Assembly: GCF_000376265.1 (NCBI RefSeq)
Contig: NZ_AQWU01000068.1
Coordinates: forward strand, 156 to 64,155
Length of the DNA stretch: 64,000 bases
Reading direction: 5' to 3'
Source: Thermus igniterrae ATCC 700962
GTDB taxonomy: Bacteria; Deinococcota; Deinococci; Deinococcales; Thermaceae
In this document: positions 1 through 64,000 of the stretch, one piece after another
Layout of the letters: each line of letters starts with the position of its first letter
How positions within the stretch are numbered: the first letter of the stretch is position 1
Notes under the pieces: generated by a model
What the model saw: only the letters and a program-made list of their open reading frames with translations
Databases searched by the model: none
What the model was told of the DNA's origin: nothing
Translations under genes and position numbers: made by a program

Positions 1-2
1 AC

Positions 3-122
3 CTTTGGGAGCGGAAGCCTTGGACGGCCATGGCGCGGGCGCTTTTGGAGCTCATCGCCTACGGCCTTAGGGTTCTTCTCTCCCTTCTCCCGCCCCCTCC
101 GGGGTACAAGGCAATTTACTAG
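3..122 (+). CDS. 3' end of an unidentified protein (partial)
   Basis: An open frame runs from the window edge to a TAG at 120-122 and gives about 39 residues, starting LWERKPWTAMARALLELIAYG and ending in a Leu- and Pro-rich tail. Codon use (mostly G/C third positions) fits a Thermus gene, and the other two forward frames are less convincing. The 5' part lies outside the window, so I cannot name a family. The next gene, rtcB, begins about 100 bases downstream behind its own promoter, so the two need not be co-transcribed. Confidence 0.35.
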   Translation, partial: LWERKPWTAMARALLELIAYGLRVLLSLLPPPPGYKAIY

Positions 123-138
123 GCAAGCCCGCATATCC

Positions 139-167
139 TTGACGCATACCGCATACGGCGGTAGCTT
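139..167 (+). promoter_or_regulatory. Candidate rtcB promoter
   Basis: TTGACG (139-144) and TAGCTT (162-167) are separated by 17 bases, a good sigma-A-type -35 with a modest -10. It sits 50 bases before the chosen rtcB start. A GC-rich stem (CCGGGC/GCCCGG, about 178-197) followed by a T-rich stretch lies between it and the gene. That stem could be a weak terminator for the preceding gene or part of the rtcB leader. Confidence 0.4.
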
Positions 168-219
168 GAAGGTGAGCCCGGGCCCCAAGAGCCCGGCGGT
201 TTTGTTTTGGGAGGGCGCC

Positions 220-1650
220 ATGCGCTTTGAGAAAATCGCCCCCTACACCTACCGCATTCCCAAGCAGGGCAAGATGCGGGTGGACGCCGTCTTCTTCGCC
301 TCGGAGGAGATCCTGAAGGACCTGGAGGCGGAAAACTTCGCCTCCTTGCAACAGCTCATGAACGTGGCCACCCTGCCCGGCATCGTGGAGCCGGCCCTGG
401 CCATGCCCGACATCCACTGGGGGTATGGCTTTCCCATCGGCGGGGTGGCGGCCTTTGACCCGGAGGAGGGCGGGGTGGTGAGCCCGGGTGGGGTGGGGTT
501 TGACATCAACTGCGGCGTGCGGCTCCTGGCCTCCCACCTCACCCTAGAGGAGCTCCTCCCCCGGCAGCGGGAGCTGGCCGATGCCCTCTACCGCCTGGTA
601 CCCTCGGGGGTGGGGAGCGAGCGCAAGGACGTGCGCTTCAGCAAGAAGGAGCTCAAGGAGATCCTCAAGGAGGGGGCGGGGTGGCTGGTGCGGCGGGGCT
701 ACGGCTACCCTGAGGACGTCCGCTTCATCGAGTCCGAGGGCCGCCTCCCCTGGGCCAACCCCGACAAGGTCTCGGAGCGGGCCTTTGAACGGGGGGCTCC
801 CCAGATCGGCACCCTGGGGAGCGGCAACCACTTCCTGGAGGTGCAGTACGTGGACCAGATCCACGACCCCGTGGCGGCCGAGGCCCTGGGGCTTTTCCCC
901 AACCAGATCACCGTGCTCATCCACACGGGTAGCCGGGGCCTAGGCCACCAGGTGTGCCAGGACTACGTGGAGCGCTTCCTCAAGGTGGCCCCCCGCTACG
1001 GCATTGAGCTGGTGGACAAGCAGCTGGCCGCTGCCCCCATCCAAAGCCCTGAGGGGCAGGACTACCTGCAGGCCATGGCCGCCGCCGCCAACTTCGCCTT
1101 CGCCAACCGCCAGCTCATCGCCCACTTCGTGCGGGAGGCCTTTGAGGCGGTGGGCTACGCTCCCCGGGAGCACGGGCTTAGGGTGCTCTACGACCTGGCC
1201 CACAACAACGCCAAGTTTGAGGAGCACCGGGGGAAGCGGGTCCTGGTCCACCGCAAGGGGGCCACCCGGGCCTTCGGCCCCGGCCACCCGGAGATTCCCC
1301 AGGAATACCGCCACGTGGGCCAGCCCGTCCTGGTGCCGGGGGACATGGGCCGCTACTCCTACGTGCTGGTGGGCACGGAAAAGGCCATGGGGGTCTCCTT
1401 TGGCTCCAGCTGCCACGGGGCGGGGCGCAAGATGAGCCGCCACCAGGCCAAGCGGGTGGCCCGGGAGCGGAACCTGGTGAAGGAGCTGGCGGAGCGGGGC
1501 ATCCTGGTGCGGGCCGCCACCCGGGCCACGGTGGACGAGGAGATGCCCGAGGCCTACAAGGACGTCTCGGTGGTGGTGGAGGCGGTCCAGGGGGCGGGGA
1601 TCGGCAGGAAGGTGGCCCGCCTGCGCCCTCTGATCGTGGTCAAGGGTTAA
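220..1650 (+). CDS. rtcB: RNA-splicing ligase RtcB
   Basis: RtcB joins RNA ends with 2',3'-cyclic phosphate or 3'-phosphate to 5'-OH ends, using GTP and Mn2+. The 476-residue product has the usual family length. Visible motifs are the metal-binding FDINCGVRLL segment (near residue 95), HNNAKFEEHRG, and the C-terminal SSCHGAGRKMSR box whose His receives GMP in the family. I chose ATG 220 over an upstream in-frame start at 139 because a GGGAGG ribosome site sits just before it and the protein then begins at the family's normal N-terminus. No archease gene is visible nearby. A Clp1-like 5'-OH kinase lies 45 kb away at 46060-46761. Confidence 0.95.
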   Translation: MRFEKIAPYTYRIPKQGKMRVDAVFFASEEILKDLEAENFASLQQLMNVATLPGIVEPALAMPDIHWGYGFPIGGVAAFDPEEGGVVSPGGVGFDINCGVRLLASHLTLEELLPRQRELADALYRLVPSGVGSERKDVRFSKKELKEILKEGAGWLVRRGYGYPEDVRFIESEGRLPWANPDKVSERAFERGAPQIGTLGSGNHFLEVQYVDQIHDPVAAEALGLFPNQITVLIHTGSRGLGHQVCQDYVERFLKVAPRYGIELVDKQLAAAPIQSPEGQDYLQAMAAAANFAFANRQLIAHFVREAFEAVGYAPREHGLRVLYDLAHNNAKFEEHRGKRVLVHRKGATRAFGPGHPEIPQEYRHVGQPVLVPGDMGRYSYVLVGTEKAMGVSFGSSCHGAGRKMSRHQAKRVARERNLVKELAERGILVRAATRATVDEEMPEAYKDVSVVVEAVQGAGIGRKVARLRPLIVVKG

Positions 1651-1669
1651 CCCGGGCTAAGCCCCCTCT

Positions 1670-1697
1670 CATCCCCCCTTGCTTTCATGGGGGGATG
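1670..1697 (+). promoter_or_regulatory. Hairpin occluding the start codon of the secreted glycosidase gene
   Basis: CATCCCCCC (1670-1678) is perfectly complementary to GGGGGGATG (1689-1697), with a 10-base loop. The 3' arm contains both the G-rich ribosome site and the ATG. It has no U-tract, so it is more likely translational than a terminator. Inference from base pairing only. Confidence 0.4.
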
Positions 1698-3151
1698 AGG
1701 CTTTTAGCCCTTCTCCTCCTCCTGGGCCCGGCCCTGGCCCAGACCCTCCTCCCCGCGGGCACCTTCGGCCTGGCCTTCCGCGAGGAAGGGGGGGCCTGGG
1801 TGTACGAGGGGGCGGGGCTCCGCCTGGTCTACGTGCCCGGGGTGGGCTGGGCCGAGCCCCTGGAGGGAGGCCTCCCCCCTCCGGATGGGGAAAGGGTGGC
1901 CCTCGAGGCCCTGAAGGCCCTGGGGTACTTCGGGGTGCCGGAGGTGGGGGTGCGCTTCGGCCAGCAAGGGCGGGCCTTCCGCCTGGTCCTAGACCTGAGT
2001 GCCCCTCACCCGGGCCAAGCCCAGGAAGGACTTGAGCGGGGGGAGCTCAACCTCCTCTTCCCCTACCTGGCCCCCAGGCTCCTCCAGGCCCCCTGGCCCC
2101 AGGGGGTGCAGGCGGCGGTCCGCCTGCTGCCTGGCGGGACCGAGGTGCGCCTCCTGGCCCCGGGAAGCCTCCTCCGCTACCGGCTCTTCCCCCTTCCCGA
2201 CCCCCCGCGGCTTGTCCTGGACCTCTACCCCTTGGCCCCCGAGGTGGAGGAACCCCTGGCCCCCGGGGTGCGCTACCGGGAGGTCTGGGCCTTTACCCCA
2301 GAGCCTTTGCGGCTTTACCTGGTGGAGGCGGAAAGGGGAAGGCTCCTCCCCGTGGGGAGGCCGGGGACACGGGCCCTGCCCAAGGACCTGGCCCCCGGGG
2401 CCCTGGCGGTCCTCAACGGGGGCTACTTTGACCCCAAGACCGGCACCCCCATCGGGCTTTGGGTGCAGGATGGGGTCACGGTCTCCTACCCCTACGGGCG
2501 CACCGCCCTGCTTTGGGACGAGTTCCGCTTCTATCTGGGCCTACCCCGCTTTGAGGCGGTGGTAGGCGGGCCCCGGGGGGAGCGGGTGCGGGTGGGGGTG
2601 AATGCCTCCCGGGCCCGCTACACCGCCCACACCGCCCCGGGCCCCGTGGGCCGGGAGGGGGAGGAGGTGGCCCTGGTGGTGGGGGACCGGGTGCAGGCCC
2701 TCCTCCCTGCCCCCGCAGAACTCCCCCCAGGGGCTTGGGCCCTCACCTACCCCAAGGGAAGCCCCCCCTTCCCCCTCCAGGTGGGGGACCCCGTAAGCCT
2801 CTACGGGCGGCTGGACCCTCCCTTCCGCTACGCCCTGGAGGCCGGCCCCCTCCTCCTCCGGGAGGGCCAGTACGCCTTCAACCCCGCCCAGGAAAACTTC
2901 AAAGACCCCCGCCCCCTGCAGGCGGTAGCCCCCCAGGCGGCGGTGGCCTGGACCCGCGAGGGAAGGCTCTGGCTGGTGGTCTCTGAGGCCACCACCCCCG
3001 GGGTGCTGGCCCGGGGTCTCCTCGCCCTGGGGGCCTGGAACGCCCTCAGGATGGACGGGGGCGGCTCAGCCCAGCTGTGGGTGAAGGGGCGCCTGCGCAA
3101 CCCCTACTCGGGCACGCCCCGGCCGGTGGTGAGCGCCCTGGCCCTCTACCC

Positions 3152-3155
<4 letters not shown>
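1695..3155 (+). CDS. Secreted phosphodiester glycosidase (NAGPA/DUF2233-like) protein
   Basis: A 486-residue exported protein. Residues 1-16 form a signal peptide (short basic start, Leu-rich core, cleavage after ALA). The N-terminal 200 residues are not recognised. The C-terminal half carries phosphodiester-glycosidase hallmarks: LNGGYFDPKTGTPIGLW near residue 240, a GPLLL segment, and RMDGGGSAQLWV near residue 455. In other bacteria this domain removes sugar-phosphate caps or acts on cell-wall polymers; the substrate here is unknown. Its stop overlaps the pyk stop in a shared CTAG. The start codon lies in the 3' arm of a 9-bp hairpin. Confidence 0.8.
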
Positions 3156-5857
<2,702 letters not shown>

Positions 5858-5877
5858 ACGCCCCCCTACCCTAGAGC

Positions 5878-7002
5878 TTACACCCGAAGGGGGACCACCA
5901 CCGCCTGGTACCCCGCCTCCTCGGCCACGGGACGCACCAGGCTGGGGCTGGTGGGACCGGAAAGGAGAAGGCCCGCCTGGCCCGAGAGGGGCCCCAGGGC
6001 TTCCAGGAAGTAGCGGGCGTTGTAGGCCACCGCCAGGGGAGCCCCCTCCAGGTGCACGGGGAGTTCCTCCTGGCCCTTGCCGTAATCCCCCTCGGCGGAG
6101 AGGAGGACCTTGCCCTCCTGGAAGAAGAGGTCCACCCGGTGGTTCTGCCGGTCCGCCAGGACGCTCACCCGGCGGAGGGCTTCCCGGAAGGGCTCCACCT
6201 CGAGGGTGGCCCTCAGGGAGAACTCCTTGGGAATTACCCGCTCGTAGTCGGGAAACTCCCCTTCCATAAGCCTCACCGCCATGCGCAAAAGCCCTTCCCC
6301 GTCCCCCCGCACGGCCAGGCCCAGGGTTCCCTGGCCCAGGGCCAGGGCCACCTCCCCCGTCCCCACGCTGCGCAGCACCCGCACCACCTCATCCACGCTA
6401 CGGGCGGGGACCACCACCTTCTTCTGAAAGGTTTGCGGGCGGGGCAGGTCGTAAAGGGCCAGACGGTAGCCATCGGAGGCCACGGCGCGCACCCCTCTAT
6501 CGGAGAACTCCAGCTGGACCCCGCGGAAGATGGCCCGGTACTCCTCGTTGCTGGCCGCGTAGCGCACGTGGTGTAGGGTGCGGAAGAGGTCTTCCACCCC
6601 GAGAAGGGTTTGGAGGGGATAGGACTCGGAAGGGGCCTCAAAGCTGGGGAAGAGCAACTCGGGGTATCCCTCGGTGGGGGCCAGGCTGAGCCGGGTGCGG
6701 AAAAGGCCCGAGGCCAGTTCCAGGTCCGCGCCCAGGCTGAGCTCCACCAGATCCCCCGGCAGGCTACGCACCAGCTGGAAGAAGGGCTGGGCCGGCACCA
6801 GGAAGCGGCCCTGCCCGCTCACCTGGGCGGAAAGGCGCACCTCCAGGTCCACCTCCCCATTGCTGCCAAAGAGCACCAGGGTTCCTGGGGCCAGACCCAG
6901 GCCCAGGTAGGTGTAGAGGGGATTGGGGCTACGGGAAGGAATCACCCGTTCTAGGAGGGCAATGTGCTCGGATAGCAGGTTTTTGGGAAAGCTTACATTC
7001 AT
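5878..7002 (-). CDS. dnaN: DNA polymerase III beta subunit (sliding clamp)
   Basis: The 374-residue clamp tethers the replicative polymerase to DNA as a ring dimer. Three tandem clamp domains fit the length, and motifs include VRYAASNEEYRAIFRGV and RAVASDGYRLALYDL. It ends in a VVPLRV tail, a variant of the typical clamp C-terminus. ATG 7002 follows a GGGAGGA site about 10 bases upstream. It sits next to oriC and reads away from it, in the conserved dnaA-oriC-dnaN order known from Thermus. Confidence 0.97.
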   Translation of the reverse strand: MNVSFPKNLLSEHIALLERVIPSRSPNPLYTYLGLGLAPGTLVLFGSNGEVDLEVRLSAQVSGQGRFLVPAQPFFQLVRSLPGDLVELSLGADLELASGLFRTRLSLAPTEGYPELLFPSFEAPSESYPLQTLLGVEDLFRTLHHVRYAASNEEYRAIFRGVQLEFSDRGVRAVASDGYRLALYDLPRPQTFQKKVVVPARSVDEVVRVLRSVGTGEVALALGQGTLGLAVRGDGEGLLRMAVRLMEGEFPDYERVIPKEFSLRATLEVEPFREALRRVSVLADRQNHRVDLFFQEGKVLLSAEGDYGKGQEELPVHLEGAPLAVAYNARYFLEALGPLSGQAGLLLSGPTSPSLVRPVAEEAGYQAVVVPLRV

Positions 7003-7036
7003 CTTTCGTTCCTCCCTATTACTGCTTCTAAGGTAT

Positions 7037-7296
7037 TTTTAAAAGCTTTAAAAAGATAGTAGCCGTAGTAGTAGGGGCTGTGGATATGTGGATAAGGAGG
7101 GGAAAACTGCGTCCTGGAGAGAAAAGGGCCTGTGGACAAACCCTGTGGATAACTGGCTTGGCCTTGTGGATAACGTGTGGATAACTGGCCAGTTATCCAC
7201 AGGGTCCAAACCCCCCTGGGTTTTCCACAGTTTGTCCACAGGTTTATCCACAGGAAAAGGCCACTTACCCACAGGGTTATCCACAGGTTATCCACA
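7037..7296. other. oriC: Chromosomal replication origin oriC
   Basis: The 298-bp dnaN-dnaA spacer holds 13 DnaA boxes. Six face forward: 7079 (TGTGGATAT), 7087, 7131 (TGTGGACAA), 7144, 7165 and 7176. Seven face backward: 7193, 7221 (TTTTCCACA), 7232 (TTGTCCACA), 7244, 7265 (TTACCCACA), 7277 and 7288. The two groups point toward each other around 7185-7192. An A/T-rich run (7037-7054) lies on the dnaN side as the likely unwinding element, separated from the first box by repeated TAG triplets (7057-7074). Thirteen boxes between dnaA and dnaN is what I recall for T. thermophilus oriC. Gene polarity also diverges here, as expected at an origin. Confidence 0.95.
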
Positions 7297-7300
7297 GGGG

Positions 7301-8614
<1,314 letters not shown>

Positions 8615-8628
8615 GGCTACCCCCCAGC

Positions 8629-8647
8629 GTTCCGGAGGAACATTCTA
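8629..8647 (-). promoter_or_regulatory. dnaA -10 hexamer and small inverted repeat in the leader
   Basis: On the minus strand TAGAAT (8647-8642) is followed at once by GTTCC-TCC-GGAAC (8641-8629), a 5-bp stem with a 3-base loop at the expected 5' end of the dnaA transcript. The gene then begins with a TTG codon. Both features could limit DnaA synthesis; this is inference. Confidence 0.35.
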
Positions 8648-8677
8648 CGCCAGGGGGTTGGTAAAGTGGAGGGTGGG

Positions 8678-11951
<3,274 letters not shown>

Positions 11952-11968
<17 letters not shown>

Positions 11969-12761
11969 TGGCCTGGGAAGGGGCCTCGAGGCCCTGTTGC
12001 CCAAAGGGGGCGGGGGGGTGGTTCGGCTTCCCCTTTCCGCCATCCGCCCCAACCCCCGGCAACCCCGGCGGCGCTTCCCCGAGGAGGGCCTGGAGGAGCT
12101 GGCGGCCTCCATTCGGGAGAAGGGGCTCCTGCAGCCCCTCCTGGTGCGGCCCAAAGGGGAGGGGTACGAGCTGGTGGCCGGGGAGCGGCGCTTCCGGGCG
12201 GCCCAGCTGGCCGGGCTAGAGGAGGTCCCGGTCCTCGTCCGCGACCTCACGGACCAGGAGGCCCTGGAGCTGGCCCTGGTGGAGAACCTCCAGCGGGAGG
12301 ACCTCTCCCCAGTGGAGGAGGCCCGGGGCTACCAGGCCCTCCTGGCTATGGGCCTCACCCAGGAGGAGGTGGCCCGGAAGGTGGGTAAGGCCCGCTCCAC
12401 CGTGGCCAACGCCCTCAGGTTGCTACAGCTCCCTGAGGAGGTCCTGGCGGCCCTGGACGAGGGGCGGATCAGCGCCGGGCATGCCCGGGCCCTCCTGATG
12501 CTGGCCCCTGAGGACCGGCTTTGGGGCCTGCGGGAGATCCTGGAGAAGGGGCTTTCCGTGCGCCAGGCGGAGGCCCTGCCGGAGCGCCTTACCAGGGAGC
12601 GCAGGGCCCCCAAGGAACCTTCTCCCCTTTCCCTGGAGCTTTCCCGCCACCTGGGCCTGCCGGTGAAGGTGGTGGGGGGGAAGCGGGGGCGGGTGGTCAT
12701 CCAGTACCGCTCCTTGGAGGAGCTGCAGGCCCTCCTGGAACGGCTCGGCTACCAGGCGTAG
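11952..12761 (+). CDS. spo0J: Chromosome partitioning protein Spo0J (ParB)
   Basis: CTP-dependent clamp that loads at parS and spreads along DNA. 269 residues from GTG 11952. The N-terminal [15 protein letters not shown] segment (Arg-rich stimulator of Soj) is followed by the ParB fold with [13 protein letters not shown] (nucleotide-binding box), a helix-turn-helix around [23 protein letters not shown], and a C-terminal dimer domain. It is the last gene of the operon, and its 3' end overlaps comEC by 13 bp on the opposite strand. Confidence 0.96.
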
Positions 12762-14809
12762 CCGAAGACCACCCGCACCGCCCCCTCCTGGTCCGTGCGG
12801 TGAACGGCCACCCCGGCCTCCGCCAGCCGGGCCAGGACCTCGGGGTGGGGGTGGCCGAAGGGGTTGTTGCGGCCCACCCCCATGAGGGCCACCCGGGGGC
12901 GGGCCTGGGCCAGGAGCTCGGGGCTCGTGCCCGTGCGCGAGCCGTGATGGCTCACCTTTAACACCTCTACCTCGCCTACCCCAAGCCGCCTCTCCACCCG
13001 CTGGGGCACGTCCGCCAAAAGCAGGGCCTTTCCCCGGCCGAAGTCCAGGAGGAGGACCAGGCCGTCTTGGTCGTCCACCCCGGTTTTTCCGGGGGGCCAG
13101 AGGACTTCCAGCATGCCCTTCCCCACCCGCAACTGGCTCCCCACCCCCGGGTGCAGGATGGGCACCCCCCTGGCCCTCAGGGCCCGCACCAGGGGGTGGT
13201 CGGGGGCAAAGGCTGGGGAGAGGAGGGCCAGGCCCACGGGGACCTCCTCCACCACCTCCAGGAGGCCCCCGTAGTGGTCGGCATCGGGGTGGGTGGCCAC
13301 CAGGACCTCCAGGGCCTCCACCCCCAAAGCCCCCAGGGCCCGCACCAGCCGCCTTCCTTGTTCTGGCCGGCCCCCATCCACGAGCACCTCGGCCCCGCCC
13401 AGGCGGGCAAGGAGGGCGTCCCCCTGCCCCACGTCCAGGGCCCAAAGGTCCAGGGGCTTGGGCCAGGCGGCGATGAGGCTTAGGAGGGCGGGCAGGCTGC
13501 TGAGGAGAAGGGCTCTTTTCGGGGGCAAAAGCCGGTGGAGGGCGAGGAGGAGGGGAAGGAGGCCCAGGTAGTAGAGGGCGAAGCCCGCGGGGGCTATCTC
13601 CCCCCAGCGCAGGAGGGGCCCCCGGCTTCCCACCTCCGCCAGGAGGAGAAGGCCTTGGGCCAGGGGCTCCACCAGGAGGGCCAGGAGCCCCCCAAGGAGG
13701 AGCTTCAGAAACCCCAGGGGCACCAGGAGGGCCACCAGGGGAAGGGCCAGGAGGTTCATCAGGGGGGAAAGGAGGGGGAAGAAGCCGAAGCGGTCCAGGA
13801 GGAGGGGGAGGAGAAAGGCCTGGGCGGCCAAGGAGGCGGCAACGCCCCCCAAGAGGTACCCAAAGACCCCCTTCGGCCGCCCCAGGGCGGGGAGAACCAG
13901 GGCCAGGCCCAGCACCGCCAGGTGGGAGAGCTGGAAGGCCAGGCTGAGGAGGCTTTCCGGCCGGAGGAGGAGTTGGAGGAGGAGGGCCAGCCCCAGGCCC
14001 TGGAGCACCCCGGCCCCGCCCAGGCCCAGGAAGAGGCCCAGGAGGGAAAGGCCGGCCATGAGGCTGGCCCGCACCAGGGAGGGGCTAGGGCCCGCCAGCC
14101 ATAGGTAGAAGGGAAGGAGGCAAAGGGCAAGGAGGTACCGCCAGCGTCCCAAGGGATAGAGGAGGACCAGGCTACCCACCAGGAAGCCCACATGCAGGCC
14201 GGAGAGGGCCAGGAGGTGGGCTAGGCCCGAGCGCTGGAAACGGGCATAGGCCTCCTCCAGCCCCGCCTTGTCCCCCAGAACAAGCCCCTCCACCACTTCC
14301 TTCGCCGGCGGGGAAAGGCCCTGGGCCAGCCGCGCCCGCAAGGGCTCCCGGGGGTCGGGCAGGGGGGCCAGGGCTTCCGCCCGTTCCACGTGAAACACTC
14401 CCCGTACCCCCTGGGCCAGCAGCCAGGCCCGTCCGTCCAGGCTCCCAGGGTTCCGTTTTCCCTCAGGGGGGGCCAGGTAGCCCCGGAGCCGGTAGAGGCC
14501 GTCCGCCAGGGGTGGGTAGTGGCGCACATGGAGCCGGTGCCCCTCCCAGGTGGTGAACCCTCCCACCACCCGAAACTCCCCCGAAAGCCGAGTGCCGTGG
14601 GGCGGTTCGGGCAGGGGAAGGAGGAGGCCCCGGAGGAGGACCAGGGCTAGCCCCAGAAGGAGGGGAAGCCGGAAGAAGGGCAGGAGGGGGAGGGCAAGCC
14701 CAAGGGCCCAGGGCGTAAGAAGCCCCCAGGCCCCCAGGAGCCCCCCCAGGCCAAGCCCTACCCCTGGGCCCAAGGGGAGGTGCCGGGTAGCCGCCTCAGG
14801 GCCGGACAT
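12749..14809 (-). CDS. comEC: DNA-uptake channel ComEC/Rec2
   Basis: Inner-membrane channel that brings single-stranded transforming DNA into the cytoplasm; Thermus is naturally competent. 686 residues: N-terminal membrane segments and soluble OB-like part, a competence domain with several Leu-rich helices (residues about 200-440), and a C-terminal metallo-beta-lactamase domain with [23 protein letters not shown] and [13 protein letters not shown] 14809 overlaps the end of comEA by 14 bp, so the two are translationally coupled. A parS-like site lies inside the gene at 14382-14397. Confidence 0.95.
14382..14397. promoter_or_regulatory. parS: Second parS-like site inside comEC
   Basis: CGTTCCACGTGAAACA reads TGTTTCACGTGGAACG on the minus strand and matches 14 of 16 parS positions; the TGTTTCACGTG half is exact. 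It lies 3.9 kb from the first parS, in codons for GVFHVERAE of ComEC. Confidence 0.65.
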
Positions 14810-15104
14810 AGGGCCTTAGGCGCTCCAGGGTGGCAGGGCCAATCCCTTTGACCCGCAGGAGGTCCTCCACCTGGCGGTAGGGCCTCCCTTCCAGGATGCG
14901 GCGCGCCAGGGTAGGGCCGATACCGGGAAGGGCCTCGAGGTCCTCGAGGCTGGCGGTGTTCAGGCTGACGGGCTCCGGAGGCGGAGGGGTAAAGGAGGCC
15001 TCCACCATGGCCACCACCTGCACCGGGGCAGGCCTGGGGACCACCTTGGGCCATAGGGCCCAAAGCCCCAGGAGGGCTACCGCCAGGAGGTAGCCAAGGA
15101 CCAC
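14796..15104 (-). CDS. comEA: Competence DNA-binding protein ComEA
   Basis: Membrane-anchored DNA receptor for uptake. 102 residues from GTG 15104: an N-terminal transmembrane helix (residues 1-20), a Pro-rich linker, and a C-terminal helix-hairpin-helix pair starting VSLNTASLEDLEALPGIG and ending [14 protein letters not shown]. The length and layout are typical. It overlaps both the preceding gene (28 bp) and comEC (14 bp), so all three form one operon. Confidence 0.93.
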   Translation of the reverse strand: MVLGYLLAVALLGLWALWPKVVPRPAPVQVVAMVEASFTPPPPEPVSLNTASLEDLEALPGIGPTLARRILEGRPYRQVEDLLRVKGIGPATLERLRPYVRP

Positions 15105-15733
15105 TCCGCCAGGGCCAGGCCCAGGCCACCCAGGACCACCCCGGCCAGGACCCAGGGGTCCGCCCCGGGGTTCAGGGCCAGGAAGGCCACCGTGTAGCCC
15201 AGGGTGAGGAGGGCGAGGACCCTGAGGGGCAGGGCCAAAGGGTTTCGCTTCCCCTCCGGCTTAGGGCTGGGAGGGCTGGGGGCCTCCGGCTCCGGGGCCA
15301 GCTCCACCGAGGCCCGCTTGGGGGGCGCCTCCTCCTCCCACACCGGGGGCTTGGGGGGCTCGGGCGGAGGCGGGGGGGGTTCGGGGGGCCTGGCCTCCCG
15401 GGTGGGGCCTGGCCCCTGGAGGGGGGAAGGGGTGGCCGTGGCCTTGCGGGCCCGGGCTACGTGGGGCTTCAAACCCTCCAGAAAGGCCTTCAGCTCCTCC
15501 ACCGGGAAGGCCTTCAGGGGGACCACCAGGGAGCTTTCCTCCCCCTGGACCAGAAGGGTACCCGCCTCGCCCCGGCCCACCCGGCGGATGCGGGCCAGTT
15601 CCAGACGCTGGACACCCCCTTCGTCCACCAGGACCAGGTGGGTCTCGGTGATGGCCAGGAAGCCGCCAGGGCCTTCCAGCTGCGCCAGGGCCTTTTCGCC
15701 CAGGCGGGAAAAGGCCGCTTCATACTTGCCCAT
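15077..15733 (-). CDS. Unknown protein: PH-like N-terminus, proline-rich linker, two C-terminal membrane helices
   Basis: 218 residues, no family recognised. Residues 1-95 look like a small beta-rich PH-like domain (FLAITETHLVLVDEGG, LELARIRRVGRG). Residues 100-165 are Pro/Glu-rich, and residues 170-215 hold two hydrophobic helices. Translation starts at ATG 15733, exactly six bases after a TATACT -10 element, so the mRNA should be leaderless. It is the first gene of a comEA-comEC operon with a 28-bp overlap, which suggests, but does not prove, a role in DNA uptake. Confidence 0.8.
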   Translation of the reverse strand: MGKYEAAFSRLGEKALAQLEGPGGFLAITETHLVLVDEGGVQRLELARIRRVGRGEAGTLLVQGEESSLVVPLKAFPVEELKAFLEGLKPHVARARKATATPSPLQGPGPTREARPPEPPPPPPEPPKPPVWEEEAPPKRASVELAPEPEAPSPPSPKPEGKRNPLALPLRVLALLTLGYTVAFLALNPGADPWVLAGVVLGGLGLALAEWSLATSWR

Positions 15734-15739
15734 GTTCCC

Positions 15740-15747
15740 AGTATACT
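15740..15747. promoter_or_regulatory. Shared bidirectional -10 element AGTATACT
   Basis: The palindrome AGTATACT contains TATACT on both strands (15742-15747 forward, 15745-15740 reverse). Exactly six bases separate each copy from a start codon: GTG 15754 forward and ATG 15733 reverse. A forward -35-like TTCATA lies at 15719-15724 with a 17-base spacer. Confidence 0.7.
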
Positions 15748-15753
15748 TGGCCC

Positions 15754-16383
15754 GTGCCCCTGCGCTTAGGCCACCGCGGTGCGCCCCACCTGGCCCGGGA
15801 GAATACTCTGGAATCCTTTAGAAAAGCTTTGGGGGCGGGCCTGGATGGGTTTGAGCTGGATGTCCACCTCACCCGGGACGGCGTCCTGGTGGTGCACCAC
15901 GACTTCGTCCTGGAGGGGGAGCCCATCGCCCGCCTCTCCCGGCGGGAGCTTCCCGCCTATGTGCCCACCCTGGAGGAGGTTCTTCGGGCCTTCCCCCAGG
16001 CCCGGATCAACGTGGAGTTAAAAAGCCTCCCCCCGGAGACCGATGGGCGGGAGGAGGCCTTGGCCCGGCTCCTGGCCCGCTACCCCTCGGGGCGCCTTTG
16101 GGTGAGCTCCTTTGACCCCCTGGCCCTGGTGCGCCTGAGGCGCCTGGGGGTGGGCCCCCTGGGCCTCCTCTACGACAGGCCCGAGGCCCTGGAGCTCGCC
16201 CCCTGCCTGGGGGTGGCCTGGGTCCACCCCGAGGCCTCCCTCCTCACCGAGGAGGGCGTGCGGGCCCTAAAGGCGCGCTACCGCGTCCTGGCCTGGACGG
16301 TGAATCGCCGTGAGGAGGCGGAGGCCCTGGCCGCCTGGGGGGTGGACGCCTTGGTGAGCGATTTTCCAGAGGTGCTCGTATAA
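15754..16383 (+). CDS. Glycerophosphodiester phosphodiesterase
   Basis: Hydrolyses glycerophosphodiesters to glycerol-3-phosphate and an alcohol. 209 residues from a leaderless GTG. GDPD motifs are LGHRGAPHLARENTLESF near the N-terminus (catalytic HRG), GFELDVHLTRDGVLVVHHDF (metal ligands and second His) and RINVELKS. It is a single-domain cytoplasmic type with no signal peptide. Its TAA stop forms part of the TATAAT that precedes ppa. Confidence 0.93.
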   Translation: MPLRLGHRGAPHLARENTLESFRKALGAGLDGFELDVHLTRDGVLVVHHDFVLEGEPIARLSRRELPAYVPTLEEVLRAFPQARINVELKSLPPETDGREEALARLLARYPSGRLWVSSFDPLALVRLRRLGVGPLGLLYDRPEALELAPCLGVAWVHPEASLLTEEGVRALKARYRVLAWTVNRREEAEALAAWGVDALVSDFPEVLV

Positions 16384-16384
16384 T
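16379..16384 (+). promoter_or_regulatory. ppa -10 element TATAAT
   Basis: A consensus TATAAT overlaps the TAA stop of the preceding gene and ends nine bases before the ppa ATG, with a G-run between. I see no clear -35. Confidence 0.5.
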
Positions 16385-16393
16385 GGGGGGGCT

Positions 16394-16921
16394 ATGGCGA
16401 ACCTGAAGACTCTTCCCGTGGGTAAGGGCGCGCCTCAGGTGGTGAACATGGTCATTGAGGTGCCTCGAGGCTCGGGCAACAAGTACGAGTACGACCCCGA
16501 GCTGGGGGTAATCAAACTGGACCGGGTGCTGCCGGGAGCCCAGTTCTACCCCGGGGACTACGGCTTCATTCCCTCCACTCTGGCGGAGGACGGGGACCCC
16601 CTGGACGGCCTGGTGCTCTCCACCTACCCCCTTCTGCCCGGGGTGGTGGTGGAGGTACGGGTGGTGGGCCTCCTCCTCATGGAGGACGAGAAGGGGGGGG
16701 ACGCCAAGGTGATCGGGGTGGTGGCGGAGGACCAGCGCCTGGACCACATCCAGGACATCTCCGATGTGCCCGAAGGGGTCAAGCAGGAGATCCAGCACTT
16801 CTTTGAGACCTACAAGGCCCTGGAGGCCAAGAAGGGCAAGTGGGTGAAGGTCACGGGCTGGCGGGACCGGCAGGCGGCCCTGGAGGAGGTCCAGGCCTGC
16901 ATCGCCCGCTACGGTGCTTAA
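16394..16921 (+). CDS. ppa: Inorganic pyrophosphatase
   Basis: Hydrolyses pyrophosphate and so drives biosynthesis. 175 residues, a family I hexameric type. Motifs: EVPRGSGNKYEYDPELG, FYPGDYGFIPSTLAEDGDPLDGL (metal-binding Asp cluster) and GVVAEDQRLDHIQDI. It is nearly identical in layout to the T. thermophilus enzyme. Confidence 0.97.
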   Translation: MANLKTLPVGKGAPQVVNMVIEVPRGSGNKYEYDPELGVIKLDRVLPGAQFYPGDYGFIPSTLAEDGDPLDGLVLSTYPLLPGVVVEVRVVGLLLMEDEKGGDAKVIGVVAEDQRLDHIQDISDVPEGVKQEIQHFFETYKALEAKKGKWVKVTGWRDRQAALEEVQACIARYGA

Positions 16922-16972
16922 CCCAATCCCATAGTAGAAACCCCAAAGGGCAGGGCCCGGCCCAAAGGGGCT

Positions 16973-16978
16973 TAGAAT
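16973..16978 (+). promoter_or_regulatory. -10-like TAGAAT before the zinc-ribbon gene
   Basis: TAGAAT lies 20 bases before ATG 16998, leaving room for the GAGGAGG ribosome site at about 16986-16993. It lies in the 76-base gap after ppa. Confidence 0.35.
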
Positions 16979-16997
16979 GGGCCTTAGAGGAGGCCCT

Positions 16998-17495
16998 ATG
17001 GTCTGCCCGGTGTGCGGGGAAACCCTGGAGCTGGAAGGGTACAAGGCGGGGGATCTCCTGGACTGCGAGGCCTGCGGGGCGGTCCTCCGCCTCCTTTCCG
17101 ATGGCAGCCTGGAGGTTTGGGAGGCCCCGGAGGAGGGGGAAGAGGAAGCCCTGTGGGGGCTTTCCGTCCATGGGGAGGGGGAGGAGGTGGTCCTCACCTT
17201 CTCGGACGGCACCCTGGAGGAGGCGGTGCGGGTGGCCCGGGCCGAGCTCTCAGAGGCCCTGCGCCGCCTGGAGGAGGGCGTAGGGGAGGAGCCCCCCAAG
17301 GAGGTGGAGGACGAGCCCAACCTGGAGCCGGATTACGTGACCGTGCACCTGGAAAGCGACCAGGGGCCTCTGGTTCTCCGCCGGATCTTCTTCCCGGGGG
17401 CGCGGGACCTCCTGGAGTTCACCCTGCCCTCGGGCTCGGTGTACGAGTTCCCCTTCCGGGAGGCCAAGGCGCTTCTGGACCCCTTCCTGCGCTAG
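16998..17495 (+). CDS. Zinc-ribbon protein of unknown function
   Basis: 165 residues starting MVCPVCGETLELEGYKAGDL. ATG 16998 is preferred over one seven codons upstream because of the GAGGAGG site five bases before it. Two CxxC pairs (CPVC and CEAC, within residues 3-30) form a zinc ribbon like that of LysW/ArgW amino-carrier proteins, but the protein is three times longer and does not end EDWGE. The rest is acidic with a conserved-looking C-terminus. It is followed by rsmI after a single base. Function unknown. Confidence 0.8.
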   Translation: MVCPVCGETLELEGYKAGDLLDCEACGAVLRLLSDGSLEVWEAPEEGEEEALWGLSVHGEGEEVVLTFSDGTLEEAVRVARAELSEALRRLEEGVGEEPPKEVEDEPNLEPDYVTVHLESDQGPLVLRRIFFPGARDLLEFTLPSGSVYEFPFREAKALLDPFLR

Positions 17496-17496
17496 C

Positions 17497-18294
17497 GTGC
17501 ACCTGGTCCTGGTCCCCACCCCCATTGGCCACCTGGAGGACATCACCCTGAGGGCCCTCCGGGTCCTCAGGGAGGCCCAGGTGGTGGCCTGCGAGGACAC
17601 CCGGCGCACCGGGCTTCTCCTCCGCCACTACGGGATCGCCACCCCCACCCTGCGCCTGGACCAGCACACGGTGGGCCGGGCCAGGGAGCTCCTTGCCCCC
17701 TACGCCTACGTGGCCTACGCCACGGACGCCGGCACCCCGGGCATCTCCGACCCCGGGGCTGAGCTGGTGCGCCTGGCCTTAGAATGGGGCTGGCGGGTGG
17801 AAGCGCTTCCTGGCCCCACCGCCCTCATCCCCGCCCTGGTGGCCTCGGGCCTGCCCACCCACCGCTTCACCTTTGAGGGCTTCCTGCCCAAGGGGGGAAA
17901 GGAGCGTAAGGAGCGTTTGCTGGCCCTGGCCCGGGAAGGGAGGACGGCCGTGCTCTACGAGAGCCCCCACCGCCTGCAGAGGACCCTGGAGGACCTGGCG
18001 GAGGTTTACGGCCCGGACCATCCCGTGGCCGTGGCCCGGGAGATCAGCAAGGTGCACGAGGAGGTGTTCCGGGGGAGCCTGGGGCAGGCCATGGAGCACT
18101 TCCGGGAGCCTCGGGGGGAGTTCGTGGTGGTCCTGGGCCCCAAGGCGGCCCCGGCTCCAGAAGGGGCAAGGCTAGCGCAGGAGCTTAGGGCCAAGGGGCT
18201 TTCCGGCAAGGCCCTCTTCCGGGCCCTCCTGGAAAGGGGGGTTCCCCGGAACGAGGCCTACCGGCTGGCCATGGAGGGAAGAGGGGAGATATGA
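17497..18294 (+). CDS. rsmI: 16S rRNA 2'-O-ribose C1402 methyltransferase RsmI
   Basis: Tetrapyrrole-methylase-fold enzyme that methylates the ribose of C1402 in the decoding centre. 265 residues from GTG 17497, one base after the preceding stop. Motifs: LVLVPTPIGHLEDITLRAL, CEDTRRTGLLL, YATDAGTPGISDPG and EALPGPTALIPAL. The stop overlaps the pfkA start by 4 bp (ATGA). Confidence 0.95.
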   Translation: MHLVLVPTPIGHLEDITLRALRVLREAQVVACEDTRRTGLLLRHYGIATPTLRLDQHTVGRARELLAPYAYVAYATDAGTPGISDPGAELVRLALEWGWRVEALPGPTALIPALVASGLPTHRFTFEGFLPKGGKERKERLLALAREGRTAVLYESPHRLQRTLEDLAEVYGPDHPVAVAREISKVHEEVFRGSLGQAMEHFREPRGEFVVVLGPKAAPAPEGARLAQELRAKGLSGKALFRALLERGVPRNEAYRLAMEGRGEI

Positions 18295-19259
18295 AGCGCA
18301 TTGGGGTCTTCACCAGCGGGGGCGATGCCCCGGGCATGAACGCCGCCATCCGGGCGGTGGTGCGCCAGGCCTATGCTTTGGGCCTCGAGGTCATCGGCAT
18401 CCGCCGGGGCTATGCGGGCATGATCCTGGGGGAGATGCTGCCCCTGGGGGTGCGGGACGTGGCCAACATCCTGCAACGGGGGGGCACCATCCTCCTCACC
18501 GCAAGGAGCCAGGAGTTCATGGAGGAGGAGGGGCGGGCCAAGGCGGCGGAGAAGCTACGCCAGGCGGGCATTGAGGGCCTGGTGGCCATCGGGGGGGACG
18601 GGACCTTCCGCGGGGCCATGCGCCTCATGGAGGAGCACCGCATCCCCGTGGTGGGCCTGCCGGGCACCATAGACAACGACCTCTACGGCACCGACTACAC
18701 CATCGGCTTTGACACCGCGGTGAACACCGCCCTGGAGGCCATAGACCGCATCCGGGACACCGCCGCCAGCCACGAGCGGGTCTTCTTCATTGAGGTCATG
18801 GGGCGGGATGCGGGGTTCATCGCCCTGGACGTGGGCCTAGCCGGGGGGGCGGAGGTGATCGCTGTGCCTGAGGAGCCCGTGGACCCCAGGCGCATCGCCG
18901 AGGGGCTCCTCGAGTCCCAGCGCCGGGGGAAGACCAGCTCCATCGTGGTGGTGGCCGAGGGGGCTTACCCTGGGGGGGCGGCGGGGCTTTTGGCGGCCAT
19001 CCGGGAGCACGTGCCCATGGAGGCCCGGGTCACCGTGCTGGGCCACATCCAGCGGGGGGGAAGCCCCACGGCCAAGGACCGCATCCTGGCCAGCCGCCTG
19101 GGGGCGGCGGCGGTAGAGACCCTGGCCGCGGGGACCAGCGGGGTCATGGTGGGGGAGGTGGCGGGGGAAGTGAAGCTCACCCCCCTGCGGGAGGCGGTGG
19201 AGCGCAAGAAGGACATCCCCCGCGGCCTGCTTCGCCTATCGCAGGTGCTGGCCCTCTAG
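18291..19259 (+). CDS. pfkA: ATP-dependent 6-phosphofructokinase
   Basis: Phosphorylates fructose 6-phosphate. 322 residues, the standard bacterial length. Motifs: GVFTSGGDAPGMNAAIRA, AIGGDGTFRGAM, GLPGTIDNDLYGTDYTIG (catalytic Asp) and EVMGRDAGFIAL. ATG 18291 overlaps rsmI. Its last 24 bp overlap the convergent CvpA-family gene. Confidence 0.97.
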   Translation: MKRIGVFTSGGDAPGMNAAIRAVVRQAYALGLEVIGIRRGYAGMILGEMLPLGVRDVANILQRGGTILLTARSQEFMEEEGRAKAAEKLRQAGIEGLVAIGGDGTFRGAMRLMEEHRIPVVGLPGTIDNDLYGTDYTIGFDTAVNTALEAIDRIRDTAASHERVFFIEVMGRDAGFIALDVGLAGGAEVIAVPEEPVDPRRIAEGLLESQRRGKTSSIVVVAEGAYPGGAAGLLAAIREHVPMEARVTVLGHIQRGGSPTAKDRILASRLGAAAVETLAAGTSGVMVGEVAGEVKLTPLREAVERKKDIPRGLLRLSQVLAL

Positions 19260-19697
19260 GGCCAGGGCCTTGCGCAGCCAGGGGGTCTGCCAGGCCAGGC
19301 GGAAGACCTTCCGGGCGAAGGGGCTCTGGCTCACCCCCTGGTAAATGGGGGTGGGGAGGCTGACCGCGGGGTAGCGGAGCCCCCCGGGGGCCCGTTCCCA
19401 GGGGTAGCCCGTCCAGAGGGCCAGGGCCAGGAAAAGCCCCAGGAGAAAACCTCCCAGGGTGCCCAGAAGGGCCTCGAGGCCCCGGGAGAGGTGGGGCAGG
19501 GGCAGGCTCTTGGCCAGCATCCCCAGGAGGAGCCCCAGGCCCAGGGCCCACCCCGGCCCGGAGAGCCCTAGGAGGGCCAGGAGGAGGTAGAGGAGCACCC
19601 CGGCCCCAGCGAAGGCCCAGGGAAGCCCCCCCCGGTAGCCCAGGGCCAGGCCCAGGGCCAGGCTGAAGAGGGCCAGGAGGTCCACCCAGGTGAGCAT
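19236..19697 (-). CDS. CvpA-like membrane protein
   Basis: 153 residues with four predicted membrane helices (residues about 3-20, 27-45, 50-63, 78-95) and a cytoplasmic C-terminal tail. The N-terminal TWVDLLALFSLALGLALGYRGG resembles the CvpA/colicin V production family, whose members are poorly understood envelope proteins. Separated by 27 bp from pheT, which lies upstream on the same strand. Confidence 0.7.
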   Translation of the reverse strand: MLTWVDLLALFSLALGLALGYRGGLPWAFAGAGVLLYLLLALLGLSGPGWALGLGLLLGMLAKSLPLPHLSRGLEALLGTLGGFLLGLFLALALWTGYPWERAPGGLRYPAVSLPTPIYQGVSQSPFARKVFRLAWQTPWLRKALALEGQHLR

Positions 19698-19724
19698 GGC
19701 CCCAGTTTACGGCAAGGAATGGGC

Positions 19725-23131
<3,407 letters not shown>

Positions 23132-23170
23132 CTAGAGGATACCCCGGATGGGCCTTTGGGGCGAAGGGGG

Positions 23171-23830
23171 CTAAAGGACCTCCGCCAGGAGGCGGAAGGG
23201 GGCAGGGGGTTCGGGAGCCTCCCCGCCGTCCTTCCAGGCGAAGCGCAGGTCCCGCAAAGGGCCCTCCCCCACCCCCATGCCCCGGGGGAAGAGGGGGCGG
23301 AGGTCCAAAGGCTCCACTGCCTCTCCCCCGAAGGCCTCCCGAAACCGGGCCACCTCCCGCTCCGAACCAAAGTGGTAGGCGTAAAGCCACTCCCCTCCCT
23401 CTTCCTGAAGGGCGAAGAGGAAGCGGGGGGTGGGGGAGAGGTCGGGGAAGCTTCCGGAAAAGGGCCGGCGCAAAAAGGCGGAAGCCCGGCCTGGCCGCAG
23501 GCGGAAGACCACCTCCAAGGCCTCCCCCAAAAGCCCAAAACTCCCCACAAAGGGCCGCACCAGGTCGTAGCCCTGGACGTTCTTCACCACCACCCCCCCC
23601 GCCCGCACCACCCGCCCCTTGGGGGTGTGGAAGGTGAGGCCCAGGACCTCCGCGGGGAAGAAAAAGGTCTGGGCGAAGCCCCCCCGAGCCACCAGCCCTC
23701 CCACCCCCCCTGGGAGGGCCACCGGGGGGAAGGGGGGGAAAAGCCCGGTGCCCGCCAGATGCCCGTACACCTCCAAAAGCCCCGCCTCCCCGGGGACCAC
23801 CAGGTACTGGTCGGCGGCGTGGAGCTCCAT
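23171..23830 (-). CDS. FAD-binding protein, glycolate oxidase GlcE-like
   Basis: 219 residues resembling the FAD-binding (PCMH-type) part of Glc[64 protein letters not shown]-type segments (residues 38-105). The usual N-terminal FAD subdomain of larger family members is reduced to about 35 residues. No glcD or glcF partner is in the window. Ends 15 bp after the MFS gene, so probably co-transcribed with it. Confidence 0.75.
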
Positions 23831-23845
23831 GGGGGTATGGTACCC

Positions 23846-24895
23846 CTACCGCAGGGGGGCAAGCAGAAGGGCCAGGAGGGCCAGGGCCATCCCCAGGCCC
23901 ACCGCCAGGGGGAAGCTGTGGAGGAAGAGGGGGTAGAGTAGCCCCGCCAAGGTCCCCCCCAGGTAGAAGCTGGCCACGTAGGTGCCGCTCACCCCCGCCC
24001 CCCGCCGCCCGGCCGCCCCCGAGGCCAAGCTCTGGGCGGTGAAAAGGGCCGCCATCTGCAGGACGAAGCCCACCACCAAAAGGGGAGGCGGGAGGAGCAG
24101 TAGCCCAAGCCCCAGGAGGACCAGCATGAAGGCCAGGCGGAAGCTGGCCACCGCCCCCAGCCGCCTGGCCAGGAGTCCGGAGAGGGCGCTTCCCGGAATG
24201 CCGAAGAGGTAGGCCAGGTAGACCAGCCCTACCTCTGCTGGGCGGAAGCCCAGCTCCAGGAGGCGGTAGGGGAGGAGGTTGGCCAGGAAGAGGTTGAGGA
24301 AGAGGAGGATCCCCCCCACCAGGTAGAGGGGAAAGGCGGTGAGGTCGTAGCGGGGCTGGCCCAGGGCGGGAAGCCCCCTGGGCCCCCGGAGGACCAAAAG
24401 GCCCAGCAGGAGGGCGGGTAGGGAGAGGAGGCAAAGGGCCCCCCGCACCCCCACCCCCTCGGCCAGAAGCCCTGCCAGCACCCGGCCAAGCCCCCCCCCG
24501 AGGACGTTTCCCGCCATGTAGACCCCCGCCATCTCCAGGGCGCGCCGGGGAAAGAGGAGGGGCACCAGGGCGATGGCCAGGGCGGGGACCAAGGCGGCCC
24601 CCACCCCCTGGAGGAGGCGGGCAAGCGTCCAGAGGAGGAGGCTTGGGCTCAAAGCCCCCAGCACCCCGCCCACCCCCACCAGGAGGAGGCCCCCGCCCAA
24701 GAGGACCCCTGCTGGCAGGGGAAGCCTGGGCACCAGGGGGGAGAGGAGGACCAAAAGGAGGAGGGGCAGGCCCATGCCCGGGCCGGCGGCCCCCGGGGGT
24801 GCGCGGAAGAGGCCTTCCAGGAGGGGGAGGAGGGGGACCACCGCGTAGAGGGCGCTATACAGGGCCACCCCGGAGAGGACCACCGCCCAGCGCAT
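23846..24895 (-). CDS. Major facilitator superfamily transporter
   Basis: 349 residues, about 11-12 hydrophobic helices with the Gly/Leu-rich composition of MFS carriers. The loop [14 protein letters not shown] and [20 protein letters not shown] match MFS helices 3-4. Substrate unknown. ATG 24895 follows a minus-strand TAGGAT (24908-24903) by seven bases, an element shared with divergent priA. Confidence 0.75.
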
Positions 24896-24901
24896 CCCCC
24901 T

Positions 24902-24908
24902 TATCCTA
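24902..24908. promoter_or_regulatory. Shared bidirectional -10 element TATCCTA
   Basis: TATCCT reads forward (24902-24907), ending eight bases before the priA ATG. TAGGAT reads on the minus strand (24908-24903), ending seven bases before the MFS ATG. The 20-bp gap between the genes has no room for anything else. Confidence 0.6.
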
Positions 24909-24915
24909 GGCCTGT

Positions 24916-27033
24916 ATGCCCGTGCTCCAGGTGGCCCTCCCCCTGCCCCTGCCCCCCATGAGCTACCTGCCCCCCCTGGGCCAGGAGGGGGAGGAGGCCC
25001 TGGGGCGGCGGGTGGCCGTGCCCTGGCGGGGGGAGGTGCGGGTGGGGGTGGTGGTGGGGGAAGGGGAGCGGCCGGGCCCCAGCCTGCGCCACGCCATCGC
25101 CTACCTGGACCGGAAGCCCTACCTCCGCCCCCAGGAAATCCTTTTCCTGGAGGAGGCTGCCCGCTACCTCTTCGCCCCCCTGGGCCAGGTGCTGGCCGAC
25201 TTTCTCCCCCCCTTTCCCCAGCTGCGCCACCGGGTGCGCCTCTACCCAGGGGCGGACCCCAAGGTGCTCCCCCGGGGGCTGGAGGGCCTCACCCAGTGGC
25301 AGGAGGCCCGGGGCTTTGACCCCAAGCTCCTGGACCACCTGCGGGAGGCGGGGGTGCTGGAGGAGGAGGTGGCCTTCAAGGAGGCCAGGCGGGTGCTCCG
25401 GCCCCTCAAGGAGGCCCACCCGGACCCCACCCTGGACCGGGTGCTGAGGGTGCTCTGGGAGCTGGGCCAGGCGGAGAGCCTGGCCGCGTTGGCCCGGGCC
25501 GCCGGGGTGGGGGTGGCCCGGGTCAAGCGCCTCCTCCAGGAGGGCTACATCGGCTACGGGCCGCGCCAGGAGCCCCCCCGCCCGGGGAGGCCCCTGGAGC
25601 CCCTCTTCCTGCCCGAGCGCCCCGAGCGGCTGAACGGAGGGAGGCTTTGGGAGAGGCTCCGCCTCCTCAAGGGGTTGGTGGCGGGGGGAAGCCACCTGGT
25701 CCTCTTTCCCGAGGTAAGCCTGCTGGAACGCTTTCTGGAGCACTTCCCTGAGGCCAGGCCCTACCATGGGGGGCTTTCCCCGGAGGCCCGGGAGGCCCTT
25801 TTCCGGGACCCCGGGGGGCTGGTATTCGCCACTTACGGGGGGCTTCTCCTTCCCTTCACCCCTGAGGGCCTGGTGGTGGTGGAGGAGGGGAGCGAAAGCT
25901 ACAAGCTTCCCTCGGGGAGCCGGGCCTTCGTGCCTCCCCTGGCGGAGCTCCGGGCCCGGCTCCTCGGCGTCCCCCTTACCTACCTCTCCCTGGTGCCCGC
26001 GGTAGAGGTGCTGGAGCGGCCCGGCCTCACCTTTCCCGTGCCCCAACCCCGGGTCCTCCTCCTGGACCTCCGGCGGGAGCGGGGCTTCCCCCTTACGGGG
26101 CGGGCCCTGGCCCTTCTCGGGCAGGTGGAGGCCAAGGGGCGCCAGGCCGTGGTCCTTTCCGCCAGGCGGGGGTATAGCGCCCTCCTCCTCTGCGCCGACT
26201 GCGGGTACAAGCCCAGCTGCCCCGAGTGCGCCCTGCCCCTCCGCTACCACAAGGAGGGCCGGGGCGTCCTCCTCTGCCACCAGTGCGGCCACCAGGAGGC
26301 CCCGCCCCTCCTCTGCCCGCAGTGCGCCTCCCCCCTCCTGGAGCCCCGGGGGCCGGGGCTGGAGTGGCTTGGGGAGGAGCTTCGCCGCCGGCTTAGCCTG
26401 CCCGTCTACCGCTACGCCAAAGATGGCAAGGACGACCTCACCCCCCTCCTCCAGGGCCAGCCCGGGGTGGTGGTGGGGACCACGGCCCTCCTCCGGGGCC
26501 CCGTCCTGCCCGAGCTGGCCCTGGTCCTCGTGCCCTATGCCGACGGCTTCCTCTTTGAGGCCGACTTCCGGGCTGCCGAGCGCTACCACCGCCTGCTTTG
26601 GGCCCTCACGGAGCTCCGGCCGGGGCGCAGGCCCCTTCTGGCCCTGCAGACCTACACCCCCGAACACCCCGTCCACCAGGCCCTCCTGGAAGGGAGCGTG
26701 GAACGCTTCCTCTGGGCGGAAAAGGCCCTGCGGGAGGCCCTGGACTACCCCCCCAAGGTGCGCATGGTGAAGCTGGAGGTGGCCCACCGCAAGGAGGAGC
26801 AGGCCCTGGAGACAGCCCATGCCCTCCTCGAGGCCCTCAGGGGGGTGGCCCGGGAAGGGGAGGTGCTGGGGCCCGCCCCCGCCCCCGTGCCCCGGGTCAA
26901 GGGGGTGTACGTGTACCACCTCCTCCTCCGGGGGAGCACGGAGCGCCTGGCCCAGCTCCTTTCCCTTTTGGACCGGCGGCGCTTCAAGCTGGATCCCGAT
27001 CCCCACCGCTTCGTGGGGCTTCTGGAGGACTGA
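24916..27033 (+). CDS. priA: Primosomal protein PriA, helicase-inactive form
   Basis: 705 residues in PriA layout: an N-terminal 3'-end-binding domain, a helicase-like core, and a zinc module with four CxxC pairs (CADCGYKPSCPEC and CHQCG...CPQC, residues about 427-475). The helicase motifs are broken. I find no GxTGSGKT Walker A; the DEEH box reads VEEGSESYK (near residue 320); the GTQ motif reads GTTALLRG; and the final AGRAGR-type motif reads LTELRPGR. The family normally restarts stalled forks with ATP-driven unwinding. A helicase-dead PriA has been described for Deinococcus radiodurans, so a structural role in replication restart is likely. Confidence 0.88.
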   Translation: MPVLQVALPLPLPPMSYLPPLGQEGEEALGRRVAVPWRGEVRVGVVVGEGERPGPSLRHAIAYLDRKPYLRPQEILFLEEAARYLFAPLGQVLADFLPPFPQLRHRVRLYPGADPKVLPRGLEGLTQWQEARGFDPKLLDHLREAGVLEEEVAFKEARRVLRPLKEAHPDPTLDRVLRVLWELGQAESLAALARAAGVGVARVKRLLQEGYIGYGPRQEPPRPGRPLEPLFLPERPERLNGGRLWERLRLLKGLVAGGSHLVLFPEVSLLERFLEHFPEARPYHGGLSPEAREALFRDPGGLVFATYGGLLLPFTPEGLVVVEEGSESYKLPSGSRAFVPPLAELRARLLGVPLTYLSLVPAVEVLERPGLTFPVPQPRVLLLDLRRERGFPLTGRALALLGQVEAKGRQAVVLSARRGYSALLLCADCGYKPSCPECALPLRYHKEGRGVLLCHQCGHQEAPPLLCPQCASPLLEPRGPGLEWLGEELRRRLSLPVYRYAKDGKDDLTPLLQGQPGVVVGTTALLRGPVLPELALVLVPYADGFLFEADFRAAERYHRLLWALTELRPGRRPLLALQTYTPEHPVHQALLEGSVERFLWAEKALREALDYPPKVRMVKLEVAHRKEEQALETAHALLEALRGVAREGEVLGPAPAPVPRVKGVYVYHLLLRGSTERLAQLLSLLDRRRFKLDPDPHRFVGLLED

Positions 27034-27045
27034 TACCATGCTCCC

Positions 27046-28125
27046 ATGGAGGCCAGGGCCTGGATAGAGGTGGACCTGGGGGCCCTGCTCCATAATCTCC
27101 GCCTGTTGAAGGAGCGGGCCAGGGGAGAGGTGATCCCCGTGCTCAAGGCCGATGCCTACGGGCATGGGGCCCTGCCCCTGGCCCGTTTTCTGGTGAGGCA
27201 GGGAGCGGGCCGCCTGGCCGTGGCCACCCTGGCCGAGGGACGGGCCCTAAGGCAGGGGGGGGTGGAGGGGGAGATCCTCCTTTTGGGAAGCCTCCATCCC
27301 CTCGAGGCCGAGGAGGCCCTGCGCCTGGGGCTTGTGCCCACCCTTTCCACCCTGGAGGCCGCCCAAGCCCTGGCCGGTCGGGCCAAGGCCCTGGGCCTCG
27401 TCCCCAGGGCCCACCTCAAGGTGGACACCGGCATGAACCGGGTGGGTTTTCCCTGGCAGGAGGCCCGGGAGGCCTTAAGGGCGGTGGAGGCCCTGGGGGT
27501 GAGGGTGGAGGGGGTCTACAGCCACCTGGCCACCGCCGGGGAGGAGGCCGGCTTCGTGGAGGTGCAGCGGCGGCGCTTTCAGGAGGTGCAAAGGGCCCTG
27601 GGGGAGGGGTACTTCTACCACCTGGAGAACTCCCATGGCCTCCTCCTCCACGGGGGGGAGAACGTGCGGGTGGGTCTTGGCCTCTACGGCCTCATCCCCG
27701 GCTTTGGCCTCAGGCCCATCCTGCGCATGCTGGCCCGGCCCACCCTGGTGAAGCGGCTTCGTCCGGGGGACCGGGTGGGGTATGGGGGGGAGTATGTGGC
27801 CCGGGGCGGGGAATGGCTTGCCACCCTCCCCGTGGGGTATGCGGACGGGCTTCCCCGCGGGGCGGTGGCCCAGGTGCGGGGCCCGGAGGGCATCCTCTGC
27901 CCGGTGGCGGGGCGGCTTTCCATGGACCAGACCATGGTCCTCCTGCCGCGGCCGGTGGACCTTCAGGCCACGTTTGAGGTCCTCTCTCCCGACTTTGGCC
28001 CCACAGGCCTCCTGGCCTGGGCCCAGGCCCGGGGCACCATCCCCTACGAGGTGGCCGTCCACCTCTCCCGGAGGCTTCCCCGCCGCTACCTGCTGGAAGG
28101 GGAGGTCCTGGAGGAGGTAAGCTAG
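27046..28125 (+). CDS. alr: Alanine racemase
   Basis: PLP enzyme that makes D-alanine for peptidoglycan. 359 residues. Motifs: RAWIEVDLGALLHNLR, PVLKADAYGHGALPLAR with the PLP Lys (near residue 35), KVDTGMNRVGF, YSHLATAG and the catalytic Tyr region RVGYGGEYVA. ATG 27046 lies 12 bp after priA. A downstream small gene follows after five bases. Confidence 0.96.
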   Translation: MEARAWIEVDLGALLHNLRLLKERARGEVIPVLKADAYGHGALPLARFLVRQGAGRLAVATLAEGRALRQGGVEGEILLLGSLHPLEAEEALRLGLVPTLSTLEAAQALAGRAKALGLVPRAHLKVDTGMNRVGFPWQEAREALRAVEALGVRVEGVYSHLATAGEEAGFVEVQRRRFQEVQRALGEGYFYHLENSHGLLLHGGENVRVGLGLYGLIPGFGLRPILRMLARPTLVKRLRPGDRVGYGGEYVARGGEWLATLPVGYADGLPRGAVAQVRGPEGILCPVAGRLSMDQTMVLLPRPVDLQATFEVLSPDFGPTGLLAWAQARGTIPYEVAVHLSRRLPRRYLLEGEVLEEVS

Positions 28126-28130
28126 CCCCC

Positions 28131-28451
28131 ATGCAGGCGGTGCGGCTTTTCCAGGGCTACCTCTGGCACCCCAAGGAGGCCGCCCTGGACCCAAGGGCCT
28201 TCCTGCCCCAGGCGGTTCAGGGAGCCCGGCTTCTCCTGGACGAGGTGCCCCCTCCCGTGCCCCACTTTGAGGACGGCACCCCCACCGCCAGCCAGCGCTT
28301 TTACCAGCTCACCCTTTTGGTCCTCACCGAAGAGCCCCTCGAGGCCCTCAAGCCCCAGGCGGAGGCGGTAGCCGAGGCCCTTCAGGCCCTTCTCCAGGAC
28401 CTGCCCCCCGGGGTGGGCTGGCTTCTTCTGGAAGACCTCCGCCCCCTCTAG
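28131..28451 (+). CDS. Small conserved-looking protein, unknown function
   Basis: 106 residues beginning MQAVRLFQGYLWHPKEAALD and ending LLLEDLRPL, soluble, with a helical C-terminal half (EALKPQAEAVAEALQALLQD). No family recognised. Five bases after alr, so likely in its operon. Its stop shares the tetranucleotide CTAG with the convergent gene's stop. Confidence 0.65.
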   Translation: MQAVRLFQGYLWHPKEAALDPRAFLPQAVQGARLLLDEVPPPVPHFEDGTPTASQRFYQLTLLVLTEEPLEALKPQAEAVAEALQALLQDLPPGVGWLLLEDLRPL

Positions 28452-29152
28452 CGCCGGCGGAGCAGGAAGGCGAGGAAGAGGGAGACCCCGCCCAGGGCAA
28501 AGGCCCAGAGGCTTTCCCTGCGCAGGGTGAAGCCCTTGGGCCGGAGGGGCTTTAGCACCCCCTTCTGGTAGGCCTCCACCTGGTCTAGGGGATTGGGGGC
28601 GAGGAGGTCCACCACCGGGGGGCTTCCCGGGGGAGCCCCCAGGGTCCAGGGGCTCCCCTCGGGGCTCGTGGGGCGCAGGTAGTCCGGGGCAAAGGGGTCA
28701 AAGAGGCCTACGACCCCGTAGATCCCGTAGGGCCCGGGGGGAAGGCCCGTGTCCAGGACCACCCACTCCCCCTCCCGCCAGGCGGGAACCGGAGCCCTTT
28801 CCCCTTGGGGGGTGCGCCTCTCCCCCCCGAAGCCCGTGAGGCGGTAGGCCGCCTCCCAGCCCTGGCCGGAGGGGGTCCTGAGGCCAGGGAGGAGCTCCTC
28901 CTCCCCCCCTTCCCCCGTGTCCAGCCACAGGGCCACCGTGGCCAGGCTGAAGCCCAAGGGGCCCTCCAGGGGATTGGGGTAGCGGGCCAGGCGCACCCGG
29001 AGCACCAGGCGCCCCTCCCGCTCCACCCCCTCCAGGGCCAGGAGATCCGCATACCCCTCCCCTGCCTCCCGGAAGAGGGCCGCCTGGGGGTAGAGGTGGG
29101 CCAGGCCCTTGTCGTCTCCCAGGGGGTCTTGGAAGAGGAAAAGCACGCCCAC
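28448..29152 (-). CDS. DOMON-like (glucodextranase C-terminal type) protein with C-terminal membrane anchor
   Basis: 234 residues. Residues 8-60 carry DPLGDDKGLAHLYPQAALF, a hallmark of the glucodextranase-C/DOMON-like sugar-binding module usually found outside the cell. A single hydrophobic helix followed by LLRRR (residues 213-234) anchors the C-terminus. The best start, GTG 29152, gives no signal peptide, which is unusual. It begins two bases after the yvcK stop, so it belongs to the rapZ-yvcK unit. Confidence 0.65.
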   Translation of the reverse strand: MGVLFLFQDPLGDDKGLAHLYPQAALFREAGEGYADLLALEGVEREGRLVLRVRLARYPNPLEGPLGFSLATVALWLDTGEGGEEELLPGLRTPSGQGWEAAYRLTGFGGERRTPQGERAPVPAWREGEWVVLDTGLPPGPYGIYGVVGLFDPFAPDYLRPTSPEGSPWTLGAPPGSPPVVDLLAPNPLDQVEAYQKGVLKPLRPKGFTLRRESLWAFALGGVSLFLAFLLRRR

Positions 29153-29154
29153 CT

Positions 29155-30375
29155 TTATACCAGCCCCAGAAGGGCCCGCACCAGCTTCTTCGGGTCGTGC
29201 TGCGCCAAGGGGCCTTCCTCCCGGAAGTCCCCCGTCAGCACCCGCACCCCATCCAGGGCGAAGGGCCGGGGGTCAAAGGCCACGGGGTGGCGCCCCTCCT
29301 GGGCGTAGCGGGCCAGGACCTCCTCCGGGATGGGGGCCGTGTGCACCAGCACGATCTCGGGCCGGCGCCCCAGGTGGTAGGCCACGGCCTTGTAGTGGTC
29401 GTAGGCGGTATAGCCCTCGGTCTCCCCCGGCTCGGTCATCAGGTTCACCACGTAGACCAGGGGGGCCTTGGCCCGGGCCAGGGCCTCCCGCAGGGGCCCG
29501 GGCAGGAAGCTGGGGATGACGCTGGTGTAGAGGCTTCCTGGTCCCAGGACCAGAAGCTCCGCCCGGCGCAGGGCCTCCAGGGCCTCGGGCATCACCTCCT
29601 GGGCCTCGGGTTCCAGGAGGATCTCCCGTATCCGCCCCCCCTGCTTGCGGATGGCCACCTCCCCCACCACCTCCTGCCCGTCTAGGAAGCGGGCCTTGAG
29701 GCGCACCGCCTCGGGGGTAGCGGGGAGGACCTGGCCCCTTAGGTTCAGGATGGCGTTGGCCTGGCGCACCGCCTCAGCGAAGTCCCCCGAGGCCTGGTTC
29801 AGGGTGACCAGGAAGAGGTTGCCGAAGGTGTGGCCCAAAAGCTCCCCCCGGTCAAAGCGGTAGGCCAGGAGCCCGGGCAGGGCGGGGTGGTCGGAGAGGG
29901 CGGAGAGGCAGTCCACCAGGTCCCCCACCGCCGGCAGGCCGTAGGAGAGCCTTAAGCGCCCGGTGGAGCCCCCGTCATCCGTGACGGCCACGATGGCCGT
30001 GGTGTTGGCGGTGTGCTCCTTGAGGCCCCTTAGCACCCGGGAAAGCCCCGTACCCCCCCCGAAGGCCACGATGTGGGGGCCAAGCTCCAGCCGCCGGCGC
30101 ACGTAGACCCTCTCGGGCACCTCCTCGGGGGCGGTGAAGGCGGAGAGCATGCTGCGGTTCATGGCCAAAACGCCAAGGACCGCAAGGGCACCCCCCAGGA
30201 GGAGGAGAAGGGGCCAGGCGGCCCCAAGGCCCAGAGGGGGGAGGGCCTCGGCCAGGCCCAGGCCGAAGAGGAAAAGCCCCAGGAGGGCCAGGAGGGCAAA
30301 GCGCTTCACCCGCATTCCCGGGTAGAGCCAGCGCAGGGAGGAGGGGTAGAGGAGCCTAGGCTTCCTTCTCCACAT
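29155..30375 (-). CDS. yvcK: YvcK/CofD-like gluconeogenesis factor with N-terminal membrane helices
   Basis: 406 residues. Two hydrophobic helices (about 26-45 and 52-72) precede the YvcK domain: VAFGGGTGLSRVLRGLKEHT, AVTDDGGSTGRLR, ALSDHP, LGHTFGNLFL and LGPGSLYTSVIPSFL. In Bacillus, YvcK binds UDP-GlcNAc and supports cell-wall synthesis on gluconeogenic carbon. The start overlaps the rapZ end by 20 bp, the common rapZ-yvcK pairing; the usual third partner, whiA, is absent here. Confidence 0.93.
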   Translation of the reverse strand: MWRRKPRLLYPSSLRWLYPGMRVKRFALLALLGLFLFGLGLAEALPPLGLGAAWPLLLLLGGALAVLGVLAMNRSMLSAFTAPEEVPERVYVRRRLELGPHIVAFGGGTGLSRVLRGLKEHTANTTAIVAVTDDGGSTGRLRLSYGLPAVGDLVDCLSALSDHPALPGLLAYRFDRGELLGHTFGNLFLVTLNQASGDFAEAVRQANAILNLRGQVLPATPEAVRLKARFLDGQEVVGEVAIRKQGGRIREILLEPEAQEVMPEALEALRRAELLVLGPGSLYTSVIPSFLPGPLREALARAKAPLVYVVNLMTEPGETEGYTAYDHYKAVAYHLGRRPEIVLVHTAPIPEEVLARYAQEGRHPVAFDPRPFALDGVRVLTGDFREEGPLAQHDPKKLVRALLGLV

Positions 30376-31177
30376 CCCGGTGGCTCACCTCCACGCGGAA
30401 ACGCCCGGAAAGCTCCTCGGCCAGCCTTTCCGCCACGGCCACGCTCCGGTGCCGCCCCCCGGTGCACCCCACGGCCACGGTGTAGAAGGCCCGGCCTTCC
30501 TGCCTGGCCCCCTCCGCCGCCAGCCCCGCCACCGCCAGGAGGGCGCGGTAGTAGGGTTCCTGGGCCTCCTGGAAGACGTAGGCCCTCACCTCGGGGTCCA
30601 GCCCGGTCTTGGGGCGTAGCCCGGGGTCGTAGTGGGGGTTGGGCAGGGGGCGCACGTCCAGGACCAGGTCGGCCTCCTGCGGGGGGCCCCACTTGAAGCC
30701 GAAGGAGATGAGGCGCACCACGAAGCCCGCCTCCTCCCCCAGGAAGCGCACCAGGGCCTCCTTCAGGGCCCGGGGGGTGAGCTCGGAGGTGTCCAGGATC
30801 AGGTGGGCCCGGGCGCGCAGGGGGCCCAGGGCCTTGCGCTCCTCCCCGATCTCCCGCATCAGGTTGCCCGCCCCCAGGGGGTGGAGGCGGCGGGTGAGGT
30901 TGTAGCGGCGCAGGAGCACCTCGGGGCGGGCCTCGAGGTAGAGCACCGTGGGCTTGAGTTCCTCCAGGACCTCCTCCAGCCCCTCGAGGAAGGCCAGGGC
31001 CCGGGCGTCCAGGACCACCCCGGCCCGCGCCACCCCCCGGGGGGAAAGCTCCTCCAGGAGGGGTTTCCAAAGCCCTGGGGGCAGGTTGTCCACCATGAAG
31101 TAGCCCAGGTCCTCCAAAAAGCCCCTGGCCGTGGTCTTTCCCGCTCCTGAAAGCCCGGTGAGCACCAGAAAGCGCAT
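30356..31177 (-). CDS. rapZ: RapZ-family P-loop nucleotide-binding protein
   Basis: 273 residues. Walker A GLSGAGKTTARG at 8-19, DNLPPGLWKPLL, FGFKWGPPQEADLVLDVR and the C-terminal VGCTGGRHRSVAVAERLA (near residue 245). In E. coli RapZ is the RNase adapter controlling GlmS synthesis; in other bacteria it links cell-wall precursors to signalling. A minus-strand TATAGT (31191-31186), which includes the preceding stop codon, ends eight bases before ATG 31177, so it may have its own promoter as well as read-through. Confidence 0.95.
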   Translation of the reverse strand: MRFLVLTGLSGAGKTTARGFLEDLGYFMVDNLPPGLWKPLLEELSPRGVARAGVVLDARALAFLEGLEEVLEELKPTVLYLEARPEVLLRRYNLTRRLHPLGAGNLMREIGEERKALGPLRARAHLILDTSELTPRALKEALVRFLGEEAGFVVRLISFGFKWGPPQEADLVLDVRPLPNPHYDPGLRPKTGLDPEVRAYVFQEAQEPYYRALLAVAGLAAEGARQEGRAFYTVAVGCTGGRHRSVAVAERLAEELSGRFRVEVSHRDVEKEA

Positions 31178-31186
31178 CCTACCTGA

Positions 31187-31972
31187 CTATACCCGCCGCC
31201 GCAGCCAGAGGTTGAAGAGGGCCATCCCAAAAAGCCCCGGGAGCCCCACCACCCCCACCAGGAGGTCGTGGGTGCGCTCCACCAGGAGGAGGGAGAGCCC
31301 GGCCAGCGCGTTCAGGGTACCGTGGAGGAGGGCGGCCGCCAGCACCGAGCCTCCCCGCTCCCGCACCCAGAGAAGGGCTGGGGTGAGGAGGAGGGTGAAG
31401 AGGATCATCATGGGCACCCCCAGGAGGGGCTCCCTGGGGTAGTTGTGGCCGGCCAAGACCAGGGGGGCGTGCCAAAGGCCCCAGTAAAAGCCCATCTCCA
31501 GGCTGGCCGGCCAGAAGCCGCGCTCCCGCAGGCGCTCCCATAGGTAGCCCCGCCAAAAGAGTTCCTCCCCCAAGGCGGCCAAGAGGTTCACCGTGGCCCC
31601 GGCCGAAAGGGCGGAGAGGAGGACGAGGAGGAGCAAAAGGGGTTCGGGCAAGGCGGCGGCCTCCGGCGGAAGCCCCTGGTAAAGGTCAAGAAGCCCCCGC
31701 CAGGGGGCAAAGGGGAGGCTTAGGGGCACCGAGAGGAGGGTGAGGATCACGGGAAAGAGCCAGGCGAAAAGCCAGAAACGGTTGGGCCTCAGGGATAGGC
31801 CAAGCGATACCCCTTCCCGGCGGGCAAAGTAGAGGGCCACCAGGCCGGGAATCCACATGTAGAGGAGGCCAAAGAGGGTTGCCTGGGGCGCGGCCTCCAG
31901 GCCTCCGCCCAGGAGGTAGAAGAGAAGATAGGCCCCCCAGGAAAGGCCAAAGGTCCAGTAGATGGCCTTCAC
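31187..31972 (-). CDS. CPBP-family intramembrane metalloprotease
   Basis: 261 residues from GTG 31972, which overlaps the preceding stop by 4 bp (GTGA). About eight membrane helices. CPBP/Abi motifs are complete: GEELFWRGYLWERL (EExxxR, near residue 140), FYWGLWHAPL (FxxxH) and LLHGTLNAL (HxxxN). Relatives process CAAX-like peptides, anti-sigma factors or bacteriocins. It lies downstream of ABC transporter, SPFH, Arc-like and PH-like genes. Confidence 0.9.
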   Translation of the reverse strand: MKAIYWTFGLSWGAYLLFYLLGGGLEAAPQATLFGLLYMWIPGLVALYFARREGVSLGLSLRPNRFWLFAWLFPVILTLLSVPLSLPFAPWRGLLDLYQGLPPEAAALPEPLLLLLVLLSALSAGATVNLLAALGEELFWRGYLWERLRERGFWPASLEMGFYWGLWHAPLVLAGHNYPREPLLGVPMMILFTLLLTPALLWVRERGGSVLAAALLHGTLNALAGLSLLLVERTHDLLVGVVGLPGLFGMALFNLWLRRRV

Positions 31973-32478
31973 GCTTCCTCCTTCCAGCGCAAGAGGGGCT
32001 TGGGGTCTTCCGGGTTCAGGAGAAGCCCTTCCCCACTTTTTAGCACCAGGAGCACCCCCTCCCCCCGCCGGGCCCCCACGTAGACCTCCACCGGTTTTCC
32101 CCCTAGCCGCCACCGCCGCCGGTGGTAGCCGGGCATGGCGCTCTCCCCCCGGCGGGTCCACCAGGGGAGGGCGTAGGCTATAGGCCGCACCTCGGCCACC
32201 TGGGAGCGGTGCACCAGGCGCTTGCCGAAGGGGAAGTGGACCGTGAGGGTGGGGCCCTGGAGCTCGTAGTAAAGCTCCTGGGGGAGGCGGGAGAGCCAGA
32301 GGAAGAGGCCTATGAGGATGGGGAGCTCCAGGAGGGCCAGGGCCAGGAGGAGGGGAAGGGCCTCTGGGGTTTCCCAAGCCAGGAGGAGCATCCCTCCTGC
32401 CGTGGCCAGGAGGGTAAGGGCCAGGAGGCCCAGGAAGAAGGGCCTAGGGTTCCCGTCCCTCCTCGGGGCTAGCCTCAT
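31969..32478 (-). CDS. Membrane protein with two N-terminal helices and PH-like domain
   Basis: 169 residues. Helices at about 14-34 and 43-62, then a beta-rich C-terminal region ([53 protein letters not shown]) that resembles bacterial PH domains sensing extracytoplasmic or membrane signals. ATG 32478 overlaps the Arc-like gene by 35 bp and the stop overlaps the CPBP gene by 4 bp, so it is fixed within this operon. No specific function known. Confidence 0.75.
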
Positions 32479-32629
32479 CCTTCCACCTCCCCGCCCGCTT
32501 GGCGGCCTCCTTCAGGAGGTATTCAATCTGGGCGTTGACGCTTCGGAGCTCGTCCTGGGCCCACCGCTCCAGGACCCGGTAGAGCCTGGGGTCCAGCCGC
32601 AAGAGGAGCCGCTTCTTCTCCTCCCTCAC
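32444..32629 (-). CDS. Arc-like ribbon-helix-helix protein
   Basis: 61 residues from GTG 32629. [20 protein letters not shown] followed by [20 protein letters not shown] is a beta-strand plus two helices in Arc/MetJ ribbon-helix-helix style, often annotated as Arc-family or HicB-type. Short, basic and without a toxin gene beside it. It starts nine bases after the SPFH stop and overlaps the PH-like gene by 35 bp. Possibly an autoregulator of this cassette. Confidence 0.75.
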
Positions 32630-32638
32630 CGCTTGCCC

Positions 32639-33502
32639 TTAGGTGTAAAGGGTGCCCACGTTCACCACCGGCTGGGCCTGGGCCTCGGAGACCAGGGCCA
32701 CCATGAGGTTGTTCACCATGGCCGCCCTTCGCTCCTCGTCCAGGGCGATGCCTTCCGCCTCGAGGCCCAAAAGGGCCTCCTTCACCATTCCCACCGCCGC
32801 CTCCACGATGAGCCTGCGGGCCGCCACCACCGCCAGGGCCTGCTGGCGGCGGAGCATGGCCTGGGCCACCTCGGGGGCGTAGGCCAGGTGGGTGAGCCGG
32901 GCCTCCAGCACCTCCACCCCGGCCACCTTGAGCCGCTCCTGCACCTCGGCCTTCAGTTCCTCGGCGATCTCCTCGGGGTTGCCCCGTAGGGACTTGCCCT
33001 CGGCGTCGTAGGGGTAGCGGCTGGCCAGGGCCCGGATGGCCGCTTCCGACTGGATGGCCACAAAGGTCTGGTGGTTTTCCACCTGGAAAAGCGCCTGGGC
33101 CGTGTCCACCACCCGCCAGACCACCACGGCGGCGATCTCAATGGGATTGCCCTGGGCGTCGTTCACCTTGAGGCGGTCGGAAGTGAAGTTGTGCACCCTC
33201 AAGGAGACCCGCCGGCGCAGGGCCAGGGGGTTGGCGTAGTGAAAGCCCTCCTCCCGCACGCTCCCCACGTACCGGCCGAAGAAGACCAGGGCCACGGCCT
33301 CGTTGGGCTGCACGGTGAAGAGGCCGCCCGCCAGAAGCCCCAGGGCCAGGAGGCTTCCCAGAAGGTGCCAGAGGTAAAAGACCTCTCGTTCCCGTATTCC
33401 CCCGTACACCGCCCAGCCCAGCCAGAGGAGGGCCAGGAGCAAAAGCCCCAGGGCCAGAAATCCACTCGTCCGCCACGCCGAAAACTCCCTTATCTCGCGC
33501 AT
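32639..33502 (-). CDS. SPFH/Band 7 (stomatin-like) membrane protein
   Basis: 287 residues. Two N-terminal hydrophobic helices (about 13-33 and 43-64), then an SPFH domain starting [19 protein letters not shown], with coiled-coil repeats ([41 protein letters not shown]). I chose ATG 33502 because a GAGGAGG site lies just before it; a longer in-frame start would run into the ABC permease gene. SPFH proteins scaffold membrane microdomains and often regulate proteases. Ten bases from the ABC permease gene. Confidence 0.9.
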
Positions 33503-33512
33503 ACTGGCCTCC

Positions 33513-34691
33513 TCAGTTCCGGAAGACCACCTCTTCCCGGGCGAAGACCCGCACGGCAAAGACCAGGGCCAAAAGGGCGTAGACCAGGGTGGAGCCCCAG
33601 GTGAGCCCGGTCTGCCAGGGGGTGGCGCTTCCCTTCAGCAGGGCGTCCATGAGCAGGGCCACGTTGAAGAGGGGCAGCAGGTGGTGCCAGTCCTGCACCG
33701 TCATCAGCCCCCGGAACTGCAGGAAGATGAGGGGCAAAATGGCCAGGAGCATGAGGGGGCTCATGTAGCTCTGGGCCTCCTTGAAGCTGCGGGCGTAAAG
33801 CCCCACGCTCACCATCACCGCCCCCATGAGGAGGGCCAGGAGGAAGGCCGAGACCAGCAGGGCCAGAAAGCTTCCCGCATCCAAGGCCACCTGTCCCCCC
33901 AGCTCCAGGGTTTGGCCGGTCTCCGTGAGGAGGCCCGCCCCCGTGCGGGCGGCCCACGCCCCCCCCAGGGCCAGGCCGAGGAGCCCCGCCACCCCCGAGA
34001 GGAGGGCCATGGCCACCGCGGCCAGGGTCTTGCCCAGGGCCAGGTGGAGGAGGGGTACGGGGGCCATGAGGAGGGCCTCGAGGGTGCCCTTCTCCTTCTC
34101 CCCCGCGGTGGCGTCCACCGCCACCACCTGCCCCCCCGAGAGGATGAAGGTGATGAGGAAGAAGGGGAGGAGGAAGCCCAAAATCCCCCCGGCCTTCTCC
34201 CGCTCGGGGGAGGCATCCAGGAGCTCCACCTGGAAGGGGGTGAGCACCTCCTTGGGCACCTGGCGCCGGGCAAGCTCCTCCGCCACCTTGCGCATCCTTA
34301 GGGCCTCCAGGGCCTCCCGCACCTTGCCCGCCGCCACCTGGCCCTCGGAGATCCCCCCTGCAAGCCGGGCGTAGATGCGGTAGCGCCCCTCTTCGTAAAG
34401 GACCCCCACGGGGAACTCCCCTTTCCGCACGGCCTCCTGGGGGTCGGGGCTCGGCTTGGGGGCCAGCTTGGCCTCCTCCAGGGCCTTCAGGGCCTCCTCC
34501 GGCAGGCCGGCCACCGCCACCTCCTGGGTTTTGGCCGCCGCCCCCTGGAGTAGCCTCCCCATGAGCAGGCTGGGCCCGAACATGAAGACCGGCATCAGGA
34601 GCACCGGGAGCACCAGGGTGGAGAAGATGAGCTTGCGGTCGCGGAAGACCTGCAGGAGTTCTTTCCAGAAAACCCGGTAGACGTCCTTCAT
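33513..34691 (-). CDS. ABC-2 type transporter permease (NatB-like)
   Basis: 392 residues: one N-terminal helix (about 22-43), a soluble extracytoplasmic region (50-170), then five or six helices. [16 protein letters not shown] is the signature of the NatB/YhaP export permease family. The start overlaps the ATPase gene by 4 bp. Substrate unknown; relatives export sodium, drugs or peptides. Confidence 0.88.
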
Positions 34692-35407
34692 GCCACCTCC
34701 CGCACCTTCTGCACGAAGGCCCGCTCCAGGCTGCCCCCGCCCATGGCCAGGGCCTCGGCCTTGGTGCCCTCATAGACCAGCCTTCCCTGGTGCAAAAACC
34801 CCACCCGGTCCGCCAGCTCCTCGGCCTCGCTCATCACGTGGGTGGAGTAGAGGATGGTGTGGCCCAGGTCCCGGTAGGCCTTCACGAAGTCCAGAAGGGC
34901 CCGCCGGGCGAAGATGTCCAGGCCGGAGGTGGCCTCGTCCAGGAGGAGCACCGGGGGGCGGTGGAGGATGGCCCGGGCGATGACCACCTTTTGCCGCATG
35001 CCCGTGGACATCTCCATCACCTGTTTTTCCAGGGTCTCCTCCATGTCCAAAAGGGCCACCACCCAGTCCAGGGCCTCCCGGAAGGCCCGGCCCTCGAGGC
35101 GGTAAAACCCGGCGAAGAAGGCCAGCACCTCCCGCCCCGTGAGCCGGTCGTAGACCCGCATCCCCCCGTTCACCAGGCCCAGGCGGCGGCGCACCTCCAG
35201 GGGTTCTCGCCCCACGTCAAACCCCGCCACCCGGGCCTCCCCTCGGGTGGGCCGCACCAGGGTGGCCAGCATCCGCAAGGTGGTGGTCTTGCCCGCCCCG
35301 TTGGGGCCCAGGAGGGCGTAGACCTCCCCGGGACCCACGGTGAAGGTAAGGTCCTGCACCGCCAGATGGTGCCTGTAGGCTTTGGTCAGGCCTGCGGCTT
35401 CAATCAT
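34688..35407 (-). CDS. ABC transporter ATP-binding protein (NatA-like)
   Basis: 239 residues from ATG 35407. Walker A LLGPNGAGKTTTLRML, a Q-loop-like region LGLVNGGMRVYDRLTG, a signature loop that reads MSTGMRQKVVIARAI instead of LSGGQ, and Walker B PPVLLLDEATSGLDIF. A GTG six codons upstream is less likely because it falls inside the promoter. First gene of the cassette that runs to the CPBP protease and possibly to rapZ-yvcK. Confidence 0.93.
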   Translation of the reverse strand: MIEAAGLTKAYRHHLAVQDLTFTVGPGEVYALLGPNGAGKTTTLRMLATLVRPTRGEARVAGFDVGREPLEVRRRLGLVNGGMRVYDRLTGREVLAFFAGFYRLEGRAFREALDWVVALLDMEETLEKQVMEMSTGMRQKVVIARAILHRPPVLLLDEATSGLDIFARRALLDFVKAYRDLGHTILYSTHVMSEAEELADRVGFLHQGRLVYEGTKAEALAMGGGSLERAFVQKVREVA

Positions 35408-35415
35408 ATATCTTA

Positions 35416-35444
35416 ATGATATCACACCCTGCCCGGGCGGTCAA
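35416..35444 (-). promoter_or_regulatory. Promoter of the ABC/SPFH/CPBP cassette
   Basis: On the minus strand TTGACC (35444-35439), a 17-base spacer and TATCAT (35421-35416), ending eight bases before ATG 35407. This is one of the best full promoters in the window and implies a leaderless or nearly leaderless message. Confidence 0.7.
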
Positions 35445-35462
35445 GGCCATAATGGAAGCTGG

Positions 35463-35747
35463 ATGAAGGCCATGACCTTCTGGGTCAAGCCCCAGAGCTC
35501 CATCGAGGCCCTGCCGGAGGCCCACGACCTGGTGCAGGACCTCCTGGAGCTTTTCTACGAGTACTTTCCCGAATACGAGGGCTGCCTGGGCTTCTCCCAG
35601 TCCCCCCGGCGCCCCCGCTACCTCTTCCTCTACATGGAAGGTCCCTGCGGGGGGCTTTTGCCCACCGCGGCCCTCTTCCTCAAGGACCTCCTGGAAACCG
35701 CCTTTCCCGGGGCCGAGGTGCGGGTGTACGGCAAGCCCTGGCCCTAG
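35463..35747 (+). CDS. Small protein of unknown function
   Basis: 94 residues from ATG 35463 (a second ATG, 35472, is possible). The sequence contains EALPEAHDLVQDLLELFYEY and FPGAEVRVYGKPWP, soluble, mixed alpha/beta. Not recognised. It is divergent from the ABC cassette and ends four bases before the convergent cobalamin adenosyltransferase gene. A CATAAT at 35449-35454 may be its -10. Confidence 0.65.
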   Translation: MKAMTFWVKPQSSIEALPEAHDLVQDLLELFYEYFPEYEGCLGFSQSPRRPRYLFLYMEGPCGGLLPTAALFLKDLLETAFPGAEVRVYGKPWP

Positions 35748-35751
35748 GCCT

Positions 35752-36315
35752 CTAGCGCCGCTTCTTGACCAGCCACTCCTCTTCCCGCACCCCCTCCCGG
35801 GTGTTCACCACCCGGGCCAGGACGAAGAGGAGGTCGGAAAGCCGGTTCAGGTAGCGGAGGGTTTCTGGGTTCACCGGCTCCTCCCGGCTTAAGGCCACCA
35901 CCTTGCGCTCGGCCCGGCGCACCACCGTGCGGGCCAGGTGCAGGGCGGCTGCCGCCGGGTGCCCCCCGGGGAGGATGAAGCCCCGGAAGGGAGGGCTTTC
36001 CCCCATGTAGCGGTCAATGAGCCCCTCCAGGTGCTCCACGTCCTCCGCGTCCATGCGGGCGATGTTCTTCTCGTAGGGGCTACCCATGCGGGTGGCCAGG
36101 TCGGCCCCCAGGTCAAAGAGGGCATTCTGGATGCGCTCCAGGAGATCGTGGAGGTCCAGGTGCTCCTTGGGCAGGAGGCTCCGGGCCAGGCCGATGGCGG
36201 AGTTGGCCTCGTCCACGGTGCCGTAGGCCTCCACCCGGGGGTGGGCCTTCACCACCCGTTCGGCCCCGTAGAGGCCGGTTTCCCCTGCGTCCCCGGTCTT
36301 GGTGTAAATCTTCAT
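35752..36315 (-). CDS. ATP:cob(I)alamin adenosyltransferase (PduO type)
   Basis: Transfers adenosine from ATP to cob(I)alamin, making coenzyme B12. 187 residues, PduO/MMAB fold. Motifs: KIYTKTGDAGETGLYGAERV (ATP site), YGTVDEANSAIGLAR, LPGGHPAAAALHLARTVVRRAER and LNRLSDLLFVLAR. ATG 36315 lies six bases after a minus-strand TAGAAT (36327-36322). No other cobalamin gene is in the window. Confidence 0.94.
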   Translation of the reverse strand: MKIYTKTGDAGETGLYGAERVVKAHPRVEAYGTVDEANSAIGLARSLLPKEHLDLHDLLERIQNALFDLGADLATRMGSPYEKNIARMDAEDVEHLEGLIDRYMGESPPFRGFILPGGHPAAAALHLARTVVRRAERKVVALSREEPVNPETLRYLNRLSDLLFVLARVVNTREGVREEEWLVKKRR

Positions 36316-36321
36316 GGCCCC

Positions 36322-36341
36322 ATTCTAGGGGGGTGTATCCT
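36322..36341. promoter_or_regulatory. Back-to-back -10 elements for divergent leaderless genes
   Basis: Minus-strand TAGAAT (36327-36322) ends six bases before ATG 36315. Plus-strand TATCCT (36336-36341) ends six bases before ATG 36348. They lie eight bases apart inside a 32-bp intergenic gap. Confidence 0.6.
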
Positions 36342-36347
36342 GAGGGA

Positions 36348-37571
36348 ATGCGCCCTGGGTTCTTCTACGGCTGGGCGGTGGTGGCGGTGGCGGCCCTGGC
36401 CGTCTTGGTGGCCGCTGGCCACCGCTCGGTGCCCGGGGCCCTGATCCAGTTCGTCCACCGGGACCTGGGCTGGGCCATGGGGAGCATCTCCCTGGCCACC
36501 GCCTTGGGCCTGGTCCTCTACGGCTTGGGGGCTCCCTTGAGCGGCCACCTCATGGACCGCTACGGTCCCCGGCGCGTCACCCTCTTCGGCCTGAGCCTCA
36601 TGACCCTGAGCCTGGGGCTAGGGGCCTTCATGGGGGAACTCTGGCAGCTCCACCTCCTCTGGGGGGTGCTGGGCGGCGTGGGGACCGGGGTGGTGGGGAG
36701 CGTCCTGGGGGCCACGGTGGCCAACCGCTGGTTTGTGCGGCACCGGGGGTTGGTCACGGGGGTCTTCGGGGCGGCCACCTCCGCGGGGCAACTCGTCTTC
36801 ATCCCCGCCCTGGTGGCCTGGGCCACGGGGGCGGGCTGGCGGGAGGCCAGCGCCCTCATGGCCGGGGTTTCCCTCCTGGCCCTAATCCCGGTCCTCCTCT
36901 TCCTGAAAGACCACCCCGGGGAGCTGGGTCTGAGGCCCCTGGGGGCCCCTGCCGGGATGCCCCCCATGCCCCCTCGGGCGGAGGTAGGGGTGATGGGGCG
37001 GGCGGTGCGCACCCGCACCTTCTGGCTCCTGGCCGGCACCTTTTTCCTCTGCGGGGCCACCTCCAACGGCATCGTGGGGGTGCACTTCATCCCCTATGCC
37101 GTCTCCTGTGGCTTCACCCCCACGGTGGCCTCGAGCCTCCTGGCGGTGGTGGGGGGGCTGAACTTCGTGGGCACCCTGCTTTCCGGCTACCTGACGGACC
37201 GGTACGACCCCCGGCTTCTCCTGGCCCTCTTCTACGGGCTTAGGGGGCTTTCCCTCCTCTTCCTGCCCTTTGCCGACACCCTCGAGGCCATGCTCCTCTT
37301 CGCCGTGGTCTTCGGCCTGGACTACATCGCCACCGTACCCCCCACGGTGGCCCTGACGGCGGACAGCTTCGGACGCCAGAACGTGGGCACCGTCTATGGC
37401 TGGATCTTCGCCGCCCATCAGGTGGGGGCGGCCCTGGCCGCCTGGGGCGGTGGGGTGGCCCGGGATGCCCTGGGGACTTACACCCTGGCCTTCCTCCTGG
37501 CAGGGGGGCTGGGCTTGGGAGCGGCTTTGCTCTCCCTGGGCCTGCGCCGGCCGGCGGCCCTGGCCTCCTGA
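36348..37571 (+). CDS. MFS transporter (monocarboxylate/oxalate-type)
   Basis: 407 residues, twelve hydrophobic helices. DRYGPRRVTLFG in the first half and DRYDPRLLLALF in the second are the MFS loop 2-3 and 8-9 signatures. The opening FFYGWAVVAVAALA resembles monocarboxylate/oxalate:formate-type MFS. ATG 36348, six bases after TATCCT, is preferred to an upstream GTG. Substrate not determinable. Confidence 0.85.
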   Translation: MRPGFFYGWAVVAVAALAVLVAAGHRSVPGALIQFVHRDLGWAMGSISLATALGLVLYGLGAPLSGHLMDRYGPRRVTLFGLSLMTLSLGLGAFMGELWQLHLLWGVLGGVGTGVVGSVLGATVANRWFVRHRGLVTGVFGAATSAGQLVFIPALVAWATGAGWREASALMAGVSLLALIPVLLFLKDHPGELGLRPLGAPAGMPPMPPRAEVGVMGRAVRTRTFWLLAGTFFLCGATSNGIVGVHFIPYAVSCGFTPTVASSLLAVVGGLNFVGTLLSGYLTDRYDPRLLLALFYGLRGLSLLFLPFADTLEAMLLFAVVFGLDYIATVPPTVALTADSFGRQNVGTVYGWIFAAHQVGAALAAWGGGVARDALGTYTLAFLLAGGLGLGAALLSLGLRRPAALAS

Positions 37572-37600
37572 AAAAATGAACCCTGGGGCTAGCCCCAGGG
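37571..37600 (-). terminator. Rho-independent terminator of tRNA-Arg
   Basis: A perfect 20-bp palindrome (37581-37600, 10-bp arms CCCTGGGGCT/AGCCCCAGGG) is followed on the minus strand by TTCATTTTTT. It ends transcription of the tRNA gene and, read the other way, may also stop the MFS transcript. Confidence 0.8.
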
Positions 37601-37610
37601 TGTCGGCCTT

Positions 37611-37687
37611 TGGCGGGCCCGAGAGGATTCGAACCCCTGACCTGCTGATCCGTAGTCAGCCGCTCTATCCAACTGAGCTACGGGCCC
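37611..37687 (-). tRNA. tRNA-Arg (anticodon ACG)
   Basis: A 77-nt cloverleaf on the minus strand: 7-bp acceptor GGGCCCG/CGGGCCC, D arm GCTCAGTTGGATAGAGC, anticodon stem GCTGA/TCAGC with loop CTACGGA (anticodon ACG, read as inosine), T arm with GGTTCGAATCC, discriminator G and an encoded CCA. It should read CGU, CGC and CGA Arg codons. Confidence 0.97.
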
Positions 37688-37699
37688 AAGCCGAACCCT

Positions 37700-37729
37700 A
37701 AGGTAGCACGGCCAGGGGGGGCTTGTCAA
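37700..37729 (-). promoter_or_regulatory. tRNA-Arg promoter
   Basis: On the minus strand a consensus TTGACA (37729-37724), an 18-base spacer and TACCTT (37705-37700), 12 bases before the mature tRNA 5' end. Confidence 0.75.
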
Positions 37730-37731
37730 TA

Positions 37732-37953
37732 ATGAAGGGCGTGCGGGAAGCCCGTCTGGAAGCCCACGTCCTGGCGCTCCTTCGGGAGGAAGAGACCCTG
37801 GATGGCCTCCACGCCCGCCTCAAGCCCCTCTTCCCCCGCCTGGGCAAGGCTACCCTCTTCGCCCTCCTGGTGCGGCTTCGCCGGGAGGGGCGGGTGGTCT
37901 ACCGGGAAGGGCGCTTCCGCCTAGCGGGGGAAGCGCAGGGTCAGGACGTTTAG
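37732..37953 (+). CDS. Small winged-helix-like protein, unknown
   Basis: 73 residues from ATG 37732. RLGKATLFALLVRLRREGRVVYREGRFRLA has the recognition-helix and wing pattern of a winged helix. Possibly a DNA-binding regulator, but I recognise no family. It overlaps the convergent metalloprotease gene by 33 bp, and its 5' end overlaps the -35 region of the tRNA promoter. Confidence 0.55.
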   Translation: MKGVREARLEAHVLALLREEETLDGLHARLKPLFPRLGKATLFALLVRLRREGRVVYREGRFRLAGEAQGQDV

Positions 37954-40041
37954 CCCGTCGGAGAGCTGGACCTCAAAACTCCCCCCAGGGGGCAGGCCCT
38001 CTAGGAGGAAGCGGCTTTCCCCACCCCGGTGCCAGAGGCCCAAGGGGGTGCGGGTGCCGTCCCCGGCCAGGTGGAAGAGGGAGAGGAAGGGGTAGACCGT
38101 CCAGCGCACCCAGAGGAAGCCGTTCTCCTCCCTCAGCACCACCTGGGGCTCCGCCTGGGGCAGGAGGGGCGGGGAGAACTCCTTCAAGAGGGTGTTTCCC
38201 CGGAAGAGGGCCAGCTGGCCCCAGGTGCCCTTGGGTAGCCGGGCCTGGAAGTGCAGGGTGCCCTCGGAGTCCAGGAGGGTGTAGACGGGGACCTCGAGGC
38301 CATTTGCCCGCAAGCGGTAGAAGGAGGGCTCCCCCTCGGGCAGGGCCCGGGTGAGGAGGGGTGGGTTGAAGACCACCTCATCCCCCTGGATGCGCCCCGA
38401 AAGGAGGAGTCCTTCCTCGGCCAGGGACTGGGGGCGTGGGGGGTTCGTCTCCAGGAAGGCCTGGGCCTTTTCGTAGTTGTAGTCGGAGATCCAGACGGGG
38501 TTGCAGTAGCTCATGAGGTCGTAGAACTGGCCCGGGTTGCGGAGGGTGCCACTGGCCAGGTCGTAGCCCCAGGTGCCGATGCGGCCATTGGGGTAGGGAT
38601 AGTCGGGATCCCCCGAGACACCGCAGGGAGCGTGTCCCCGGCCGAAGTTGTGCCCCAGCTCGTGGGCCATGACCGTTGGGGCGCTTTGGGGGTAGTCCCA
38701 GCCCACGGCCACGGGGAAGCCGATATAGCCGATGCCGGCGATGCCCGAGGTGTAGGAAACCCGCACGAAGCCGTAGTAGTAGCGGCCACTCCCGTCCTGC
38801 TGCCGCAGGAGGCGGAGCTCGTTCAGAAGCTGGCTCCAGCCACTGCTGTCGTTGCTGCTCAGGGTGCCCGAGAAGGTGTAGGGAGCCCGCTGGGTGAAGG
38901 AAATCTCCTTCAGGGGCCAGATGCGCCAGAGGGTCTCGGCAAAGGTGGGTATGGAAGCGTTCTGTCCCTGGTGCACTACGGGGACCACGGTAAGGTGGAG
39001 GACAGTGCCCGCCCCCAGGCTGGGGCTTAAGGAAAGGGCGTTGTCGGTCTCATCCGTCTCCGCCACCTGGTTGGCCGGGTCGGCCCGCAACTCCACCCGA
39101 AGCCCGGGGGCCACCCACTCCTTGGGAAGGGTGGCGTTGCAGGTGGTGGCCAGGTTCCCGGGGTCTGTGGCCGTGGGGATGGGGCTTGGGCAGGCGAAGG
39201 TGAGGTTGCCCTGGAAGGTGCTGTTCAGGTAGACCGCCCCCGAGAGGGGTTGGCCCAAGGAGAGGGGGGTTGGGCTGGCCAGGAGGTGCACCCGCAGGAG
39301 GGCAGGCTTGCCCGCCACCAGGCGCAGGCTCTCCTTCAAAACCGTCTGCCCCCACTCGGCCTTGGCAATGCGGAGGTTCACCGAAGAGGAGGGGCTCACG
39401 GTGAGGGGGAGGTCCGCTTCCCTGGCCAGGCTGCCTGCGGTGGCCCGCACCTTAAGGTTGTAGGTGCCGGGGGTTACACTGCTTCCCACGCTGAGGGTGA
39501 GGGTCTGGTTTACCGGGCTGGGGCCCGAGACGTTCAGGCTTGTGGGGGAGAGGCTTACTCCGCTGGGGGCCCCCACCAGGCTGAGGTTCACCGTGCCGGT
39601 GAAGCCGTGTTGGGGGGTGATGGTCAGGGTGGTGGTGCCCTGGGCGCCCTGCTGGACGGTGAGGCTGGTGGGGTTGAGGGCGAGGGTGAAGTCCCTTTTG
39701 GGCCTGACCCTTACCTGGATCTGCCTTTGGGCGGTGGCCCCCCGGGGGTCTTGGACCTCGAGGCCCACCGTGTGTTCCCCGGGGTTAGCGTAGGTATAGG
39801 TATACCCCTGGTCACAGGGAGAAAGCCGTAGCTGGACCCCTGCTTCTGGCCTGAGGGTGCAGGTGAGAGGAGCCCCTTCGGGGTCTTGGGCGTTCCAGGT
39901 GAAGTGCACCTTGAGGGGAACTTCCCCTTCCACGGGGGTTGCCTGAAAGACCAGAAGCCGGGGGGGCTGGTTGGGGGAGGCTTGTTCGCAAGCGGCGAGG
40001 AGAACCAGGGCCAGGGCGAGGAGGTTCGCCAAACGGGCCAT
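37921..40041 (-). CDS. Secreted lipoprotein metalloprotease (metzincin-like) with PKD and Ig-like repeats
   Basis: 706 residues. A signal peptide ends in the lipobox LLAAC (Cys 18). Next come a PKD-like domain (25-110, HFTWNAQDPEG), an Ig-like repeat (115-215, FTLALNPTSLTVQQGAQGTT), a CARDB-like segment (ADPANQVAETDETDNALSL), and a zinc protease core with HELGHNFGRGHAPC (about 457-470, HExxHxxGxxH) and a Met-turn-like YDLMSYC. A C-terminal beta domain follows. ATG 40041 gives the signal peptide; a start 24 bases upstream adds residues before it. Minus-strand TAGGGT (40054-40049) ends seven bases before the ATG. It probably digests extracellular proteins. Confidence 0.88.
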   Translation of the reverse strand: MARLANLLALALVLLAACEQASPNQPPRLLVFQATPVEGEVPLKVHFTWNAQDPEGAPLTCTLRPEAGVQLRLSPCDQGYTYTYANPGEHTVGLEVQDPRGATAQRQIQVRVRPKRDFTLALNPTSLTVQQGAQGTTTLTITPQHGFTGTVNLSLVGAPSGVSLSPTSLNVSGPSPVNQTLTLSVGSSVTPGTYNLKVRATAGSLAREADLPLTVSPSSSVNLRIAKAEWGQTVLKESLRLVAGKPALLRVHLLASPTPLSLGQPLSGAVYLNSTFQGNLTFACPSPIPTATDPGNLATTCNATLPKEWVAPGLRVELRADPANQVAETDETDNALSLSPSLGAGTVLHLTVVPVVHQGQNASIPTFAETLWRIWPLKEISFTQRAPYTFSGTLSSNDSSGWSQLLNELRLLRQQDGSGRYYYGFVRVSYTSGIAGIGYIGFPVAVGWDYPQSAPTVMAHELGHNFGRGHAPCGVSGDPDYPYPNGRIGTWGYDLASGTLRNPGQFYDLMSYCNPVWISDYNYEKAQAFLETNPPRPQSLAEEGLLLSGRIQGDEVVFNPPLLTRALPEGEPSFYRLRANGLEVPVYTLLDSEGTLHFQARLPKGTWGQLALFRGNTLLKEFSPPLLPQAEPQVVLREENGFLWVRWTVYPFLSLFHLAGDGTRTPLGLWHRGGESRFLLEGLPPGGSFEVQLSDGLNVLTLRFPR

Positions 40042-40087
40042 CCCACCCACCCTAGCAGGTGGCATGGGGTCTTGGATGAGAGGCTGT

Positions 40088-40093
40088 TATCCT
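40088..40093 (+). promoter_or_regulatory. proB -10 element TATCCT
   Basis: TATCCT ends eight bases before the proB ATG at 40102; no clear -35 is visible. Likely short-leader or leaderless mRNA. Confidence 0.5.
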
Positions 40094-40101
40094 GAGGTTC
40101 A

Positions 40102-41211
40102 ATGCGGCCTGGACTCGCGGCCAAACGCCTGGTGGTGAAGGTGGGAAGCGCCGTTCTGGCAGGGCCTTCTGGCCTGGACCGGGGGGCCATGGGGGAGATT
40201 GCCCGCCAGGTGGCGGCCTTGCGGCAGGCGGGGCGGGAGGTGGTCCTGGTCTCCTCAGGGGCGGTGGCGGCGGGCATGGCCGCCACCGGCCTCCCCCGGC
40301 CCCAGGACATGCCCCTGAAGCAGGCCTTGGCCGCCCTGGGCCAGCCCCTCCTCATGGCCGCCTGGCGGGAGGTCTTCCTGGACCACGGCCTGCAGGTGGC
40401 CCAGGTCCTCCTCACCGCCGAGGACCTGGCGGCCCGGGAGCGCTACCTGAACGCCAAGGCCACCCTGGAGGCCCTCCTCCGGCTGGGGGCCCTGCCCGTC
40501 ATCAACGAGAACGACACCGTGGCCTTCCAGGAAATCCGCTTCGGGGACAACGACCAGCTTTCCGCCCGGGTGGCCGCCCTGGTGGGGGCAGGGCTTTTGG
40601 TGCTCCTTTCCGACGTGGACGCCCTCTACGAGGACGACCCCAAGCAAAACCCCTCCGCCCGCCCCATCCCCGAGGTGGCCCGGGTGGAGGAGGTCTTGGC
40701 CCATGCGGGGGCTGGGAACCCCCTGGGTAGCGGGGGAATGCGCTCTAAGCTCCTGGCGGCCCGCCTGGCGGGCCGGGTGGGCATCCCCACCCTGCTCCTT
40801 CCCGGAAGGCGGCCTGGTGTGCTCCTCGAGGCCCTGGCGGGAGCCCCCCTGGGCACCTACTTCCACGCCCAGAGGCGCTACCGGGGGGAGAAGGCCTGGC
40901 TCCTTGGCCTCCTGCGTCCCAGGGGTGAGCTGGTCCTGGACGCGGGGGCGGTGCGGGCCCTTAAGGAGCGGGGGGCAAGCCTCCTCCCCGCGGGGATTAA
41001 GGCGGTGCGGGGCCGCTTTGGCCGGGGGGAGGCGGTGCGCCTCCTCAGCGAGGCGGGGGAGGAGGTGGGGGTGGGCCTGGCCAACTACGCCTCGGAGGAG
41101 ATTGAGCGCATCCGGGGGCGGAAGAGCGCCGAGATAGAGGAGGTCCTGGGCTACCGCTACACGGAGGAGGTGGTCCACCGCGACCACCTGGCCCTGAAGG
41201 AGGAGGCCTGA
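40102..41211 (+). CDS. proB: Glutamate 5-kinase
   Basis: First step of proline synthesis, glutamate to gamma-glutamyl phosphate. 369 residues: an amino-acid kinase domain (RLVVKVGSAVLAG, VLVSSGAVAAGM, PVINENDTVAFQEIRFGDNDQLSA, LLSDVDALYEDDP) and a C-terminal PUA domain (GELVLDAGAVRALKERGASLLPAGI). proA follows after 68 bases, which hold a small CCCCGG/CCGGGG hairpin (41213-41231) and a GAGGGG ribosome site. Confidence 0.96.
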   Translation: MRPGLAAKRLVVKVGSAVLAGPSGLDRGAMGEIARQVAALRQAGREVVLVSSGAVAAGMAATGLPRPQDMPLKQALAALGQPLLMAAWREVFLDHGLQVAQVLLTAEDLAARERYLNAKATLEALLRLGALPVINENDTVAFQEIRFGDNDQLSARVAALVGAGLLVLLSDVDALYEDDPKQNPSARPIPEVARVEEVLAHAGAGNPLGSGGMRSKLLAARLAGRVGIPTLLLPGRRPGVLLEALAGAPLGTYFHAQRRYRGEKAWLLGLLRPRGELVLDAGAVRALKERGASLLPAGIKAVRGRFGRGEAVRLLSEAGEEVGVGLANYASEEIERIRGRKSAEIEEVLGYRYTEEVVHRDHLALKEEA

Positions 41212-41279
41212 GCCCCGGCTTGTACCCGGGGAGAGGCCGCCATCAAGATGCTTCTTAGGGAAGGGGGTTAAGAGGGGAA

Positions 41280-42521
41280 ATGGCGGAGGATGTCCTGAGG
41301 AGGCTTGCAGAAGGTGCGCGGGCGCGGCTTCCCCAGATCGCCAAGGGGGAGCGGGACCGGGCCCTGTTGGCCATGGCGGACCTCCTGGAGGCCCGCTGGG
41401 AGGAGGTGCTGGCTGCCAACCGCGAGGACCTGGGGGCGGCGGAGGCAGCGGGGCTTTCCCGGGCCAAGCTGGACCGGCTGGCCCTGGGGGAAAAGGACCT
41501 GAAGGCCCTCACCGAGGGCCTGCGGCAAATAGCCGCCCTGCCCGACCCCTTAGGGCGCATAGAGGCCCTGAGCCGGCGCCCCAACGGGCTCCGGGTGGGG
41601 CGGATGCGGGTGCCCCTGGGCCTCATCGGCTTCATCTACGAGGCAAGGCCCGGGGCCACGGTGGAGGCGGTGGCCGTGGCCCTCAAGGCGGGAAACGCCA
41701 TGCTCCTCCGGGGGGGGAAGGAGGCCTTCCGCTCCAACCAGGCCCTGGTGGGCCTCTGGCACCAGGCCCTGCGGTCCGCGGGCCTTCCCGAGGAGGCGGT
41801 CACCCTGGTGCCCACCACGGACCGGGAGGCCATCCTGGCCATGTGCCGGCTGGAGCTTCTGGACCTCCTCATCCCCCGGGGAGGGGAGGAGCTCATCCGG
41901 CTGGTGCAGCGGGAGGCCCGCGTGCCCGTGCTGGCCCACGCCAAGGGGGTAAACCACCTCTACGTGGACCGGCGGGCTGACCTAAACATGGCCCTCCGCC
42001 TGGCCCTGAACGGCAAGACCCAGCGTCCGGCGGTGTGCAACGCCCTCGAGGCCCTTCTGGTCCACGAGGAGGTGGCCGAGGCCTTCTTGCCCCAGTTGGA
42101 GGCGGCCATGCGGGCCAAGGGGGTGGAGCTCAGGGCCTGCCCCCGGGCCCTGCCCCTTCTTAAGGAGGCCGTCCCCGCCCAGGAGGAGGAGTGGGACCGG
42201 GAGTACCTGGACCTCATCCTCAGGGTGAAGGTGGTCTCGGGCCTCGAGGAGGCCCTGGACCACATCGCCCGCTTCGGCTCCCGCCACACCGAGGCCATCT
42301 GCACCGAGGACCCAAAGGCGGCCTGGCGCTTTCTGGAAGAGGTGGACGCCAGCCTGGTCCTCTGGAACGCCTCTACCCGCTTCAACGACGGCTTCCAGCT
42401 GGGCCTGGGGGCGGAGATCGGCATCAGCACCTCCAAGCTCCACGCCTACGGCCCCATGGGGCCTCTGGAGCTCACCACCTTAAAGTGGGTGGCCCTGGGG
42501 GAAGGGCAGGAGCGGGCCTGA
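41280..42521 (+). CDS. proA: Gamma-glutamyl phosphate reductase
   Basis: Second step of proline synthesis; reduces gamma-glutamyl phosphate with NADPH. 413 residues. Motifs: PLGLIGFIYEARPGATVEA, NAMLLRGGKEAFRSN, PVLAHAKGVNHLYVD, QRPAVCNALEALLV (catalytic Cys) and GPMGPLELTTLKWV. Standard proBA operon with proB upstream. Confidence 0.96.
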   Translation: MAEDVLRRLAEGARARLPQIAKGERDRALLAMADLLEARWEEVLAANREDLGAAEAAGLSRAKLDRLALGEKDLKALTEGLRQIAALPDPLGRIEALSRRPNGLRVGRMRVPLGLIGFIYEARPGATVEAVAVALKAGNAMLLRGGKEAFRSNQALVGLWHQALRSAGLPEEAVTLVPTTDREAILAMCRLELLDLLIPRGGEELIRLVQREARVPVLAHAKGVNHLYVDRRADLNMALRLALNGKTQRPAVCNALEALLVHEEVAEAFLPQLEAAMRAKGVELRACPRALPLLKEAVPAQEEEWDREYLDLILRVKVVSGLEEALDHIARFGSRHTEAICTEDPKAAWRFLEEVDASLVLWNASTRFNDGFQLGLGAEIGISTSKLHAYGPMGPLELTTLKWVALGEGQERA

Positions 42522-42533
42522 TGGGGGCAGCGC

Positions 42534-43316
42534 TTGCTTAGGCGGCTCCTTGGCCTCTACGCCCAGGCCCACGTGCCCTTCTTCGCCGCCGCCTTGGCCT
42601 ACTACGCCCTCCTCTCCCTCATGCCCCTCCTCTTCCTCCTGGTGGGGGTTTTCGGCCTCCTCCTTGCGGGCAACGGCGCCCTGCAGGGGGAGTTCCTGGA
42701 AGGGGTGGCGGCCCTCACCCAGTCCCTTTTTCCCGCCCGGCCCGAGCTGGCGGAGGACCTCCTCCGCTTCCTCACCCGCTCCGCCTTTCCCCTTACCCTG
42801 GCCAGCGGCCTTCTCCTCCTGTGGTCAGGGAGCAACTTCTTCGCCGCCCTGAGCTATGCCCTGGGCCTCATCTTCGGCCGGCCCCCCGGGCTTCGCCACC
42901 GGCTCTTTGGCCTCCTGATGCCCTTTCTCCTGGGCCTGGGGCTCATCCTGCTGGCCCTTTTGGGCCTGGGGCTGGGGTTTTTCCTCCGCTTCCTTCCCTC
43001 CGAGTGGCGAGGCCTCCTCTCCCCCTTGGAGTTTTTCCTCCCCCTTTTCGCCGCCTTTTCCCTCTTCCTCCTCACCTACGCCTTCTTCGGGGGCCTGGGC
43101 CGGTTTCGCGCCCTCCTCCCCTTGAGCGCCGGGGCGGGGGTGGCCACCCTCCTCTTTGAGGGGGTGCGCTTGGGGCTTCCCAGGCTTCTGCCCCGCTCCC
43201 AGTACGAGCTCCTCTATGGCCCCCTGGCGGGCTTCGTCCTGGTCCTTCTGGGGCTATACCTGGTCCTCTGGGCCCTCCTCCTGGGGGCAGTGGTGGCCCG
43301 GGTGTTGCAGGAATGA
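42534..43316 (+). CDS. YihY/BrkB-family membrane protein
   Basis: 260 residues with six hydrophobic helices. FFAAALAYYALLSLMPLLFLLVG and the helix LTLASGLLLLWSGSNFFAALSYAL match the YihY/UPF0761 family, once called ribonuclease BN. Function uncertain. The start is TTG 42534, 12 bases after the proA stop; the nearby ATG 42521 is out of frame. Closely packed with proA. Confidence 0.82.
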   Translation: MLRRLLGLYAQAHVPFFAAALAYYALLSLMPLLFLLVGVFGLLLAGNGALQGEFLEGVAALTQSLFPARPELAEDLLRFLTRSAFPLTLASGLLLLWSGSNFFAALSYALGLIFGRPPGLRHRLFGLLMPFLLGLGLILLALLGLGLGFFLRFLPSEWRGLLSPLEFFLPLFAAFSLFLLTYAFFGGLGRFRALLPLSAGAGVATLLFEGVRLGLPRLLPRSQYELLYGPLAGFVLVLLGLYLVLWALLLGAVVARVLQE

Positions 43317-43344
43317 CGCCTTTCCGCCCGGGTGCCCAAGGGGG

Positions 43345-43350
43345 TAGGAT
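43345..43350 (+). promoter_or_regulatory. leuS leader -10 element TAGGAT
   Basis: TAGGAT ends six bases before ATG 43357, the same geometry as the leaderless promoters elsewhere in the window. Transcription should start at or next to that ATG. Confidence 0.6.
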
Positions 43351-43356
43351 AGGCTT

Positions 43357-43383
43357 ATGCGCCGGGCCAGGCTAAACCCCTGA
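43357..43383 (+). CDS. Putative 8-residue leader peptide of leuS
   Basis: ATG CGC CGG GCC AGG CTA AAC CCC TGA encodes MRRARLNP. It has a single Leu codon, CTA, which is uncommon in these genes. It starts six bases after a TAGGAT -10 and sits on the 5' arm of the first leader hairpin, so a ribosome paused at CTA would disrupt that hairpin. Inference from sequence; not an established gene. Confidence 0.55.
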
Positions 43384-43432
43384 GGCGGGGAGGGGCCTGG
43401 CCGTCCCTTCCCCTCGGGGAAGGGGCTTTTTT
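43365..43432 (+). terminator. Attenuator in the leuS leader (competing hairpins, terminator)
   Basis: Three structures compete. 1:2, GGCCAGGC (43365-43372) pairs with GCCTGGCC (43395-43402). 2:3, GGGGAGGGG (43387-43395) pairs with CCCTTCCCC (43405-43413; eight Watson-Crick pairs and one G-U). 3:4, CCCTTCCC (43405-43412) pairs with GGGAAGGG (43417-43424), loop CTCG, followed by C and six T: a standard terminator 14 bases before the leuS ATG. I see no T-box consensus. It could alternatively just terminate the upstream BrkB-family gene. Confidence 0.65.
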
Positions 43433-43445
43433 GGGGAGGACGGGA

Positions 43446-46082
43446 ATGGAAAAGTACAACCCCCACGCCATAGAGCCTAAGTGGCAACGCTTCTGGAAGG
43501 AGAAGGGCTTCATGCGGGCCCAGGAGGTCCCCGGGAAGAAGGGGAAGCAGTACGTGCTGGTCATGTTCCCCTACCCCTCGGGGGACCTGCACATGGGCCA
43601 CCTGAAGAACTACACCATGGGGGACGTCCTGGCCCGCTTCCGCCGCGTCCAGGGCTACCAGGTCCTCCACCCCATGGGCTGGGACGCCTTCGGCCTGCCC
43701 GCGGAAAACGCCGCCCTCAAGTTCGGCCTCCACCCCCGGGACTGGACCTACCAGAACATCCGCCAGGCCAAGGAGAGCCTGGAGCTCATGGGCATCCTCT
43801 ACGACTGGGACCGGGAGGTGACCACCTGCGAGCCCGACTACTACCGCTTCAACCAGTGGATCTTCCTGAAGATGTGGGAAAAGGGCCTGGCCTACCGGGC
43901 GCGGGGCCTGGTCAACTGGTGCCCCAAGTGCCAGACGGTGCTGGCCAACGAGCAGGTGGTGGAGGGCCGGTGCTGGCGGCACGAGGACACCCCGGTGGAG
44001 AAGCGGGAGCTGGAGCAGTGGTACCTGCGCATCACCGCCTACGCCGACCGCCTCCTGGAGGACCTCGAGGGCCTGGACTGGCCCGAGAAGGTGAAGGCCA
44101 TGCAACGGGCCTGGATTGGGCGCTCCGAGGGGGCGGAGATCCACTTCCCCCTGGAGGGAAGGGAGGAGCGCATCGCCGTCTTCACCACCCGCCCCGACAC
44201 CCTCTTCGGGGCCACCTTCATGGTCCTGGCCCCGGAGCACCCCCTCACCCTGGCCCTGGCGGCCCCCGAGCGCCGGGAGGAGGTCTTGGCCTACGTGGAG
44301 GCCGCCAAGCGCAAGACGGAGATTGAGCGCCAGGCGGAGGGCCGGGAGAAGACCGGGGTCTTCCTGGGGGCCTACGCCCTGAACCCGGCCACCGGGGAGC
44401 GCATCCCCATCTGGACCGCCGACTACGTGCTCTATGGCTACGGCACCGGGGCCATCATGGGGGTGCCCGGGCACGACCAGCGGGACTTTGAGTTCGCCAA
44501 GAAGTTCGGCCTGCCCATCCGCAAGGTCATTGAGCGCCCCGGCGACCCCCTGCCCGAGCCCTTGGAGGCCGCCTACGAGGCCCCGGGGGTCATGGTGAAC
44601 TCCGGCCCCTTTGACGGCACCCCCAGCGAGGAGGGGAAGCGCAAGGTCATCGCCTGGCTGGAGGAGCGGGGCCTGGGTAGGGCGCGCATCACCTACCGCT
44701 TGCGGGACTGGCTCATCAGCCGCCAGCGCTACTGGGGCACCCCCATCCCCATGGTCCACTGCCCGGCCTGCGGGGTGGTGCCCGTGCCCTACGAGGACCT
44801 GCCCGTCCTCCTCCCCGACCTGAAGGACGTGGAGGACATCCGCCCCAAGGGGAAAAGCCCCCTGGAGGCCCACCCCGAGTTTTACGAGACCAACTGCCCC
44901 AGGTGCGGTGGCCCCGCCCGGCGGGACACCGACACCATGGACACCTTCTTTGACTCCAGCTGGTACTACCTGCGCTACACCGACCCCAAGAACGAGGCCC
45001 TGCCCTTTGCCCCGGAGAAGGCCGCCTTCTGGATGCCCGTGGACCAGTACATCGGCGGGGTGGAGCACGCGGTCTTGCACCTCCTCTACAGCCGCTTCTT
45101 CACCAAGTTCCTCCACGACCTGGGGATGGTGGAGGTGGAGGAGCCCTTTAGGGGCCTCTTCACCCAGGGCATGGTCATGGCCTGGACGGACTTCGGCCCC
45201 GTGGAGGTGGAGGGGGAGGTGGTGCGCCTGCCCGAGCCCACCCGCATCCAGCTGGAGATTTCCGAGCGGGAGCTTTCCCTGGAGGCCCTCAAGAAGATGG
45301 GGGCCGAGCTCAGGCCCCACCCCGACGGCACCCTCCACCTCTGGAAGCCCGCGGTCATGAGCAAGTCCAAGGGCAACGGGGTCATGGTGGGGCCCTTCGT
45401 GAAGGAGGAGGGGGCGGACATCGCCCGCATCACCATCCTCTTCGCCGCCCCCCCGGAAAACGAGATGGTCTGGACTGAGGAGGGGGTGCAGGGGGCCTGG
45501 CGCTTCCTCAACCGGGTGTGGCGCCGGGTGGCCGAGGACCGGGAGGCCCTGGCCGCCACCTCGGGGCGGTTCCAGGCGGAGGCCCTGGAGGGGGCGGACC
45601 TGGCCCTTTACCGCAAGCTCCACGCCACCTTGAAGAAGGTGACGGAGGACCTCGAGGCCCTGCGCTTCAACACCGCCATCGCCGCCCTCATGGAGTTCCT
45701 GAACGCCCTCTACGACTACCGCAAGGAAAGATCCGTCACCCCGGTGTACCGCACCGCCCTCCGCTACTACCTGCAGATGCTCTTCCCCTTCGCCCCCCAC
45801 ATCGCCGAGGAGCTTTGGCACTGGTTCTGGCCCGACAGCCTCTTTGAGGCGGGCTGGCCTGAGCTGGACGAGAAGGCCCTGGAGGAGGATGTGGTGGAGG
45901 TGGCGGTCCAGGTGAACGGCCGGGTGCGGGGCACCATCCGCATCCCCAAGGACGCCCCCCTGGAGGTGGCCCTGGCGGAGGCCAAGAAGGTGCGCAACGT
46001 CCAGGCCCATCTGGAGGGCAAGGAGGTCCTCAAGGAAATCTACGTGCCCGGCAAAATCCTCAACCTGGTAGTGCGGGGGTAG
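43446..46082 (+). CDS. leuS: Leucyl-tRNA synthetase
   Basis: 878 residues, the same length I recall for the T. thermophilus enzyme. Class I motifs: [15 protein letters not shown] (HIGH) and VMSKSKGNG (KMSKS). The CP1 editing domain includes [13 protein letters not shown] and [10 protein letters not shown]. Two zinc-binding Cys groups are present: CPKCQ in the N-terminal half and CPAC/CPRC near residues 440-490. ATG 43446, not an in-frame TTG five codons upstream inside the terminator tail, gives the normal [14 protein letters not shown] start. Probably controlled by the leader attenuator. Confidence 0.97.
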
Positions 46083-46761
46083 GGAGGCGGAGCCGGGTGG
46101 GCACCACCCTGGCCACCTCCCCCCGCACCGGGGTGAGGAAGAGTCCTTCCCCGGCTTCCCAGGCCAGAAGGCGGCCGTAGCCCAGGAAAAACCCCTCCCC
46201 GTCCAGGAGGCCGTAAAGCCCCTCCGCCGCCCCCCCTTCCTCCAGGGGTAGGGCCCGGGGCCTAGCCTCCTGCAGGTGGGCCAGAAGCCTTTCCAGGCGG
46301 TTCTGGCGCCGCTCGGCGGCCCGCTTGCGCCGCGCCCCGGGAAGGGGTGGGGCCAGGCGCACCCTTAGGTCCTGCCGCCAGGCCAGGGCCCGGTGAAGGG
46401 CCTCTGCCCCCAGGAGGAGGACCTCCGTGGGGGCTAAGGCCTCCACCTGCAGGAGGCGGAAGCCGGGGTCCAGGTAGCCGTCGGTATCGGCCACGGTAGG
46501 GCTTCCCGGGGGGATGAGGCGGGCTAAGCGCAGGGCCCCCACCACCGCCCGCGCCTCCACCCCGGCGGGGGAGAGGGCCCCCAGGAGGTAGCGGCGCAGG
46601 GGGGTGAGGACCCCCCGCCGGTAGTGGAAGAGGGTGAAGGCCCCCGGCAGGGCCCCCTGCCCCGGGTCCAGGTCCAGAAGGTAGCCTTCCCCCACCTTCT
46701 CCAGGAGGCGGAGGGCCAGGGTGGTCTTGCCCACGTCCGTAGGGCCGGCCAGGAGGAGCAT
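46060..46761 (-). CDS. Clp1/Grc3-like polynucleotide 5'-hydroxyl kinase
   Basis: 233 residues. The P-loop is [18 protein letters not shown] (residues 3-20), followed by [24 protein letters not shown], both characteristic of the Clp1/Grc3 kinase family, which phosphorylates 5'-OH ends of RNA or DNA. The middle is Arg-rich ([20 protein letters not shown]) and may bind nucleic acid. I recall that a Clp1-family protein from Thermus scotoductus was reported to be a thermostable kinase. An AGGAGG site precedes ATG 46761. The 3' end overlaps leuS by 23 bp. RtcB, which needs 5'-OH ends, is also in this window. Confidence 0.8.
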
Positions 46762-46816
46762 CCTCCTGACTTTACGGCCGGGGCCAGGCCCCCTGCTACG
46801 GGGCCTCGCTCTGTGA

Positions 46817-46856
46817 TATAACGCATTTTTACTTATGGGCAGGAAAGTGTTATACT
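46817..46856 (+). promoter_or_regulatory. Promoter and possible operator of the acyl-CoA dehydrogenase gene
   Basis: TTTACT (46828-46833), a 17-base spacer and TATACT (46851-46856), nine bases before ATG 46866. TATAAC (46817-46822) and GTTATA (46849-46854) form a hyphenated dyad (extended half-sites GCGTTATATC and GTGTTATACT); the right half overlaps the -10, so a bound repressor would block it. Confidence 0.55.
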
Positions 46857-46865
46857 TAACCCACC

Positions 46866-48029
46866 ATGGCCCTTTGGTTTGAGGAGAACCAGGAGGAGCG
46901 GGCGGTGCTTGGGCCCCTGCGGGAGTTTCTGAAGGCGGAGGTGGCCCCGGGGGCGGCGGAGCGGGACCGGACGGGGGCTTTCCCCTGGGGGCTGGTGCGG
47001 AAGCTGGCCCAGTTCGGCGTCTTCGGGGCCACGGTGCCCGAGGCCTATGGGGGGGCAGGGCTTTCCACCCGGCTTTTTGCCCGCATGGTGGAGGAGATCG
47101 CCTACTACGATGGTGCTTTGGCCCTCACCGTGGCCAGCCACAACTCCCTGGCCACGGGGCACATCCTGCTGGCGGGGAGTGAGGCCCAGAAGGAGGCCTT
47201 CCTGCCCAAGCTGGCCTCGGGGGAGGCTCTGGGGGCCTGGGGGCTTACGGAGCCGGGCTCGGGCTCCGACGCCGCCGCCCTCAAGACCAAGGCCGAGGAG
47301 GTCCCCGGGGGCTTCCGCCTCAACGGCACCAAGCAGTTCATCACCCAGGGGAGCGTGGCCGGGGTCTACGTGGTGGTGGCCCGCACCGACCCTCCCCCGG
47401 GCCCCGAGCGCAAGCACCTGGGGATCTCCGCCTTCGCCTTTTTCCGCCCCGAGCGCGGGCTTAAGGTGGGCAGGAAGGAGGAGAAGCTGGGCCTCAACGC
47501 CTCCGACACCGCCCAGCTCCTCCTGGAGGACCTCTTCGTGCCCGCGGAGGCGCTTTTGGGGGAGCGGGGGAAGGGCTTTTACGACGTGCTCCGGGTGCTG
47601 GATGGGGGGCGGATCGGCATCGCCGCCATGGCCGTGGGGCTGGGCCGGGCGGCCCTGGACTTCGCCCTTACCTACGCCAAGGGGCGGGAGGCCTTCGGCC
47701 GGCCCATCGCCGAGTACCAGGGGGTCTCCTTCAAGCTGGCGGAGGCGGCCACGGAGCTGGAGGCGGCGCGGCTTCTTTACCTGAAGGCGGCGGAGCTTAG
47801 GGATGCGGGCCGCCCCTATGCCCTCGAGGCCGCCCAGGCCAAGCTCTTCGCCAGCGAGGTGGCGGTCAAGGCCTGTGACGAGGCCATCCAGGTCCTTGGG
47901 GGCTACGGCTACGTGAAGGACTACCCCGTGGAGCGCTACTGGCGGGATGCCCGCCTCACCCGCATCGGGGAGGGGACCAGCGAGATCCTCAAGCTCATCA
48001 TCGCCCGCCGTCTTCTGGAGTCGGCGTGA
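46866..48029 (+). CDS. Acyl-CoA dehydrogenase
   Basis: 387 residues. FAD-dependent alpha,beta-oxidation of acyl-CoA. Signatures: [38 protein letters not shown] and [20 protein letters not shown] followed by GEGTSEI with the catalytic Glu. The chain-length or branched-chain specificity cannot be told from sequence alone. It is a single gene with its own promoter; its 3' end overlaps rlmN by 32 bp on the other strand. Confidence 0.93.
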
Positions 48030-49083
48030 GGGTGAGGATGGGGGGGGCCTTGAGGGCCAGCTGGCCGCAGGCCGCCCCCACGTCCTGCCCCCGGCTGAAG
48101 CGGATGGAGGTGGGCACCCCCAGGCGCTTAAGCTCCTCCGCAAAGGCCAGGATGCCCGCCTTGGGCGTGCCCGCCACCCTCGCCCCCTCCCAGGGGTTGA
48201 AGGGGATGAGGTTCACGTGGGCGCTTATGCCCCTCAGGAGCTTGGCCAGGAGCCGGGCCTGCCAGGGGTGGTCGTTCACCCCTTTTAGGAGGGTGTACTC
48301 AAAGGTCACCCGCCGCTTGGTCTTGGCGTAGTAGTGGCGCACGGCCTCGAGGATCTCCGCTATGGGGTAGCGGTGGGCGGTGGGGATGATCCGCCGGCGG
48401 GTCTCGTCGTCGGGGGCGTGGAGGGAGAGGGCCAGGCGCACCCCCAGGTCCTCCTCCGCCAGGCGGTAGATTCCCCGGGGGATGCCCACGGTGGAAAGGG
48501 TGATGCGCCGCGGGCTCATGGCCAGGGCCTTGGGGTGGAGCATGAGGCGCACGGCTTTTAGGACGTTCCCCAGGTTGAGGAGGGGCTCCCCCATGCCCAT
48601 GAGGACCACGTTGCGGATCTCCCGCGGGGAGATGCCCTGGTGGTGGGCGATGGCCAGGAGCTGGGCCAGGATTTCCCCCGCGGTGAGGTTGCGGCCAAAG
48701 CCCAAGGCCCCGGTGGCGCAGAAGGTGCACCCCGCGGGGCAGCCCACCATGCTGGAGAGGCAGACGGTCTTGCGGTTCTGGTAGGGCATGTAGACGGCCT
48801 CGGTCTTCTTCCCGTCCAGGAGGGTAAAGAGGTACTTGACGCTCCCGTCCTGGCTGGGGTAGGCCTCCACCAGGGCGAACTCCGAGATGCGCCACTCCCG
48901 GGCCAGGGCCTCCCGCAGGGCCTTGGGCAGGTCGGTCATCTCGGCGAAGTCCAGGGCCCCCCGGGCGTAGAGCCAGTGGGCGATCTGCGCCTTGCGGTAC
49001 CCCTCCCCGGGAAGCTCCTCGGGGAAAAGCTCCAGGATGGGCCGGGTGGTGCTCTGCCCTTGGGCCAGGGCCTCGCCGGTCAT
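47998..49083 (-). CDS. rlmN: 23S rRNA/tRNA adenosine C2 methyltransferase RlmN
   Basis: Radical-SAM enzyme that methylates A2503 of 23S rRNA and A37 of tRNAs. 361 residues. Cluster motif [11 protein letters not shown] near residue 115, [28 protein letters not shown], and the C-terminal [14 protein letters not shown] with the methylated Cys. A minus-strand consensus TATAAT (49095-49090) ends six bases before ATG 49083 with a G-run between, so leaderless. Confidence 0.96.
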
Positions 49084-49090
49084 CCCCCCA

Positions 49091-49318
49091 TTATAGCCGC
49101 CGGCGCCCATACCCCCAAAGGAGCCCCAGGAGGAGGAGGAGGAGGCCCAGGGGCCTCGGCCTTGCCCAAAGCCCCACGAAGCCCCCGAAGAGGAAAAGCC
49201 CCAGGGCCACCCGGCCCCGGCCCTGGCGGTAGGCCCTTCCCGAGAGGAAGCCCAGGAGGAGGGGCAGGGCGAAGAGGAAGAGGAGGAGAAGGCCGGCGAT
49301 GACGGTGAAGGAGGTCAA
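49091..49318 (-). CDS. Small membrane protein
   Basis: 75 residues from TTG 49318, which overlaps the moaDE stop (TTGA). Two or three Leu-rich helices (VIAGLLLLFLFALPLLLGFL, VALGLFLFGGFVGLWA, LGLLLLLLGLLWGYG). Ends RRRL. Unknown function; the coding call rests on its packing between moaDE and rlmN and on its helix pattern. Confidence 0.5.
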   Translation of the reverse strand: MTSFTVIAGLLLLFLFALPLLLGFLSGRAYRQGRGRVALGLFLFGGFVGLWARPRPLGLLLLLLGLLWGYGRRRL

Positions 49319-49986
49319 AGCCGGTGCTCCTCCGGGCTGAAGCCCTCCACCCAGAAGCTCCCGTCCCTGCGGTACTCCTTCTTCCACACGGGGAGGATCT
49401 GCTTCACCCGGTCAATGGCGTACTGACAGGCGGCGAAGGCCTCCTTGCGGTGCCGGGCGGAGACCACGATGGCGATGGAGGCCTCCCCGGGGTCCACCCG
49501 GCCCAGGCGGTGCCAGAGGGCGATGCGGCCCAGGGGCCAGCGCTGGCGCATTTCCTCCAGGATTTGCGCCATAACCTTTTCCGCCATCTCCGGGTAGGCC
49601 TCGTACTCCAAAAAGGCCACCTCCTCCCCGCGGTTGGGGCTGCGGGTGGTGCCCAGGAAGCTCACCACCGCCCCGTACTCGGGGGCGGTGGCCCAGGCCA
49701 CCAGGGCCTCGAGGTCCAAAGGCCCCTCCGTGAGGCCGTAGGAGTCCTGTCCCCCGGAGACGGGGGGCAGGAAGGCCACCTCGTCCCCCTCCCTCAGGGG
49801 GGTGTCCGCCCCCGCCAGGGCCTGGTTCACCGCCGCCATGCCCCCTTCCAGGCGCAAACCGGGAAAGAGGCCCTCCAGGGCCTCCTTGGCCTCCCGTACC
49901 CGGGCTCCTTCGGGGAGCTCCAGGGAAAGCCGCTCCTGGCCGGCCCTTTCCCGGTAGAGGGCAAAAAGCCGCACCTCAACCCGCAT
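49315..49986 (-). CDS. Molybdopterin synthase, fused MoaD-MoaE
   Basis: Makes molybdopterin dithiolene. 223 residues: MoaD (1-79) ends PPVSGG with the sulfur-carrying Gly-Gly at 78-79, then MoaE (about 84-223) with VVSFLGTTRSPNRGEEV, ALWHRLGRVDPGEASIAIVV, KQILPVWKKE. In separate proteins the Gly-Gly must be a free C-terminus, so cleavage after residue 79 is expected, as in mycobacterial MoaX-type fusions. A minus-strand TATACT (49999-49994) ends seven bases before ATG 49986. It overlaps hrcA by 11 bp. Confidence 0.93.
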   Translation of the reverse strand: MRVEVRLFALYRERAGQERLSLELPEGARVREAKEALEGLFPGLRLEGGMAAVNQALAGADTPLREGDEVAFLPPVSGGQDSYGLTEGPLDLEALVAWATAPEYGAVVSFLGTTRSPNRGEEVAFLEYEAYPEMAEKVMAQILEEMRQRWPLGRIALWHRLGRVDPGEASIAIVVSARHRKEAFAACQYAIDRVKQILPVWKKEYRRDGSFWVEGFSPEEHRL

Positions 49987-50878
49987 GTTGCCCAGTATAG
50001 ACCCGGGAGAGGCCCAGGACCACGGAGAGGGCCTCGGCGTAGCGCATGCGCATGGGGCCCAGGAGGACGATCTCCCCCAGCCACTCCCCCCGCTGGAAGC
50101 CCGCCTGCACCTGCGCCAGCCCCTCCACCTCCCCCACCCGCACGTCCACCCGGCCCGGGGGGGTGAGGACCTCCTCCCGGCCGGACTCGTAGACCCCCAC
50201 CAGGCGTTCCAGGAAGCCTGGGTCCTTGGCCTCGGGCTCCTTGAGGGCCTCGGCCAGACCCTCGCGGTAGGTGAGGGAGAGGCCGGCGGCCAGGGCCCGG
50301 GCCAGGTGGGCAAAGAGGTCCTCGAGGCCCCTGGGGGCCGGGGGAAGGGCCTCGAGGGGGCCCGAGAGGGCCTCCTCCGCCTGGCGGAGCCGCTCGGGGG
50401 GAAGGCTGAGGGGTAGCCGCGCCTCCTTCACCCGCCCTCCCTCCAGGACGAAGACCGCCAGGATACCCCCCTCCAGGGGGGAGAGGTGGACCTGGAGCAC
50501 CCGGGGGGTTTTCCGGGGCCTGAGGCGCAGGAGGGCGGGGTAGCCGGAAAGGCCCACGGCCATCTTCACCAAAAAGGCTTCGGGCTCCCTAGCCCCCTCC
50601 AGGGCCCGCTCCAGCCGCTCCCGGGTGGACTCGGGCAGGGGCTTGGGGGGGAGGAGGGAGAGGGAGTACTGGCGGTAGCCCTGCCGGGTGGGCACCCGCC
50701 CGGCGGAGGCGTGGGGCTTGCTGAGGTAGCCCATCTCCTCCAGGGCGATGAGCTCGTAGCGGCAGAGGGCCGGGGAAAGCCCCAGGCCCTCGGCCAGCCT
50801 GGCCGAGGGCACGGGGGCTTTGGTGCGGATGTACTCCTCTACGACCCGGTGGAGGATGGCCCGCTGCCTGGCCGTCAC
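49976..50878 (-). CDS. hrcA: Heat-inducible transcription repressor HrcA
   Basis: Represses groE/dnaK operons by binding CIRCE. 300 residues from GTG 50878: an N-terminal winged helix (RQRAILHRVVEEYIRTKAPVPSARLAE, HASAGRVPTRQGYRQY), a GAF-like middle and a C-terminal segment (GEIVLLGPMRMRYAEALSVV). A minus-strand TACAAT (50890-50885) ends six bases before the GTG. I see no CIRCE element (TTAGCACTC-N9-GAGTGCTAA) near it. Confidence 0.93.
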   Translation of the reverse strand: MTARQRAILHRVVEEYIRTKAPVPSARLAEGLGLSPALCRYELIALEEMGYLSKPHASAGRVPTRQGYRQYSLSLLPPKPLPESTRERLERALEGAREPEAFLVKMAVGLSGYPALLRLRPRKTPRVLQVHLSPLEGGILAVFVLEGGRVKEARLPLSLPPERLRQAEEALSGPLEALPPAPRGLEDLFAHLARALAAGLSLTYREGLAEALKEPEAKDPGFLERLVGVYESGREEVLTPPGRVDVRVGEVEGLAQVQAGFQRGEWLGEIVLLGPMRMRYAEALSVVLGLSRVYTGQHAG

Positions 50879-50882
50879 ACCC

Positions 50883-51233
50883 TCATTGTACCGGGGTGAC
50901 CGCGGCCTCGTCCTCCTCCCCGGTGCGGATGCGGTAGACCTTCTCCACGGGGATGACGAACACCTTCCCGTCCCCCACCTCCCCGGTGCGGGCCGCCTTG
51001 AGGATGGCCTCCACCGTGGGCTTGACGAAGGGCTCGGAGACCCCGATCTCCAGGCGCACCTTCTCGTGGAGCTCCATCTTCACCGTGGTGCCCCGGTAGG
51101 TCTCCACCTTCTCCGTCTCCCCCCCGTGCCCCTGGACCCGGCTGATGGAAAGCCCCCGCACCTCGGCCTTGAAGAGGGACTCCAGCACCTCGTTCAGCTT
51201 CTCCGGGCGGATGATGGCCACGATGAGCTTCAT
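50883..51233 (-). CDS. glnB: Nitrogen regulatory protein PII
   Basis: Trimeric signal protein that senses 2-oxoglutarate and ATP/ADP and controls ammonium transport and assimilation. 116 residues. The T-loop reads GHGGETEKVETYRGTTVKM: Tyr 46 is present, but position 51, the uridylylated Tyr in enteric PII, is Val, so control must be by ligand binding. TGEVGDGKVFVIPVEKVYRIRTGE is the C-terminal signature. Overlaps amtB by 4 bp (ATGA). Confidence 0.96.
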   Translation of the reverse strand: MKLIVAIIRPEKLNEVLESLFKAEVRGLSISRVQGHGGETEKVETYRGTTVKMELHEKVRLEIGVSEPFVKPTVEAILKAARTGEVGDGKVFVIPVEKVYRIRTGEEDEAAVTPVQ

Positions 51234-52564
51234 GCCTTACCTCCCAGGGGCTTAAGGGCGGGCGGGGTGCTCTCGGAGAGGACCAGGATGGCCCCCTCGC
51301 CGCTGGCGTAGGCCTCCTCCCCGTGCTGGGTGATGTCCAGCCCCGTGGCCTCCTCCTTGGCCGCCGCCCGCAAGGGGGTGAGGAGGCCCACCAGCTTCAG
51401 GAGGACAAAGGTGCCCAGGGCGGAGTAGGCCATGGCCACGGCCACCGCCAGGGCCTGCACCCCCAGCTGGGCGGGGTTGCCGAAGAGGAGGCCCTTGGCC
51501 CCGCCCCAGGCCTCCTCCGCCAGGAGGCCGGTGAGGAGGGCCCCGGTGATCCCCGCGATGCCGTGGGCGCCGAAGACGTCCAGGCTGTCGTCCAGGCGGG
51601 TCCGGGGCCGGTAAAGGAGGAAGAAGTAGCTGGGGAAGGCGCTCACCGCCCCCAGGACCAGGGCGGAGACGGGGGAGACGAAGCCCGCCGCCGGGGTGAT
51701 GGCCACCAGGCCCACGATGATGGCGGTGGCCAGGCCCACCGCCGTGGCCTTGCCCGTGCGCAGGAGGTCCAGGAGGCTCCAGACCACCAGGGTGGCCGCC
51801 GGGGCCAGGAGGGTGTTCACGAAGGCCAGGGCCGCCCCTTCCCCTGCGGCCAGGGCGCTACCCCCGTTGAAGCCGAACCAGCCGAACCAGAGGAGGGCCG
51901 CCCCCAGGAGGACGAAGGGGACGTTGTGGGGCAGGATGGCCTGGCGGCCGTAGTCCTTCCTGGCCCCCAGGACCAGGGCTCCCACCAGGGCCGCCACCCC
52001 GGCGTTGATGTGCACCACCGTGCCCCCGGCGAAGTCCAGGGCCCCCAGCTGGCCCAGAAAGCCCCCGCCCCAGACCCAGTGGGCGATGGGGGCGTAGACC
52101 AGAAGCCCCCAGAGGGTGAGGAAGAGGAGCAGGGCGGGGAAGCGCATGCGCTCCACCAGGGCCCCCGTGAGCAGGGCGGCGGTGATGATGGCGAAGGTGC
52201 CCTGGAAGGCCATGAAGAGCAGGTGGGGGATGGCGCCCTTGGCCTCGAGGCCCACCCCCTGCAAGAAGGCGTGGGCCAGGCCGCCGATCCAGGCGCTCCC
52301 CTCGGCGAAGGCCAGGCTGTAGCCCAGGAGGGCCCAGCCCACCCCCACGAAGCCCAGGGCGGCGAAGCTCATCATCATGGTGTTCAGGGCGTTCTTGGAG
52401 CGCACCAGCCCCCCGTAGAAGAAGGCCAAGGCCGGGGTCATCAGGAAGACCAGGGCCGTGGACACCAGGATCCAGGCCGTGGCCGCCCCCTCTACCCCCT
52501 CCGCCAGGGCCAGCCCCGATAGTCCCACTGCCGCGATGCCTTTAAGGGTTCTTAGCTGCCGCAT
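51230..52564 (-). CDS. amtB: Ammonium transporter
   Basis: 444 residues from ATG 52564 with a GGAGGTGGGT ribosome site. A signal peptide (about 1-22) precedes 11 membrane helices. Family motifs: FFYGGLVRSKNALNTMMMSF, DFAGGTVVHINAGVAALV, GWFGFNGGSALAA and DVFGAHGIAGITGALLTG. Forms the usual amtB-glnB pair, in which PII plugs the channel. A full promoter and dyad elements lie upstream. Confidence 0.96.
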   Translation of the reverse strand: MRQLRTLKGIAAVGLSGLALAEGVEGAATAWILVSTALVFLMTPALAFFYGGLVRSKNALNTMMMSFAALGFVGVGWALLGYSLAFAEGSAWIGGLAHAFLQGVGLEAKGAIPHLLFMAFQGTFAIITAALLTGALVERMRFPALLLFLTLWGLLVYAPIAHWVWGGGFLGQLGALDFAGGTVVHINAGVAALVGALVLGARKDYGRQAILPHNVPFVLLGAALLWFGWFGFNGGSALAAGEGAALAFVNTLLAPAATLVVWSLLDLLRTGKATAVGLATAIIVGLVAITPAAGFVSPVSALVLGAVSAFPSYFFLLYRPRTRLDDSLDVFGAHGIAGITGALLTGLLAEEAWGGAKGLLFGNPAQLGVQALAVAVAMAYSALGTFVLLKLVGLLTPLRAAAKEEATGLDITQHGEEAYASGEGAILVLSESTPPALKPLGGKA

Positions 52565-52583
52565 ACCCACCTCCTTGGCGTCC

Positions 52584-52660
52584 AGGGTAGAACCGCCTGT
52601 GCAAGATGTCAAGAGTTTACTTGTCAACTTGCCATTAATAGCCTTACTTGCCGCAAGTAA
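52584..52660 (-). promoter_or_regulatory. amtB promoter with upstream CAAGTAA repeats
   Basis: On the minus strand TTGACA (52612-52607), a 17-base spacer and TACCCT (52589-52584), 19 bases before the amtB ATG. Upstream lie a perfect dyad TTACTTG-CCG-CAAGTAA (52644-52660) and another TTACTTG (52617-52623), in a patch clearly richer in A/T than its surroundings. This suggests an operator, perhaps for nitrogen control. Confidence 0.55.
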
Positions 52661-52777
52661 ATGGCCAATTTGTCTGCTTAATGTCAGGAGTTAGCTTGCT
52701 TTATGTCAGCAAAAGTCTTGACGATCTGCAAATGTTGCTTTCCTGTGCCCAACCCCCGCTTCCGTAAACTGGTGCCC
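52661..52777. other. A/T-rich spacer between amtB and the AlbA_2 gene
   Basis: Together with the amtB control region, this makes a 213-bp gap, one of the longest non-coding stretches here. It contains no gene I can support. A TTGACG at 52718-52723 has no good -10. TAAACT (52765-52770) ends seven bases before the downstream GTG and is the better promoter candidate. Confidence 0.5.
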
Positions 52778-54313
52778 GTGACGTGGCAGGAAGTGAAGGC
52801 ACGCCTTTCCGCCGGGCAGGACGAACGCACCCTCTTCCTGCCCCCAGACCTCTCCCCGGAGGAGCTGGCCCGGCACGCCGTGGGCCTGGCCAACCACCGC
52901 GGGGGCACCCTCTTCCTGGGGGTGAGCCCCGAGGGGAAGGTGCTGGGGGCGGCGGAGATCCACCCCCTGCAGATCACCCACGCCCTCTTCCAGCTCACCC
53001 AGGGCCTCCTCCTGCCCTACGTGGAGACCGTGGAGGGCCCTGAGGGGAAGGTGCTCCTCCTGCACGTGCCCCAAAGCCCCGCGGCCATCGCCTTGGGGCC
53101 GGGGCGGGTGCCCTTCTGGGACGGGAAACGCCTCACCGAGCTCAAGGTGGGGGAGGCCCGGCCCGAGCCCGACCTCACCGCCCAGGTCCTGCCGGCGGCC
53201 AGCCTCTCTGACCTGGACCCCCTGGAGGTCCTGCGCCTTAGGCGCATCCTGGAGGAGCGGGGGAGCAACCTGGCTGCCCTGCCCGACCTGGAGCTCCTCT
53301 TCGCCCTGGGCCTCCTGGAGCGGGTGGAGGGGGAGGAAAGGCCCACGGTGGCGGGGCTTCTGCTGGCGGGCACCCCCCTGGCCCTGCGGCGCCTCCTGCC
53401 CCAGGCGGAGGTGAGCTACTATTTCCACGAGGGGGCGGAGGGCTACAGCTTCCGCGAGGACCTCCTGCGCCCCATCCCCGCCCTCCTGGAACGGCTTAGG
53501 GACCTGATCCAGGCCCGCAACCGGGTGCGCTACCTCACCGTGGGGCTTTTCCGCATCGAGGTCTGGGATTTTGACGCCGAGGTCTACCGCGAGGCCCTGC
53601 TCAACGCCCTGGTCCACCGGGACTGGGCCAGCCCCGACGCCATCCAGGTGCACCACCACCCGGACCGTCTGGAGATCTCCAACCCCGGGGGCTTCCCCCC
53701 GGGCATCACCCCGGAGAACGTGCTCCGCCATCCCCCCAAGCGGCGCAACCCCCGGCTGGCGGAGGCCCTCTACCGCCTGGGCTACGTGGAGCGGGCGGGC
53801 AGTGGGGTGGACAAGATGTACCGCCTCCTCCTCAAGTACGGCAAGGAGCCCCCGGAGTACCGCCTCTACCCCGATGCCCTCACCCTCATCCTCTACAACC
53901 CCGAGCTGGACGAGGCCTTCGTGCGGGAGCTGGCGGAGGCCCAGGAGCGCCTGGGGGCCTTTAGCCTGGACCACCTCATCGCCGTGGCCCACCTCCGCCG
54001 GGTGGGGGAGGCCTCCTTGGAGGAGCTGGCCCGGGCCCTGCAGCTCCCCGAGGAGGCTGCCCGCCGCGTGCTTTCCCGCATGGAGCGCATGGGCCTGTTG
54101 CGCCGGGAGCGGGGCCGCTACCACCTCCTCCGGCGCGACCCCCTGGCCGAGGGGGTGCTGGGGTTTCTCCAGGTGCCGCGGTCCCGCCGGGAGGTGGAGG
54201 GCCTCCTGGGGCTTTCCTCCCGCCAGGCCCTGGCCCTCCTCAACCGCCTCCTGCGGGAGGGGCGGGTGGTGCGTCTGGGCCGGGGGGCGGCCACCCGCTA
54301 CCGGAGGGCCTAG
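52778..54313 (+). CDS. AlbA_2 (Schlafen-like) and HATPase domain transcriptional regulator
   Basis: 511 residues from GTG 52778. The N-terminal AlbA_2 domain (RTLFLPPDLSPEELARHAVGLANHRGGTLFLGV) belongs to the group often labelled RecG-like regulators. The C-terminal half holds a HATPase_c_4-type module (YREALLNALVHRDW, LEISNPGGFPPGIT, ERAGSGVDKMYRLL) and two winged helices (about 415-511). The start fits the TAAACT-7-base-GTG leaderless pattern; an in-frame start 25 codons upstream would add a Cys-rich segment from the A/T-rich spacer. Target genes unknown; divergent amtB is a candidate. Confidence 0.82.
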   Translation: MTWQEVKARLSAGQDERTLFLPPDLSPEELARHAVGLANHRGGTLFLGVSPEGKVLGAAEIHPLQITHALFQLTQGLLLPYVETVEGPEGKVLLLHVPQSPAAIALGPGRVPFWDGKRLTELKVGEARPEPDLTAQVLPAASLSDLDPLEVLRLRRILEERGSNLAALPDLELLFALGLLERVEGEERPTVAGLLLAGTPLALRRLLPQAEVSYYFHEGAEGYSFREDLLRPIPALLERLRDLIQARNRVRYLTVGLFRIEVWDFDAEVYREALLNALVHRDWASPDAIQVHHHPDRLEISNPGGFPPGITPENVLRHPPKRRNPRLAEALYRLGYVERAGSGVDKMYRLLLKYGKEPPEYRLYPDALTLILYNPELDEAFVRELAEAQERLGAFSLDHLIAVAHLRRVGEASLEELARALQLPEEAARRVLSRMERMGLLRRERGRYHLLRRDPLAEGVLGFLQVPRSRREVEGLLGLSSRQALALLNRLLREGRVVRLGRGAATRYRRA

Positions 54314-54765
54314 TGGTCCACCTGGTCCTTTACCAGCCGGAGATCCCCGAGAACACCGGGAACGCCGCCCGCACCGCCGCCGCCTTGGGCTTCCCCCTCC
54401 ACCTCATCCGACCCCTGGGTTTCCGCCTGGGGGACCGGCGGCTCAGGCGGGCGGGGCTGGACTACTGGCCCCACGTGGACCTCAGGGTCCACGACACCTT
54501 CGCCGCCTTCCTGGAAGGCCTTCCCCCGGGGGCCCGGGTGTGGGCCTTCAGCGCCCGGGCCGGGACCAGCCTCTACCAGGCCCGCTTCCAGGAGGGGGAC
54601 TACCTCCTTTTCGGCCCCGAGACCCGGGGGCTTCCCCCGGAGGTCCTGGCCCTTTTCCCCGGCCTGCGCATCCCCATGCCGGGGCCCGTGCGTTCCCTGA
54701 ACCTGGCCGTGGCCCTGGGGGTGGCGGCCTACGAGGCCTACCGCCAGCTTAAGGAAGCTCCGTGA
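54313..54765 (+). CDS. trmL: tRNA (cytidine/uridine-2'-O-)-methyltransferase TrmL
   Basis: SPOUT-class enzyme for ribose methylation of the wobble base in tRNA-Leu. 150 residues from GTG 54313, sharing a base with the previous TAG. Motifs: LYQPEIPENTGNAARTAAALG, YLLFGPETRGLPPEVL and VRSLNLAVALGVAAYEA forming the knot. Overlaps the convergent phosphoesterase gene by 17 bp. Confidence 0.93.
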   Translation: MVHLVLYQPEIPENTGNAARTAAALGFPLHLIRPLGFRLGDRRLRRAGLDYWPHVDLRVHDTFAAFLEGLPPGARVWAFSARAGTSLYQARFQEGDYLLFGPETRGLPPEVLALFPGLRIPMPGPVRSLNLAVALGVAAYEAYRQLKEAP

Positions 54766-55375
54766 GGGCATAGCCCTGGGCGTGCACCACCTCCACCCCC
54801 CAGGGGGTGCGGTGGCGCCGCTGGGGGTGGGCACCCAGGAGGGGGGTGTGGCCGTGCACGTGGAGCCGGGGGCGGAAGAGGCGGTGGAAAAGCCCCAGGG
54901 CCGGGCTTCCCCGGTGGGCGAAGTCCCGTCCGGCGGTGGGCCCTGGGGGCGGGGCGTGGGTGAGGAGGACGTCCAGCCCGTGGCCCAGGAGGAGCCGCCT
55001 GGGGAAGAGGAGGGGAAGGGGTTTCAGGGCCAGGCGGTAAAGCTCAGCCTCCAAAAGCTGCCCCTCCCCCTCCCGGTAGCGGGGCACCCCCCCGATGCCG
55101 TAGAAGAGCCTCCCCCCGTAGCGGAAAAGCCGGCCGTGGAGGTTCACCACGCCCCCGGGCCGCCGCCTTTGCCCTTCCTCCCACACCCACTCCTCCCCGT
55201 GGTTCCCGGGGACGAAGAGGACCGGCACTTCCACCTTGCTGGCCACGTACTCCAGGTACTCCCCGGGCAGGTCCCCCGCGGCCAGCACCAGGTCAAAGGG
55301 GGGCAGGTTCCCCGGGAAGCGCTGGGAGTGGATGTGGGGGTGGACCTGGTCGGCAAGGAGGAGGAGGCGCAACAC
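54749..55375 (-). CDS. Metallophosphoesterase
   Basis: 208 residues. LLADQVH at the start stands in for the usual D-x-H. Downstream motifs are VLAAGDLPGEYL, FVPGNHGEEW (GNH), LLTHAPPPG and HVHGHTPLLG (GHxH), typical of calcineurin-like phosphoesterases. The start could be GTG 55375 or TTG 55372; I chose GTG. A CAGAAT lies just upstream. Substrate unknown. Confidence 0.82.
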   Translation of the reverse strand: MLRLLLLADQVHPHIHSQRFPGNLPPFDLVLAAGDLPGEYLEYVASKVEVPVLFVPGNHGEEWVWEEGQRRRPGGVVNLHGRLFRYGGRLFYGIGGVPRYREGEGQLLEAELYRLALKPLPLLFPRRLLLGHGLDVLLTHAPPPGPTAGRDFAHRGSPALGLFHRLFRPRLHVHGHTPLLGAHPQRRHRTPWGVEVVHAQGYALTELP

Positions 55376-55396
55376 CCTTATTCTGCCAAAAGGCGG

Positions 55397-55402
55397 CATG
55401 AT
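55397..55402 (+). promoter_or_regulatory. -10 element CATGAT of the deacetylase gene
   Basis: CATGAT ends six bases before GTG 55409, with GGAGGC between; leaderless geometry. Confidence 0.45.
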
Positions 55403-55408
55403 GGAGGC

Positions 55409-56290
55409 GTGCGGGCCTACACCACGGCGCACCTGGCCTTTGACCTGCCCGAGGGCCACCCCTTTCCCCTCTACAAGTACGGGGGGGTGGCGGAGGCCCT
55501 AAAGGGGCTTCTCCCCATCCTCCCCGCCCCGGAGGTGCCCCGGGAAGCCCTCTTCATGGCCCACGACCCCGTTTACCTGGAAAGGCTCTTTGGGGAAGGG
55601 CTTTCGCGCCAGGAGGTTTTGCGGCTGGGCCTGCCCTTCAGCCCCGGGCTCCTGCGGCGGGCCCTGCACGCGGCGGGAGGGACTGTGGCCGCGGCGGAGG
55701 ACGCCCTCACCTTGGGCCTGGGCCTCAATCTAGCCGGGGGCACCCACCACGCCTTCCCCGACCGCGCCGAGGGGTACAGCCTCTTCAACGACGTGGCCGT
55801 GGCCGTGGCCTGGCTGCGGGCCCGGGGCTTTGTCGGGCGGGTTCTGGTGGTGGACCTGGACGCCCACCAGGGGAACGGCACCGCGGTCTTCTTCCAGAAT
55901 GACCCCAGCGTCTTCACCCTTTCCCTGCACGGGGAGCGGAACTACCCCCTGAAGAAGGAGCAAAGCGACCTGGACGTGGGCCTTCCCGACGGTACCGAGG
56001 ACACCCTTTACCTCCGGGCCCTGGAGGAGGCCCTGGAAAGGGCCCAGGCCTTCCGGCCGGCCTTGGTCTTCTACAACGCCGGGGTGGACGTCCTCCGGGG
56101 GGACCGCTTTGGCCGCCTGGCCCTGAGCCTCGAGGGGGTGCGGCAGCGGGACCGCGCCGTCTTCCGCTGGGTGCGGAGGCTGGGGGCCCCGCTGGTGGTG
56201 GTCATGGGCGGGGGGTACAACCGCGACCCCCGGCTTACCGTGGCCGCCCACGCGGAGACCTACCGCCTGGCCCTGAGCTCCTTGGCGTAG
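55409..56290 (+). CDS. Histone-deacetylase/AcuC-family deacetylase
   Basis: 293 residues. Zinc deacetylase core: AGGTHHAFPDRAEGYSLFND (catalytic His pair), VVDLDAHQGNGTA (Asp and His metal ligands), YNAGVDVL (Asp ligand) and VVMGGGYNRD. Bacterial relatives deacetylate acetyl-CoA synthetase (AcuC), acetoin-related targets or polyamines; which applies is unknown. The downstream convergent gene encodes a double acetyltransferase, a suggestive pairing. GTG 55409 is chosen by promoter spacing and family N-terminus. Confidence 0.9.
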   Translation: MRAYTTAHLAFDLPEGHPFPLYKYGGVAEALKGLLPILPAPEVPREALFMAHDPVYLERLFGEGLSRQEVLRLGLPFSPGLLRRALHAAGGTVAAAEDALTLGLGLNLAGGTHHAFPDRAEGYSLFNDVAVAVAWLRARGFVGRVLVVDLDAHQGNGTAVFFQNDPSVFTLSLHGERNYPLKKEQSDLDVGLPDGTEDTLYLRALEEALERAQAFRPALVFYNAGVDVLRGDRFGRLALSLEGVRQRDRAVFRWVRRLGAPLVVVMGGGYNRDPRLTVAAHAETYRLALSSLA

Positions 56291-57114
56291 GTGGCCACCG
56301 CCTCCTCGAGGCTGAACCCCAGCCCCCGGTAGAGCTCCAGGGCCCCCTTCTCGTGGTCGTGGGCCCGGACCCGCAGGAGGGAGGCCCCCTTCTTCTGCGC
56401 CAGCCGCGCGGCCTCGGAGAGCAGGGAGCGCCCGATGCCCTGGCCCCGGGCCTCGGGGATGACCCCGATGTAGGCCACGCTGGCCTCTTTGTCCTCTAGC
56501 TCCACCTCCGCCATGCCCACGGGCCGGTCCCCCCGGTAGGCCACCAGGAGGTGGACCTGAGGGTCGTGGAAATGCTCCAATAGCTCCTCGTCCGTCCACT
56601 TGAGGCGCAGGGCCCAGCCCTCCTCGCTCTCCCGGTAAAGCTCGCGGTACACCCCAGGGCCGGGGAAGCCCCTGCGGATGACGACCCCCTGGGGGGGCGG
56701 GTAGTCCAGCCCCCCAGGGTTTTTCACGAAGAAGTAGGTGAGGTGCAAAAGGTCGTAGCCCGCCTCCTCCAGGACCTCCCGTAGCGTGCGGTTCTCCTCC
56801 CGGGGAAAGGCGTAGAGTCTTTCCAAAAGGAGCTCGGAAGCCCGGGCCTCCGCGGCCTGAAGGAGGGGGAAGAGGTCCTCCCGCCCGTAGGCCAGGGGGC
56901 CTTCCAGGGCCGCCCCGTCCCAGAAGGGGTAGAGGCCCACGTATCCCGCCACCTCCCCCTCCCGGAGGAGGACCAGGCCGTCCTCCAGCTCCTCGGCCAG
57001 GCCCTCTGGGTCCCGGGCCTCCGGGGCCAGGACCCCCCGCTCTGGGCTGGCGTCCATCCAGCGGAGGAGCCTCACCAGTCCCGGGAGGTCTTGGCGGGCC
57101 ACGGGCCGGATCAT
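56260..57114 (-). CDS. GNAT acetyltransferase with two GNAT domains
   Basis: 284 residues. The N-terminal half (1-140) is a divergent GNAT-like fold. The C-terminal half (145-284) has the full acetyl-CoA motif VAYIGVIPEARGQGIGRSLLSEAARLAQ and ALELYRGLGFSLEEAVATY. Substrate unknown. A minus-strand TAGACT (57126-57121) ends six bases before ATG 57114. Its 3' end overlaps the deacetylase gene by 31 bp. Confidence 0.88.
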   Translation of the reverse strand: MIRPVARQDLPGLVRLLRWMDASPERGVLAPEARDPEGLAEELEDGLVLLREGEVAGYVGLYPFWDGAALEGPLAYGREDLFPLLQAAEARASELLLERLYAFPREENRTLREVLEEAGYDLLHLTYFFVKNPGGLDYPPPQGVVIRRGFPGPGVYRELYRESEEGWALRLKWTDEELLEHFHDPQVHLLVAYRGDRPVGMAEVELEDKEASVAYIGVIPEARGQGIGRSLLSEAARLAQKKGASLLRVRAHDHEKGALELYRGLGFSLEEAVATYAKELRARR

Positions 57115-57164
57115 GCCCTCAGTCTACCGCAAAGCCCTGGCCCAAAGCCGCCCTTGGCTTGGGG

Positions 57165-57818
57165 TTAGGGACCTATGTCCTCAGGGGGGGCCTCGAGGTT
57201 CATGGCCTTCACCACCCCTTCCTCCCCGTAGAAGTCCAGCACGGTGAGCTTGGCGTAGTCCTGCTCCAGCCTGAGCCCCTCCTCGGGGGGCAGGGGCAGG
57301 GCCAGGCTCAGGGCGGCGCGGTTCAGGGTGCAGTTGCCCACCACGAGGAGGGCCTGCCCCCGGTGCCGGGCCAGAAGCCCTCTCAGGGCCTCCCGCCCCC
57401 GTTCCCAGGCCGCCCGCACGCTCTCCCCCCCTGGGGGGGCGAAGCCCGCCTCGTCCGCCAGCCAGGCCCTCACCGCCTGGGGGTAGCGGGCCTGGACCTC
57501 GGGGAAGGGGAGGCCCTCCCAATGGCCCCAGCTCCGCTCCCTGAGCTCGGGGAGGAGGGTGTGGGGCACCCCCAGGGCCTCTCCCAGAAGGCGGGCCGCC
57601 TCGGCCTCCGCCCGGCTGTCTGCGGCGTACACCCAGGCCACGGGGTAGCGCCGCAACAGCCCCACCAGGGCCAGGAGGGCCCGCCTCCCCTCCTCGGCCA
57701 GGGGCAGGCCTGGGTGGCTGTAGAGCACGTGCTCCGGGTTCGCCACCGGCCCCGCCCGGGTGAGGAGGAGGGTGGTCTTGGGGTGGGGCCCGCGGAGGAA
57801 GTGGGCAAGGAGGCCCAT
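57165..57818 (-). CDS. Histidine-phosphatase-superfamily protein lacking catalytic histidines
   Basis: 217 residues. It matches phosphoglycerate-mutase-like phosphatases over most of its length (YAADSRAEAEAARLLGEAL, LRERSWGHWEGLPFPEV, PPGGESVRAAWERGREALRGL). The nucleophile motif RHG reads TRAG (residues 20-23), and the second SHG-type motif reads GNC (161-163). Both active-site histidines are therefore missing, and it is probably not a phosphatase. Leaderless: TATTCT on the minus strand (57830-57825), six bases, ATG 57818. Confidence 0.82.
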   Translation of the reverse strand: MGLLAHFLRGPHPKTTLLLTRAGPVANPEHVLYSHPGLPLAEEGRRALLALVGLLRRYPVAWVYAADSRAEAEAARLLGEALGVPHTLLPELRERSWGHWEGLPFPEVQARYPQAVRAWLADEAGFAPPGGESVRAAWERGREALRGLLARHRGQALLVVGNCTLNRAALSLALPLPPEEGLRLEQDYAKLTVLDFYGEEGVVKAMNLEAPPEDIGP

Positions 57819-57823
57819 GGCCC

Positions 57824-57830
57824 TAGAATA
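57824..57830. promoter_or_regulatory. Shared bidirectional -10 element TAGAATA
   Basis: TAGAAT forward (57824-57829), then six bases, then GTG 57836. TATTCT reverse (57830-57825), then six bases, then ATG 57818. The whole intergenic gap is 17 bp, so both leaderless genes must use this one A/T-rich element. Confidence 0.75.
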
Positions 57831-57835
57831 GGGGG

Positions 57836-58756
57836 GTGGAAAGGTGGGTGATCGTGAACCCGGCAGCGGGCCGGGGCAAGGTGGGGCGGCTTTCGGGGGC
57901 CATCCTGAAGGCGGCCCGGGAAGGGGGGGCAAAGGCCTTCCTCACCGAGGGGCCGGGCCACGCCACGGAGCTGGCCTACCAGGCCCCTGAGGGGGCCCGG
58001 GTGGTGGCCGTGGGGGGGGACGGCACGGTGCACGAGGTGCTCCGGGGCCTGGCGGGCACGGAGAAGGTCCTGGGGGTGGTGCCCATCGGGAGCGGCAACG
58101 ACTTCGCCCGCATGCTGGGCCTGCGGGGGCTTGCCTGGCGGGAGGCCTTAGCCCTGGCCCTCTCCGCCCCCGAGGAGGCCATAGACCTGGGCTGGGTAAA
58201 CGGCGAGCCCTTCGGGGCTTCCTTAGGCATCGGCTTCGACGCCCTGGTGGCCAAGAAGGCCTTCTCCGCCCCGCCTTTTTTGCGGGGCATGCCCCGCTAC
58301 CTCTACGCCCTCTTCGGGGTGCTCAAGGACCTGCGCCTGCCCGAGGGGCGGGTCCTGGTGGACGGGGCGGAGGTGCACCGGGGCCCCCTTCTCCTTCTGG
58401 CGGCCATGAACGGGCCCATGTACGGCGGGGGCATCCCCATCGCCCCCATGGCCGACCCCCGGGACGGCCTCCTCTCCCTGGTCCTGGCCCGCTCCTTCAC
58501 CCGGCCCGGGGTGGTCCTCATCCTGCCCCGCCTCCTCCTGGGCCGGCACCTCTCCCACCCCCAGGTGGTGGCCTATGCCGGGCGGAGGGTGGAGGTGGCC
58601 TTTTCCACTCCTGTGCCTGCCCACGCGGACGGTGAGCTCCTGCCCGAGGCCAGGGTGTACCAGGCCGAGGTCCGCCCCCTGGGGCTACGGGTGGTGGGGG
58701 GTAGGGTGGGGGTGAGGGGCGGGGAGGCTGTGCCCCGCCCTGTGGGGGTCTCTTGA
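57836..58756 (+). CDS. Diacylglycerol kinase/YegS-family lipid kinase
   Basis: 306 residues. WVIVNPAAGRGKVGRL, VVAVGGDGTVHEVLRGLAG (GGDGT catalytic loop) and GVVPIGSGNDFARMLGLRG are the defining DAGK catalytic motifs. The C-terminal domain contains MYGGGIPIAPMADPRDGLLSLVL. It phosphorylates a lipid such as diacylglycerol. GTG 57836 is fixed by the promoter and by the VNPAAG N-terminus. Confidence 0.92.
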   Translation: MERWVIVNPAAGRGKVGRLSGAILKAAREGGAKAFLTEGPGHATELAYQAPEGARVVAVGGDGTVHEVLRGLAGTEKVLGVVPIGSGNDFARMLGLRGLAWREALALALSAPEEAIDLGWVNGEPFGASLGIGFDALVAKKAFSAPPFLRGMPRYLYALFGVLKDLRLPEGRVLVDGAEVHRGPLLLLAAMNGPMYGGGIPIAPMADPRDGLLSLVLARSFTRPGVVLILPRLLLGRHLSHPQVVAYAGRRVEVAFSTPVPAHADGELLPEARVYQAEVRPLGLRVVGGRVGVRGGEAVPRPVGVS

Positions 58757-58772
58757 GCAGGAAGGGTGCTTT

Positions 58773-59160
58773 TTAGAAGCCCTCGGCGTGAAGGGATTCC
58801 GAAATGATCCCGCATTTTTGGCAGGACACTATAGATTTTTCAGCTAGGGCTTCATCGTAGGCGTGGCTGGTCAGGTTGCGCAGTTCAAGCATTTCCCGCC
58901 ACCCTGGGTCTTCTGGCAAAAGCCCAGCGTATGGCCATTCTCGGGGAGCGGGCCTCCAAACCCTGTATTTCCAGGTAGCCTTTTAGGACCTTCCAAGCCA
59001 GCCCAAAGGTGAGCTCAAAGCGCTGGATAGCGGCATCGCGGATGAATTCGTCCTTGGGGCGGGATAAGGCCTCGTCCAGCCGCTTTGTTGCCTGTTCTAG
59101 AAGGGCCACCTGGCTCCTAAGCCAAGCCTCCCTCTCCAAGGAGCACCCCCTCTCGTTCAA
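58773..59160 (-). pseudogene. Frameshifted HEPN/HI0074-type nucleotidyltransferase partner
   Basis: In the first frame LEQATKRLDEALSRPKDEF and RFELTFGLAWKVLKGYLEIQGLEARSPR match the HI0074/HEPN substrate-binding partner of MNT nucleotidyltransferases. The frame then breaks near 58926; the continuation AGLLPEDPGWREMLELRNLTSHAYDEALAEK is in a second frame. A break in an A5 run (58835-58839) moves IYSVLPKMRDHFG to a third frame. About a dozen bases also seem missing at the first break. Possible starts are TTG 59160 or 59139, overlapping the MNT gene. Real decay or base-calling errors would look alike. Confidence 0.75.
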
Positions 59161-59434
59161 CAACCCCCCTGAGCCCAGGAGCCCAGGAAAGCTCCACCAG
59201 GTCCACCCTTTGCAGGATGGGTAGCGCCTCGAGGGCTTCCCGCAGATGGGCCAGGGTGGCCAGGTCCAGGGGAGGGTCGGCCCAAAGGGCCAGGTCGTAG
59301 TCCGAACGGGGTGTGGCCTCCCCCCTGGACCGGGAGTCAAAGAGGTAGAGGCGGTAGCGCCGGCCTTGGAGCAGCTGGGCTACCCTTTGGGCCACCTCCC
59401 GCAGGACCTCTTCCTGGGGCACGGGTTGCCTCAC
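59117..59434 (-). CDS. MNT-type nucleotidyltransferase domain protein
   Basis: 105 residues from GTG 59434. Minimal nucleotidyltransferase with LYLFDSRSRGEATPRSDYDLALW: the DxD pair (45, 47) is present, but the first residue of the GS motif is Asp (D33-S34 instead of G-S). VDLVELSWAPGLRGVVEREGVLL is the usual C-terminus. Such proteins pair with HEPN proteins as MNT/HEPN modules, often antitoxin-toxin. Minus-strand TAGAAT (59446-59441), six bases, GTG. Its HEPN partner downstream is broken. Confidence 0.8.
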   Translation of the reverse strand: MRQPVPQEEVLREVAQRVAQLLQGRRYRLYLFDSRSRGEATPRSDYDLALWADPPLDLATLAHLREALEALPILQRVDLVELSWAPGLRGVVEREGVLLGEGGLA

Positions 59435-59471
59435 CCCTCCATTCTATGCTTCCGGGGGGCGGGCTTTCCCG

Positions 59472-59477
59472 TATACT
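59472..59477 (+). promoter_or_regulatory. aspC -10 element TATACT
   Basis: TATACT ends six bases before ATG 59484; leaderless geometry. No convincing -35 is visible. Confidence 0.55.
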
Positions 59478-59483
59478 TATGCC

Positions 59484-60641
59484 ATGCGCGGCCTTTCAGC
59501 GCGGGTCCAGGCCATGAAGCCCTCGGCCACGGTGGCGGTGAACGCCCGGGCCCTGGAGCTGAGGCGCCAGGGGGTGGACCTGGTGGCCCTCACCGCCGGC
59601 GAGCCCGACTTTGACACCCCAGAGCACGTAAAGGAGGCGGCCAGGCGGGCTCTGGCCCAGGGCAAGACCAAGTACGCCCCTCCGGCGGGCATCCCCGAGC
59701 TCCGGGAGGCCCTGGCGGAGAAGTTCCGGCGGGAAAACGGCCTTTTGGTAAGCCCGGAGGAGACCCTGGTCACCGTGGGGGGGAAGCAGGCCCTCTTCAA
59801 CCTCTTCCAGGCCATCCTGGACCCGGGGGACGAGGTGATCGTCCTGGCCCCCTACTGGGTGAGCTACCCGGAGATGGTGCGCTTCGCCGGGGGGGTGCCC
59901 GTGGAGGTGGCAACCCTTCCCCAGGAGGGCTTTGTCCCCGACCCCGAGGCGGTGCGGCGGGCCATCACCCCCCGCACCAAGGCCCTGGTGGTGAACTCCC
60001 CCAACAACCCCACGGGGGCGGTCTACCCCAAGGAGGTCCTGGAGGCCCTGGCCCGCCTGGCGGTGGAGCACGATTTCTACCTGGTCTCCGACGAAATCTA
60101 CGAGCACCTCATCTACGAGGGGGAGCATTTCTCCCCGGGTCGCCTGGCCCCGGAGCACACCATCACCGTGAACGGAGCGGCCAAGGCCTTCGCCATGACC
60201 GGCTGGCGCATTGGCTACGCCTGCGGCCCCAAGGCGGTCATCAAGGCCATGGCCGACGTCTCCAGCCAGTCCACCACCAGCCCGGACACCATCGCCCAGT
60301 GGGCCACCCTCGAGGCCCTCACCAACCTCGAGGCCTCCCAGGCCTTCGTGGCCATGGCCCGCGAGGCCTACCGCAGGCGGCGGGACCTGCTCCTGGAGGG
60401 CCTGGCGGAGCTTGGCCTCAAGGCGGTCCGTCCCAGCGGGGCCTTTTACGTGCTCCTGGACACCTCCCCCATCGCCCCGGACGAGGTAAAAGCGGCTGAG
60501 CGCCTCCTGGAGGCGGGGGTGGCCGTGGTCCCCGGCACGGACTTTGCCGCCTACGGGCACGTGCGCCTTTCCTACGCCACCAGCGAGGCCAATCTCAAGA
60601 AGGCCCTGGAGCGCTTCGCTGGCCTCCTCCAGACGGTCTAG
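59484..60641 (+). CDS. aspC: Aspartate aminotransferase
   Basis: PLP enzyme exchanging the amino group between aspartate and 2-oxoglutarate. 385 residues, very close to the T. thermophilus enzyme as I recall it. Motifs: LTAGEPDFDTPEHVKEAA, VNSPNNPTGAVYP, YLVSDEIYEHL and VNGAAKAFAMTGWRIGYA with the PLP Lys. The stop shares CTAG with the convergent lspA stop. Confidence 0.96.
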   Translation: MRGLSARVQAMKPSATVAVNARALELRRQGVDLVALTAGEPDFDTPEHVKEAARRALAQGKTKYAPPAGIPELREALAEKFRRENGLLVSPEETLVTVGGKQALFNLFQAILDPGDEVIVLAPYWVSYPEMVRFAGGVPVEVATLPQEGFVPDPEAVRRAITPRTKALVVNSPNNPTGAVYPKEVLEALARLAVEHDFYLVSDEIYEHLIYEGEHFSPGRLAPEHTITVNGAAKAFAMTGWRIGYACGPKAVIKAMADVSSQSTTSPDTIAQWATLEALTNLEASQAFVAMAREAYRRRRDLLLEGLAELGLKAVRPSGAFYVLLDTSPIAPDEVKAAERLLEAGVAVVPGTDFAAYGHVRLSYATSEANLKKALERFAGLLQTV

Positions 60642-61099
60642 TAACGCCGCCGCTTCTTGCGGGCCAGGAGGGGGCCCAGGAGGAGGAGGGCCGCCCCCAG
60701 GGTCACGCACACGTCCGCCAGGTTGAAGACGGGAAAGGTGGCGATGAGGGGGATCTGGGTCCCCAGGTCCAGGTAGTCCACCACCCAGCCCCGGCCCAGG
60801 CGGTCTATGCCGTTGCCCAAGGCCCCGGCGGCGATCAGGGAAAGGGCCAGGGCCTCAAAGAGGGGGTAGCGCCGCCGGGCCAGGAGGTAGAGGAGGACCG
60901 CCCCCACCCCCAGGCTGAGCCAGCCCAGGAGGAAGGCCTTTCCCGCCAGGAGCCCGAACCCCGCCCCGGTGTTCTGCACCAGGGTGAGGTAGAGGAGGTC
61001 CCCCAGGAAGGGTCTGGGCACGGGGGAGAGGTTCTCCAGGGCCCAGAGCTTCAGGATCTGGTCTAGGGCGATGAGGAGGGGCACCAGCACCGTGGGCAT
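60638..61099 (-). CDS. lspA: Lipoprotein signal peptidase
   Basis: Cleaves prolipoprotein signal peptides; needed for lipoproteins such as the metalloprotease at 37921-40041. 153 residues, four membrane helices. Catalytic motifs: [20 protein letters not shown] and [14 protein letters not shown] (the two Asp). Minus-strand TAGACT (61112-61107) ends seven bases before ATG 61099. Confidence 0.95.
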
Positions 61100-61130
61100 C
61101 CCAAAGAGTCTACCGGATGGCAGGCGGTGT

Positions 61131-61138
61131 GCTATACT
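61131..61138 (+). promoter_or_regulatory. rpmB extended -10 promoter
   Basis: TATACT (61133-61138) is preceded by TG at 61130-61131 (TG-C-TATACT), an extended -10. The transcript would have a leader of about 28 bases with a GGGAGG ribosome site, unlike the many leaderless genes nearby. Confidence 0.6.
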
Positions 61139-61172
61139 CCTTAGGGTTTGCCTTCGGGCACGGGAGGGTGGT

Positions 61173-61469
61173 ATGTCCAAGGTTTGCGAGATCAGCGGGA
61201 AGCGGCCCATCGTGGCCAACAGCATTGAGCGGCGGGGTAAGGCCAAGCGGGAAGGGGGTGTGGGCCGGAAGACCACGGGCATCTCCAAGCGGCGCCAGTA
61301 CCCCAACCTGCAGAAGGTGCGCGTGCGGGTGGCGGGCCAGGAGATCACCTTCCGGGTGGCCACCAGCCACATCCCCAAGGTCTACGAGCTCCTGGAGCGG
61401 GCCAAGGGCCTGAAGCTGGAGGGGCTTTCCGCCAAGGAGATTAAAGAGCGCCTCCTGAAGCTCCTCTAG
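61173..61469 (+). CDS. rpmB: 50S ribosomal protein L28
   Basis: 98 residues, the length known for Thermus L28, longer than in E. coli. Starts [21 protein letters not shown] and contains [23 protein letters not shown] 61173 with a GGGAGGGTGG site. Monocistronic: own promoter and a strong terminator downstream. Confidence 0.97.
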
Positions 61470-61486
61470 TCCCCCTTTCCCGAAGC

Positions 61487-61511
61487 AAAGCCCCCCGGGA
61501 GGGGGGCTTTT
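61487..61511 (+). terminator. Rho-independent terminator of rpmB
   Basis: A perfect 10-bp stem AAAGCCCCCC/GGGGGGCTTT with loop GGGA, followed by T. The next gene's -10 element TAGCAT (61513-61518) starts two bases after it. Confidence 0.88.
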
Positions 61512-61524
61512 GTAGCATGGGGCC

Positions 61525-62220
61525 ATGGTCTGGAAGCCGGGGCACTACCTCCTCCTCTTCCTGGCCCTCTACGCCCTGGTGGTGAGCCTGGGCTTCCTGG
61601 CCCGGGGGCGGCAGCTTGCCGCCCTGCGCCAGGAGGTGGGGGCTCTTTCCCAAAAGGCCCTCTTGGCCCCCGAGGGCTACCTCCTGCCCCTGCCCGGGGC
61701 CTGCCTGCCCAGCCGCCCGGAGAACCTTCCGGGGGCGCCCAGGCCCTACCGCAAGGGGGTGAGCGCGGGCTTTGTCTTCCAGGCGGGGGATGCCTGCGTG
61801 CCCGTGGTGCGGGGGATGGGGGTGGTGGCCGCCGCCTCGGGGGAGGTGGTGAAGGTGGACCGGAACCACCAAGAACCCTCCCCCGAGGCCTACCGGGCCC
61901 TTTTGGAGCGGGTGCGGGAGGGGGCGGGGCCGGAGGAGATGGACCTTTTGCGGGGCCTCGAGGTCTGGATCCGCCACCCCGACGGCCGCGTGAGCGTTTA
62001 CGCCCACCTCGAGGCCCCCTACAGCAACCTCTCCCCCGGACAAAGGGTCCTCCGCGGGGACCCCATCGGCTACCTGGGCAACACCGGGCTCATGGGAGGG
62101 GCTCCCAGGCTCCTCTTTGAGCTCTGGGAGGGGGAGCCAGACCGGGGCCGCTTCCTCTTCCAGGGCCTGGACCGCGAGGCCCTCCTCCGGGAGGCCAAGG
62201 CCTTCTTCCGCTTAGAATAG
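61525..62220 (+). CDS. Membrane-anchored M23 (LytM)-like protein with degenerate active site
   Basis: 231 residues: one N-terminal membrane helix (8-25), a short coiled region, then an M23-like beta domain (GMGVVAAASGEVVKVDRNH, VSVYAHLEAPYSNLSPGQRVLRGDPIGYLGNTG). The zinc ligands are lost: HxGxD reads RKGVS (76-80) and PHLHFE reads PRLLFE (194-199); only the His in YAHL remains. It may act like EnvC/NlpD-type activators of cell-wall amidases. TAGCAT, six bases, ATG 61525: leaderless. Confidence 0.85.
   Translation: MVWKPGHYLLLFLALYALVVSLGFLARGRQLAALRQEVGALSQKALLAPEGYLLPLPGACLPSRPENLPGAPRPYRKGVSAGFVFQAGDACVPVVRGMGVVAAASGEVVKVDRNHQEPSPEAYRALLERVREGAGPEEMDLLRGLEVWIRHPDGRVSVYAHLEAPYSNLSPGQRVLRGDPIGYLGNTGLMGGAPRLLFELWEGEPDRGRFLFQGLDREALLREAKAFFRLE
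62213..62218 (+). promoter_or_regulatory. -10 element TAGAAT of the AI-2E-family gene
   Basis: TAGAAT overlaps the last codons of the M23-like gene and ends six bases before GTG 62225. Confidence 0.5.
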
Positions 62221-62224
62221 CCCC

Positions 62225-63322
62225 GTGCGCGAGGCCTTCCTCCGGGTCTGGGAGAACCCCTATGTGCGGGTTCTCGCCTACCTCCTCCTGGCCTTTTTGG
62301 CCTACCGCCTCCTGGCCCGGGCCTGGCCTGCTCTTTCCGTCCTCCTCACCGCCTTTGCCTTCGCCTACCTGGCCCACCCGGTGGTGCGCTTCTTTGAGGC
62401 CCGGAGGCTTCCCCGGGCCCTGGGGGTGGTCCTGGTCTACCTGGGCCTGGGGCTCTTTTTGGGCCTGGCCTCCTTCCTCACTGCCCAGACGGTGGTGGAG
62501 CTTTCCCATCTCGCCCGCGAACTCCCCCGCCTCCTGGACCCCCTCCTGGCCTGGTTCCTGGGCCTGCCCGACCGGGTGGAGGCCCTGCCCATCCCCGAGG
62601 CCCTCGAGCCCATCCTGGCCGAGGCCGGCCGCAACCTCCAGGGCCTCCTCCAGGGCTTTCTGGAGGCCGTGGTGCGCTGGCTCCAGGGCCTCCTCTCCCA
62701 AGGGGGAAACCTCCTGGGCTTTTTCACTGGCCTCCTGGGCGGCATCTTCCAGCTCCTCACCGCCCTCACCCTCTCCATCTACTTCCTCTACGACCTCCCC
62801 CGCCTGGGCCAGGCCGCGCTTCGCGCCTTCCCCGAGCCCTACCAGCCCCTGGTGGCCGAGCTGGCCCACAAGCTGGACCGGAGCGTGGGGGGGTATGTGC
62901 GGGGCCAGCTCCTGGTGGCCTTCCTGGTGGGGCTTTTGGTGGGGGTGGGGCTTTGGCTGGTGGGCGTGCCCCTGGCCGCCAGCCTGGGCTTCCTGGCCGG
63001 GGTCTTCAACCTTATCCCCTTCGTGGGGGTGATCGTCTCCGGGGTGCCTGCCCTCCTCCTGGCGGCCACCGGGGGGTTCGGCAAGGTCCTTCTGGCCTTC
63101 CTCGTCCTCTGGCTGGCCAACCAGCTGGAGGGAAACCTCCTGGGCCCCCTCATCGTGGGCCGGGCCACCCGGCTCCACCCGGTGACGGCCATCGCCGCCA
63201 TCCTGGTGGGGGCCAGCCTCTTCGGCCTCTGGGGGGCCCTGCTGGGCGTGCCCGCGGCCGCCTTCCTGAAGGTGCTCCTGGAGGACTACTACCGGCAGAG
63301 CCGCTTCTACCGGGAGGGCTAG
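62225..63322 (+). CDS. AI-2E-family transporter (PerM/YdiK type)
   Basis: 365 residues, about eight membrane helices with a hydrophilic central region (115-185). [40 protein letters not shown] and FIPFVG-like [20 protein letters not shown], plus [21 protein letters not shown], are family signatures. Members export diverse small molecules or Na+; substrate unknown. The stop shares CTAG with the convergent permease. Confidence 0.9.
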
Positions 63323-64000
63323 GGTAGCCTTTCCTCCTCCGTGACCAGGGCCTCGGGCTCCAGTTGCCGGGGCAGGAGCAGGTTGAGCACCACCCCCACC
63401 AGGGCGGCCAGGGCCATCCCGCTCACCTTGAGGGGCACCGCGGCCCCGGCCACCTGCACCGTCCCCAGCTGGGCCACCGCCCCCCCCAGGCCCAGGACCA
63501 GGATGGCCGAGACCACGATCAGGTTGCGGCTGTGGGTGAAGTCAATCTCCGCCTCGGCCAGGGTGCGGATGCCCACCGAGGCGATCATGCCGAAAAGGAG
63601 CATGGCGATGCCCCCCAGGACCCCCTGGGGCAGGGTCTGGAGGAGGGCAGCCAGCTTGGGAGAGAAGGAGAGGAGGATGGCGAAGAGGGCGGCCATGCGC
63701 AGGACCACGGGGTCGTAAACCCGGGTCACCGCCAGCACCCCGGTGTTCTCCGAGTAGGTGGTGTTGGCCGGCCCGCCCAAAAGCCCTGCCAGGCTGGTGG
63801 CCAGGCCGTCCCCCAGGAGGGTGCGGTGGAGGCCCGGCCTGGCGAAGAAGTCCTTCCCTACCACCCGGCCGTTGGTGAGGATGTCCCCGATGTGCTCCAT
63901 CACCGTAACGAAGGCCACGGGGGCGATGAGGAGCACCGCCCCCCACTCAAAGGCGGCCGGGGTGAAGGGGGGCAGGCCGAACCAGGCCGCCTCCCCCAGG
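63319..64000 (-). CDS. Uracil/xanthine permease (partial, 5' end outside the window)
   Basis: C-terminal 226 residues of a nucleobase permease, continuing past the window end. [15 protein letters not shown] (substrate-site Glu), [26 protein letters not shown] (family signature) and [19 protein letters not shown] are typical of UraA/xanthine permeases. The reading frame upstream is open to base 64000 ([19 protein letters not shown]). Confidence 0.94.

Follow-up and report, generated by a model that had tools for sequence, protein, structure and literature searches.

The stretch of DNA analyzed here, i.e., 64,000 nucleotides of Thermus igniterrae ATCC 700962 (hereafter, the window), carries a gene for a histidine phosphatase superfamily protein and a divergent gene for a YegS/diacylglycerol-kinase-like protein (Table 1). 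Read directly from one start codon to the other (57816-57838), the sequence is CAT-GGCCC-TAGAATA-GGGGG-GTG, and the distance from the kinase GTG to the phosphatase ATG is 18 bp. An earlier note on this DNA had read the heptamer as TAGAAT forward and TATTCT in reverse, each six bases from a start codon, which the sequence confirms; the two hexamers overlap, sharing five base pairs on opposite strands. The same note had taken both flanking open reading frames to be real genes, and this was borne out by matches well over the Pfam cut-offs, at E=4e-41 for the phosphatase-superfamily protein and at E about 1e-26 to 1e-27 for the two families matched by the kinase-like protein. The phosphatase-family protein (window 57165-57818) has RAG where its family usually has RHG (LLLTRAGPVAN), and its orthologue in one other genome (G008, C1:1761067-1761701) is split into two pieces; for these reasons, it may be something other than a standard catalytic histidine phosphatase.

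Table 1. Features of the divergent gene pair (window coordinates)
Feature	Position	Strand	Remarks
Histidine phosphatase superfamily gene	57165..57818	-	217 aa, ATG start, presumed leaderless; Pfam His_Phos_1
CAT (minus-strand ATG 57818)	57816-57818	-	GGCCC flank next to CAT
Intergenic gap, 17 bp	57819..57835		Whole putative promoter region outside both coding sequences
Putative shared -10 core TAGAATA	57824..57830	both	T1, A2, T6 and A7 carry both hexamers
Candidate forward -10 TAGAAT	57824..57829	+	Ends 6 nt before GTG 57836; at the genome-wide TANNNT spacing peak
Candidate reverse -10 TATTCT	57825..57830 (read 57830-57825)	-	Ends 6 nt before ATG 57818; same spacing rule
GTG start codon of kinase gene	57836-57838	+	Preceded by GGGGG
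YegS/diacylglycerol-kinase-like gene	57836..58756	+	306 aa, GTG start, presumed leaderless; Pfam DAGK_cat and YegS_C

Alignment of the phosphatase orthologues begins at residue 1, and the position of the kinase start codon is conserved. GTG 57836 is also the first possible start in the kinase frame: 12 nt before it, the TAG within the -10 (57824-57826) acts as an in-frame stop and closes the frame. By inspection, neither gene has a Shine-Dalgarno sequence at working distance: GGGGG touches the kinase GTG, leaving, with the in-frame TAG, no room for a Shine-Dalgarno leader, and the phosphatase flank (GGGCC) varies among relatives. Alternatively, the kinase might start at GTG 57848, the codon picked by a gene call blind to promoter motifs, with a Shine-Dalgarno-like AGGGGGG about 11 nt upstream and a leadered mRNA beginning inside the phosphatase gene. 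However, this codon is GTC in most Thermus orthologues, whereas GTG 57836 is conserved, and in nearly all relatives the GGGGG flank begins with C instead, so we regard this alternative as very unlikely.

Genome-wide spacing and divergent gene pairs

To place the site in its genomic context, we used 841 genes called by codon usage alone (i.e., motif-blind) in 811 kb of T. igniterrae (the window and 40 further stretches). Near the 5' ends of these predicted genes, TANNNT was found 119 times at 6 nt and 84 times at 7 nt before the start codon, compared to roughly 10-25 times per position at most other distances; the base directly after the -10 is A in about 18% of the sites with 6-nt spacing. The window site has TANNNT at 6 nt on both sides, i.e., within the 6-7 nt spacing of leaderless genes.

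Of the 92 divergent pairs whose gap is <400 bp, 31 show a leaderless candidate for each gene. At gaps of 13-26 bp, a -10 for both genes was present in 7 of 11 pairs based on the motif-blind starts (the window pair joins this class only after its kinase start is corrected to 57836), whereas shuffling the gap letters gave a mean of 0.05 such pairs and a maximum of 3 in 20,000 trials. Divergent gaps are roughly even in frequency from about 13 bp up, and the 18-bp class is no more frequent than other short gaps. What stands out is not the number of short gaps but that overlapping -10s occupy the shortest of them. One might suppose that two start codons met an A/T-rich heptamer by chance, given that the heptamer fixes four bases only, but this is contradicted by the genome-wide spacing peak, the shuffle test, and the conservation among 28 genomes described below, and is thus extremely improbable; judged by these sequence comparisons, the window arrangement is not a product of chance.

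The site had been described in the earlier note as the third shared promoter of its kind, which is too low a count: about 8 such pairs occur in the 811 kb sampled and, by extrapolation, perhaps some 20 per genome. Two other dyads lie in the window itself. At 15731-15756, a shared leaderless dyad (CATGTTCCCAGTATACTTGGCCCGTG), in which TATACT can be read on each strand and the two copies overlap, lies between a plus-strand gene resembling, by eye, glycerophosphodiester phosphodiesterase and an uncharacterized minus-strand gene; at 24893-24918, a shared dyad (CATCCCCCTTATCCTAGGCCTGTATG) with spacings of 7 and 8 separates an MFS-like transporter gene from a PriA-like gene (by eye). Elsewhere in T. 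igniterrae (C32:4430-4455), a 21-bp dyad (CACCCCCAAAGTATAGTGAGGCCATG) lies between crcB-like and ribH-like genes (by eye); this pair is found genus-wide, with closely similar dyads in most of 27 Thermus genomes.

In the 27 Thermus genomes, the symmetric pattern CAY-N5-TANNNTA-N5-RTG had 158 matches (table sum) vs. 4 in the backwards control, while in the family's other genera it was hardly above control. We rejected the 158 vs. 4 excess as a count of bidirectional promoters since, among the seven T. igniterrae matches, five are flanked by a substantial gene on just one side. The two with substantial genes on both sides are the window site and an SDH_beta gene facing a 501-aa open reading frame of unknown family; the other five are apparently one-sided leaderless promoters where CAY occurs by chance, which means that reverse hexamers arise by chance beside such promoters. 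Since the genus-wide excess probably comes mostly from one-sided leaderless promoters, we base the bidirectional claim on the gene-based tests instead. The N6 version of the pattern (7 nt to the start codon both ways) had three matches, all between two long open frames, and five of the six flanking frames match Pfam families. Two one-sided leaderless promoters of T. igniterrae (C44:5158 and C71:76433) have the string GTACGCTAGGGCCATG in common; strings like it recur in many Thermus genomes, and it is possibly a common regulatory site.

The -35 of each direction had been placed inside the opposite gene, which holds as geometry only, as there is no good -35-like hexamer there. A classical sigma-A -35 (TTGACA about 17 bp upstream) is absent in both directions, the best hexamers matching 4/6 positions forward and 3/6 in reverse, both at 16 bp. 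Similarly, the aligned leaderless promoters of T. igniterrae have no clear -35 as a class, and only a faint preference for T at 23-24 bases before the -10. With no -35 on either side, promoter strength at the window site could be low in one direction.

Conservation of the shared core

Gathering phosphatase orthologues across the order yielded 28 genomes of Thermus and outlying genera with the core between both genes (in one outlying genome, the contig breaks off before the kinase can be matched, but the kinase start region is still readable). The core is intact in all 28, as TAGAATA in 23, TAAAATA in four, and TACAATA in one, counts that ignore kinship among relatives that are not independent. 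Hence, T1, A2, A4, A5, T6, and A7 are invariant and the third position is G, A, or C. The flanking bases vary, start codons alternate between ATG and GTG, and the kinase of the outlying genera is only 58-64% identical. The start codons are separated by 18 bp in 20 of the genomes and by 19-20 bp in the others.

These data bear on whether the core might serve one direction only, the other hexamer being a by-product of an A/T-rich core and its gene being leadered, with a promoter inside the neighboring gene. In favor of this alternative, only T1 and A7 tell the two directions apart, and the one-sided T. igniterrae matches described above show the same geometry next to a single substantial gene. 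On the other hand, both window start codons are at exactly the preferred 6 nt, the reverse spacing stays at 6-7 nt in 28/28 genomes despite flanks that vary in sequence and length, and short divergent gaps, taken together, contain a -10 for each gene much more often than chance predicts. Hence, we consider single-direction use unlikely and favor use of the core in both directions.

Eight Meiothermus loci lack the phosphatase gene in the vicinity of the kinase; their kinase -10 reads TA[G/C]AAT with C as the next base, i.e., the dyad is absent, and the kinase promoter is further from the start codon than in the pair-bearing genomes; this contrast represents one or a few evolutionary events and is confounded by phylogeny. 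The retention of A7 could also have other reasons; for instance, TAGGATA occurs at hisA with no divergent start to match it, and A is the next base after the -10 in about 18% of the sites with 6-nt spacing, as noted above.

Prophage insertion within -10 elements

Two species, Thermus sp. 2.9 (G024) and one other Thermus (G021), have the pair broken apart precisely at the core (TAGA / AGAATA). The insert in the former (C36:81700-90050) is 8 kb long and encodes a Zot-family ATPase and an IS110-type transposase, the latter about 59% identical to that of the filamentous Thermus phages phiOH16, Zuza8, and Zuza27; the split was demonstrably caused by a filamentous prophage. In the latter, the two halves are on two contigs, and an 85%-identical transposase adjoins the phosphatase gene. 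Filamentous Thermus proviruses of this type are already known (PMC11437467). A related prophage in genome G008 (C1:831500-840100) sits within the TAGGAT -10 of hisA, the empty site being GGTAGGATAGCCCCATG in relatives. After insertion, in the shared-pair and hisA cases alike, the host gene retains a -10 with A replacing the first T. That is, phiOH16-like filamentous prophages with an IS110-type transposase are found inside TAG[A/G]AT -10s at the pair in two species and at hisA in a third, and -10 boxes may be an integration target of this phage family. The prophage-split pair also offers a natural comparison for the intact shared promoter.

Discussion

The sequence geometry, gene identity, genome-wide statistics, and 28-genome conservation established here favor the central proposal of the earlier note, i.e., one -10 for two predicted leaderless mRNAs, and we consider it quite probable that TAGAATA is a bidirectional, leaderless, and mutually exclusive sigma-A promoter. 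From these data we infer the actual start sites, two-way transcription, leaderless translation, and competition as follows. TAGAATA would act as a single sigma-A -10 element readable on either strand, with RNA polymerase binding it in either orientation, one complex at a time. A rightward polymerase would open TAGAAT and begin transcription on or beside the kinase GTG, a leftward one would open TATTCT and begin on or beside the phosphatase ATG, and both mRNAs would be without a leader. Since both complexes would need the same base pairs, they would exclude each other and the two genes would compete for polymerase.

Bidirectional promoters in which one symmetric -10 serves both strands have reportedly been described by Warman, Grainger, and colleagues. 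In E. coli, the commonest start-site separation of such promoters is 18 bp (PMC12825309), and the window site resembles them in its single -10 readable on both strands, in its 18-bp spacing (here between start codons, the presumed start sites), and in the expected competition of two polymerase orientations. Unlike the window site, the E. coli cases in that study are not described as leaderless; here, both start sites would fall on start codons, each belonging to a real gene, and the entire intergenic region measures 17 bp. Leaderless genes of Deinococcus-Thermus, in turn, have TANNNT 6-7 nt before the start codon and do not require a -35 (PMC12340547; PMC3160421), and this -10-adjacent pattern is backed by reporter tests (PMC12340547). 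The genome-wide spacing peak of T. igniterrae agrees with this published pattern, and the window site is similar, with TANNNT 6 nt upstream, no -35, and presumed leaderless mRNAs. The words "bidirectional" and "divergent" are absent from both papers, which do not treat one -10 serving two open reading frames, and our search of the literature available to us turned up no account of two leaderless genes that depend on one -10. Symmetric -10s and leaderless -10-adjacent genes are each known; their combination appears to be new.

The layout is the most compact possible for divergent genes, with a heptamer and ten spacer bases providing all the non-coding needs of two genes. It also represents a natural substrate for testing the competition of polymerase orientations, as there is no -35, no leader, and no intergenic room for a regulator site. 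Taken together, and with somewhat better than even confidence, we propose that shared leaderless -10s form a recurrent, conserved class in Thermus that combines the smallest possible divergent gap with regulator-free, either-or transcription. If this model is true, either-or transcription of two genes would be forced without any regulator.
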